A stretch of 41,772 bases of DNA, taken from NCBI GenBank assembly GCA_903928965.1, contig CAIYSZ010000068.1, positions 1 to 41,772 of the forward strand, given 5' to 3'. Below, in pieces: positions 1 through 41,772 of this stretch. Positions within the stretch are counted from its first letter, which is position 1, and the number at the start of each line of letters is the position of its first letter. Below the pieces are notes generated by a model that was not told the origin of the DNA, searched no databases, and worked only from the letters and a program-made list of their open reading frames with translations. This DNA comes from an uncultured Pseudomonadota bacterium. Its GTDB lineage: Bacteria; Pseudomonadota; Gammaproteobacteria; Methylococcales; Methylomonadaceae. The translations under genes were made by a program, and so were the position numbers.

Positions 1-33
1 AAAACCGCCAAGTCGGCTAATGAGATACTTTTA

Positions 34-289
34 TTCTGGATACTTTTTTGGTGTCCACCCGATAGCGTGGATTGTAGTCAGATCAAATCCGGTAAAATTT
101 TCCTGAGTTCTTAAATTTTGTGTTTTGTCGTGTACAGAGGGTCCACACCACACGGCCTATGTATTTGGGTAAAAATTCTTCACGATGAAAATAGCCGAAT
201 TGATAAACGCCGGCTCTGCCGACGAGTATTTCTCTGTTTTCTTCAAATTGAAATTCATGAAATTTTCTACACTTACACCAAGCTGCCAT
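34..289 (-). pseudogene. probable decayed GIY-YIG nuclease remnant
   Basis: Read on the minus strand from 289, an open frame carries AGVYQFGYF followed 11 residues later by PKYIGRV, which is the GIY...YIG signature at about the right spacing. The preceding FEENREILVGRAGVY also resembles the lead-in of this domain. After YIGR the frame continues to a stop near 83 without the usual basic helix. Shifting one base after YIGR gives a different reading that runs to a stop near 34 and contains NLRTQENF and HAIGWTP. I infer a frameshifted remnant of a small GIY-YIG domain protein. No Shine-Dalgarno was recognised. It could be chance. Confidence 0.35.
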
Positions 290-490
290 AAATTTAACCC
301 AACAAATGATTCAAGAAGCCGCCAAAATTGACTGTTTATCTCAATTGATTTGAAAAATACCAATCATAAAGGTGGAATCCTTTAAATTTATCAATGTTAT
401 CCAAAAAAGCAAGATGTTCCAGAGCTTGTAGCCAAAAAAAACCGGTTTGTAGCCGTGAGATGACTCAAGAAGCGAGTTCTTGGATTAGCG

Positions 491-530
491 GCTAATAATA
501 TTAGCGTTTGCTAATAAATCTGTGCTAGAA
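491..530 (+). promoter_or_regulatory. dyad operator overlapping an extended -10 promoter
   Basis: A perfect 15-nt dyad GCTAATAATATTAGC lies at 491-505, with a third half-site GCTAATAA at 510-517. A candidate extended -10, TGCTAGAAT (TAGAAT at 525-530), lies 18 bases after a possible -35 (TTAGCG, 501-506), so a protein on the dyad would occlude the -35. Downstream are a persulfide dioxygenase and a TauE/SafE exporter, the gene set that the ArsR-family persulfide sensor BigR/SqrR controls in other proteobacteria. The sequence shows dyad and promoter; the identity of the regulator is inference. No arsR-type gene is in the window. Confidence 0.5.
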
Positions 531-576
531 TGATTGCGTTTTATATCTTTTTTCAATCAAAGATTAGGGTGACGTT

Positions 577-1284
577 ATGATTTTTAGGCAATTGTTTGAT
601 ACCGATACCTGCACCTATACCTATTTACTGGGCTGCGAGCAGACCGGACGCGCTTGTTTGATCGATAGCGTGGCTTCGGAAGTGGAGCAATACATTGACT
701 TGCTGTTTAGCCTGAATTTGAAGCTGGTCTATACTTTAGAGACGCACGTGCACGCGGATCACGTCACGGCGGCGGGCTTGTTGCGGCGGCGCTTGGGTTC
801 CAAGAGCGTGGTGCACCGCGACGCCGGCGCGGCCTGCGCGGATTTGCTGGTGACCGACGGCGTGATTTTACAAATGGGCTCGATTGAGTTTGAAGCGCGG
901 CACACGCCGGGACACACTTTAGGTTGCGTCAGTTACGTGATGTCCGACCGGGTGTTCACCGGCGACGCTTTGTTGATCGGCGGCTGCGGCCGTACCGATT
1001 TTCAGCAAGGCGACGCCGGGCAATTGTATGACAGCATTACCTTAAAGTTGTTCACCCTGCCGGGGGATACTTTGGTGTATCCGGGGCATGATTATCAGGG
1101 CAACACGGTGTCGACCATTAAGCAGGAATTGGCTAAAAACCCGCGTTTGGGCGGAGGACGCACGCGCGACGAGTTTATCGGCATTATGCAGAATCTGAGC
1201 TTGGATTTGCCGCGCCATATTCATCATGCGCTGCCGGCCAACCAAGCCTGCGGCCGCTTGAGCGCCGATATGGCGGACGGCTGA
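577..1284 (+). CDS. ETHE1-like persulfide dioxygenase (MBL fold)
   Basis: Probable glutathione-persulfide dioxygenase, a cytosolic non-haem iron enzyme of the metallo-beta-lactamase fold that oxidises persulfide sulfur to sulfite. At 235 residues it has the usual bacterial ETHE1/Blh length. HVHADH at residues 57-62 gives the metal motif; H57, H113 (in HTPGHT) and D130 (in FTGDAL) fit the single-iron triad of ETHE1, and YPGHDY follows later. The ATG at 577 is preceded by AGGGTGA. The stop overlaps the ATG of the TauE/SafE gene (ATGA-type junction), so the two are translationally coupled. Other MBL hydrolases such as glyoxalase II are less likely, given the motif context and the exporter partner. 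Confidence 0.85.
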   Translation: MIFRQLFDTDTCTYTYLLGCEQTGRACLIDSVASEVEQYIDLLFSLNLKLVYTLETHVHADHVTAAGLLRRRLGSKSVVHRDAGAACADLLVTDGVILQMGSIEFEARHTPGHTLGCVSYVMSDRVFTGDALLIGGCGRTDFQQGDAGQLYDSITLKLFTLPGDTLVYPGHDYQGNTVSTIKQELAKNPRLGGGRTRDEFIGIMQNLSLDLPRHIHHALPANQACGRLSADMADG

Positions 1285-2201
1285 TGGAAACGGCGTTTGC
1301 ATTGGCGGTGGTCATAGGCTTGACCCTGGGGTTGCTGGGCGGCGGCGGTTCGGTATTGACGGTGCCGATGCTGGTGTTTTGGCTGCACGTGGAGCCTAAA
1401 TCGGCGATTGCGGTCTCGTTCGTGGTGGTGGGCCTTTCCAGCTTGCTGGCCATGTTGCCGCATGCGCGTAGGCGGGCGGTGTGCTGGAAAAGCGGTTTGT
1501 TTTTCGGCGCGGCCGGCATGTGCGGCGCTTTCGCCGGCGGGCGGGCGGCTAGTCAAATCAGCGGCGAGGCATTGTTGAGCTTGTTCGGACTGGTGTGTTT
1601 GTTGACCGGTGTGCTGATGTTGCGGCGGCGGCCGGGCGGCGCGGCTAACAGGAAACCGGTCCGGCTTTCCGTTTGTCCGTTGCAAGCGCCGTATTTCAGG
1701 TTGTTGTTCGACGGTTTGCTGGTCGGAGGGTTGACCGGCATGGTCGGCGTCGGCGGCGGGTTTTTGATCGTGCCGGCTTTAACCTTGATGGTGGGGATTC
1801 CGATGCCGGGCGCGGTAGGCACTTCCTTGCTGGTGGTGGTGATGAACGCCTTGGCCGGGTTGGCGGGTTATAGCCGGCATGCGGCCTTGGATTGGCATTT
1901 GACCTCGGTGGTGGCCAGCGGTTCGGTGTGCGGCGCTTTGATCGGCGCTTGGCTGTCGGTTTATTTCAAGCCTGCTTGGCTGCGGGCGTTGTTTGGGGGC
2001 ATGGTGACCGCGGTCGCGGTGTACACCTTGTCGCAGGCCTTGACTTGGGATTTATTGCAACGCGGCCTTGAATGGCTGGAGACGCCGGGCGGGGCAATGA
2101 GAGCTGGAGCGGGTTTAGGTTTGGCCGCGCTGTTGGCGGTGCTTGGTTTTTGGATACATCGCTGGGATCCGGTGCGCTGGACGCCCGCGCCAGGCGATTA
2201 G
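1284..2201 (+). CDS. TauE/SafE-family sulfite exporter
   Basis: Polytopic inner-membrane protein of 305 residues with the two internal repeats of the TauE/SafE (DUF81) family. The first begins LTLGLLGGGGSVLTVPML near the N terminus and the second is GGLTGMVGVGGGFLIVPALTL near residue 150. Several hydrophobic helices follow each repeat. The family exports sulfite or organosulfonates. Directly downstream of, and overlapping, a persulfide dioxygenase, the sensible role is removal of the sulfite that enzyme makes, as in bigR-blh-tauE loci. The substrate is inferred from context. Confidence 0.8.
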   Translation: METAFALAVVIGLTLGLLGGGGSVLTVPMLVFWLHVEPKSAIAVSFVVVGLSSLLAMLPHARRRAVCWKSGLFFGAAGMCGAFAGGRAASQISGEALLSLFGLVCLLTGVLMLRRRPGGAANRKPVRLSVCPLQAPYFRLLFDGLLVGGLTGMVGVGGGFLIVPALTLMVGIPMPGAVGTSLLVVVMNALAGLAGYSRHAALDWHLTSVVASGSVCGALIGAWLSVYFKPAWLRALFGGMVTAVAVYTLSQALTWDLLQRGLEWLETPGGAMRAGAGLGLAALLAVLGFWIHRWDPVRWTPAPGD

Positions 2202-2210
2202 GAGTGGTTG

Positions 2211-2654
2211 ATGGCTGAATTCGATATTGAAAACACTAAAGAAATCAATACAGAAAACAATTTGGAAACCGCCAAAAAGCGGGTAGACGCTTTCGGCAAT
2301 CTATTGTCCGAGATTTTCCATTATTTGGCTTTGTTTGTGATTGGCGCATGCATTTTGTGGTCGGCTACGCTCTCTATTTTGGAGATGGCGGAGCTCGGCA
2401 AGGTGAGCATGGATGATATTTTATTGTTGTTCATTTATCTAGAGCTGGGCGCGATGGTAGGCATTTATTTTAAAAATAGTTTGATGCCGGTACGCTGCTT
2501 GAATTTTATTACCATTACCGCTTTGTGCCGTTTGATTATCGGCGATATTCAAGCGCATCACCAAATTGACGCTAATATTTTATACGTGGCCTTGGCGATT
2601 TTAGTGTTGGCGCTGGCGGGCTGGGTGTTGCAAAAACAAAAAAACGAAAATTGA
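2211..2654 (+). CDS. PsiE-like membrane protein
   Basis: A protein of about 147 residues with a polar N terminus and four hydrophobic helices, matching the phosphate-starvation-inducible PsiE family (PF06146) in length and in the pattern LLLFIYLELGAMVGIYF followed by MPVRCLNFITITALCRLIIGD. The ATG at 2211 is preferred over the TTG at 2208 because GGAG at 2201-2204 is then correctly spaced. The biochemical function of the family is unknown. It begins 10 bases after the exporter stop and 38 bases before cydP, so it is probably in the same transcript. Confidence 0.7.
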   Translation: MAEFDIENTKEINTENNLETAKKRVDAFGNLLSEIFHYLALFVIGACILWSATLSILEMAELGKVSMDDILLLFIYLELGAMVGIYFKNSLMPVRCLNFITITALCRLIIGDIQAHHQIDANILYVALAILVLALAGWVLQKQKNEN

Positions 2655-2692
2655 TGGGTTTGGATTGGTTTGGTTCGAATTAAGGGGGGGGT

Positions 2693-2878
2693 ATGCGCTT
2701 TGCGCGCGCGAATTTACGTCGAGAGCTCGGCGTGGCTTTAATCGTTAAGTTTTTATTGTTACTCGGTTTATGGTTCTTAATATTCCGTTGGACTGAACGT
2801 CCGGCGGTCAAGACCGACGCCGAGCAATTATTCGGTTCCGCGCCGACGGCGCAATTATTGAAAGGGGGTGATCAATGA
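2693..2878 (+). CDS. cydP: cytochrome bd oxidase putative small subunit CydP
   Basis: A 61-residue single-pass protein: basic N terminus, a hydrophobic helix ALIVKFLLLLGLWFLIF, and a short polar tail. Composition, size and position immediately before cydA match the CydP family, proposed to assist cytochrome bd oxidase. A very strong purine run (AGGGGGGG) precedes the ATG. Its TGA overlaps the ATG of cydA, giving tight coupling. The precise role of CydP is not settled. Confidence 0.75.
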   Translation: MRFARANLRRELGVALIVKFLLLLGLWFLIFRWTERPAVKTDAEQLFGSAPTAQLLKGGDQ

Positions 2879-4443
2879 TGGGCGATGATATTGTCATGCT
2901 GTCCAGGCTGCAATTTGGCCTGACCGCGCTGTACCATTTTTTATTCGTGCCGTTGACTTTGGGGTTGACGTTTATTCTGGGCATTATGGAGTCGGTGTAT
3001 GTGATGACCGGCAAGCAAGTGTATAAGGATATGACTAAGTTTTGGGGCAAGTTGTTCGCCATTAATTTCGCGATGGGCGTGACTACCGGCATTACCCTGG
3101 AATTTCAGTTCGGCACTAACTGGGCGTATTACTCGCATTATGTCGGTGACATTTTCGGGCCTTTGCTGGCCAGCGAGGGGTGGATGGCGTTTTTTCTGGA
3201 ATCTACTTTCGTGGGCTTGTTCTTTTTCGGTTGGGATCGTTTGACCAAACCGCAGCATTTGTTGGTCACTTGGCTGTTGGCGATAGGCACTAATATTTCC
3301 GCGTTGTGGATTCTGATAGCCAATGCTTGGATGCAGCATCCGGTGGGGGCTGAGTTCAACGTGGAAACCTTGCGCATGGAGCTGACCAGCTTTTCGGAGG
3401 TGTTTTTCAATCCGGTGGCGCAGGTCAAGTTTGTGCATACGGTGGCGGCCGGCTACGTGACCGGCTCCATGTTCGTGTTAGGAATAAGTTCCTGGTATTT
3501 ATTGCAAGGCCGGGATATCGGCTTCGCCCGGCGTTCGTTTTCCATTGCCGCCGCGTTCGGCTTGGCCTCGATTTTGTCGGTGATTGTGCTTGGCGACGAA
3601 AGCGGTTACACCCAGGGCGAGACGCAAAAAGTCAAATTGGCCGCCATAGAAGCGGAATGGACTACCGAGCCGGCCCCGGCCAGCTTTACCGTGTTCGGTT
3701 TGCCGAATAACGAAACCCAACATACCGATTTCGCCGTGAAGGTACCCTATGCCTTGGGGCTGATCGCCACCCGTTCCATTGATGAGCAAGTGGCGGGCAT
3801 CAAGGAATTGCGCGACGGCAGTTTACAACGCATTAAAAGCGGGGTCGAGGCTTACCGGGCTTTGCAAGAAATCCGCGGCGGCGACAAGAGCGCGGATACC
3901 TTGGCCTTATTCCAGGCGCATAAAGATGATTTGGGTTACGGTTTGTTGTTGAAAAAATACGCGCCGAACGTGGTTGACGCCACGCCGGAAATGGTGGCGC
4001 AAGCGGCGGATGATACGATCCCCGCGGTGGGGCCGTTGTTTTGGACTTTCCGCGTCATGGTGGCCAGCGGGTTTACCATGTTGTTCATTTTTGCCTTGGC
4101 GTTTTATTACTGCGCCACGCGGGTGGCGGATCAAAAACGCTGGTTGTTGAAATTGGCGGTGTGGAGCATCCCGTTGCCCTGGATTGCGGCGGAAACCGGT
4201 TGGTTTGTCGCCGAATACGGCCGCCAGCCGTGGACGATTTCCGGGGTGTTGCCTACGCATTTGAGTGTATCGAATTTGAGCAGCGGCCAGTTGTGGCTGA
4301 GCATAGGCGGTTTTGCTTTTTTCTACACGGCCTTGTTGGTGATCGAATTATATTTGATGCAAAAATACGTGCGCTTGGGACCCAGCAGTTTGGGAAGCGG
4401 GCGCTATTTTCTGGAAACCCAGGCTAAACCGGCGACCGAATAG
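2875..4443 (+). CDS. cydA: cytochrome bd ubiquinol oxidase subunit I
   Basis: Haem-carrying, quinol-oxidising subunit of the bd oxidase in the inner membrane. At 522 residues it equals the E. coli protein and has the long Q-loop (KLAAIEAEWTTEPAP through GLIATRSIDEQ), so it belongs to the L subfamily. The N-terminal LQFGLTALYHFLFVPL holds the haem b595 ligand (H21 from the first Met). KFVHTVAAGYVTGSMF and FRVMVASGF hold the other conserved His and Met. GRQPWTISGVLPT is the signature near the end. ATG at 2875 and ATG at 2878 are both possible; the SD-like AAAGGGGGTGAT lies just upstream. bd oxidases reduce oxygen with high affinity and resist sulfide and cyanide. Confidence 0.95.
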   Translation: MMGDDIVMLSRLQFGLTALYHFLFVPLTLGLTFILGIMESVYVMTGKQVYKDMTKFWGKLFAINFAMGVTTGITLEFQFGTNWAYYSHYVGDIFGPLLASEGWMAFFLESTFVGLFFFGWDRLTKPQHLLVTWLLAIGTNISALWILIANAWMQHPVGAEFNVETLRMELTSFSEVFFNPVAQVKFVHTVAAGYVTGSMFVLGISSWYLLQGRDIGFARRSFSIAAAFGLASILSVIVLGDESGYTQGETQKVKLAAIEAEWTTEPAPASFTVFGLPNNETQHTDFAVKVPYALGLIATRSIDEQVAGIKELRDGSLQRIKSGVEAYRALQEIRGGDKSADTLALFQAHKDDLGYGLLLKKYAPNVVDATPEMVAQAADDTIPAVGPLFWTFRVMVASGFTMLFIFALAFYYCATRVADQKRWLLKLAVWSIPLPWIAAETGWFVAEYGRQPWTISGVLPTHLSVSNLSSGQLWLSIGGFAFFYTALLVIELYLMQKYVRLGPSSLGSGRYFLETQAKPATE

Positions 4444-4458
4444 GCGACAGGAGAGATT

Positions 4459-5598
4459 ATGTTTGATTATGAAGTCATGCGTTTAATTTGGTGGGTGTTT
4501 ATCGGCGTGGTGGCGATTGCCTTCGCCGTGACCGAAGGTTTTGATTTCGGGGTCTGCACTTTGTTGCCGTTCGTGGCGAAATCCGACTTAGAACGGCGGG
4601 TGGTGATTAATACGGTTGGCGCAACTTGGGAAGGCAATCAGGTGTGGTTGATTTTGCTGGGCGGCGCGATTTTTGCGATCTGGCCGGCGGTTTACGCTAC
4701 TTTGTTCTCCGGCTTGTACGTGGCGATGATGTTGGTGTTGTTCGCTTTGTTTTTCCGGCCGGCCGGTTTTGATTACCGCAGTAAAATGCCTGATCCGGAA
4801 TGGCGCAACGCCTGGGATTGGGGCTTGTTTATCGGCGGAACGCTGCCGCCGGTGTTGTTGGGGGTATTAGCCGGAAATTTGGCTTTAGGCTTGCCGTTTC
4901 ACTTGGATGCCGATTTGCGTCCGATATACGATGGCAGTTTCTGGGGTTTGTTGAATCCGTTCGCCTTGTTCTGCGGCGTGGTTTGTTTGGCGGGAACGAC
5001 TTTTCATGGCGCTTTGTTTTTGCAATGCCGGGTGGAGGGCGAGATTTTCCGCCGCACGCAAGCAGCGGTTCATGTATTTGGTTTGGCGCTGTTGGCCGGT
5101 TTGGCCTTGGCGGCGTTGTGGCTGTTCTTTGGTTTGTCTCGTCCTGAAATCTTGCACATGGCTGCGCTGGACGGGCCTTCCAACCCGTTGTTGAAAACAG
5201 TCAGCGCGGTTGGTCCCGGCTGGTTCTCGCATTTCAACTCGCATCCTTGGATGTGGCTGGCGCCGGTGACCGGTTTTGCGGGTCTTGGTCTGGCGTGGGC
5301 GTTGGCCAAGGGCGAGGCCAGGTTGTGGGCTTTCGCCGTTGCCGGATTAGGCATTGCCGGCATTTTGCTGAGCATAGGCTTTGCTTTATTTCCGTTTCTG
5401 TTGATTTCTTCCACCGACCCGAATTCGAGTCTGACTTTGTGGGATGCCACTTCTAGTCATTTGACCTTGCTATGGGCGTTTTGGATTACGGTGGTGTTTT
5501 TGCCTATCGTGTTGTTGTATACCCGTTGGGTGTATAAGGTCATGTGGGGTAAGATTACCGAGGAACAGGTGGTTAATGATAGCCGGACCTTGTATTAG
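4459..5598 (+). CDS. cydB: cytochrome bd ubiquinol oxidase subunit II
   Basis: Second integral subunit of the bd oxidase, 379 residues, the standard length. Typical features include [24 protein letters not shown] at the N terminus (read as separate motifs WWVFIG and TEGFDFGV), [14 protein letters not shown], and [18 protein letters not shown] near the C terminus. AGGAGA precedes the ATG and the gap after cydA is 15 bases. The usual downstream cydX is displaced by about 340 bases of hairpin-rich sequence. Confidence 0.95.
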
Positions 5599-5937
5599 TG
5601 TCTGGACAATCGCGCGCTGGCAAAGCAAAAGCTTTTTGGCGCAAAGACGGCCTTGGCGGCCGGAGGCGGCTGTCGGGGGACGCCGTGAACCCATCCGTGG
5701 GGGCTTGATGCCCGCATCCCTCCGGGCAACACCCCCGCCAACCGCCTCCGGCCGCCAAGGCCTTGAGTGGTGGGGGCGATTGCAGGTGGACTATACCTGA
5801 GTTTAGGCTTGATGCCCGTATCCGTGCGGGGGTAAAGCCTGTGCACTACGCCCTATTAGGTCTAAGGGTTAATTTGGGCTTGGCTTAGCCTTGGATTAAG
5901 CGCTTGGCGCGCAATTTTTAGTTTTGGAGAGAGGAAT
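5599..5937. other. cydB-cydX spacer with structured repeat
   Basis: This spacer holds a long inverted repeat (5649-5762). A second smaller hairpin-prone copy of the motif CTTGATGCCCGYATCC occurs at about 5704 and 5808. A purine-rich SD (GGAGAGAGGAAT) just precedes cydX. No gene is seen, and the frames through the palindrome look like GC artefacts. Confidence 0.6.
5649..5762. repeat. hairpin element, copy 1 (21-bp perfect arms)
   Basis: Arms at 5649-5669 and 5742-5762 are perfect reverse complements (21 bp, starting GGCCTTGGCGG), with a 72-nt interior. The interior carries GGGGACGCCGTGAACCCATCC, also present in diverged form at 29616-29638, and an internal hairpin GCCCGCATCCCTCCGGGC. The second element has the same core inside completely different arms. 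Both sit within operons. It could act as an mRNA processing or differential-expression hairpin, or be a small dispersed mobile element. Confidence 0.75.
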
Positions 5938-6063
5938 ATGTGGTATTTTGCCTGGATTTTAGGGGTCGGTTTCGCGTCCGCGTTCGCTATTATCAACGCG
6001 ATGTGGTTGGAGGCGGTGTGCGATATTGATAATTTTTCTGGCGGGCGTTGCGGGGAAGAGTAG
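5938..6063 (+). CDS. cydX: cytochrome bd oxidase small subunit CydX
   Basis: A 41-residue protein starting MWYFAWILGVGFASAFA and continuing INAMWLEA, a very characteristic CydX sequence: one transmembrane helix ending in NAMWLE. CydX binds CydA and stabilises the haems of bd oxidase. The tail CDIDNFSGGRCGEE is polar and contains two Cys. An excellent GGAGAGAGGAAT precedes the ATG. It is separated from cydB by a hairpin element instead of the usual few bases, so it may be expressed at a different level. Confidence 0.9.
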   Translation: MWYFAWILGVGFASAFAIINAMWLEAVCDIDNFSGGRCGEE

Positions 6064-6093
6064 GCTTCGCTGAATTAACGGGGCGGTATTTGA

Positions 6094-6825
6094 ATGGGAT
6101 GGCAGCACTTACAAGCTTATATCAATTGGGATCCCGCTTCGTTAATCGATACTTTGCTTAGCCTGGGCTCGGCGTTTCTGCTGGGCGGGCTGATCGGCCT
6201 GGAACGGCAGTTTCGGCAGCGTACCGCTGGTTTGCGTACCAATGTATTGGTGGCGGTCGGCGCGGCGGCGTTCGTGGACATGGGCAACCGCTTGACCGGC
6301 AGCGACGGCGCGGTGCATGTGGTGGCTTATGTGGTGTCCGGCGTGGGTTTTCTGGGGGCCGGGGTGATCATGAAAAGCGAGGGCAATATCCGTGGTTTGA
6401 ATACGGCGGCCACCTTGTGGGGGGCGGCGGCGGTCGGCGCTTGCGCCGGGGCGGATTTGCTGCCCGAGGCGGCGTTGGGCGCTTGTTTTGTACTGGCCGG
6501 CAACACCTTGTTGCGGCCGGTGGTGAACGCGATTAACCGCCGTCCGTTGGGGGATGAAACCAGCGAGGTTACCTATACTGTGTGCGTCATTTGCAATCGC
6601 TTGCAGCAAAAGGCCGCTTGCGAGTTAATGGAGGAGTTGCTGGAGGCGGCCAGTTATCCGATCGGTAATTTTCACGTGCATCCGTTCCTGGGGCAAGAGG
6701 TGCAGATCTTCGCCACCTTATTGCCGACTTCCGCCGATGCGGACGAATTGGACGCTATTGTCGAGCGTTTGGCGCAAACCGGCGTGGTGTCGCAAGCCTT
6801 TTGGAATTTGAGCACCAGTGAGTAA
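6094..6825 (+). CDS. MgtC/SapB-family membrane protein
   Basis: 243 residues. The N-terminal part has several transmembrane helices with the family signatures GGLIGLERQFRQRTAGLRTN, VGFLGAGVIMKSEGNIRGLNTAATLW and AVGACAGA (each read in parts). The C-terminal 80 residues form a soluble ACT-like tail. MgtC proteins are linked to Mg2+ limitation, acid and virulence adaptation and modulate F-ATPase in Salmonella; the function in free-living bacteria is not well defined. It lies 30 bases after cydX on the same strand with only a weak SD. Confidence 0.85.
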   Translation: MGWQHLQAYINWDPASLIDTLLSLGSAFLLGGLIGLERQFRQRTAGLRTNVLVAVGAAAFVDMGNRLTGSDGAVHVVAYVVSGVGFLGAGVIMKSEGNIRGLNTAATLWGAAAVGACAGADLLPEAALGACFVLAGNTLLRPVVNAINRRPLGDETSEVTYTVCVICNRLQQKAACELMEELLEAASYPIGNFHVHPFLGQEVQIFATLLPTSADADELDAIVERLAQTGVVSQAFWNLSTSE

Positions 6826-6849
6826 TTGAGGCTTTTGCGGCGGTTGAGC

Positions 6850-7239
6850 TTAGTCGGATTTGTCCGTCGCTAGACCTTTCAAGGCGAATTTACGGTACAA
6901 CCAAGACCATAGGCCAGCCGCCGCCAAAGCGCCGGAGGCGTCGGCCAGCCAATCCAGCACGTCGGGGGTGCGGCCGGGTGTAAATATTTGATGTATTTCG
7001 TCGCTTAAGCCGTAAGCCCAGGTGAACAACACGCCATAGAGCATTAATTGTTTTTGGGTGCGTACATGATGGCGAATCGCGCGCATGGCGAACAAGGTCA
7101 TCAGCAGAAAAGCGGTGAAATGTTGTACCTTATCCTCGTATTCAAATAATTTTGGAATCGGCAATTTCGATTGGCTGGACAGCCAAAAAATCAACGAACA
7201 ATAACCCAACCAGGCGGCGTAGTCAAAATACTTGATCAT
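6850..7239 (-). CDS. VanZ-like family protein
   Basis: 129 residues with about four hydrophobic segments. FWLSSQSKLP near the N terminus, DKVQHFTAFLLMTLFAMRA and GLSDEIHQIFTPGRTPDVLDWLADASGALAA (read in parts) are the characteristic VanZ-like motifs, the last being the acidic E-x-x-Q and D-x-x-A-N/D-x-x-G pattern. VanZ proteins affect teicoplanin tolerance in some bacteria; elsewhere the role is unknown. It is convergent with the MgtC-like gene (24 bases between stops). Confidence 0.8.
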   Translation of the reverse strand: MIKYFDYAAWLGYCSLIFWLSSQSKLPIPKLFEYEDKVQHFTAFLLMTLFAMRAIRHHVRTQKQLMLYGVLFTWAYGLSDEIHQIFTPGRTPDVLDWLADASGALAAAGLWSWLYRKFALKGLATDKSD

Positions 7240-7383
7240 GATAATAAAAGGAAAGTTGTCGTGTATGGAATCGGGTTTGGGTAATTCAACGTTTTGTGCG
7301 ATGGCTTAGGGAACTTAGCGCCGAGAACGATTATCAACCTAATTAATTGTACCTGATTTGAGTTTAGGAGTTAGAGTTTGTCT

Positions 7384-7440
7384 TTGTTTATGTTTTGTAC
7401 AGCTTTTATTTGACAAAACATAAACAAGTGGTAGTATAAG
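7384..7440 (+). promoter_or_regulatory. 15-bp inverted repeat over a TTGACA promoter
   Basis: Arms TTGTTTATGTTTTGT (7384-7398) and ACAAAACATAAACAA (7413-7427) are perfect complements with a 14-nt spacer. TTGACA at 7410-7415 overlaps the right arm. A candidate -10, TATAAG (7435-7440), follows at 19 bases, a spacing longer than optimal and typical of MerR-family-activated promoters. It sits 38 bases before the SRPBCC-LOV operon, so it is a strong operator candidate. The regulator is unknown. Confidence 0.55.
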
Positions 7441-7477
7441 TAATCGAAGTGATTGCGTAATTAAGCAGGGGGATACC

Positions 7478-7960
7478 ATGCAGTTTCCGTTTGAATGGCC
7501 GAAAACAGTGATGGCTGAAGCCAGCGCCGTGATTGAGCAGCCGGCGCCGCAAGTATTCGACTTTATCGGGGCGCGATTTTTTGATAATTATCCGAAATGG
7601 GATGCCGATGTAGCTAAATTGGAGCCTTTGGACGGCGAGTCGGTGGAGGCCGGGGTCAGAGGCAGGCAGGTTCGTTACGACAATGGCGCCATGGTGGAGT
7701 CTTTGTTCAAGGTGACTGAATATCAGCCGCACAATTGCTTGGTCTTAGAGGGCTTAAACGCCCCGTATAAACAAAGTTATTGGCTGGAAGCGCAATCCGA
7801 TAAATCCACTTGTTTGCGTTTTCGTTTTGAATTATTGGATTTGGAAATGTTCATGCGCCCGTTCGAGAAATTGATACGTTTTGCGATTCAGGAAGGGGCC
7901 GAGAACACGGTGGAAAATATTAAGCAATTATTGGCGGCCGACGCCATGTTATCGGCCTGA
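7478..7960 (+). CDS. SRPBCC-fold protein
   Basis: 160 residues that look like a START/polyketide-cyclase-type SRPBCC protein: EASAVIEQPAPQVFDFI at the start (beta strand, then helix), an antiparallel sheet region with CLVLEGLNAPYKQSYWLEA, and a long C-terminal helix MRPFEKLIRFAIQEGAENTVENI (in parts). The family binds hydrophobic ligands; no ligand can be named. AGGGGGA precedes the ATG. It is 17 bases before the LOV photoreceptor gene and probably co-transcribed with it. Confidence 0.65.
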   Translation: MQFPFEWPKTVMAEASAVIEQPAPQVFDFIGARFFDNYPKWDADVAKLEPLDGESVEAGVRGRQVRYDNGAMVESLFKVTEYQPHNCLVLEGLNAPYKQSYWLEAQSDKSTCLRFRFELLDLEMFMRPFEKLIRFAIQEGAENTVENIKQLLAADAMLSA

Positions 7961-7977
7961 CGGCGAGGAGAAAGATT

Positions 7978-8442
7978 ATGCTGTTGATGTTGGAAAATGG
8001 TGGCGGTTTGATTCCGCAAGTGTTGTCGGCGATTTTGGACGAATGCGTGAACGGCGTGACCTTGGCCGATCCGGATTTGCCGGATGCGCCGATTGTTTAC
8101 GCCAATAAGGCGTTCGAGCGATTGACCGGTTATGCCAACGAAGAGATTATCGGTAAGAATTGCCGGTTTCTGCAAGGCGAGGATAGGGAGCAACCGGCGC
8201 GCTTCGAGTTGGCGGCGGCCATTAAGGCGCATTTGCCGGTGGAAGTGACGTTGCGCAATTACAAAAAAAACGGCGAGTTGTTTCATAATCATTTGAAAAT
8301 CATACCGTTGACAGACCGTAGGCATCGCTTGATTTATTATTTGGGGGTGCAGCACGATATTACCGAAAAAGTGGAAGCGGCCGACGAAATACAAAGTTTG
8401 ACGACGCTATTGGAATTGGCGGCCAGTTCTACTGAAAAGTAA
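7978..8442 (+). CDS. short LOV blue-light photoreceptor
   Basis: 154 residues containing little besides one PAS/LOV core and flanking helices. GKNCRFLQG (C62 in N61-C62) is the flavin-adduct motif. N94 in RNYKKNGELF, N104 in FHNHLKI and Q125 in GVQHDIT are the FMN contacts expected of a photoactive LOV domain, so all key residues are present. An N-terminal cap helix and a C-terminal alpha helix (about 130-150) match the short-LOV group, which signals without a fused effector. GAGGAGAAAG precedes the ATG. The output partner is unknown; the co-transcribed SRPBCC protein and the upstream inverted repeat are candidates. Confidence 0.88.
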   Translation: MLLMLENGGGLIPQVLSAILDECVNGVTLADPDLPDAPIVYANKAFERLTGYANEEIIGKNCRFLQGEDREQPARFELAAAIKAHLPVEVTLRNYKKNGELFHNHLKIIPLTDRRHRLIYYLGVQHDITEKVEAADEIQSLTTLLELAASSTEK

Positions 8443-8941
8443 AAAAAATAATAAACTTTAAATGTTTACCTGATTACCAACAAGCTTTAGTAATAAAAAA
8501 ATAGGATGTGCTGAACAGCTTTAAGCGCATTCATTGAGCATGATTACGCGAGCATGATCGCGCACGAGTGTTCGCGAACGAGGCGCTTCATTGCATTCAG
8601 CGCATCTTACGGAAGTTTTAGGTTACCTTAAATATAAGGCATTGAACCTTAACTAATCGGTAATCCAAATAGTTTAATAAGTGAAGAACCGAAAGTCCGT
8701 TTGTATTTTTTAGATAGCACAAGCTATTGATTTTTCAATACACCGATTGCCAACGAACTTACCTCGAAGCACTTATGATTAGCTGAACTTAGGGGCAATC
8801 AGAAATATTTAATGAGTATCGGTCGGTAAAAAACTTTCGCCAACCGGCCCGATCACCGGCCACGGCTGCTTGGCTTTGTTTGAAGCTTTTACCGGCCAAG
8901 ATTTGTAGTTGGATAACAACATTAATAGAGGGGGGGGAACC
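8443..8941. other. structured intergenic region
   Basis: No open frame of merit. A roughly 105-nt segment (8506-8610) is bracketed by GATGTGCTGA and TCAGCGCATC, complementary except for one base. Inside it has near-repeats GCATGATTACGCG and GCATGATCGCGC and dyads such as TTCGCGAA, so a folded RNA or large operator is plausible. Nearer the next gene, GGTCGGTAAAA (8821-8831) can pair with TTTTACCGGCC (8887-8897) to form a leader stem. Confidence 0.45.
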
Positions 8942-9802
8942 ATGCAAGCCATGGAAACGAGTCATGCCGACGGCGCGCTGCTTAACGCAGGCCTATTCGC
9001 TGCGGCGATCTGTACGTTTTTAATTTTGTTGGTCGTGGAAAAACGTAAACCGTACATCCGGTTTGCGGAGGACGTGATAAAGCAATCCTATGTGACCAAT
9101 ACTACCGCGTTTATGGTGAATAACCTGATTCTAACCGTGTTGCGGGCGTCGTCCTTGTTTTTGGTGGCGCAGCAATTTGCCGGTTACGGTTTGTTGGCTT
9201 CTTGGCCCGCCGGAATTGGAAAGTGGTTGGCGGCGTTCGCCTTGTTCGATTTGGCAATTTACGTCTGGCATGTGATGAGTCATCATTACGAGTTTTTGTG
9301 GCGCTTTCACAAGGTGCATCATTGCGATAAAACCTTCAACGTATCCACCGGCATTCGGTTTCACGTTTTTGATTTATTGCTGGAAATCGGCTACAAGTGT
9401 TTGTTTGTGGTTTTGATCGGCGTGGATGCGTATACCGTGTTGTCGATTGAGATCGTTGAGCTGTTTTTCATATTTTTCCATCACGCCAATATCCGTCTGG
9501 CGCGCGAGGAATCGCTATCGCAGTGGATTATCACGCCATCCTTGCACCGGGTGCATCATTCCACCTTGCGCAGCGAGCATGACAGTAATTACGGTATCGT
9601 GTTGGCGGTGTGGGATAGAATATTCGGCACCCGCTTGGAATTGCAACCGGTTAGCATAGGCCTGGATTTAATCGAGGCCGAGAATTTCGTGCAATTGTTT
9701 TCATTGGCCTTTATCACCGAGCGCAAGTTGCACAGATTGCTGCGCTGGATTCCTAAAGGCCGAAAATCCGTGCCCGCCGCGCCGCGCCGGACGCCTGAAT
9801 AG
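8942..9802 (+). CDS. sterol desaturase / fatty-acid hydroxylase family protein
   Basis: Membrane di-iron enzyme of 286 residues. The histidine clusters are HVMSHH, HKVHH, HHANIR and HRVHH, giving the HX3HH, HX2HH and HX2HH pattern of the family, between about four transmembrane helices. Such enzymes hydroxylate or desaturate sterols, hopanoids, fatty acids or carotenoids; the substrate cannot be told from sequence. I use the ATG at 8942, preceded by a run of G (GAGGGGGGGG), rather than the upstream TTG. It is followed 13 bases later by msrP. Confidence 0.85.
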   Translation: MQAMETSHADGALLNAGLFAAAICTFLILLVVEKRKPYIRFAEDVIKQSYVTNTTAFMVNNLILTVLRASSLFLVAQQFAGYGLLASWPAGIGKWLAAFALFDLAIYVWHVMSHHYEFLWRFHKVHHCDKTFNVSTGIRFHVFDLLLEIGYKCLFVVLIGVDAYTVLSIEIVELFFIFFHHANIRLAREESLSQWIITPSLHRVHHSTLRSEHDSNYGIVLAVWDRIFGTRLELQPVSIGLDLIEAENFVQLFSLAFITERKLHRLLRWIPKGRKSVPAAPRRTPE

Positions 9803-9815
9803 CGGGAGGCGCGGC

Positions 9816-10775
9816 ATGCGGACAAGTATACCGAAAATTCCGGCGGCTGAAATTACCGACGAAGCAGTGTTTGCCGCCCGCCGCGCGTTTTTGCAAGGTG
9901 CGGCGGCTACCGCCGCGCTTAACGTCATGCCTATTGCGGCGGCGGCAGCCGCTCTGAACCTGGTTCCGGGCGCGGCTGCCGCCGCCGGCGGAAAAACCAT
10001 AGGCGGCGAGCTGACGCCGACGCCGTTGCGGGTGGTGGAGAATTACACCAATTATTACGAATTCACGTTTAACAAGGAAGACGCCACGCGGTTGGCCCAA
10101 CGCATGGTCATTGAGCCGTGGACGGTGACTATAGGCGGCGAGGCGGAAAAAACGGGGGTGTTCGACTTGGCGGATATTTTGAAAAATTATCCCGGTCAGG
10201 AGCGGATTTACCGTTTCCGTTGCGTCGAGGGGTGGGCCATGGTGGTGCCGTGGCTGGGTTTTCCGTTGGCGGACTTGCTGAAAGCGGTGCGACCTTTATC
10301 CAGCGCCAAGTATGTGCGTTTCGTGACCGCCAGCCAACCGGATGTGATGCCCAAATTGGCCGAGAATAAGATGCTGCATTGGCCGTATGAGGAAGGTTTG
10401 CGTATGGACGAAGCCATGCATCCCTTAACCATACTGGCTTACGGCATGTACGGCAAGTCCTTGCCCAAGCAAAACGGCGCGCCGTTGCGTTTGATCGTGC
10501 CGTGGAAATACGGTTTTAAAAGTATCAAGGCCATTGTTAAAATCGAGTTGACGCGCGAGCAACCGGAGACGGCTTGGAATCGCTTCGCGCCGCACGAATA
10601 TGGGTTTTACGCGAACGTGAATCCCAATGTGCCGCATCCGCGTTGGAGCCAAAGTAGCGAACGGGTGCTGAGCGGCGGTTTTTTTTCGCCGCGGCGGCCG
10701 ACGGAGTTGTTCAACGGTTACGCGGAGCAGGTGGCGTCCCTGTACGGCAGTATGAATTTGAGGGTGAATTTTTAA
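9816..10775 (+). CDS. msrP: methionine sulfoxide reductase MsrP, molybdopterin subunit
   Basis: Periplasmic molybdoenzyme (YedY) that reduces methionine sulfoxide in oxidised envelope proteins. The N terminus has a Tat signal (R22-R23, AARRAFLQG) followed by an unusually Ala-rich hydrophobic stretch. RFRCVEGWAMVVPWLG around residue 136 carries the molybdenum-binding Cys. The body through VPWKYGFKSIKAIVKIEL is typical. 319 residues is the usual length. The TAA overlaps the ATG of msrQ, as is common for this pair. Electrons come from quinols through MsrQ. Confidence 0.93.
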   Translation: MRTSIPKIPAAEITDEAVFAARRAFLQGAAATAALNVMPIAAAAAALNLVPGAAAAAGGKTIGGELTPTPLRVVENYTNYYEFTFNKEDATRLAQRMVIEPWTVTIGGEAEKTGVFDLADILKNYPGQERIYRFRCVEGWAMVVPWLGFPLADLLKAVRPLSSAKYVRFVTASQPDVMPKLAENKMLHWPYEEGLRMDEAMHPLTILAYGMYGKSLPKQNGAPLRLIVPWKYGFKSIKAIVKIELTREQPETAWNRFAPHEYGFYANVNPNVPHPRWSQSSERVLSGGFFSPRRPTELFNGYAEQVASLYGSMNLRVNF

Positions 10776-11431
10776 TGAAACTAATGTTGAGCGCAAGACA
10801 ATGGTGGTGGTTGGCGCTTGCGGCGTTCTGCTGGCCGCTGCTGATTTTGGGGGTGGATATCGCCAACGCCAATCTTGGGCCGGACCCGGTGAAGGCGGTG
10901 CATATTCGGCTTGGCGATTGGTCTTTGCGCTTGCTATGCCTGACGCTGACGGTGACGCCGCTGCAAACCCTGACCCAGTGGCGCGGCATGGCGGATTTTC
11001 GGCAGTTGTTCGGTTTGTTGACCTGGTTTTACGCCAGTTTGCATGTCTGGGTCTATCTAGGGGTGGACCAAGGCTGGCAATGGCCGTTGATCGCCGCCGA
11101 CATGGCGGAAAGCCGGTATATTTGGTTTGGTTTGCTCAGTTATCTCATTTTGCTGTTGCTGGCGCTAACCTCGTCGGTGTTCGCCATGCGCTTGTTGGGC
11201 CGGAATTGGAAACGCTTGCACCGCTATATTTATTTGGCGGCCCCGGTGGCGGTGTTGCATTATATTTGGCAGTTGAAAGGCAATTTGGCGGTTCCGGCCG
11301 TTTACGGCTTGATCGTGGGCGGTTTGTTGCTGTTCCGGGTAGCGTCATGGCTGCAAGGCCGGCCTAAACTCGGGCAATTTTGGCCGCGTTGGGCGGGCGG
11401 GCGCTTGATTCAACCGGCGAAACCGAGATAA
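10775..11431 (+). CDS. msrQ: MsrQ, haem b membrane partner of MsrP
   Basis: 218 residues with about six transmembrane helices, matching the YedZ/ferric-reductase-like fold. Conserved His occur in FYASLHVWVYL, RLHRYIYL and AVLHYIW, the likely haem ligands. LTVTPLQ and RLLGRNWKRLHR are further family signatures. It carries electrons from the quinone pool to MsrP in the periplasm. It overlaps msrP by one base. Its 3' end overlaps the 3' end of the convergent mfnF-like gene by about 20 bases. Confidence 0.9.
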   Translation: MKLMLSARQWWWLALAAFCWPLLILGVDIANANLGPDPVKAVHIRLGDWSLRLLCLTLTVTPLQTLTQWRGMADFRQLFGLLTWFYASLHVWVYLGVDQGWQWPLIAADMAESRYIWFGLLSYLILLLLALTSSVFAMRLLGRNWKRLHRYIYLAAPVAVLHYIWQLKGNLAVPAVYGLIVGGLLLFRVASWLQGRPKLGQFWPRWAGGRLIQPAKPR

Positions 11432-12450
11432 GCCACCGCGACGGCGGGGGCGCAGTCTCCTGCATCCATGCCGGCGTAATGCGGGCCGGAGGCCAGCAAT
11501 AACCGGGCGAAATCTTGATAATCAAAGCCGAATTCGGCGGCCAGTTCCCTGACCAGAAAGCGTCCGACGCCCGCGCCACATAGCGTCAATTCACGGGTTG
11601 CCGATTCCGGCAGGCGGCGTTGCAGGGCGCGGCGCAGCAAGGCCTTCTGTTTTTGTTTCAGTTCTTGCGCGAATGCCTGCCACCGCGGCCAATCGGACGG
11701 CTCGAAATCATAGCCTGTCATCCGCGACAGGCGGCGGGCGCTGGCGGCGGCGGTTTTTTCCGCGCCGTCGGCGCTGGCAGTTTGGTCGTGGGCTTCGTTC
11801 AACTCGCCGGTGACCCGATAAACGTCGGCCATGGAAGCGAAAAACTCAGCCATCAATCCCATCTCTTGGCCGTTGAAGCGGGCATATTGCGCCACCGCCA
11901 TAACCGGGGTGCGCACAATGCCGGTGTAGACCAGTTCGCCGCTGATTAGCCGTTGATAGTCGGTATAGCCTTGGATGTTTAATTGACCGTTTTGGATGGC
12001 CGCCAGATCCGTGGTGGTGCTGCCGATATCGATGAATACCCCGTCGGCAAGATTGCGCGCGGCGAGCGCGGCGCTGGCCAGCCAGTTGAGTGAGGCGACG
12101 TCTAGCGGATCGGCGGCCAGCGCTTGCTCAGGCGTGATAAAGCCGTGGCGGCTAAATACCCGCAGCGGCGCGTCGGACAGTAATTCCCGCATGGCTTGGG
12201 TGATGGCGGCGACCCCGGCCGCGCGGTTGGCGAAACAATCGGCCAGTTCGCCGGTCATGGTCAGATAATGCCGGCAGCCGCCGGCCGGCAATTCCCTGAG
12301 GCTGGCGTTAACCGCTAGTCTTAAATACTCCAGACCTTTCCATAGCGGGCAAGGGTGTTGCAGGGCGCATGCGACGCGGCCTTGGCTATCCAAAGCGGCG
12401 GCTTTGACATGCGCGCCGCCTATGTCCCAGCCGATGGCATAATCAGTCAT
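11410..12450 (-). CDS. H4MPT-linked C1 pathway protein, MfnF-like (hydantoinase/ASKHA family)
   Basis: 346 residues with ASKHA phosphate-binding motifs: GWDIGGAHVKAAAL at the N terminus and FIDIGSTTTDLAAI near residue 140. This is the family annotated as H4MPT-linked C1 transfer pathway protein in methylotrophs; the archaeal homologue MfnF couples the furan and tyramine-glutamate halves of methanofuran. Here it probably helps build methylofuran, the bacterial analogue. Its start overlaps the stop of the MfnD-like gene by 8 bases, showing an operon. The specific reaction in this organism is inference. Confidence 0.8.
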   Translation of the reverse strand: MTDYAIGWDIGGAHVKAAALDSQGRVACALQHPCPLWKGLEYLRLAVNASLRELPAGGCRHYLTMTGELADCFANRAAGVAAITQAMRELLSDAPLRVFSRHGFITPEQALAADPLDVASLNWLASAALAARNLADGVFIDIGSTTTDLAAIQNGQLNIQGYTDYQRLISGELVYTGIVRTPVMAVAQYARFNGQEMGLMAEFFASMADVYRVTGELNEAHDQTASADGAEKTAAASARRLSRMTGYDFEPSDWPRWQAFAQELKQKQKALLRRALQRRLPESATRELTLCGAGVGRFLVRELAAEFGFDYQDFARLLLASGPHYAGMDAGDCAPAVAVAYLGFAG

Positions 12451-13441
12451 CCGGATTCTCCAGGTTTATGTAGACGCTCTTTGGCGCGGCGGCCGGGACG
12501 CTCGGCGGCGCGTGCAACAATTCCAGTATCAGCCGCGCGGGATTAACGCCCAGCGCCGGCCCGATTCCGGCGTACGAAGTAGTCAGGCGCGGATTTATTT
12601 CCAGAATTATCGGGCCTTGGTTAGTTTCGATCAAGTCCACGCCGATGTAACCCCACAGCTCCGGCAGCGCGGCGGCGATGCGCTTAATCAGGTCTGCATA
12701 GAACGGCGTCAGCGGGTTGCCGGTGTTGACTTGGCAGCCTTGCAGTTTGAATTGTCCATTCTCGCGTGCGATTTGTTGCCGGTTGCAGCATAATAATACA
12801 CCTTGTCCGCCGGCGCACAGCGCCGACAGGCTGACGGCCGGGCCGGGATAAAAGGGTTGCAGTATAAATTCGCAAGCGTCCGGACGCCGGCGTAGGGCTT
12901 CCAGCGCTTGGGGCGCGTCCAGGTAAAAAGCGTTTTGGCAGCCTAGGCCGTCGCGCGGCTTGGCCACCGCCGGCAGCCTGGGGGCAGAGGCTTGCGGCAA
13001 CGTCTCGCCCGCCGCCGTAGGCAGGCCGTGTTTCGCCAGCAGCCGGTTGACGGCCAGTTTGTCGGCGCATAAGGCTATGGCGGCCGGGCTGGAGGCCAAC
13101 AGCGTTTTGCCGTGCGTTAGCGTTAGTTCGGCGATGGCGTGCAGGATGCCGCCCGCTTCCGGCGCGATAGGCCACAGCGCGTCTACGCCGGTGATGAGCG
13201 GATTGAGCAGTTCGGTCAGCGTTCGCCGCTCCGCGGGGACGTCGGCCCGTTCTACCCCCGATGGCAGCGCGAGGCGCGGGGCGCGCGTTTCCAGCGGCAA
13301 AAGAATGGAGACGCCGGGCACGGCGGACAAGTCGGCGAGCAAGGCTTGCAGCATCGCCCGCGCCTCGGCGGCCAGACTGGGCGGTAGCGGCAGTCCGGCC
13401 AGGCCGCCGCCGAGAATATATTCAAAAACCAGTATACGCAA
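12443..13441 (-). CDS. ATP-grasp ligase, MfnD-like (tyramine-glutamate ligase)
   Basis: ATP-grasp enzyme. LRILVFEYILGGGL is the usual beginning of the MfnD group, which adds glutamate to tyramine in methanofuran synthesis. LPAVAKPRDGLGCQNAF contains the ATP-contacting Lys, and GVDLIETNQGPIILEINPRLTTSY is the metal-binding E-x-N end of the fold. I choose the TTG at 13441 (AGG seven bases upstream) because family members start at this point. An ATG at 13471 would add ten residues and overlap the divergent gene. It is first in the operon with the MfnF-like gene. Confidence 0.75.
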   Translation of the reverse strand: MRILVFEYILGGGLAGLPLPPSLAAEARAMLQALLADLSAVPGVSILLPLETRAPRLALPSGVERADVPAERRTLTELLNPLITGVDALWPIAPEAGGILHAIAELTLTHGKTLLASSPAAIALCADKLAVNRLLAKHGLPTAAGETLPQASAPRLPAVAKPRDGLGCQNAFYLDAPQALEALRRRPDACEFILQPFYPGPAVSLSALCAGGQGVLLCCNRQQIARENGQFKLQGCQVNTGNPLTPFYADLIKRIAAALPELWGYIGVDLIETNQGPIILEINPRLTTSYAGIGPALGVNPARLILELLHAPPSVPAAAPKSVYINLENPDD

Positions 13442-13451
13442 ATTATTACCT

Positions 13452-14126
13452 ATGCCAGTGATTCCGGTCATCGATTTAAAACAAGGTCAAGTAGTGCACG
13501 CGGTGCGCGGCCAGCGCGAACATTATCAACCGGTGGCGGCCATGTCGCGCCTGTGCCGAAGCAGCGAGTTGCGCGCGGTGATCGAAGCCTTTTTGACGCT
13601 GCATCCGTTTAAATACATGTATATCGCGGATTTGGACGCGATCACCGGGTCTGGCGGGCACGCCGAATTGCTGGCGCGGGTGTTGCCGGAGTATCCTGTC
13701 GAGTTTTGGTTGGATCAAGGCTTATGCCTGAGCCGAACGCCGCGCATAGTCTGTGATTATTATAAAACAGTGTTGGGCACTGAATCGCAACAATTCGCGC
13801 CGGCGCCGGCGCTTAGCAATTTTATTTTATCCTTGGATTATAACGGACCGGAAGCCTTGGGGCGGGCGGATTGGTTTAGCGACAGCCGTTATTGGCCGCG
13901 GCAGGTGATTGCGATGAACTTGAGCCGAGTGGGCGGCGGCGGACCGGACTGGGAATTGTTGCGGCGTTTAAAGGTTGAGCATACCGACAGAGAGCTGATC
14001 GCGGCGGGCGGCGTGCGGGATGACGCGGATTTGCGGCGTTTGGAGAATTTGGGGGTTTGGGGGGTGTTGGCGGCTACCGGCTTGCACACAGGGAGTATTC
14101 AATCTGGCGTCGGCTTATTTTTGTAA
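13452..14126 (+). CDS. HisA/HisF-related protein of the C1 cofactor cluster
   Basis: 224-residue (beta/alpha)8 protein. MPVIPVIDLKQGQVVHAVRG is a classic HisA beginning, MYIADLDAITG is the strand-2 motif, and ELIAAGGVRDDADLRRLENLGVWGVLAATGLHTG is the phosphate-binding end (all read in parts). It belongs to the HisA/HisF-related family shared by methanogens and methylotrophs rather than to histidine synthesis, judged by its short length and by Mfn-like neighbours. The open frame extends far upstream, but that part is the shadow of the opposite gene. Its ATG lies 10 bases from the start of the divergent gene. Confidence 0.75.
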   Translation: MPVIPVIDLKQGQVVHAVRGQREHYQPVAAMSRLCRSSELRAVIEAFLTLHPFKYMYIADLDAITGSGGHAELLARVLPEYPVEFWLDQGLCLSRTPRIVCDYYKTVLGTESQQFAPAPALSNFILSLDYNGPEALGRADWFSDSRYWPRQVIAMNLSRVGGGGPDWELLRRLKVEHTDRELIAAGGVRDDADLRRLENLGVWGVLAATGLHTGSIQSGVGLFL

Positions 14127-14554
14127 TTGCCAGTTTAGTTAATGCGCTACTCTGTGTTTTGGGCGGTGAATGTTGCGTCGGTTTTATTCATCTAAAAATT
14201 AGGTCATTTAACCGATAGGTGTGTTAAATAACACAGTTTAATTAGTGGGAGCCATTCGTGATGTTGGCATTAGCCGCAAACTTTCCCTTAAACATGACCG
14301 CTCTTGTAAAAACAATTAAAAATTCGTGCTTATGTCAAATGAATTCAAGCATGCACAATTTGATTTATATTCAAATGTTTGGATATTTACGATGGACGCT
14401 TTGACAAGAAAACCACTAACCCGCATAGCGAATCGCTTAAAGACATGGCATGAAACATGTTTATTAAATCACGCTTGAATCGAGTCATCCGATTTGCAAG
14501 CTAAGCATATCCCTTGTCCTGCATCGTAGCCTTTATATTGCTCAGAGAACGAAC
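14127..14554. other. intergenic region before the di-heme cytochrome
   Basis: AT-rich, no gene. It contains the left copy of a 21-bp repeat (14223-14243), a dyad ATTTGA-N7-TCAAAT at about 14357-14375, and a second dyad-like ACATGGCATGAAACATGT near 14442. These are possible operators for the downstream cytochrome gene. No convincing -35/-10 pair was identified. Confidence 0.4.
14223..14243 (+). repeat. 21-bp direct repeat, left copy
   Basis: The sequence beginning GTTAAATAACACAG and ending TTTAATT is repeated exactly, in the same orientation, at 18891-18911. The core has weak dyad symmetry (TTAAA...TTTAA). The flanks differ at the two places. Confidence 0.8.
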
Positions 14555-16837
14555 ATGACCATACCCCATGTACCAAAGAACTCTCAAGCCAAATGCCGTA
14601 ATTTTTGGGGCTTGAAGCCAGTACATTCTATTTTCTTTTTCGGGTGTGCGATGCTGGGTTTCGGCTTGTTTAGCGGCGTAAGCCATGCCGCTGATATTCC
14701 TGGGCTGGCACCCTCCCTGAAATCCATTGCGGTTCCCTATCCGGCCGGGGTCCTGGATGGACCTAATCCCATTGTGATCGACAAACAAAAAGCCGTTGCA
14801 TTGGGAAAAGCCTTGTTCTGGGACATGAGCGTGGGGAGTGACGGAGTTGCATGCGCCACCTGCCATTTCCACGCGGGCGCGGATGGGCGCACAAAAAATC
14901 AATTTTCTCCCGGAAAGGCGCACATGCCCGCCACGCCTAGCTCCCCAAACGCCTTTGATCCCATTGATGAACGCGGGCCGAAACTGGCCAATTATCAGTT
15001 GACCACGGCGGATTTTCCGCTTCACCAGTTTGGCGATCCCGCGACGGACGCGCCAGGCGACATCGACTCCGTCACCTTGCTAAACCCGATGACTTATAAC
15101 GCGGTCGCTTCGGCCGGCACCTTTTCCGGGCAATTCGTGCGCATCAAACCTAACGGCGCTGAAGAGTGCATCCCCTTGACCGGGTCCGGCCTGGATCAAA
15201 CCTATAATGTTGGCGGGGTTCATACGCGCCGGGTCGAGCCACGCAATACCCCCACCATTATCAATGCGGTGTTGTTCGATAGAAATTTTTGGGATGGCAG
15301 GGCAAGTTTTCTGTTTAATGGCGTATCGCCGTTCGGCGCGCGGGAACCGGATGCCTTTATCTGGGTGGTTGATGCCGATAATGTGCTATGGAAAACACGA
15401 CTGGCCCTTGAGAACGCCTCACTGGCCTCGCAGTCGCTTGCGCCCCTGACCAATGAGTTTGAAATGTCCTGCCGTAATCGATCGATCCAGGATGTCGCTC
15501 GCAAGCTGTTGAACAATCGACCATTACATCAGCAGGCCATCGCTGCCGATGATAGCGTGTTGGGTACGGCGGCCTTTTCCCATCACGTCAGTGGTCTAGG
15601 ATTGGAAACCACCTACCTCGCCATGATCCAGGCGGCTTTTGCACCCAGATATTGGTCCGCCGGCGTCAAGTCGGTTTTCGGAAAGCCTTCTTATAGCAGT
15701 TTAAGCTACAGTCAGGCTGAAGCTAATTTCGGGATGTTTTTCGGCATCGCGGTACAGTTGTATGCTTCAACCTTGATTTCGGACAACACGCCTTTTGATC
15801 AGGCGAATCTGGTCGTCAGTCCCGTGCCGGGGCCAGGTCAAACCATCAAGGCCACCTCCACGTTTACCGATACTAGCGGCATCTTGAATGCCCAACAGTT
15901 AGCGGGTCTGCAAGTATTTGTCAAAGGCCTGTGCAATCAATGTCACAGCGGGCCGATTTTCAGCACGGCGACTAACCGAAACACGATTGATGCCCAGACT
16001 CAGCAAACGAGTTTCCGTCCCATGCTGTCACGGCAGAAGATGTTTTTCGACACCTTTATTTCCACCCACGACGTCGGGTATTTCAATAACGCGGCAGTCC
16101 CCAGTTCCACCGATGCGGGATTGGGCGGGAACGACAACTTTGGTCATCCTTTGGCCTTTGTCGATCAATATATTAATGGGCTTGCCGGAATCTCCGGCGC
16201 GGTGGTTGAACCCTTGCCATTGACGCTGGCCTGCCAATTTCAGCGTCCCTATACGACGGATTTCTCCGCTTCGGAACTCATTGACGATCCGTCAGGCAAT
16301 ATAGGCTGTGCGAATCCGGGTAATGCCTATGTACCCCGACCCGATATCGTGGCTACCGCCCTTCAGAACCCCAATGATACTAACTTCATCCATGGCGGCC
16401 ATCTCTTTAAAGTGGCGCAGCTATACAACGTCGAACTGACGGGTCCTTACATGCATAACGGCGGCATGGCCACGTTGGAACAGGCTATCAATAATTACAT
16501 GCGAGGCGGCAATTTCGGCCCGTTTAATCCGAATATGAATATGCGTAACGCGGAAAAAGGCGGCGCGGTGGTTGCGGTGAATTTTACCTCGACGGATCGC
16601 GCGAATTTGGTCGAATTTTTGAAAGCCCTTACCGATGAGCGGGTGCGCTACGAGCGGGCGCCTTTTGATCATCCGCAACTTTTTGTTGCCAATGGTCATC
16701 CCGGAGATAATGTCAGCATCTCGCAGCGGTCGGCGAATGGACTGGCGGAGGATACGCTACTGGAAATACCCGCCGTTGGCAGTGGAGGTAATACCGAGCC
16801 TTTGGATACGTTCTACAACCGCTTGCCATCGCCCTGA
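14555..16837 (+). CDS. large di-heme cytochrome c peroxidase/MauG-like protein (SACCP/CorB type)
   Basis: 760-residue secreted protein: the signal peptide ends around SHAADIPG (residue 46). The first haem motif is CATCH (C100-H104) and the second CNQCH (C460-H464). GPYMHNGGMATLEQAINNYMRGG (in parts) is the conserved segment near the C terminus of bacterial di-heme peroxidases. At roughly twice the size of ordinary CcpA it matches the surface-associated SACCP of Methylococcus and CorB of Methylomicrobium, which sit beside the copper-responsive MopE/CorA. The family includes MauG and MbnH, which oxidise a Trp on a partner protein. A small secreted protein follows 54 bases later. The SD is weak (CAGAGAACGAAC). 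Confidence 0.8.
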   Translation: MTIPHVPKNSQAKCRNFWGLKPVHSIFFFGCAMLGFGLFSGVSHAADIPGLAPSLKSIAVPYPAGVLDGPNPIVIDKQKAVALGKALFWDMSVGSDGVACATCHFHAGADGRTKNQFSPGKAHMPATPSSPNAFDPIDERGPKLANYQLTTADFPLHQFGDPATDAPGDIDSVTLLNPMTYNAVASAGTFSGQFVRIKPNGAEECIPLTGSGLDQTYNVGGVHTRRVEPRNTPTIINAVLFDRNFWDGRASFLFNGVSPFGAREPDAFIWVVDADNVLWKTRLALENASLASQSLAPLTNEFEMSCRNRSIQDVARKLLNNRPLHQQAIAADDSVLGTAAFSHHVSGLGLETTYLAMIQAAFAPRYWSAGVKSVFGKPSYSSLSYSQAEANFGMFFGIAVQLYASTLISDNTPFDQANLVVSPVPGPGQTIKATSTFTDTSGILNAQQLAGLQVFVKGLCNQCHSGPIFSTATNRNTIDAQTQQTSFRPMLSRQKMFFDTFISTHDVGYFNNAAVPSSTDAGLGGNDNFGHPLAFVDQYINGLAGISGAVVEPLPLTLACQFQRPYTTDFSASELIDDPSGNIGCANPGNAYVPRPDIVATALQNPNDTNFIHGGHLFKVAQLYNVELTGPYMHNGGMATLEQAINNYMRGGNFGPFNPNMNMRNAEKGGAVVAVNFTSTDRANLVEFLKALTDERVRYERAPFDHPQLFVANGHPGDNVSISQRSANGLAEDTLLEIPAVGSGGNTEPLDTFYNRLPSP

Positions 16838-16891
16838 AGGAGATCAAGGCGAGAAGCATGCAGGGCCAAACTGTGACTTATTTTCTCATAC

Positions 16892-17539
16892 ATGGGTTTT
16901 CTTATGAAAATACAGCATCTATTCCATCAGTCCAAAATTAGGCATGAGATCATCATGCTCGCTATTCTGATGGCGGGTTCCGCGCAAGCGGCGACACTGA
17001 TTAGCAACAGTTTTAGTTCCCTACCGATTGTCGGACCCAATGATGCGCGTATTCATGGACAAATGACGTCCATCACGCAGATGTTCTCCGATAACACTCA
17101 AAAAGGGTATGCATTGGTTGATGTCAATATTCCCATTCCCAATGCTTCGCTAGGGATTAGCTCGACTCTGATGGCGTCCAACACCAAACTGTTGGCGTCA
17201 ATTAGCCGGCAAAATCAACCTTATCTCAATTGTACGCTTGATGCTCGGGCCGTCACGGCGGCCAGCGCCGTTTTCACCTTGGGCGTGAAAACCTTCAATG
17301 ATGAAACATTGGTGCGGTGGGGTGTCTGCGATGATCCCAATCAGCCCGGCTACGAATCGATTTTTCCCGCTTTTCAGCCCGGTGATATAGTGCGGCTAAG
17401 CATACAGGGCGGCGCGGTTATTGGAACCTTTACTTTTCCCGCCGCGCCGAGTAATACCTCGCCTAGGACGGCGAGCCAAAATTTCGCCGTGATGAAGATA
17501 CTGGAAAACAGCGCTTATAAGGTTTCCGCGCTTCCTTAG
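16892..17539 (+). CDS. secreted single-Trp protein beside the di-heme cytochrome
   Basis: 215 residues, or 211 from the ATG at 16904. It has a signal peptide with cleavage likely after GSAQA, then a beta-rich mature part of about 180 residues. The mature chain has one tryptophan (VRWGVC), one histidine and two cysteines (LNCTLD and WGVCDD) that could form a disulfide. I recognise no family. Position suggests a partner or substrate of the upstream MauG-like enzyme, analogous to SACCP-MopE, CorB-CorA and MbnH-MbnP pairs. It lacks the W-x-H copper motif of MopE/CorA. Neither possible start has a good SD. Confidence 0.6.
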   Translation: MGFLMKIQHLFHQSKIRHEIIMLAILMAGSAQAATLISNSFSSLPIVGPNDARIHGQMTSITQMFSDNTQKGYALVDVNIPIPNASLGISSTLMASNTKLLASISRQNQPYLNCTLDARAVTAASAVFTLGVKTFNDETLVRWGVCDDPNQPGYESIFPAFQPGDIVRLSIQGGAVIGTFTFPAAPSNTSPRTASQNFAVMKILENSAYKVSALP

Positions 17540-17753
17540 ATTGATAGTTGTAGCACAAGGGAACGCTTTAAAAAGTTGGAGCGCCGCGCTAGACGGACCG
17601 ATAAAGCATACTGGAGCCCCCTTTTGCCCCCTTGGGGCGGGAAGATTGCCGATCGGTCGGCGTGGAGGCACGGTTAATTTAGTTTGGCACATCCATGTGC
17701 CGAGTAACGATTCTTCCAATACCTGGAATTAACGCCGAGCAGCCGTTTTCGCT

Positions 17754-18512
17754 TTAGGAGACGAAACCGGTTTTCCGGCGCGAATAGCCGACTAAGCCAG
17801 CAATGGCGCTGCCAAACAACCACACCGCCGAAGGAACCGGAACCGCGCTCGCGGTAGCGGTAAGTAAATTGTGGCCCGTGGTTTTACCGCTGGTGTTGTT
17901 ATAGTCGGAACCGCCATCCAGGATGTAGTAGTCGCCTGGAGCCAATCCGGTCAAGGTCAGCGTGACGTAAGCCAAGCCATTGCTGTCGGTGCCATAAGTG
18001 TATGATCCTGAAACAGAAGCGCCAATGCCGCCATGTCCCACGGCGTTACCGTCGGCGTTGGTGAAAGTCGCGCCGGCGTTGCCGTAGCCAACCAAATAAT
18101 CCACAGACCCAGTCAGAAAGTCGTTGGTGTTGCCGCCGGTTGTTGGGCCGGTAACTTGGTCGTATTGATGAGAGCCGTCAATGTGGCCGGTGGCGGCGCC
18201 ATCGATTTTATGCCAAACGGTAAAGCCGGGCAGGGCGTCGGTGGTTGCCGTTTCGCTATCGGTGATTGAAACAGTGCCCGTGCCGCCGGAAACAATTAAG
18301 TCATGATAGCTGGAGGTGTGGTTCCAGCCTAGATTCGCTCCGAATGCGAAAGACCAGGAGGTTTTGCTGTTGCTGTCGGTGACCGAGGCGGTGCTGCCTG
18401 CGGCGCCGCTGTCGAAAGCAACTAAAGTAGCGTTAGCCTGGATTGAAACCGACGATAGCGCCGCGACCCCCAAAAGGCCAATAATGGCTTTGTTGAGTTT
18501 CTTTTTGATCAT
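17754..18512 (-). CDS. PEP-CTERM sorted secreted protein
   Basis: 252 residues: N-terminal signal peptide ending at QANA, a Gly/Ser/Thr-rich beta domain, and a C-terminal sorting tail VPVPSAVWLFGSAIAGLVGYSRRK, i.e. short Pro motif, hydrophobic helix, basic cluster. This is the methanotroph variant of PEP-CTERM, processed by exosortase. No exosortase is in the window. The function of the body is unknown. It is convergent with the single-Trp protein gene and preceded by a riboswitch-like leader (18605-18690). Confidence 0.85.
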   Translation of the reverse strand: MIKKKLNKAIIGLLGVAALSSVSIQANATLVAFDSGAAGSTASVTDSNSKTSWSFAFGANLGWNHTSSYHDLIVSGGTGTVSITDSETATTDALPGFTVWHKIDGAATGHIDGSHQYDQVTGPTTGGNTNDFLTGSVDYLVGYGNAGATFTNADGNAVGHGGIGASVSGSYTYGTDSNGLAYVTLTLTGLAPGDYYILDGGSDYNNTSGKTTGHNLLTATASAVPVPSAVWLFGSAIAGLVGYSRRKTGFVS

Positions 18513-18604
18513 TGTAATACCTCATAAATTTGAAAGTTCATTGGGTTCATTTACGTTGTGATGCTCTTCCCGTCGTTCAAGGAAGTTGACTCCCCATCAC
18601 ATCT

Positions 18605-18690
18605 TAGGAGGTAACCCGGCTGTCTCAGAAACTCTGAAACCCGTGGCATTCCGGCCCCGCCTCGCGACGGGTGTGGCAAAAGTTCTCGCA
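18605..18690 (-). promoter_or_regulatory. GEMM (c-di-GMP-I)-like riboswitch candidate, variant core
   Basis: Read on the minus strand: TTTTGCCACACC, then hairpin CCCGTC-GCGA-GGCGGG with a GNRA loop, the joiner GCCGGAATGCCACGG, a second hairpin GTTTCAGA-GTT-TCTGAGAC, then CAGCCGGGTTACC. This is the two-hairpin GEMM layout; GGGG-CG-AA-GCCACGGG and AGCCGGGTTRCC match the known consensus. Positions that form the ligand pocket differ: the joiner reads CCGGAATGCC where the consensus has ACGCAAAGCC, and the 5' GGCAAACC is replaced. It ends about 95 bases before the PEP-CTERM gene. c-di-GMP commonly controls surface genes. Variant subclasses with altered cores are known. Confidence 0.6.
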
Positions 18691-18890
18691 GTACTTTCTT
18701 CCTGAAAGAAACGGCAATCGCTTTCACTGATTACCGTTCAAGTACACCAATTTTTTTACTTTGAGAATCAAATGATATGCATAAATTGAGCCATGTTTAT
18801 TATATTAACAATTACAATGAGTTATATTGAAAAAAGAAAGAGTTTGAATGTTAATATCATTTATAAATAGGGGATATGCCTTATTTTTAG

Positions 18891-18911
18891 GTTAAATAAC
18901 ACAGTTTAATT
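18891..18911 (+). repeat. 21-bp direct repeat, right copy
   Basis: Identical over 21 bases and in the same orientation to 14223-14243. The two copies bracket the di-heme cytochrome, its secreted neighbour and the PEP-CTERM gene, about 4.7 kb in all. They could be a duplicated target, an att-like pair or a shared operator. Confidence 0.8.
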
Positions 18912-19111
18912 GTTAACTAGGTGTTTTAACTGAGTCGATTATCAATAAAGCCGGGACAATCCAGCCCAATCCATTGCTTCCGAGCTAGGGGGAATTAACA
19001 CCACTATTGAGTTGCTCAGCCACGGCAAGCTGAACATGAAACTTGTCGCGCAATGTTGTATTCTATGCCGATGTCAAAAAACAAACCGTCAGTTAACGAT
19101 CAAATATCCTT

Positions 19112-20818
19112 ATGCAGCAAACAGCTTCCTCCAAAATAGGCCGCAACGAGCCTTGTCCCTGTGGCAGCGGAAAAAAATACAAGTCTTGTTGTAACGGTTC
19201 AGCCTTAAAAGGCGATAGAACTATTCCGCCTGACGCCCAGGTTATGCAGCAACATGCTCAGAGAGCAGTCGCTCAGGGGGACTTTGCCGGGGCCGAGCAA
19301 TGGTTCCGCAAGTTACACGCTATAAGACCTAATGATGCTTTAGTTTTAGCCAGTCTCGGGCAAGCCTTGTGTTGGCTAAACCGGAAACGAGAAGGTTTAA
19401 GTTATTTATTACGCGCCGCCAAGCTGTTAGAGAATCAAGCCAAAAAAAACGTAGATCCCCGGCCGATTATAGAATTATCCAGCCAGTTACTGCATTGGGG
19501 CGAGGTAAATGCCGCCGAACGTTTGGCTAAGCTAGCGGTTACGCTTACCGCCAATTCACCGTTCGCCTTGAATAATTTAGCGCTTTGTTTGAGCCGGGTC
19601 AATCGTAATAGTGAGGCGCTACCTATTGCCAGGCAAGTTTGTCAGCTCTTACCCAATCACCCTGGATGCAATATATTGTTAGCTATAATAGAATCGCAGC
19701 TAGGTGACTCTAGCGCGGCTTTGGAGCGTCTGGAAAGCGTTATACGCCGTAATGACGACCCTGAACAAACCGCGCGCGCCCATCTTGAAATGGGCGTTAT
19801 CCTAGATAAACTGGGTCGTTATGACGAGGCTTTTCCGGCGCTAACCAAGGCCGCGGAAAGCCGTTCCGCGTTGCTGAAGCAGCGTCCCGAAACGCGGGAA
19901 TATTTATTCGAGGTATTACAAACCAATAGTCTTGGTTTTGATTGTGAATTACTCCATCGCTGGCCGGCGGAAGCGCTAAAAGAGGATGAATTGCCGACGC
20001 CAGCGTTTTTGTTGGGTTTTTTACGGTCAGGCACCACACTGACGGAACAAATACTGGATGCGCATCCACGGGTGATTGCTACCGACGAGAGTAGCATCGT
20101 GCATGAACTTACTCAAGAACTTCAGTCTATTAGCGGTATTACTAATGACCATGCGCGGGCATTGAAATCTCTAAATGATTCTCAAATAAAACAGCTTCGC
20201 CAATTTTATTGGCAACGCATGCGTCAAGAATACGGCGAGGACGTCATGCACAAACAGCTTGTCGACAAAAATGCCCTGAATACTATTGATGTAGGGGTAA
20301 TAAGCGTGATATTCCCGGAGGCTAAAATTTTGTTTGCGCTTCGTGATCCTAGGGATGTTTGCATTAGTTGTTTCATGCAGGCATTTTCACCTGCCCCGGC
20401 AACGGTCAACTTACTTTCATGGCAAGGTATCGCCAAGCAGTATGCGGCAGTCATGCATTATTGGTTAAAGGTGAGATATGATATTCAGCCGAAGTTTCTT
20501 GAATTACGCTACGAAGATACCGTTGCTGATTTTGAACAAACGTACCGAAAGGTCTTTGCCTTTTTAGGCGTCGAATGGTGGCCCGATGTAATAAAGTATC
20601 ACGAACAAACCAAAGGCCGCTACATTTCCACCCCCAGTTTTTCGGCGGTGTCGCAGCCGGTTTATCGCACGGCCGTAGCCCGCTGGAAACACTATGAAGC
20701 ACGGTTTGCATCCATTCTTCCCATACTAGCGCCATTCATTGATGTTTTTGGTTATGCGGATCGCCCTATTGAGCAGCCCATTCAGAGTAACTCATTCCTA
20801 CTAACTCATTCCGAGTAA
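19112..20818 (+). CDS. SEC-C / TPR / sulfotransferase fusion
   Basis: 568 residues in three parts. A SEC-C zinc motif, CPCGSGKKYKSCC, lies within the first 30 residues. A TPR superhelix follows (about 45-270; e.g. ALVLASLGQALCWLNRKREG, ARAHLEMGVILDKLGRYDEA). The sulfotransferase domain has the 5'-phosphosulfate loop GFLRSGTTLTEQIL near residue 300 and the 3'-phosphate motif LRDPRDVCIS near 408. It should transfer sulfate from PAPS to an unknown acceptor, probably a carbohydrate or protein. TPR-sulfotransferases are common in aquatic proteobacteria; the SEC-C motif on one is less usual. No PAPS synthesis genes are nearby. Confidence 0.8.
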   Translation: MQQTASSKIGRNEPCPCGSGKKYKSCCNGSALKGDRTIPPDAQVMQQHAQRAVAQGDFAGAEQWFRKLHAIRPNDALVLASLGQALCWLNRKREGLSYLLRAAKLLENQAKKNVDPRPIIELSSQLLHWGEVNAAERLAKLAVTLTANSPFALNNLALCLSRVNRNSEALPIARQVCQLLPNHPGCNILLAIIESQLGDSSAALERLESVIRRNDDPEQTARAHLEMGVILDKLGRYDEAFPALTKAAESRSALLKQRPETREYLFEVLQTNSLGFDCELLHRWPAEALKEDELPTPAFLLGFLRSGTTLTEQILDAHPRVIATDESSIVHELTQELQSISGITNDHARALKSLNDSQIKQLRQFYWQRMRQEYGEDVMHKQLVDKNALNTIDVGVISVIFPEAKILFALRDPRDVCISCFMQAFSPAPATVNLLSWQGIAKQYAAVMHYWLKVRYDIQPKFLELRYEDTVADFEQTYRKVFAFLGVEWWPDVIKYHEQTKGRYISTPSFSAVSQPVYRTAVARWKHYEARFASILPILAPFIDVFGYADRPIEQPIQSNSFLLTHSE

Positions 20819-21023
20819 CCGAATCTGATTTTCACTAAACCAGTATCCAAGTACATGTGCATAAATTTTTCCAGTATTTTTTAATGTGTTACAATGCTTC
20901 TGGAGGTCGATAGGCGGCAAGCGTTTGAAAGGGTTAAGAAGGTTGGTAATATAGATTAAAAGGCCCTTTACGTTTCATGAACATAGTTATGTGTTGTTAG
21001 GTGCTTATCAAGGTGCGAATCGA

Positions 21024-23015
21024 ATGAGTTTAATTCTGCCAATAAATATCCAAGAGTTATTGTATTGTCGCGGAGTCGAATCGGCTCGTGTTGAATTCAA
21101 GGCAAGTTGGGATGTAAAAACAACGGGTTTTCAGGTTCTGAAAACCATCTGCGCTTTCGCGAATGATCTACAAAACTTGAATGGCGGTTATATTGTCATG
21201 GGTGTTGAAGAAAATAACGGTTTAGCAGTAATGCCTCCGAAAGGGCTAAAGCCTGAGGAAATTGAATCCATACAAAAATGGGTAAGAGGAAATTGTAATC
21301 GTATTGATCCCGAGTATCAGCCTGTTTTTTCTCCTGAAATTATCAGTAACAGGCATATTCTGATTATCTGGATACCCGGTAGTGACATAAGGCCGCATAA
21401 CGTTCCGGATGGAGAAAAAGGCGAACGCAAATATTTTGTCAGGATCGGTTCTGAATCGGTGGATGCCGCTAAAAATGGCGTACAAGAGCAACTTCTGCAA
21501 ATGACGGCGCGAGTGCCTTTTGATGACCGGCGCGCACAGCAAGCTAGAACCGAAGACATGAGGGAAAGCAAGGTTAGGGAGTTCTTAAAAGATATCCACA
21601 GCGGGTTATTAGAAGAAACCGATACCAAGGAACTATACCGTAAACTCAAGATCGCCGCGCCGGTCAACGGTCATGATGTCCCCAAAAATATTGGTTTATT
21701 GTTGTTCAGTGAAAATCCGGAGCAATGGTTTTCAGGGGCAAGAATTGAAATTGTGCAATTTGCGGGAGGCGCCCCAGGCAATGTCTTGGAAGAAAAAACA
21801 TTTCGCGGCGGCATTCATGAGCAATTAAAAAATGCATTAAGTTTTTTAGAAAATCTATCCAGCTCGCATCTTGAAAAACAAGATAGTTCATTTCGAGTCA
21901 AAGGTTGGGTTAGCTACCCCATTCCCGCGCTGCGGGAAGCATTGGTCAATGCGGTTTATCATCGTGGCTATGAAGCCAATCCTGAACCCATTAAGGTTTA
22001 CCTTTACCCGGATCGTATTGAAATAATTAGCTACCCAGGACCTATTCAAGGGATAAAACAAGAGCATTTGTTGCAACTATTACCCATACCTCCTGTCCCC
22101 GCGCGTAACCGCAGAATAGGTGAATTCCTGAAGGAATTAAATTTGTCCGAGGGGCGTGGCACGGGTTTACCGAAACTGTATAGGGTTATGCGTGAAAATG
22201 GTTCACAAGACCCGCGTTTTGATTTTGATGCGGAGCGCACTTATTTTCGGGTAACTCTCCCTGCTCATCCTGAATATATTGCGATTTCAGCTCTAAGAGA
22301 TGCCGCGCATTTGCGGGCAATCGGCAATGATACCCATGCGTTTATCCGCATCGAAGACACTTGGAAACAGATGCCGGGTTCGCCCACGTTGACGGCGGAA
22401 TTAATTCGACTTCTTGGGGGGAAAGGACGAATTGATGCTGCTGAGTCGGTGTATGGCAAATTTAGAGAATTGACTACGGACGCTTTTGTACCTTTGGTTG
22501 CCAATGTGCTTATCGAAACCCTACTTGATCTGGGCCAGGAAAATGCCGCAAGAAAGTATTTAGGTCAACTTCCTCAATACCTATCCAGTGTCGATGCCTT
22601 GGATTCCGCCATTCTTGCCCGTCGGTTGGGAAGACAAGAAATTGCCCATCGTTATTTTGAACGCGCGGGAGAGGCGCTTTTGCATGATACAAGAGCCATG
22701 CACGAATTTGCGCAAACTAAAATCAAGCTCGCTCAACAAATTTTGCGCGAACGACGTGGCCATAAGCACGGCTTTGATTCTAATCGGCGCTTGCTTTTAG
22801 AAGCCAGGGAATTGTTAGAGCGCGCCACTCAAATGGATGCGGACAAAACGCGTCATGCCTGGGTATGGCGTGACTTGGGCCGCGTTAAAAAATGGTTGAA
22901 AGCGCCGGGCAGTGAAGTTAAAACTGCCTACCAACATGCCATTGAACTTTTGCCTAGCGAAGAACTTTTTAAGGCTGAACTAGCTAAATGGGAGGAATCC
23001 GCGCCAGATTATTGA
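21024..23015 (+). CDS. AlbA_2/Schlafen-type ATP-binding protein with C-terminal helical repeats
   Basis: 663 residues from the ATG at 21024 (AAGGTG upstream). The N-terminal AlbA_2 domain runs from ESARVEFKASWD to GGYIVMGVEENNG. The middle ATP-binding region holds PALREALVNAVYHRGYE (near residue 300), YPDRIEIISYPGP and GRGTGLPKLYRVM, typical of the COG2865 group of putative transcriptional regulators. The last 200 residues are Ala/Leu/Arg-rich helices resembling TPRs (ILARRLGRQEIAHRYFERAGEALL, in parts). Such proteins occur in regulatory and defence contexts. No partner gene is adjacent, and a shared terminator follows. Confidence 0.75.
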   Translation: MSLILPINIQELLYCRGVESARVEFKASWDVKTTGFQVLKTICAFANDLQNLNGGYIVMGVEENNGLAVMPPKGLKPEEIESIQKWVRGNCNRIDPEYQPVFSPEIISNRHILIIWIPGSDIRPHNVPDGEKGERKYFVRIGSESVDAAKNGVQEQLLQMTARVPFDDRRAQQARTEDMRESKVREFLKDIHSGLLEETDTKELYRKLKIAAPVNGHDVPKNIGLLLFSENPEQWFSGARIEIVQFAGGAPGNVLEEKTFRGGIHEQLKNALSFLENLSSSHLEKQDSSFRVKGWVSYPIPALREALVNAVYHRGYEANPEPIKVYLYPDRIEIISYPGPIQGIKQEHLLQLLPIPPVPARNRRIGEFLKELNLSEGRGTGLPKLYRVMRENGSQDPRFDFDAERTYFRVTLPAHPEYIAISALRDAAHLRAIGNDTHAFIRIEDTWKQMPGSPTLTAELIRLLGGKGRIDAAESVYGKFRELTTDAFVPLVANVLIETLLDLGQENAARKYLGQLPQYLSSVDALDSAILARRLGRQEIAHRYFERAGEALLHDTRAMHEFAQTKIKLAQQILRERRGHKHGFDSNRRLLLEARELLERATQMDADKTRHAWVWRDLGRVKKWLKAPGSEVKTAYQHAIELLPSEELFKAELAKWEESAPDY

Positions 23016-23020
23016 AGAGA

Positions 23021-23050
23021 AAAAATACCCCGGCAAGCCGGGGTATTTTT
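23021..23050. terminator. bidirectional intrinsic terminator
   Basis: A perfect 14-bp stem AAAAATACCCCGGC / GCCGGGGTATTTTT with a 2-nt gap. It gives a GC-rich hairpin flanked by A and T tracts on both strands, so it can end both the AlbA_2 gene (+) and fae (-), which converge here. Confidence 0.93.
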
Positions 23051-23072
23051 AAAGCCTTGAACAGCGTTTGGA

Positions 23073-23588
23073 TTAAACGTTGTTTGCGGCGAATGGGTGT
23101 TTCGCCGCGCCTTTGGCTTCAACTACTTCTTTAGCGGTTGGGGTGCCGGCTACTGCGCGGGCAATCGCTTCTTTGGTCGCTTTGTAGTTGAATTCTTCGA
23201 TTTTCGCGTCGTCTTCGGCCAACCAGTGGATGAATACGCCAACGGAAACAAACAAGTCATCAGCTTCGTCGGCTGGGATGGTGCCGTCTTCAACGGAGTC
23301 GGCAACCGCCATGGCAACAGCGCGTTGAGCTGGGCCAAACATTTGCACGGCTTGTTTAGCGCCTTTGATGGTGACTTTGTTGAACAAGATGGTGGCTGGT
23401 TTAACCAACAGGTTTGGAGCGACAACCGCCAACAAAGTGGAGAAACCGTCTTTGTTGTTGGTCAAAGCGTTTGCAAAAGCGGATTCAGCAGCGGAACCGC
23501 GTGGGCCGAGGATCAAGTCGATATGAGCGATTTCGTTGCCTTCGCCTACCAAAGATTCGCCTACGCGCAAGTTTGTAATTTTAGCCAT
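23073..23588 (-). CDS. fae: formaldehyde-activating enzyme
   Basis: 171 residues, the normal Fae length, cytosolic. It catalyses condensation of formaldehyde with tetrahydromethanopterin to methylene-H4MPT, the entry step of formaldehyde oxidation in methylotrophs. [16 protein letters not shown] and [12 protein letters not shown] open the protein; H22 is at the position of the proposed catalytic His. [18 protein letters not shown] and VGVFIHWLA are further conserved segments. AAGGGGA lies upstream of the ATG. A strong terminator follows, so it is probably transcribed alone at high level. Confidence 0.96.
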
Positions 23589-23627
23589 TTTTAATTTATC
23601 CCCTTAAGATAATATGAACGAAACAAA

Positions 23628-23644
23628 AACGGGTTTCGCCCGTT
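23628..23644 (-). terminator. hairpin between citG-like gene and fae
   Basis: On the minus strand AACGGG-CGAAA-CCCGTT is followed by TTTG. The short GC stem with a U-rich tail fits termination of the bat/citG-like operon just before fae. It could equally be a leader hairpin of fae mRNA, as I could not place the fae promoter with confidence. Confidence 0.55.
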
Positions 23645-23690
23645 AATGAATTTTTTGCAAAAATCTTTGCGATTGTAACATATAGCTTTA

Positions 23691-24539
23691 TTACGCTTCT
23701 AGTAAATTCTTTAGAAGCGCAACCAGCACGGTTGCAACAGTTAAATCAGCGGTTGTGCCCGGATTGATTTTGCGGTCTTTTAGCGTTTTATCCAATTGAT
23801 AAAGTTTGGGTAATACACTTTGCAGACCGGACGCGGCTTGCAACTCATGGTCTAGTGCAGCCATCTCGGCGCGCACCCAATCGGTAAACCGCCGCTCGTA
23901 TTTTCGCTCGATATGACTATCAGGGTATTGGCTCAGCAGCCGGCAATAAACCAGCAGGGCAGACCATGCCGAATCGCCAGACGAAACGAAAGCACGATTA
24001 TACTCTAAAAGAGCGAAATCAAAAATATGTATGAAGCCATGCGTATATTGGTAAGCGATTAAATCCCGGGTTTCCGCCAAGGCCATGGCTTGTACTAAAG
24101 TGACTTCCGGGGTTTGGTTCACGTCTTGGCTTGCGGCCTGACCCAGCCCGCCCGGCATGGCCAGGCGGATGGCGCGGTAAGTCCAGTCGGCGTCTTGACG
24201 GGTGGCGCCCGCCAAGACTTGTTGCAGGGCTTGGCGCAGGCTTTGTCCGGGCTCACAATGCGCGGCGGCTTGCAGCAGGGGGGCGCATAATAAAATAATC
24301 CCCAAGTTGGTGTTGCAGTGCACGGCTTGCCGGGTCGCACGGACGGCGTGGTAGATTTTTTCGCCTAGCGTGTAATGGGGGTTCGTCAGCGGCGCGGCGC
24401 TGGCATGGGCGCTGAGCCGAAAATCGGCGGCGGTCATGTCGTGCGCGGCGCTGTATATGCTGACGTTGCCGGGTTTAAAGGCCAATAATTCAATTTCGCA
24501 CGCTTTTACGTAGGCTTGCGTCAGCAGTTCGGGTTGCAT
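23691..24539 (-). CDS. CitG/MdcB-like triphosphoribosyl-dephospho-CoA synthase family protein
   Basis: 282 residues. KPGNVSIYSAAHDM near the N terminus, NTNLGIILLCAPLL and GTTADLTVATVLVALL at the end are conserved in the CitG family (ATP:dephospho-CoA triphosphoribosyl transferase). No citrate or malonate lyase genes are present. Homologues occur near H4MPT genes in methylotrophs, and fae follows here by 102 bases, so a role in C1 cofactor chemistry is likely but unproven. It starts 8 bases after batD and is probably the last gene of that operon. Confidence 0.7.
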   Translation of the reverse strand: MQPELLTQAYVKACEIELLAFKPGNVSIYSAAHDMTAADFRLSAHASAAPLTNPHYTLGEKIYHAVRATRQAVHCNTNLGIILLCAPLLQAAAHCEPGQSLRQALQQVLAGATRQDADWTYRAIRLAMPGGLGQAASQDVNQTPEVTLVQAMALAETRDLIAYQYTHGFIHIFDFALLEYNRAFVSSGDSAWSALLVYCRLLSQYPDSHIERKYERRFTDWVRAEMAALDHELQAASGLQSVLPKLYQLDKTLKDRKINPGTTADLTVATVLVALLKNLLEA

Positions 24540-24547
24540 TATGCCGC

Positions 24548-26206
24548 CTAGAGTTTATAGAGGGGTTCCAGCGCTTCGTCAGACGCTTGCTTGCCGCCGG
24601 CGGGGCGCTGGTTTTGGCTAAAGGCTTGCCATAGCGCGGCGCCGTTCCAATCCTGGTTCTGGTCGGAGTATAGGTGTTGGTTCAGCAATTCTATTTCATC
24701 GCGTAGCGGTTCCCGGCAGTTGCCGGCCAGGTTGCCCAGGCTGTCGGCGGCGTATTGCACCTTGCCCCATTGCAGCAGGGCTTGCTTGGCGGCTTGCGCG
24801 TCGTGTTCCTGGCAGGCGCGTTGCAGGCGTTTGTCGGCCGTGACGGCGGCGCGCGCGGCGGGATTCGGTTTTACGGCGGTTTCCGGTTTTGCTTGTCTTG
24901 GTCTGCGTAAGTAGAGGTACATCGTCGCCGCCCAGCCCAGCGCGCAAAATCCGGTCAGGGTCTGCCAGATAGCCAAACCGGTCGCCGTCTCGGGTGCGGG
25001 GTTTAAGGTTTGCGTTTCCGGAGCGGGGGCCGGGGCGGCGGCCGGCGGCGCGTTTTTGCCGGGCAGCGCCTTGATTTTTACCGCGTCCAGGCGTGCGGTT
25101 TCGATCTGCCGGGTTTTCAAGTTGAACCATTGTACTTCAATGGTCGGCAGGGTGTAATCGCCGGCTTTGCCGGGGATGTAGGCGATTTTTTCCTCGCGGC
25201 TGGCGGTAAGGCCGTCGCTGGTTTTGTCTTCCTTAAGCACTGGTTGGTCGGGGTAGGTTTTTATGGCGTCCGGATTTTTAGCCGGGGCCAGTTCCGGCAA
25301 TTGGCCGACGGTAGCGCCCTTGGCGGTGAGACGCAAGGTGCGGGTTAGAGGTTCGCCGACGGTGGCTTCAAGTTCCGGCGCGGACCATTCCTGGCTCAAT
25401 TCCAGTTCTTCCGCCGCTAGCCAGGTTCCTTTGAACGCGGCCGGGACCGGCTGCACGTGCAGGGTGATCGCCTTGGAGGATAAACGCCGGGTTTCCGTCA
25501 ATTGCTGGTTGAAGAATCCGCCGAAGCGGGAATGGCGCTGGCTGAGTATTTCGGCGGTCAAGGACAGCGGGGTTATGGTCATGTCGCCGCTTTGTTGCGG
25601 AAAGATGGCGTATTTGCGCTCGGTGACGCCGTAGTCCAGGCCTTGAATTTGAGTGGAGTAATGGCTGTCGTCGCCTAGTTTTTCTATCACCGCGTCTTTT
25701 AATTGCGGCTCTTCCAGCCGCGCCTGCGTGATTTGCACCCGCCGGTAGAGGCGCACGGTGTAGATGACTTGGCTTTGCACATAGGGTTTTTCAGGCGTGG
25801 CGCTGACTTCCAGAAATATTTCCGCGTTGTCTTGCGGCCCCGCGTCCTCGGCTTGTAACACCTGTATGCGTAGCGGCTTGGTGGAGTCCGAGCCGAAACT
25901 AATCGGCGGGATCAGGATGTCGCCGGCTTGCTTGGCAATGACGTGCACCTGCCATTGCTCGTTGCGGCTGAGTTTGCCGTTGATCCAGGAACTGCTGCTG
26001 CTGTGTTGCTGGTTTAGAATCTCGAAGTTTTCTTGCAACGGGCTTAAATCCGGCTCGCTGTCCGGCTCTTCGCTGGCGGAAAAAATAATTTGGAACGAAT
26101 CGTTCAGATTGATCGGATTGCGGTCCACGGATACCTTGATTTCCGCGGCCGACAAGGGAAGAGCCAGAAACAGGGCGAGTAATACCTGGATAAGAATTCT
26201 ATTCAT
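24548..26206 (-). CDS. batD: BatD family protein
   Basis: 552 residues: signal peptide (LLALFLALPLSAAEIKV), several beta-rich Ig-like regions (RNPINLNDSFQIIFSAS, VSATPEKPYVQSQVIYTVRLYRR in parts), one transmembrane helix near 415-435 (IWQTLTGFCALGWAATMYLYL) and a helical cytoplasmic tail. This is the BatD layout: an envelope protein acting with MoxR and the VWA proteins BatA/BatB. It starts 7 bases after the BatB/C stop. Confidence 0.82.
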   Translation of the reverse strand: MNRILIQVLLALFLALPLSAAEIKVSVDRNPINLNDSFQIIFSASEEPDSEPDLSPLQENFEILNQQHSSSSSWINGKLSRNEQWQVHVIAKQAGDILIPPISFGSDSTKPLRIQVLQAEDAGPQDNAEIFLEVSATPEKPYVQSQVIYTVRLYRRVQITQARLEEPQLKDAVIEKLGDDSHYSTQIQGLDYGVTERKYAIFPQQSGDMTITPLSLTAEILSQRHSRFGGFFNQQLTETRRLSSKAITLHVQPVPAAFKGTWLAAEELELSQEWSAPELEATVGEPLTRTLRLTAKGATVGQLPELAPAKNPDAIKTYPDQPVLKEDKTSDGLTASREEKIAYIPGKAGDYTLPTIEVQWFNLKTRQIETARLDAVKIKALPGKNAPPAAAPAPAPETQTLNPAPETATGLAIWQTLTGFCALGWAATMYLYLRRPRQAKPETAVKPNPAARAAVTADKRLQRACQEHDAQAAKQALLQWGKVQYAADSLGNLAGNCREPLRDEIELLNQHLYSDQNQDWNGAALWQAFSQNQRPAGGKQASDEALEPLYKL

Positions 26207-26213
26207 ATGCTGT

Positions 26214-28028
26214 TTATTGGCCGGATGCGGCTCCTTGCCGCGAATATTGGTATTTGAATTTGCGCTTTAGCAATCCGGTTGGTTCGTCGGGGATGCGTTT
26301 AAGCAGTTGGTCGGCGGCCCGCTGTTGTTCTTTTTGTTCGGCGGCGGATTTCGCGTCTTGCGCGGCATTGGCCTGTTCCGGTTTATCTTTGTCCGGCTCG
26401 GCCTTTTCCGCGCCGGCGTCGGCGGGTTTTTGCTCGGCTGATTGCGGTTTTTCCGGTTTTCCGGCATTAGATTGTTCCGCCGGCGATTGATCCGCTTGTT
26501 TATCTTCCGGCTTGGCCGGTTTGTTTTCGGCTTGGCGCTGCTCGGAGTCGTTTTGATCTTGGCCGGGTTTTTGGTCTTGGCCCTGTTTGTCCTGATTTTG
26601 TTTGTCCCGATTTTGTTTTTCCTGCTCCTCGGCCTGTTTATGCTCCGGATTTTGTTGTTCTTTTTCTTGTTGTTCGCGCAGGCGTTTTTCCACTAACTCC
26701 TTATTATAGAGAGCGTCGGCGTGGCCGGGTTGCAGCTTTAAGGCTTGGTCGTAGGCGGTGACGGCCTCTTGCAGTTGGCCGGCTTGCGCCAGGGCGTTGC
26801 CTCGGTTGTATTGTGCATCGGCGGTTTGTACGTCTTTCAGGGTGGCGGCGGCTTCCTGGTATTGGCCGGCTTTGTATTGGGCGGCGGCGCGCCATTCCGG
26901 GCTGGCGAAGGTCTCGGCGGCTTGTTGGTATTGTTGCGCGTTAAAGGCTTGTGCGGCTTGCTGGTTGGCGTTGCGCCACAATCCGTCCCAGTCCAGCGCT
27001 TGGCTGTCACGGGAATAGGGCAAGATCACAAAGGCTAGCCATAGCAGCAGACCCTTGCGGAAGCGCAGGGCGGCCCAGGGCAGGATCAGCAATAATAGCC
27101 AAGGGCCGGCTTCGTCCCATTGTTGCAACTGTAAATCGTCTTGCAGCGCTTTATTCGGGTCTTCCACGGTATTGAACAAGCGGCTCAGGCGGTTGATGTC
27201 GGCGTCGTCTGCGCCGGCGGCGACGTAGAGGCCGTTGCCGGAAGCAGCCAGTTGCCGTAGCTGCTCGGATTCCAGTTTGGCGAGCACGATGTTGCCCGCG
27301 GCGTCCTTGACAAAGCCGCCGCCGCTTTGAGCGATGGGCGCGCCTTCCTCGGAGCCGATGGCCAATACCGACAGGCGGTAACCGTTGAGGGCGGCGACGG
27401 TTGCGTCCGGGTTGTCTCCGGCGGTTCCGGTTATCAATAGGATATGGCCTTGGGCGACGCCGGCTTGGCGCAGTAAATCCACCGCCTTGCGCACCGCCGT
27501 TTCGGGTTGGTCGCCGTTGCTGGGCATGATTTCGGGGCTCAGGGCCTCCAGTTGACTGGCGATGGTGTTGACGTCGTTGGTCAGCGGCGTCACGGTGAAG
27601 GCCGCGCCGCTGTATACCAGCAGCGCGGTTTGGCCATCTTTGCGTTGTTTCAGCAGGTCGGCGATTTTAAAGCGCGCCTTGACCGCGCGGCTGGGCTTGA
27701 CGTCGGCGGCGTCCATCGCGGGGCTCAGGTTCAGGGCAATGACCAGAGCGGAATCGTTGCGGAAGGCCGGGGTCGGCAAGCGGCGGAAAGTCGGGCCGGC
27801 CAGGGCGGTGACGGCAAGCAGAACCGCCAGCGCCGCGGCCAGCCAGTGGCTGCGTTGCGGCGCGCTGGGCGTGGATTGCAGCAGAAAGGGCAGCAGTTCG
27901 GCGTCGCATATTTCCAGCCATTGGCCGCGTCCGCCTTGCCGCCGGTAGAGTTGGTAGAGCAGGTAGGCGGCCGGCAGCAAAGTCAACAGCCATGCCGGAC
28001 GCAGAAAATGAAACTCGCTGAAATTCAT
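26214..28028 (-). CDS. BatB/BatC fusion: VWA domain plus TPRs
   Basis: 604 residues from the ATG at 28028 (MNFSEFHFLRPAWLLTLLPAAYLL; ATGA overlap with batA). Two N-terminal helices are followed by a VWA domain with a weakened MIDAS: ALNLSPAMDAADV replaces D-x-S-x-S. A transmembrane helix near 310-350, TPRs (AAQYKAGQYQEAAATL, ADAQYNRGNALAQAGQLQEA) and a long Gln/Glu/Lys-rich low-complexity tail follow. BatB and BatC are separate genes in some bacteria and fused in others. The upstream in-frame Met would lie inside batA and is rejected. Confidence 0.82.
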   Translation of the reverse strand: MNFSEFHFLRPAWLLTLLPAAYLLYQLYRRQGGRGQWLEICDAELLPFLLQSTPSAPQRSHWLAAALAVLLAVTALAGPTFRRLPTPAFRNDSALVIALNLSPAMDAADVKPSRAVKARFKIADLLKQRKDGQTALLVYSGAAFTVTPLTNDVNTIASQLEALSPEIMPSNGDQPETAVRKAVDLLRQAGVAQGHILLITGTAGDNPDATVAALNGYRLSVLAIGSEEGAPIAQSGGGFVKDAAGNIVLAKLESEQLRQLAASGNGLYVAAGADDADINRLSRLFNTVEDPNKALQDDLQLQQWDEAGPWLLLLILPWAALRFRKGLLLWLAFVILPYSRDSQALDWDGLWRNANQQAAQAFNAQQYQQAAETFASPEWRAAAQYKAGQYQEAAATLKDVQTADAQYNRGNALAQAGQLQEAVTAYDQALKLQPGHADALYNKELVEKRLREQQEKEQQNPEHKQAEEQEKQNRDKQNQDKQGQDQKPGQDQNDSEQRQAENKPAKPEDKQADQSPAEQSNAGKPEKPQSAEQKPADAGAEKAEPDKDKPEQANAAQDAKSAAEQKEQQRAADQLLKRIPDEPTGLLKRKFKYQYSRQGAASGQ

Positions 28029-29011
28029 GTTTGTTTTAACCGGTAAAGCGCTAGGCCGGCGCATATGCTCAAGGTGGCGGCTAGCGGCCAATGGAATAGG
28101 TCGCGGGCGGGGCGGAAATATTGTTTGTCTTTTTCCACCGGTTCCAATTGGTCCAGCAGGGCGTAGATTTGTTCCAATTCCTGGCTGTCGCGGGCGCGGA
28201 AGTAGCGGCCGCCGGTTTCTCCGGCGATGTTGGTCAAGGTTTTTTCGTCCAAGTCGGCGGAAGGATTGACCCGTTGCGCGCCAAACAGGCTGCGCACCAC
28301 CATTTCGTCAGCGCCCATGCCTATGGTGTATATTTTTAAATGTTCCTGCGCCGCCAATTCGGCCGCTTTCAGCGGGGCCAGTTCACCGGCGGTGTTCGCG
28401 CCGTCGGTGAGCAGGATCAGCACCCGGCTATGGTCCGCTTGTTGGCGCAGGCGCTTGACCGCCAAGCCGATGGCGTCGCCGATGGAGGTTTGCGGGTCGT
28501 CCTCGGTGATGCCGATGAAGGCTTCGTTCAGCATGGTGCGCACGGTTTTGCGGTCGAACGTGAGCGGCACGTGTAAATAAGCCTGGGTGCCGAAGAGGAT
28601 CAAGCCCAGCCGGTCCCCGGTGCGGCGCTCTATGAAGCCGCTGGCGACGTATTTTATCGCGGTGAGGCGGTCAACCCGTCGGTTTTCAATGAAGAAATCC
28701 TGTTCGTGCATGCTGCCGGAGACGTCTACCGCCAGCATGAGATCCCGGCCGCTGACGGCGATTTCCAGCGGCTCGCTCAGCCATTGCGGCCGCGCCGCCG
28801 CCAGTATCAGGCATAGCCAAGCCAGCAGCGCCCACAACAAGGGTTTTCGCTGTCCGCTGGAGACGGTTTGCGGTTGGCCGCCGCCGAAGTCTTGCAGAAA
28901 CGGCACCCGCAACGCGGCTAGCCGCGCTTGCGGCAAGCCGGGAACGAAGCGGCGGATAATTAAAGGCAGGGGTATTAAAACCAAGAGCCAAGGCCAGACG
29001 AACTGTATCAT
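28025..29011 (-). CDS. batA: BatA, VWA-domain membrane protein
   Basis: 328 residues: N-terminal hydrophobic helices, a VWA domain with an intact MIDAS (DLMLAVDVSGSM, then TAIKY..., LLTDGANTAGEL), and a C-terminal helix. It is membrane-tethered and expected to work with MoxR AAA+ ATPase in envelope protein maturation or stress tolerance. It overlaps the DUF4381 gene by 4 bases upstream and the BatB/C gene by 4 bases downstream. Confidence 0.86.
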   Translation of the reverse strand: MIQFVWPWLLVLIPLPLIIRRFVPGLPQARLAALRVPFLQDFGGGQPQTVSSGQRKPLLWALLAWLCLILAAARPQWLSEPLEIAVSGRDLMLAVDVSGSMHEQDFFIENRRVDRLTAIKYVASGFIERRTGDRLGLILFGTQAYLHVPLTFDRKTVRTMLNEAFIGITEDDPQTSIGDAIGLAVKRLRQQADHSRVLILLTDGANTAGELAPLKAAELAAQEHLKIYTIGMGADEMVVRSLFGAQRVNPSADLDEKTLTNIAGETGGRYFRARDSQELEQIYALLDQLEPVEKDKQYFRPARDLFHWPLAATLSICAGLALYRLKQT

Positions 29012-29523
29012 GCCGGGCTCCGTTTGGCCGTAAAGCGGGTACGGGCGTTGCCGTCACGCGGCGGTTTTTGCAGTTTTAGCCAGCGTTCGCACAGATCGAA
29101 CAAGGCTGGCCAGTCCACCGCTTCTGGCGCTTGCGGCCGGTATTGCGCGCCGGCCAGACAGGCTCCCGCGCCCCGGCTGAACGGCTGATCGGCTAGGCCT
29201 TGATCCAGATAGGCCAGCCATTCCGCGCCGCGCAGGGCGGCCACGTCTTGACGCGGCGCGGTGCTGAGCGCCACCCGGCGCAGCCAAGCCGAGAGTTCGA
29301 TCAAGGTTTGCAGCGGGTCGGCATGTTCGGCGCGGCTGCGTATGGCTTGCAGCAGCCCGGCCGCCGCCGTCAACGCCCGCCGCCGCCGCCGGCGGCGCAG
29401 CCAATAGGTCAGGCCGGCGGCGGCAAGCAGAATGAACGCCAGTAATAGCAGCCAACCGGGCGCCGGCGGCCAGAATCCGACCGCGGGCGGCAGGTGTATG
29501 TCTTTAAGCGGTAATGGCTCCAT
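29008..29523 (-). CDS. DUF4381 membrane protein
   Basis: 171 residues: short lead, one transmembrane helix (PGWLLLLAFILLAAAGLTYWL) and an arginine-rich stop (RRRRRRR region) followed by a helical cytoplasmic domain. The PLPLKDIHLPPAVGFWPPAPGW start is typical of DUF4381, always found between the DUF58 gene and batA. Function unknown; part of the MoxR-Bat complex by context. Confidence 0.8.
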   Translation of the reverse strand: MEPLPLKDIHLPPAVGFWPPAPGWLLLLAFILLAAAGLTYWLRRRRRRRALTAAAGLLQAIRSRAEHADPLQTLIELSAWLRRVALSTAPRQDVAALRGAEWLAYLDQGLADQPFSRGAGACLAGAQYRPQAPEAVDWPALFDLCERWLKLQKPPRDGNARTRFTAKRSPA

Positions 29524-29715
29524 GAATTAAGTCTGTGAGGGTTAAGCTGTTAACAATGAAATGTCTATGTGTATAGCCATGGGTAGCCTACGCTCATGCG
29601 AACCGAGAGTATTGAAGGGACGCCGTGAATACGTCCCTGTAGGCTGGTTTGCCAAATACTCTCGGTTCGCTAGATCTTTTACATTTGATTAACATAGGCT
29701 TTTTTGGTTGGCTGC
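29524..29715. repeat. intra-operon spacer with hairpin element, copy 2
   Basis: Between the DUF58 and DUF4381 genes lies an element with perfect 16-bp arms GCGAACCGAGAGTATT (29598-29613) and AATACTCTCGGTTCGC (29655-29670). The 41-nt interior contains AGGGACGCCGTGAATACGTCCCT, where AGGGACG and CGTCCCT pair. The core GGACGCCGTGAA is shared with the element at 5649-5762 but the arms are unrelated. No gene is present. Confidence 0.75.
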
Positions 29716-30627
29716 TTACATTAAGGCTTGCAATATTTCAACCGGCGTTTGCGTGGTGGCGCAGCTCAACCAGGTCAGGCGGAAGCGGCGGCTGAGTTCG
29801 CGCAGCTTTTGTTGCCGCTGTTCAAAACGCTGGCGGTATTCGCGGTTGAATTTGCGGTCGCCGCCGTCTATGAAAATCTCGCGCAAGTTGTCGGTGAAGC
29901 GGTAATAGCCTTTGTTGGGCAACTGGGTTTCCAGTGGGTCGGCGATTTGCAGCAAAATCACGTCGCAATGCCGGCCCAGGAGCGCCAAGTGGTGTTCCGC
30001 GGCGGGATTCAGCCCGCGAAAATCGCTGAGAATGACAATGCGCGCGCCGGGGCGGGCGTGTTGCTGCAAACGGGCCAGGCTCTGCTCCAGGCCGGGTTGC
30101 GGGCCGCCGAGATAGCGCGGCGCGACCAGGGCGTGAAAAAAATGCAGCATGGCGGCTTGGCCGGATAGCGGTTTTAATTCTTGGCAGCCTTGCTCGCTAA
30201 AAATTTGGCCGCCGATGCGGTCGCCTTGTTGCAGCGCCATCCACGCCAGCATGCCGGCCAGACGCGCGGCCAACACGGATTTGAACAGGCCGCGGGTGGC
30301 AAAATGCATGGTTTGGCGGTAATCGACCGAGATCAGCATCGGCCGTTCGCGTTCTTCAAGAAAGATTTTGCTGTGCGGCTTGCCGGTGCGGGCGGTCACG
30401 CGCCAGTCTATGCGGCGCACGTCGTCGCCCGGCTGGTAAAGCCGGGTTTCGGCGAAAGCCATGCCGCGCCCTTTGTGGCGGGAAAGGTATTCGCCGTTTT
30501 GCGCGGCGCGGGCGGCGGCGGCGCGCAGTTTGAGCGCCCGCGCCGGCTTGGCCAGGTCTATCAGGTTTTTCAGGCTGACCGTGACGCGTTCGTTGGCCGC
30601 GCCGGGTTGAGGGACCGTGCGTAACAC
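29716..30627 (-). CDS. DUF58 domain protein of the MoxR-Bat operon
   Basis: 303 residues. YQPGDDVRRIDWRVTART followed by KIFLEERERPMLISVDYR is the DUF58 signature, and ILSDFRGLNPAAEHHLALLG lies in the following VWA-like fold. DUF58 proteins accompany MoxR ATPases everywhere and are thought to be clients or adaptors. It starts 18 bases after the MoxR stop and is separated from the rest of the operon by a hairpin element. Confidence 0.87.
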   Translation of the reverse strand: MLRTVPQPGAANERVTVSLKNLIDLAKPARALKLRAAAARAAQNGEYLSRHKGRGMAFAETRLYQPGDDVRRIDWRVTARTGKPHSKIFLEERERPMLISVDYRQTMHFATRGLFKSVLAARLAGMLAWMALQQGDRIGGQIFSEQGCQELKPLSGQAAMLHFFHALVAPRYLGGPQPGLEQSLARLQQHARPGARIVILSDFRGLNPAAEHHLALLGRHCDVILLQIADPLETQLPNKGYYRFTDNLREIFIDGGDRKFNREYRQRFEQRQQKLRELSRRFRLTWLSCATTQTPVEILQALM

Positions 30628-30645
30628 TTTTTTGCTCCCAGGATT

Positions 30646-31638
30646 TTAAGGCACCGGAATGCGGGCGATCAATTCCTTGATCACCGTGTCGGCGGTGACG
30701 CCTTCGGCTTCCGCTTCGTAGCTTAAAATCAAGCGGTGGCGCAGCACGTCAAAGGCCATGTCCTGAATGTCGCCGGGGTCTACATAATCGCGCTGGTTCA
30801 ACCAGGCCTTGGCGCGGGCGCAGCGGTCCAGGGCTATGCTGGCGCGCGGGCTGGCCCCGTATTCCAGCCAATTGGCTAGGTCCTTGCCGTAGGCTTCCGG
30901 CTTGCGGGTAGCCAACACGATTTGCAGCAGGTACTGCTCCAGACTGTCGGCCAAATACAGGTTGAGCACTTGCCGGCGCGCCTCGAACAGGATTTGCTGG
31001 CTGATGGCTTGCGGCGGCGCGGCTTGAACGCCTTGCTGGCCGCCGAGCGCCTCGGCGCGCGCCAGGCGCAAGATGGCTTGTTCGTGCGCGGCGTCGGGGT
31101 AGTCGATTTTGACGTGCAGCAAAAAGCGGTCCAGCTGCGCTTCCGGCAGCGGGTAAGTGCCTTCTTGTTCGATCGGGTTTTGGGTGGCCATGACCATGAA
31201 CAGCGGCGGCAGCGGGTAGGTGGCCTTGCCGACGGTGATTTGCCGCTCGGCCATCGCTTCCAGAAGCGCGGCTTGCACCTTGGCCGGGGCGCGGTTGATT
31301 TCATCGGCCAGAATGAGGTTATGAAACAGCGGGCCTTTTTGGAATTCAAATACGCCTTGTTGCGGGCGGTAGATTTCAGTGCCGGTCAGGTCCGCCGGCA
31401 ATAGGTCCGGAGTGAATTGCACCCGGTGGAAATCCGCTTCCACGCATTGGCTCAACACATTGATGGCGCGGGTTTTGGCCAGGCCGGGCGCGCCTTCCAC
31501 CAGTAGGTGGCCGTCGGCCAGCAGGGCTATCAGCATGCGTTCCACCAGCGCATGTTGGCCGATGATTTTGGTGTTGATGTGGGCGGTGAGTTCGGCGACT
31601 GCGGTTTGCGCCAGGGTCAGGCTTGGGTTGGTCATCAT
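30646..31638 (-). CDS. MoxR-family AAA+ ATPase
   Basis: 330 residues. Walker A GAPGLAKT, Walker B LILADEINRAP, and sensor segment VMATQNPIEQEGTYPLPEAQLDRF (in parts) define a MoxR ATPase. C-terminal PRASIALDRCARAKAWL is typical. These ATPases act as chaperones with VWA proteins; in methylotrophs a paralogue (MxaR) matures methanol dehydrogenase. Here the companions are Bat proteins. It is first of its operon: the preceding gene ends 92 bases upstream on the same strand. Confidence 0.92.
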   Translation of the reverse strand: MMTNPSLTLAQTAVAELTAHINTKIIGQHALVERMLIALLADGHLLVEGAPGLAKTRAINVLSQCVEADFHRVQFTPDLLPADLTGTEIYRPQQGVFEFQKGPLFHNLILADEINRAPAKVQAALLEAMAERQITVGKATYPLPPLFMVMATQNPIEQEGTYPLPEAQLDRFLLHVKIDYPDAAHEQAILRLARAEALGGQQGVQAAPPQAISQQILFEARRQVLNLYLADSLEQYLLQIVLATRKPEAYGKDLANWLEYGASPRASIALDRCARAKAWLNQRDYVDPGDIQDMAFDVLRHRLILSYEAEAEGVTADTVIKELIARIPVP

Positions 31639-31730
31639 GTCCAGGGGTTTATGGTTTCAAGCTAAGCTTCAGACAGCATGGTTCAAAAAGAGTTCTCTAT
31701 TTTATCGCTGTTGGCTAGGCTTTTGCTAGT

Positions 31731-33602
31731 TTACCAATGCAAGGCCCTTAGCCGGGGATGTTTTTTATGTTGATGCTGGTGCATGCGCGCCATGACGTTG
31801 CGCAAGGCTTCAAGGGCGTCGAGGATGTACGGGCCTTTGTTTAGCATCACGCATTCCGCCCGCACCGCCATGGCGGCGTCGGTGAATTCCGGCCTCGATT
31901 TGACGCCTTTTTTGGCAATGGATTCCAACACTTGGGTGGCCCAGATCACCGGCACGCGCGCGGCCTCGCATAACCACAGCAATTCTTCTTGAATTTCCGC
32001 CAAACGGGCGCTGCCCAGCTCCACGGCCAGGTCGCCGCGCGCGATCATGATGCCTAGGCTATGCCGGCCTATGCTCCCGAGAATGATTTCAGGTAGATTT
32101 TTCACGGCGCGGTTGGTTTCTATTTTGGCGATGATGGGCAGGTCGGTGGCGTTGCGGCGGGCCAGTTCGTCCATTAGGCATTCCATGTCGGCCAGGGATT
32201 CGACGAAGGAGAAGCCGACCAGGTCGGCATGGTCGCAGACGAAATCCAAGTCCGTTTTATCCTTGTCGCTCAAAGGCGGCAGGCCCAGATCGGTTTCCGG
32301 GAAGTTAATGCCTTTGTCGCCACGCAATACCACGCCGGAGCCGCGGGCGCGGGTGATGCGCAGCAGTACGCCGTCCGCGGTGATTTCTTCCACTACCGCG
32401 CCCAGTTTGCCGTCATCCAGCCAGACCGGTTGGCCGATTTTTACCCGTTGCAGCGCCGAGGACAGGGTGCAGCCGATTTGCGCCGGCTTGACGATGTCGC
32501 CGGCTTTGTTCAATACCGCCGGCGCGCCTTCAATTCCGGCGTCGGTGAGCAGCAGCGTTTGGCCTTGATAAAGTTTGATGCTTTGCTCGGCTCCCGGGAA
32601 CGTTCCGGCCCGGCAGCTAGTCTTTGTTTCCGAGCCGTTCATTAAATGCATTTCAGAGGCGGCGGCCAGGAAGGCGTTTTGCCAGCATTCGGCCAGCCAT
32701 TCGTCGTCGCTTAAACGTTTTTTTAGCAACAAAGCGCGCGGCTTGCCGCGAGTGTCGGTAAAACCAATTTCGCCGCCTTCGCTCAGCCGGTCGAAAAAAT
32801 CGCTCGGCAGACCGAGGCGCGGCGGGTAGCTTCTCGGTTGCGATTGGCCTTGTTTGCCGTGCTGGCGGACTAGTATCAATAGGGCCGGGCCCAGAACGCG
32901 CCCCAGTTCGTCGTGCGCGGTGTTCAGGTGGTACACCGCCGGCCCTAATTGCACCGGGCCGGTGCGCACCTTGTGGCCGGCTAGGTCTATCAATACGCGG
33001 CAAGTGCGTCCGGTTTCGGTTTCCGCGCGGCGGATGTTACGGATCATGGCTTGCCAAAGCAGCGCGTCGTCATGGGCGCAATTGATGCGCGCGCAGGTCA
33101 TGCCCTTGGTCATTAGGTTCGCGAGCGGTTGATAATCCCAGGCCGCTTCCGTGGCCAGGGTTACCATGATGTGGGCCTTGGTGTTGTCGAAATACGGGCC
33201 GAACAATTCTATGCAGTGCTGCTCCAGCAATTGCTGGCCCCGGTTGAAGCCGAATTCGCTGGGGTTTTTGTCCGGCGGGCGGTAGTTTTTATCGGTGGCG
33301 CGGCGCAACATGTCCAGCACCGCGTCCAGGGTGGATTGCACCGAGGATTCCGCGTGTCCGAAGGAGGATAAGCCGGCCTGGCTCAAGCGCAGTTGCAGAT
33401 GGCGCAGATCGTGTTGGCGCAAGGCCAGATATTGCGCCAAATTGGCGGCGCTTTTGGTGAACACGCCGTCGCGGTAATAAGCGCTAAAACCGGCCATGCG
33501 GATTTGGGCGTTTTGCATCACTTGCTCGCGGATCTCGCTGACGTCTTGGAGCAAGAGTTTTAGGATGTCGAGATAGGGGTCTTGGTTTAGTTTGTGCGGC
33601 AT
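31731..33602 (-). CDS. atypical pyruvate kinase-family protein
   Basis: 623 residues. The first 150 form a helical extension not found in standard pyruvate kinase. The barrel starts at AHIMVTLATEAAWDY (standard: T-K-I-V-x-T-I-G-P). ARINCAHDD replaces R-x-N-F-S-H-G, and DLAGHKVRTGPV replaces D-T-K-G-P-E-I-R. LPIIAKIETNRAVKNLPEII and LGIMIARGDLAVELG keep the catalytic Lys/Glu and Asp signature, and VPVIWATQVLESIAKKGVKSRPEFTDAA matches the barrel end. The usual C-terminal regulatory domain is missing. A B-domain-like insertion is present (300-470). Catalysis is plausible but not certain; regulation must differ from the classical enzyme. Confidence 0.75.
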   Translation of the reverse strand: MPHKLNQDPYLDILKLLLQDVSEIREQVMQNAQIRMAGFSAYYRDGVFTKSAANLAQYLALRQHDLRHLQLRLSQAGLSSFGHAESSVQSTLDAVLDMLRRATDKNYRPPDKNPSEFGFNRGQQLLEQHCIELFGPYFDNTKAHIMVTLATEAAWDYQPLANLMTKGMTCARINCAHDDALLWQAMIRNIRRAETETGRTCRVLIDLAGHKVRTGPVQLGPAVYHLNTAHDELGRVLGPALLILVRQHGKQGQSQPRSYPPRLGLPSDFFDRLSEGGEIGFTDTRGKPRALLLKKRLSDDEWLAECWQNAFLAAASEMHLMNGSETKTSCRAGTFPGAEQSIKLYQGQTLLLTDAGIEGAPAVLNKAGDIVKPAQIGCTLSSALQRVKIGQPVWLDDGKLGAVVEEITADGVLLRITRARGSGVVLRGDKGINFPETDLGLPPLSDKDKTDLDFVCDHADLVGFSFVESLADMECLMDELARRNATDLPIIAKIETNRAVKNLPEIILGSIGRHSLGIMIARGDLAVELGSARLAEIQEELLWLCEAARVPVIWATQVLESIAKKGVKSRPEFTDAAMAVRAECVMLNKGPYILDALEALRNVMARMHQHQHKKHPRLRALHW

Positions 33603-34095
33603 GGGGGCGGGGGGAATTGTGTGGTTCTTGGATTAACTATAGAGGGTTTTGGACTGTGCTTGGGTAGGAACGTAAAACGAACGAAAGAAGTTGATCAAAA
33701 AATGAGCGCTTGACATTATAATTCAATGAATTGGCTTACAGTCACTTGACGAAACTGACGCTAGCGTGTTAGAAAGCTCAATAATTTTGTTCAAAATAAA
33801 TCTGTTTCTCAAGGAATTAGAGACCGCTAATGTTCGAGAAAAAAATCATCGCCGCGCCGGTTCAGATTGGCGCCTCTGTTGTCTTCCCGGTTTTGAGAGA
33901 TGGCCGCCTAGCAGAAGGCGGGCAGATTTTTCTATTGTTTTCAGAGCATAAGCATCGCCTAGGCTGTTTACATTTACGCCGCGGTTCATGTTAGGGCGTT
34001 GTGAAAGCCATGATTTTTAGAATCGCAGGATTCACCTAACGAGCCATTAGCTTTTATTTTTCAACGATCACCAAGACTTAACGGAGCAACCCCGA
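33603..34095. other. intergenic region before the giant repeat protein
   Basis: No convincing gene; the short open frame near 33766-33951 lacks coding character. A TTGACA occurs at 33710-33715 and a TTGACG near 33744, the latter 17 bases before TTAGAA; either could be part of a promoter. GGAG about 10 bases before the ATG at 34096 is the likely SD. Confidence 0.4.
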
Positions 34096-37000
34096 ATGGC
34101 AGTTTACACAACGTCGGCTGGTCAAATCACCAGTGGTTTAACACTTATAAATTTGGATGTTGAGAACGATTATGGCATCACCAACGCCACGTTAATCAAT
34201 GGCGGCACTGAATACGTTTACAGCGGCGGGATGGCGAATGGGGATATCGTAAACAGCGGCGGCGATGAGGAAGTCGACAGCGGCGGGGTGGCGAATGGCG
34301 ATATCGTAAACAGCGGAGGTTTTGAGTCAGTCAATAGCGGCGGCGCGGCGAATGGCGATATTGTCAACAACGGCGGTGAAGTGGATGTCAACAACGGCGG
34401 GGTGGTGTATGGCGTAATCATAAGCAGCGGCGGTGATGAAGAAGTCAATAGCGGCGGGGCGGCGAATCACGATATCGTCAATAGCGGCGGTAATGTGGAT
34501 GTCAATAGCGGCGGAATAGTCATTGGCGACACGGTGAACTACGGCGGTACTGAATATGTTGTTGGCGGCGCGGTCAGCGGGCTGATTATTAATGGCGGCG
34601 CGGTTGAATTTTCCGGCGGCGCGGGTTCCGATCAATCGGTAATATTCGTTGGCAACGGCGGTCTACTCACACTGGATGACCCCGCCGACTTTGCCGGCGT
34701 GATATCAGGATTTAGTGTCGGCGATTCGATTGATTTACCGAGTTCCGTGTCCATCAGCGCTTTATCCTGGAACAACGGCGTTCTTGCCGTTTCAGTTTCC
34801 GGCGGCGCTATTTATGATTTAAACGTGTCGGGAAATTATCAGAGCCAGTCGGTCGAATTTGTCAGCGGCGCTGATAGTAATAACGGCGATGCGCAAATTA
34901 ATCTGGTTTCATTATTCAAGGTTTCGGCGGGACAAACCACGAGTGGTTTAATCATTATCAATGGGGACGTCGAAAACGATTATGGCGTCACCAGCGCCTT
35001 GGTGTTAAATGCAGGCGTTGAAAACGTCTACAGCGGCGGCGTGGCCTATGGCAGCATTATAAACAGCGGCGGTAATGAAAATATTTATAGCGGCGGCAAG
35101 GCAAGCGCGGATACCGTCAACAGCGGCGGTAATGAGCAGGTCTACAGCGGCGGCGTGGCGAACGCGGACATTATCAACAACGCCGGTTTTGAATATGTCA
35201 ACAGCGGCGGCGCGGCGAAAGGGGATGCGGTAAACAGCGGCGGTGATGTGGAAGTCAACAGCGGCGGCGTGGCGACTAGTACTGTCATCAACAGCGGCGG
35301 GAATGTGGACGTCAACAGCGGCGGCGCGGCGCATGGTGATATCCTTGGCGACGGCGGTAGCGTAAATGTCAACAGCGGCGGTGTCGCCAGCGGCGACACG
35401 GTCTATAGCGGCGGTAGGGAGTACATCTATGCCGGCGGCGTGGCCAGCGACGTGACCGTACAGAGCGGCGGCTTTATTTCGATTAACGAGGGCGGTCAAG
35501 CCTCCGGTGTGAATGTTGAAAGCGGCGGGACAATTGATCTGACTGTCGCGAGCGGCGTATTAAATTTAGGCGCGGGCCTGCCGATTTTTGCCGGCGTAAG
35601 CTTGCAAGACGGCGCTAATTTTGATCTTAAAATCCTGTCGGCGGCGACCGTGACTGGCGCGGCGGGAAGCAATCCAGCTGTAAGCGGCGGTGTCATCGGT
35701 TTAGAGATAGAGTCTGGCGCTACCGCCAGCGGGGTTACGCTGGGAAATAATGTATCCGAGTATGTCTACAGCGGCGGCGTAACCAGTGGCGACACGGTAA
35801 ACAGCGGCGGTAATGAATTTGTCAATGATGGCGGCGTGGTCAGCGGCCTAATCATTAGCGGCGGCGGGGTTGAATTTTACGGCGGCGCGGGTTCCGGTCA
35901 ATCGGTCATATTCGCCGGTAGCGGCGGTCAAATTACCTTGGATAACGCCGCCAAATTCGCCGGCGTCATTTCAGGATTCAGCGTTGGCGATAAGCTGGAT
36001 TTACCTAACGTCTCGGCCATAAGCGCTTTGTCATGGAACAACGGCGTGCTTTCCGTCACCGGCGCGGACGGTTCAATTGATAGTCTGACCATTCCCGGCA
36101 ACTATCAAAACCAGTCGCTCGAATTTGTAGCCAGAAATAGTGGTTTTAACGGCGTTACACAGATCACTCTGGCTTCATCGTTCACGACGGCGGCGGGACA
36201 AACCACTAGCGGTTTAACAATCACCAATTCAGAGCTTGAGAACGATTTTGGCGTCACCAGCGCCTTTATTCTTAATGGCGGCACGGAATATGTGTACAGC
36301 GGCGGGGTTGCGCACGGCGGTAGCATCAACAGCGGCGGTTATGAAGAGGTTTTCAGCGGCGGTGTTACCAGCGGCGACACGGTGAACAGCGGCGGCGTAG
36401 AGTTGGTCGATAATGGCGGCGTGGCCGGCGGCCTTATCATTAGCGGCGGCGTGGTTGAATTCGCCGGCGGCGCGGGCGCTGGTCAATCGGTTACATTCGC
36501 CGGCGGCGGCCAGCTTAAACTGGATGACGCCTCCGGCTTTAATGGGGTGATTTCGGGGTTCAGCGTTGGCGATACGCTGGCTTTACCGAATGTTTCATCG
36601 GTAACCGGCGTGACATGGAACAACGGCGTGCTTGCCGTATCCGCCGTCGGCGGCGCGGTGTACGATTTTAACTTGCCGGGAAATTACCAGAACCAGTCTT
36701 TTGAATTGCTTAACAGCGCTTATTCCGGCAAAACAGTAATTGGTCTTGTTTCTTCGTTTATCACATTGGCGGGACAAACCGCCAGCGGTTTAGTAATTGA
36801 TCATGGCGATATTGAGAACGATTATGGCGTCACCAGCGCCTTTGTTCTCAATGTCGGAACAGAATATGTCTACAGCGGCGGCCTAGCGCATGGCGATAGC
36901 GTAAATAGCGGCGGAGATGAGGAAATCAATAGCGGCGCGGCGGGGAATGCGGATGTTGTCAATAACGGCGGTTATGAGGATGTCAACAGCGGCGGGATTG

Positions 37001-37500
37001 TGAATGGCGATATCGTAAGCAGCGGCGGCGAGTTGGACGTCAATAACGGCGGCGTGGCGCACGGGGATGTCGTAAACAGCGGCGGTAACGTGGTGGTGTC
37101 CAGTGGCGGCGTAACCCGCGGCGATACGGTGAATAGCGGCGGCAGTGAATACGTCTATGCTGGCGGCGCGGCCGGCGGCCTCATTATTAGCGGCGGCGCG
37201 GTTGAGTTTGCCGGCGGCGCGGCCGCCGGGCAATCGGTCGCCTTCGCCGGAAGCGGCGGTCAAGTCACGCTGGATGATCCCGCCGACTTTGCCGGCGTAA
37301 TCTCAGGCTTTAGTGTGGGCGATATCATTGATTTACCTACTGTCGCATCGGTAAGCTCCTGGTCCTGGACCAACGGCGTGCTGGCGGTAACGGATGGCAA
37401 CGGCGTAAACTATGCTTTTAACTTGCCGCAAACTAATCAGAACGGAACCTTGGAATTGGTTAATAGCAATGGTTCCGGCGATACGCAATTTGGTCTGGTT
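34096..37500 (+). repeat. four tandem AIDA modules in DNA
   Basis: Modules begin near 34111, 34925, 36187 and 36766, recognised by GCGGGACAAACC or a close variant, and each ends with a FAGVISGFSVGD-encoding block near 34700, 35960, 36550 and 37295. Within modules an AACAGCGGCGG-type unit recurs every 50-60 bases. The number of inner units differs between modules, so expansion and contraction by recombination is likely. Confidence 0.8.
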
Positions 37501-38925
37501 TCATCCTTACCTACGCTTAGCTCGGTAACCTACAATGCCGCGCAGGGAGTGTTTAACTTCACCGGCATCAATCTCACAACGGTTGCCGGCAGCGGCCTCG
37601 TACTGAGCGATTTCGCCTTTGGCGCGGGCGCAGGCGCTAGCTTCGCTTTTAATAGCGCCGATGCGATCAGTAATCTTACCGCGAACGGCTTTAGCGTCAC
37701 CTTGAGCAATCCGGATAAGGAGACGGTGAATGCCTTGGTCAATGCCAACGGCCTAAGCAATTTGTCCGGCGCGGATTACAATGTGACGGCATCCAATGAC
37801 TGGGATACGAATAGCGGCAGCGCCATCACGACGCTAGGCGTAACCGTCAGCGGCGCGGCCGTCGACAATGTCCCGGCCCTACTGCAATCCGCCGGCATTA
37901 CCAACCCTGGGCCAGTCGTTTTGGACGGCAGCGGCGATATTTTCTTCGTCAATGGCAGCAACAACAGCCTGCAAGAAATCCCCGCCGGCCAAAGCGCGCC
38001 GGAAACCTTGCTGTCTGGATTTAACTATCCGCTCAACGACATCGCGGTGGATGCGCAAGGCAACGCCTATGCCTATGATAGCTACCATAATAGTATTAAA
38101 GAAGTCGCGGCCGGAAACGCCGGTGCAACCACGCTGGTCAGCGGGGTGTACGCGCCGTACGGCATAAGCATGACGTTCGACAAAGCCGGCGACGCCTTCA
38201 TCGCGGCCGGCAACGCCATTGAGGAAATCGCCGCCGGCGCGCATACCTTAAGCACGCTCGCCACCGGCTTTGGCATGCCGCAAGGCATCGCCGTCGATAG
38301 CAAGGGCGATTTGTTCGTCGCGGACACCGGTAATAATGCCATTAAGGAAATCCAGGCCGGCGCAAACCTGGTATCCACCTTGGTCGGCAGCGGCTTGAAC
38401 GGGCCGCAAGGCATTGTCCTGGATGCGCAAAACAACGTCTACTTCACGGACGGCAAAAACGGCGCGGTGGACGAATACGCCGCCAGCACGCAAACCGTCA
38501 GCACCCTGGTCAGCGGCCTCAACAATCCCACCACGCTGACCATCGATAGCGCGGGCAATCTGTATGTCAGCGAAGGCGGGAACAGCATAACCGCCATACC
38601 GGACACCGCTTATGTGCTCAACACCCCGCTGGCGGGCGGTTCGCCGCTGGTCATCAATAATTTGCTTGAAAACACGCAACAGATTCAGCTGTCGCAAACC
38701 GTGTTTACCGCGCTTAGCGGAGAAACCACGCTCAACGCGGCCAATTTCAGCAACGCGGCGGCGGCGACCAGCGCCACGGATGATGTGTTCTACAACGCGG
38801 CGACCGGCGGGTTGTATTATGAAGCGGGCGGCAATACCGGCGGCGGGGCGGTGGAAATCGCCATCATTGGAAACAGCAGCCACCCTGCCGCGCTGAGCGC
38901 CGGCGACTTTAGGGTGGTGGCGTGA
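34096..38925 (+). CDS. giant AIDA-repeat / NHL surface protein, type I secreted
   Basis: 1609 residues with no N-terminal signal peptide. Residues 1-1135 are four modules, each starting with an AGQTTSGL...ENDYGVTSA segment, followed by AIDA-type repeats (NSGG...VNSGGVASGDT) and closed by GGAVEFAGGAG...FAGVISGFSVGD...ALSWNNGVLAV. Then comes a beta domain (SSVTYNAAQGVFNFTG, about 1140-1250), NHL beta-propeller repeats (GIAVDSKGDLFVADTGNNAIKEI, in parts; about 1270-1500), and a tail DDVFYNAATGGLYYEAGG...HPAALSAGDFRVVA, the pattern seen at the end of RTX-type type I substrates. There is no autotransporter barrel. Probably a secreted adhesin or matrix protein; no transporter genes are in the window. 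Confidence 0.82.
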   Translation: MAVYTTSAGQITSGLTLINLDVENDYGITNATLINGGTEYVYSGGMANGDIVNSGGDEEVDSGGVANGDIVNSGGFESVNSGGAANGDIVNNGGEVDVNNGGVVYGVIISSGGDEEVNSGGAANHDIVNSGGNVDVNSGGIVIGDTVNYGGTEYVVGGAVSGLIINGGAVEFSGGAGSDQSVIFVGNGGLLTLDDPADFAGVISGFSVGDSIDLPSSVSISALSWNNGVLAVSVSGGAIYDLNVSGNYQSQSVEFVSGADSNNGDAQINLVSLFKVSAGQTTSGLIIINGDVENDYGVTSALVLNAGVENVYSGGVAYGSIINSGGNENIYSGGKASADTVNSGGNEQVYSGGVANADIINNAGFEYVNSGGAAKGDAVNSGGDVEVNSGGVATSTVINSGGNVDVNSGGAAHGDILGDGGSVNVNSGGVASGDTVYSGGREYIYAGGVASDVTVQSGGFISINEGGQASGVNVESGGTIDLTVASGVLNLGAGLPIFAGVSLQDGANFDLKILSAATVTGAAGSNPAVSGGVIGLEIESGATASGVTLGNNVSEYVYSGGVTSGDTVNSGGNEFVNDGGVVSGLIISGGGVEFYGGAGSGQSVIFAGSGGQITLDNAAKFAGVISGFSVGDKLDLPNVSAISALSWNNGVLSVTGADGSIDSLTIPGNYQNQSLEFVARNSGFNGVTQITLASSFTTAAGQTTSGLTITNSELENDFGVTSAFILNGGTEYVYSGGVAHGGSINSGGYEEVFSGGVTSGDTVNSGGVELVDNGGVAGGLIISGGVVEFAGGAGAGQSVTFAGGGQLKLDDASGFNGVISGFSVGDTLALPNVSSVTGVTWNNGVLAVSAVGGAVYDFNLPGNYQNQSFELLNSAYSGKTVIGLVSSFITLAGQTASGLVIDHGDIENDYGVTSAFVLNVGTEYVYSGGLAHGDSVNSGGDEEINSGAAGNADVVNNGGYEDVNSGGIVNGDIVSSGGELDVNNGGVAHGDVVNSGGNVVVSSGGVTRGDTVNSGGSEYVYAGGAAGGLIISGGAVEFAGGAAAGQSVAFAGSGGQVTLDDPADFAGVISGFSVGDIIDLPTVASVSSWSWTNGVLAVTDGNGVNYAFNLPQTNQNGTLELVNSNGSGDTQFGLVSSLPTLSSVTYNAAQGVFNFTGINLTTVAGSGLVLSDFAFGAGAGASFAFNSADAISNLTANGFSVTLSNPDKETVNALVNANGLSNLSGADYNVTASNDWDTNSGSAITTLGVTVSGAAVDNVPALLQSAGITNPGPVVLDGSGDIFFVNGSNNSLQEIPAGQSAPETLLSGFNYPLNDIAVDAQGNAYAYDSYHNSIKEVAAGNAGATTLVSGVYAPYGISMTFDKAGDAFIAAGNAIEEIAAGAHTLSTLATGFGMPQGIAVDSKGDLFVADTGNNAIKEIQAGANLVSTLVGSGLNGPQGIVLDAQNNVYFTDGKNGAVDEYAASTQTVSTLVSGLNNPTTLTIDSAGNLYVSEGGNSITAIPDTAYVLNTPLAGGSPLVINNLLENTQQIQLSQTVFTALSGETTLNAANFSNAAAATSATDDVFYNAATGGLYYEAGGNTGGGAVEIAIIGNSSHPAALSAGDFRVVA

Positions 38926-38980
38926 GGGTGATGGACTGGGTATTTTTGGAATCTAATGATCTTAATTTAGGAATGGAACA

Positions 38981-39604
38981 ATGAGATTGAACACGACGAA
39001 AAAATTAAGCGCGCTGGTTTTCCTGGCCGCCAGCCTGGGTATGACTCATGCTTGGGCCAGCCTGGAAACCTTTGACGTAAAATGGAGCGGGGCCAACTAT
39101 GGCAATCAGGCGACGGCCATAGGCTCGATTACCTTGGACAATAGCTTGCTGCCGCAAACCGGCAACACCGGATACGTCAGTTTGCCCAGTCCGGAAATTA
39201 CCGCCTTGAGTATTACCGTCAGCGGGGCGTCCAGCGGCGACGGCTCCTTCAGCTTGGCGGATTTTGCCGGGGTCAGTTTCACGACGCCTAGTCCGCTGAA
39301 CTTGAATACGCAATTAATCGGGCAAAGCCTGTCCACCGGCGTGACCTTCGGAGCATTGGAAAGCGACGGCAGCGCCGGGGATTTTAATCTATTTGCGGTT
39401 ACTTCCAGCGCCGCCCCTTACGGTAAGTCCAATTTCACGCTGGTTACCGATAATGGCGCGGGCGACAAGCTTTCGGTAACGTTTATCGAGGAAGCGCCGC
39501 CTATTTTTAGCCCATTGCCGCCGGCTTGGGTTTTAATGCTGGGCGGCGGGGCCTTGATGTTGCGGAAACGCGGTAAGCTGGAAACCGCGCGTATTTTAAA
39601 ATAG
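38981..39604 (+). CDS. C-terminally anchored secreted protein (PEP-CTERM-like)
   Basis: 207 residues: signal peptide to ASLETF (cleavage near residue 27), a beta-rich Ser/Gly body, then PLPPAWVLMLGGGALMLRKRGK, a Pro motif, hydrophobic helix and basic cluster resembling PEP-CTERM-type sorting tails. It lies 55 bases after the giant repeat gene and may be co-expressed. Its last 16 codons fall inside a 197-bp repeat whose second copy lies 904 bases downstream, so the tail LETARILK is repeat-derived or the repeat captured the gene end. Confidence 0.65.
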   Translation: MRLNTTKKLSALVFLAASLGMTHAWASLETFDVKWSGANYGNQATAIGSITLDNSLLPQTGNTGYVSLPSPEITALSITVSGASSGDGSFSLADFAGVSFTTPSPLNLNTQLIGQSLSTGVTFGALESDGSAGDFNLFAVTSSAAPYGKSNFTLVTDNGAGDKLSVTFIEEAPPIFSPLPPAWVLMLGGGALMLRKRGKLETARILK

Positions 39605-39755
39605 CGGTAAGTTAAGTAAAAACGTGTAACCGTTTTTAAATAGCGCCGCATCAACAGGGCATTGAGATTTTGGTTGACGGTGCGCTTCACATAAGGCAAA
39701 TTTAAAAATGGTTGCGCATTCTTGCTTAATGAATTGAATGCCAAGCATAAAGCAG
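39559..39755. repeat. 197-bp direct repeat, copy 1
   Basis: Matches 40463-40659 with three visible substitutions and no gaps over 197 bases, at a constant offset of 904. It includes the 3' end of the anchored-protein gene and an AT hairpin AAAAACG-TGTAAC-CGTTTTT (39618-39637) that may end its transcript. The frames on the opposite strand (…KNAQPFLNLPYVKR…) occur in both copies and are treated as non-coding. Confidence 0.95.
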
Positions 39756-39847
39756 TGGGTGGAGGTGAATATTGCGAATCATGTCTCGCATTGGCATTGC
39801 GTCATCGCGGGCGGGGTTTATGCGTGAGCAGGCGGGGTTTATCAAGC

Positions 39848-40156
39848 TTAGGCAAGCCATGGTTTGTTATCCATGCCAGCCAAATCCCGGCTGCCGTGTA
39901 TCACGGTTACAATTGCTATTCGGTTTGGTTGCTGCCAATAGATAATCCGGTAGCCGTGAAAAATCAATTCCCGAATATCATCCCGGTCTTTGGCTTCCGG
40001 TACTTTACGCCCCATTGCAGGGAAAGCCGTTAGCTGTTCAGTCACCTCAAATAGCCTTTCTACAAATTGCCGTGCATAAAAGGGCGAATCCTTAGCGATA
40101 TAGGCATGAATCGCTGCTATATCATCGAGAGTCGGTTCCGTCCATTCAATCCGCAT
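39848..40156 (-). CDS. RelE/ParE-family toxin
   Basis: 102 residues. RIEWTEPTLDDIAAIHAYIAKDSP at the start and GRKVPEAKDRDDIRELIFHGYRIIYWQ followed by IVTVIHGSRDL (in parts) are typical of ParE-like toxins, which poison gyrase or, in RelE members, cleave mRNA on the ribosome. The ATG overlaps the antitoxin stop by 11 bases, showing a toxin-antitoxin operon. The module sits between 197-bp direct repeats. Confidence 0.88.
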   Translation of the reverse strand: MRIEWTEPTLDDIAAIHAYIAKDSPFYARQFVERLFEVTEQLTAFPAMGRKVPEAKDRDDIRELIFHGYRIIYWQQPNRIAIVTVIHGSRDLAGMDNKPWLA

Positions 40157-40331
40157 TTGCCAGTAGCCGCTTTATAGCCTCTTCATGGGAAACGGTATGG
40201 CCATCTTGAGCCGCCTGCAAGCCTTTCTCAAGTTTTTGCTTGACATAAAACTCATACATGATGTCGTTCCAGCTAGCTTGATCGGGGAGCTGTTCGATAA
40301 GCTGTGTCGCCGCTTGCTTTGCTGTTTGCAT
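40146..40331 (-). CDS. antitoxin of the RelE/ParE module
   Basis: 61 residues from the ATG at 40331, chosen because AAGGGTGA lies just upstream; an earlier ATG (40361) would lack this. It is a small helical protein (MQTAKQAATQLIEQLPDQASWNDIMYEFYVKQ in parts; C-terminal HEEAIKRLL). It should neutralise the downstream toxin and autoregulate. Confidence 0.8.
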   Translation of the reverse strand: MQTAKQAATQLIEQLPDQASWNDIMYEFYVKQKLEKGLQAAQDGHTVSHEEAIKRLLANAD

Positions 40332-40462
40332 TTTGATCACCCTTAAGATTATTACAAGCAATAGTAGCAGGTTATCATCCGGAATGACAACCGGGTAATT
40401 TGTGTCGTCCCGTCTGGTAAGTGCGCAAGCTAACCCATTTTAGGCCGCGCGGCGCGGGTCGC

Positions 40463-40659
40463 GTTGCGGAAACGCGGTAAGCTGGAAACCGCGCGTTTTT
40501 TAAAATAGCGGTAAGTTAAGTAAAAACGTGTAACCGTTTTTAAATAGCGCCGCATCAAGAGTGCATTGAGATTTTGGTTGACGGTGCGCTTCACATAAGG
40601 CAAATTTAAAAATGGTTGCGCATTCTTGCTTAATGAATTGAATGCCAAGCATAAAGCAG
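40463..40659. repeat. 197-bp direct repeat, copy 2
   Basis: Second copy of 39559-39755. It retains the last codons of the anchored-protein gene (TTGCGGAAACGCGGTAAGC) without the rest of the gene, so this copy is a displaced gene end. It abuts the hairpin that follows hsp20. Confidence 0.95.
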
Positions 40660-40679
40660 GCGGCGGAGTATCCGCCGCC
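40659..40679. terminator. strong hairpin after hsp20
   Basis: GGCGGCGGA-GTA-TCCGCCGCC, perfect 9-bp GC-rich stem with 3-nt loop, 9 bases past the hsp20 stop. There is no U tract on the minus strand, so it may be an mRNA-stabilising 3' hairpin rather than a classic terminator. In copy 1 of the repeat the corresponding position has a degraded version. Confidence 0.6.
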
Positions 40680-40687
40680 AATAGAGT

Positions 40688-41110
40688 TTACTCTATGTTT
40701 AGGCGCTGGCTGCCGGGTTTGACTTTTTTCGCCAGGTTTAAAACCAGCAAGCCGTTGTCGTAACGGGCTTTGCTGTTTTCCTGGTCTATGTCCGCGCCTA
40801 GTTGAAAACTGCGCGATACCGAGCCGTAATAGCGTTCGGAGCGTAGTAGTTTTTCATCCTGGGTTTGGCTGTCTTGCTGGTTGATTTGCGCGCTAATGGT
40901 CAGCACGTTATTCAAAATGTCGATATTAATATTCTCCTTGCTGGCGCCGGGAATTTCGGCTTCAAATATATATTCCGCCGGAGTTTCCTTGACATCCACC
41001 TTGATTTGCAGCGCGTCGCCGTGCAAGGGTTTAATATAATAACCTGGGTTTACGTCGCGGAAAAAATCGTTCAACAGACCGCGGCTAATGAATGGGCTTA
41101 AGCTGCTCAT
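40688..41110 (-). CDS. Hsp20/alpha-crystallin small heat-shock protein
   Basis: 140 residues. The alpha-crystallin domain runs from ALQIKVDVKETPAEYIFEAEIPG through NVLTISAQ to SRSFQLGADID and ends ARYDNGLLVLNLAKK (in parts). It is a holdase that binds unfolding proteins. AGGAGA precedes the ATG at good spacing. A sigma-32-like promoter lies about 65 bases upstream. Confidence 0.93.
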   Translation of the reverse strand: MSSLSPFISRGLLNDFFRDVNPGYYIKPLHGDALQIKVDVKETPAEYIFEAEIPGASKENINIDILNNVLTISAQINQQDSQTQDEKLLRSERYYGSVSRSFQLGADIDQENSKARYDNGLLVLNLAKKVKPGSQRLNIE

Positions 41111-41174
41111 GCTCGTTTCTCCTAGTAAATGATGGAATGTTGCGTAATACGTGTTTTAAATACCTGCATACTGA

Positions 41175-41205
41175 ATATAGGTCCGGGCTAGCCCTATTTC
41201 AAGGG
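41175..41205 (-). promoter_or_regulatory. sigma-32-like heat-shock promoter of hsp20
   Basis: On the minus strand CCCTTGAAA (41197-41205) is followed after 15-16 bases by CCTATAT (41175-41181). The first matches the sigma-32 -35 consensus exactly (CCCTTGAA); the second resembles the CCCCATNT -10. Position and gene agree. Confidence 0.6.
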
Positions 41206-41214
41206 CGGCTATAA

Positions 41215-41589
41215 TTATTCCGTGCACAGGCTTTCGGCGCGCTTGCTGGTCGCTGTCATGCCTCCCGTCGAGTTGAGCCGCCAGCGGTAGCGGATTTGCA
41301 TGCCTTTGTTGACCAAAAAGGCGCGCTCTACGTCGTAGTATTCGTCATCTTTGTAGACTTGCCAGCCGAGGTCGCGTTGCGACACGGCGTTGATTTCCGC
41401 GTCCAGGCGTTGTTCTATGCTTTGCTCGCTAGTGCAGCGGCTGTTTTTGACAATATCAATAGCGTTGCCGGCGTCTACTTTTTCCGCCGACGCTGTGGCG
41501 AGAAACAGGTGGGCGCAGAGCAAGGCCCATATTTGCGGTCGTTTATAGATTGGCCGTTTGTAGATGAAAAGTGTGTTAAGCGGTCGCAT
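41215..41589 (-). CDS. secreted protein of unknown function
   Basis: 124 residues with a basic start containing a near-duplicate IYKRPIYKRP, a signal peptide ending ATASAEK, and a mature part of about 90 residues with two Cys (NSRCTSEQS and ESLCTE). Motif-like features are DLGWQVYKDDEYYDVERAFLV and MQIRYRWRLNS. I recognise no domain. Small periplasmic or envelope protein. No good SD; it starts 17 bases after the ammonium-transporter remnant. Confidence 0.6.
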   Translation of the reverse strand: MRPLNTLFIYKRPIYKRPQIWALLCAHLFLATASAEKVDAGNAIDIVKNSRCTSEQSIEQRLDAEINAVSQRDLGWQVYKDDEYYDVERAFLVNKGMQIRYRWRLNSTGGMTATSKRAESLCTE

Positions 41590-41606
41590 GGTAAACGCTC
41601 ACGGGG

Positions 41607-41772
41607 TTATAGGTTGTAGCCTTGTTGATCATGTTGCGCTATGTCCAAGCCGTTGATCTCGGTTTCCTGGGTTACGCGCAGGCCGCGATGTTTTCCGGGG
41701 TCTCGATGACGGGAATATAGGCATCGTAATTGACCACGAGGGCCACTTGGGCCGGTTTGGGGGTGGCGGCGC
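41607..41772 (-). pseudogene. ammonium transporter (Amt) C-terminal remnant, runs off window
   Basis: On the minus strand a frame ends RGLRVTQETEINGLDIAQHD then QQGYNL-stop, a typical cytoplasmic tail of AmtB-type ammonium channels. Upstream in the same frame the sequence is not Amt-like (LYSRHRDPGK), whereas another frame reads smoothly (KPAQVALVVNYDAYIPVIET) and then hits a stop. So the gene is either frameshifted near 41690 or a fragment. The rest lies outside the window. Confidence 0.5.

What the first reader, a model, noticed from the sequence alone, without database searches (positions are those of the whole stretch)
18605..18690. GEMM (c-di-GMP-I)-like leader with altered ligand-core bases before a PEP-CTERM gene
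The antisense strand folds as two parallel hairpins, the first with a GCGA tetraloop, joined by a segment close to the GEMM consensus and closed by AGCCGGGTTACC. The scaffold matches, but the joiner reads CCGGAATGCC where c-di-GMP binders have ACGCAAAGCC, and the 5' strand also differs. Such core changes accompany altered ligand specificity in known GEMM variants. Control of an exosortase-sorted protein by an altered second messenger would be new.
Basis: partly seen in the sequence, partly recalled or inferred. Interest (0 to 1): 0.72.

Follow-up and report, generated by a model that had tools for sequence, protein, structure and literature searches.

The report
Ordinary c-di-GMP riboswitch, unusual setting
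The RNA leader is a recognisable c-di-GMP riboswitch in front of a gene for an exported, sorted surface protein; most of its odd bases are usual among its relatives and do not point to a new signal molecule, but it is the only such switch found in a genome with very few c-di-GMP enzymes.

Summary
Window 18607-18687 (-) passes Rfam's cut-off for the c-di-GMP-I riboswitch (45.1 bits, cut-off 35), 94 nt before a PEP-CTERM-type gene. The altered-ligand reading is not supported. The three ligand-contact bases (G20, A47, C92, Vc2 numbering) are present. The odd joiner is mainly a swapped base pair, C21-G46 for G21-C46, found in 149 of 150 genus copies and in other proteobacteria. RF03168 (UAU) scores higher, 50.0, but below its cut-off of 65.9, and its match leaves out the two U columns that define it.

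In the genus, 110 of 150 fetched copies precede a PEP-CTERM gene, so the pairing looks like a regulon. A printed precedent exists in Methylophaga (PMC12530212, passages).

Two things remain unusual. U49 gives a U-U mismatch beside the ligand site and is unique among 197 copies. The genome (92% complete) holds one detected aptamer and one GGDEF match, against 35-70 in 28 of 36 congeners. Most likely this is a working or weakened c-di-GMP switch left in a small c-di-GMP network. On/off direction is not settled.

The parts
18607..18687 (-). c-di-GMP-I (GEMM-I) riboswitch aptamer
   Evidence: RF01051 45.1 bits, gathering score 35, model positions 1-87 of 87
18656..18671 (-). P2 hairpin with GCGA (GNRA-type) tetraloop
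   Evidence: covariation in 126 distinct genus rows
18677..18677 (-). G20 (Vc2 numbering, recalled), ligand contact
   Evidence: G in 147 of 150 genus copies, A in 3
18675..18676 (-). C21-C22, 5' side of the inner pairs with G45-G46 (18651-18652)
   Evidence: 21-46 is CG in 149 of 150, GC in 1; 22-45 is CG 125, UG 17, UA 7, UU 1
18650..18650 (-). A47, ligand-stacking base
   Evidence: A in 149 of 150 genus copies
18648..18648 (-). U49, forming a U-U mismatch with U90 (18613)
   Evidence: A in 148 of 150 genus copies; U only here, C only in L215; A in all 47 copies from outside the genus that were aligned
18611..18611 (-). C92, ligand contact
   Evidence: C in 130 of 150 genus copies, U in 19, G in 1
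18590..18610 (-). candidate expression-platform hairpin P4 (CUCC...GGAG), overlapping the aptamer's 3' strand
   Evidence: across the genus the 3' strand pairs better with its own downstream 40 nt than with swapped ones (mean -6.97 against -5.61 kcal/mol, better in 67 of 103 nonredundant leaders, Wilcoxon p 1.8e-6; control region p 0.95). For this copy alone 22% of swapped partners do as well. Here P4 is weak, -3.9 kcal/mol, against -7.3 to -10.6 in nine leaders of the GGGGAGG type; three of the 20 other leaders printed have a still weaker one
18519..18523 (-). likely Shine-Dalgarno GAGGU, complementary to ACCUC of the aptamer's 3' strand
   Evidence: seen in sequence; tail-SD pairing is not better than swapped pairs across the genus (n 61, p 0.09)
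17754..18512 (-). PEP-CTERM-type exported protein gene, 252 aa
   Evidence: ORF; C-terminal motif, below curated cut-offs

Best explanation
It is a member of the c-di-GMP-I riboswitch class, in the short-P3, C21-G46 form that dominates this genus. It most likely binds c-di-GMP through G20, A47 and C92. Binding would hold the aptamer's 3' strand (A91-C96) and so block a competing hairpin (P4, CUCC/GGAG) that uses the same bases; this changes output of the downstream sorted surface protein. No terminator-like site was found, so control is more likely translational or Rho-dependent than by intrinsic termination. I expect c-di-GMP to turn the gene on: in Desulfobacterota relatives the same 3' strand appears, by eye, to form the 5' arm of a terminator (for example L275, L303, L269). 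Shown here: class membership, the intact ligand triplet, covariation, the genus-wide gene link, one GGDEF match and an exosortase XrtD in the genome. Inferred: the ligand, the P4 competition in this copy, the sign of control. U49 may weaken the switch.
For: RF01051 above cut-off. Ligand triplet G/A/C present and pair swap compensated. The best-scoring 150 of 184 genus matches were examined, and 110 of those 150 precede a PEP-CTERM gene; 112 of 150 by a second rule. Across 37 whole genomes 863 VPLPA-CTERM matches were found at E up to 0.1, so the link looks far above background; that threshold is loose (1 of 14 control genomes rings) and the first look was capped at 150 candidates in some genomes. 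Genomes with more than 4 GGDEF matches have an aptamer in 29 of 30 cases; genomes with 0-4 have one in 1 of 7, and that one is this genome (Spearman 0.52, p 0.001, relatedness not corrected). The single GGDEF protein has FKSIND, GHACGD and GGEEF and aligns with PleD. XrtD exosortase at 561 bits. Over the order, RF01051 passes its cut-off in 143 of 301 genomes and RF03168 in 1 of 301. Printed precedent: PMC12530212.
Against: U49-U90 is a mismatch in a pair that is standard in 108 of 126 distinct rows, so this copy could be impaired. RF03168 scores higher than RF01051 (50.0 against 45.1), though below its own cut-off. SD accessibility does not differ between the modelled bound and P4 states (n 74; 26 more open, 35 less open; p 0.24), nor in this copy (0.36 in both). 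In an earlier fold with the aptamer forced but its 3' strand left free, the SD was more paired than without constraint, which points the other way from an ON switch. The P4 of this copy is weak. No promoter stands out (1 found, 1.3 expected).
Confidence: 0.72

Rival explanations
1. Relict: the aptamer is decaying because this lineage has little c-di-GMP signalling left, and it no longer switches.
For: One GGDEF, two EAL and no PilZ match in a genome 92% complete, while 29 of the 36 other genomes of the genus carry at least 23 GGDEF matches; only one aptamer; the six other genomes with 0-4 GGDEF have none; U49 unique; weak P4.
Against: The other tallied core bases and helices are intact and the score is above cut-off. 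The GGDEF active-site motif is intact. One mutation is thin evidence of decay, and assembly error cannot be excluded.
Confidence: 0.2
2. Altered-ligand GEMM variant, as the first reader proposed (cGAMP, c-di-AMP or an unknown dinucleotide).
For: RF03168 (UAU, which I recall as an orphan variant) outscores RF01051. G21 and C46 were listed as key residues for c-di-GMP binding in a simulation of the canonical aptamer (PMC9049102, passages), and both are exchanged here; U49 lies beside the site.
Against: G20, A47 and C92 are present; the UAU match omits both U columns; the swap is shared by 149 of 150 genus copies and by other phyla; no DAC match; GGDEF with Asp, not Ser.
Confidence: 0.06
3. Not a riboswitch: a structured leader that resembles GEMM by chance.
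For: Folding energy is not unusual (z -1.04).
Against: Covariance-model score, 0 of 100 shuffles with the core pattern, and covariation in relatives.
Confidence: 0.02

Closest known systems
c-di-GMP-I riboswitch (GEMM-I, RF01051)
   Same: Whole model matched; ligand triplet G20/A47/C92; P2 and P3 with GNRA-type loop on P2
   Different: Inner pair swapped (C21-G46); short P3 lacking the CUAA...uAuG receptor-like segments of the model consensus; U49-U90 mismatch
c-di-GMP-I-UAU (RF03168)
   Same: Short P3 scaffold, 50.0 bits
   Different: Below the cut-off of 65.9; G20 and C92 instead of the model's U at both columns
c-di-GMP-I-GGC (RF03167)
   Same: Same clan and related scaffold; many other C21-G46 aptamers score best with it (13 of 17 sampled loci)
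   Different: The model consensus reads G at position 47; here it is A
c-di-GMP riboswitches before PEP-CTERM genes in Methylophaga nitratireducenticrescens GP59 (PMC12530212)
   Same: Same riboswitch ligand class and same target type, three PEP-CTERM and one VPLPA-CTERM gene in its Table 4 (passages)
   Different: Different genus; transcript levels only, no ligand test in the passages read

Membership tests
c-di-GMP-I (RF01051) | Score at or above the curated cut-off | tested here: met
   45.1 against 35 bits
c-di-GMP-I (RF01051) | G20, A47, C92 at the ligand site (positions recalled from Vc2 structures) | tested here: met
c-di-GMP-I (RF01051) | Covarying helices in relatives | tested here: met
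   relatedness of the rows not corrected
c-di-GMP-I (RF01051) | Tetraloop receptor in P3 | tested here: not met
   CUAA...uAuG segments deleted in the alignment; I do not count it as defining, because related aptamers over the cut-off lack it too, by eye
c-di-GMP-I (RF01051) | Binds c-di-GMP and changes gene output | not testable with these tools
   needs in-line probing and reporters
c-di-GMP-I-UAU (RF03168) | Score at or above cut-off | tested here: not met
   50.0 against 65.9
c-di-GMP-I-UAU (RF03168) | U20 and U92 | tested here: not met
   model consensus U at both columns; here G and C
c-di-GMP-I-GGC (RF03167) | G47 | tested here: not met
   A47 here; consensus G
cGAMP riboswitch (GEMM-Ib) | A20 (recalled; G20A mutant binding cGAMP in passages of PMC7288161) | tested here: not met
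   G20 here
PEP-CTERM protein (gene product) | C-terminal Pro-x-Pro, hydrophobic stretch, basic end, with an exosortase in the genome | tested here: met
   motif by sequence; XrtD 561 bits
PEP-CTERM protein (gene product) | Score over a curated sorting-signal model | tested here: not met
   below the cut-offs of TIGR02595, TIGR03370 and PF07589

The most novel reading that the evidence does not exclude
In a genome stripped to a single diguanylate cyclase and no PilZ protein, this one riboswitch is the last dedicated c-di-GMP output, and its U49 change has retuned the site (affinity or ligand), so that one cyclase and one riboswitch form a minimal private second-messenger circuit for a sorted surface protein.
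Probability: 0.1. Interest if true: 0.6.

Novelty: new member of a known kind. Interest (0 to 1): 0.3.

Why it matters
It shows that the GEMM core change that looked like a new specificity is normal natural variation, which guards against over-calling ligand variants from the joiner or from the names of Rfam sub-models. It also places the switch in a genus-wide set of c-di-GMP-I riboswitches before PEP-CTERM genes, which makes a link between c-di-GMP and exosortase-sorted proteins testable in cultivable methanotrophs. The one-cyclase, one-aptamer genome is a simple natural case for asking whether such a circuit still works.

Tried and rejected
Altered ligand: rejected as the main reading for the reasons above. 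RF03168 membership: rejected, below cut-off and wrong triplet. Intrinsic terminator: none found (0; shuffles mean 0.3). Direct SD masking by the aptamer's 3' strand (ACCUC/GAGGU): attractive in this copy (15% of swapped partners do as well) but not supported across the genus (n 61, native mean -3.74, swapped -3.88, p 0.09). Bound against P4 state and SD opening: no difference (n 74).

Limits. The 150 genus copies are the best-scoring 150 of 184 matches; the weakest 34 were not listed and not examined. In one search, at E up to 0.01, 1 of 14 control genomes gave a match, below the family cut-off. The 47 order-level copies were best-scoring loci of two model searches, not a random sample. The gene census used simple ORF rules and cut stretches; 17 of 150 gave no call and 23 a non-PEP call, some of them because a long gene ran off the stretch. 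One search scanned 20 of the 29 fetched loci of protein relatives. One search printed 21 of 74 leaders. The pattern fixes A47-A49, so it says nothing on U49. Vc2 numbering, the meaning of the UAU/GGC names and the published survey of GEMM variants are recalled, not read. That I found nothing in print on Methylomonas c-di-GMP riboswitches rests only. My notebook says 12 of 17 for RF03167; the count is 13 of 17.

Full report
What is there. The minus strand at 18607-18687 matches the whole c-di-GMP-I model (RF01051) at 45.1 bits, above the cut-off of 35, and is the only gathering-level RNA family hit in the 41,772-base window. The next gene on that strand starts 94 nt downstream, codes for 252 aa and ends in a PEP-CTERM-like tail. 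Curated tail models match it only below their cut-offs, but the genome has a strong XrtD exosortase (561 bits) and 20 VPLPA-CTERM matches at the loose threshold of E up to 0.1.

Where it lives. The genus is therefore probably Methylomonas; this is inference.

The core bases. In Vc2 numbering (recalled) the window has G20, A47 and C92, the bases that face the ligand. The altered joiner is mainly a swap of the inner pair: C21-G46 in place of G21-C46. In 150 copies from the genus the swap is present in 149, and the next pair 22-45 varies as CG 125, UG 17, UA 7, UU 1. C24 and C43 are common too (78 and 64 of 150). In 47 copies from outside the genus but inside the order, 30 have G-C and 17 have C-G. 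By eye, the G-C copies mostly carry a GAAA loop and a longer P3 with a receptor-like segment, and the C-G copies mostly carry a short P3; so two forms coexist in the order. A core pattern of the C-G form occurs in many proteobacterial and Campylobacterota records (117 stretches before the scan stopped). The swap is therefore ordinary variation of the class. A published simulation names G21 and C46 among key residues in the canonical aptamer (PMC9049102, passages), so an effect on affinity cannot be excluded.

U49. Only this copy has U at position 49, where 148 of 150 genus copies have A and one has C; all 47 other-genus copies have A. U49 faces U90, so one pair next to the ligand site is lost. 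The only other exception, L215 with C49 and C90, also has A91 like this copy, while 104 of 126 distinct rows have G91; two cases prove nothing.

Sub-model names. RF03168 (UAU) scores 50.0, more than RF01051, but under its cut-off of 65.9, and the match runs from model position 11 to 75, leaving out both U columns (consensus seen). In the order, RF03168 matches 138 of 301 genomes at E up to 0.001 but passes its cut-off in 1, and that one aptamer (L032) has G20 and C92 and scores best with RF03167. RF03167 (GGC) has G47 in its consensus, yet 13 of 17 sampled loci, which have A47 by construction of the search pattern, score best with it above its cut-off. These names follow the scaffold as much as the ligand bases.

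Covariation. In 126 distinct rows, P2 and P3 pairs keep standard pairing in most rows with two-sided changes: for example the outermost P2 pair CG 103, UA 19, GC 1, with 3 of 126 not standard, and the P3 pair 51-88 CG 87, UA 31, UG 7, with 1 of 126 not standard. Rows are related, so this is support and not a probability.

The gene link. Of the 150 examined genus copies (best-scoring of 184), 110 are followed by a gene with a PEP-CTERM tail by one rule and 112 by another. Over the 37 genomes 863 VPLPA-CTERM matches were found at E up to 0.1, so this is a strong association; I did not compute a formal test. Nine of 20 scanned loci holding relatives of the window's protein also carry an RF01051 hit (29 such loci had been fetched). 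Other targets include large surface proteins and a GDSL-type protein, judged by eye. The pairing has a printed precedent: in Methylophaga nitratireducenticrescens GP59, c-di-GMP riboswitches 4-7 flank VPLPA- or PEP-CTERM genes, and 10 of 11 riboswitches had higher transcript levels in biofilm, riboswitch 5 being the exception (PMC12530212, passages).

The signal. This genome (92% complete) has one GGDEF match, two EAL matches, no PilZ and no DAC match. The GGDEF protein keeps GGEEF and an Asp in GHACGD and aligns with PleD. Hypr enzymes that make cGAMP have Ser at the Asp position (PMC6456294, passages); that GHACGD holds this position is my reading. Over 37 genus genomes, those with more than four GGDEF matches carry an aptamer in 29 of 30 cases, and those with 0-4 in 1 of 7, the one being this genome. 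Relatedness and completeness were not corrected for. This favours a GGDEF product as ligand, and makes this genome an outlier: one enzyme, one detected aptamer.

How it may work. The aptamer's 3' strand (C93-C96) can pair with GGAG 13 nt further on, forming a hairpin P4 that competes with the ligand site for these bases. Across 103 nonredundant leaders the 3' strand pairs better with its own downstream stretch than with those of others (67 of 103, p 1.8e-6; control region p 0.95); for this copy alone the effect is not marked (22% of swapped partners do as well). In this copy P4 is weak (-3.9 kcal/mol). No T run follows it, unlike the terminator-like arms seen by eye in Desulfobacterota relatives. 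How P4 reaches the ribosome site is unresolved: modelled SD accessibility did not differ between states, pairing of the 3' strand with the SD is not supported across the genus, and one constrained fold of this copy closed the SD. I expect an ON switch, by analogy with the terminator-bearing relatives and with the role of c-di-GMP in sessile growth; that step is inference.

Verdict. A new member of the c-di-GMP-I class in a known kind of setting. The altered-messenger reading is not supported. The remaining interest is the one-cyclase, one-aptamer genome and its private U49 change.

Noticed in passing
L122, L104, L124, L131, L137, L052, L138, L149, L152, L158, L159, L170, L171, L172, L176, L179, L181, L196, L198: 19 of 150 genus aptamers have U92 (triplet G20/A47/U92), in 18 genomes; all 19 precede a PEP-CTERM gene by the rule, and in several genomes they lie about 5 kb from a C92 copy. 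U92 would favour A opposite it (inference), so these are better candidates for altered specificity than the window's copy; two more occur in other genera (L051, L056).
   Followed up: partly
L105, L128, L160: Three genus aptamers carry A20, the hallmark of cGAMP-binding GEMM-Ib (recalled). Two of them (L105, L128) precede similar large exported proteins.
   Followed up: partly
G000:C77:19256-19726 (L236): The only GGDEF match found in the window's genome; 28 of 36 congeners have 35-70.
   Followed up: partly
Rfam RF03167 and RF03168: The GGC and UAU models accept or rank highly aptamers with A47 and, in L032, the ordinary G/A/C triplet, so a hit to them does not show an altered ligand.
   Followed up: partly
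window 14555-16837 (+): Large di-haem cytochrome c peroxidase / MauG-like protein (PF03150).
   Followed up: no
window 19112-20818 (+): Divergent neighbour: SEC-C motif, TPR repeats and a sulfotransferase domain in one protein.
   Followed up: no
L240: Two tandem c-di-GMP-I aptamers about 110 nt apart in a Thiomicrorhabdus record, about 1.5 kb from a run of tRNA genes.
   Followed up: no
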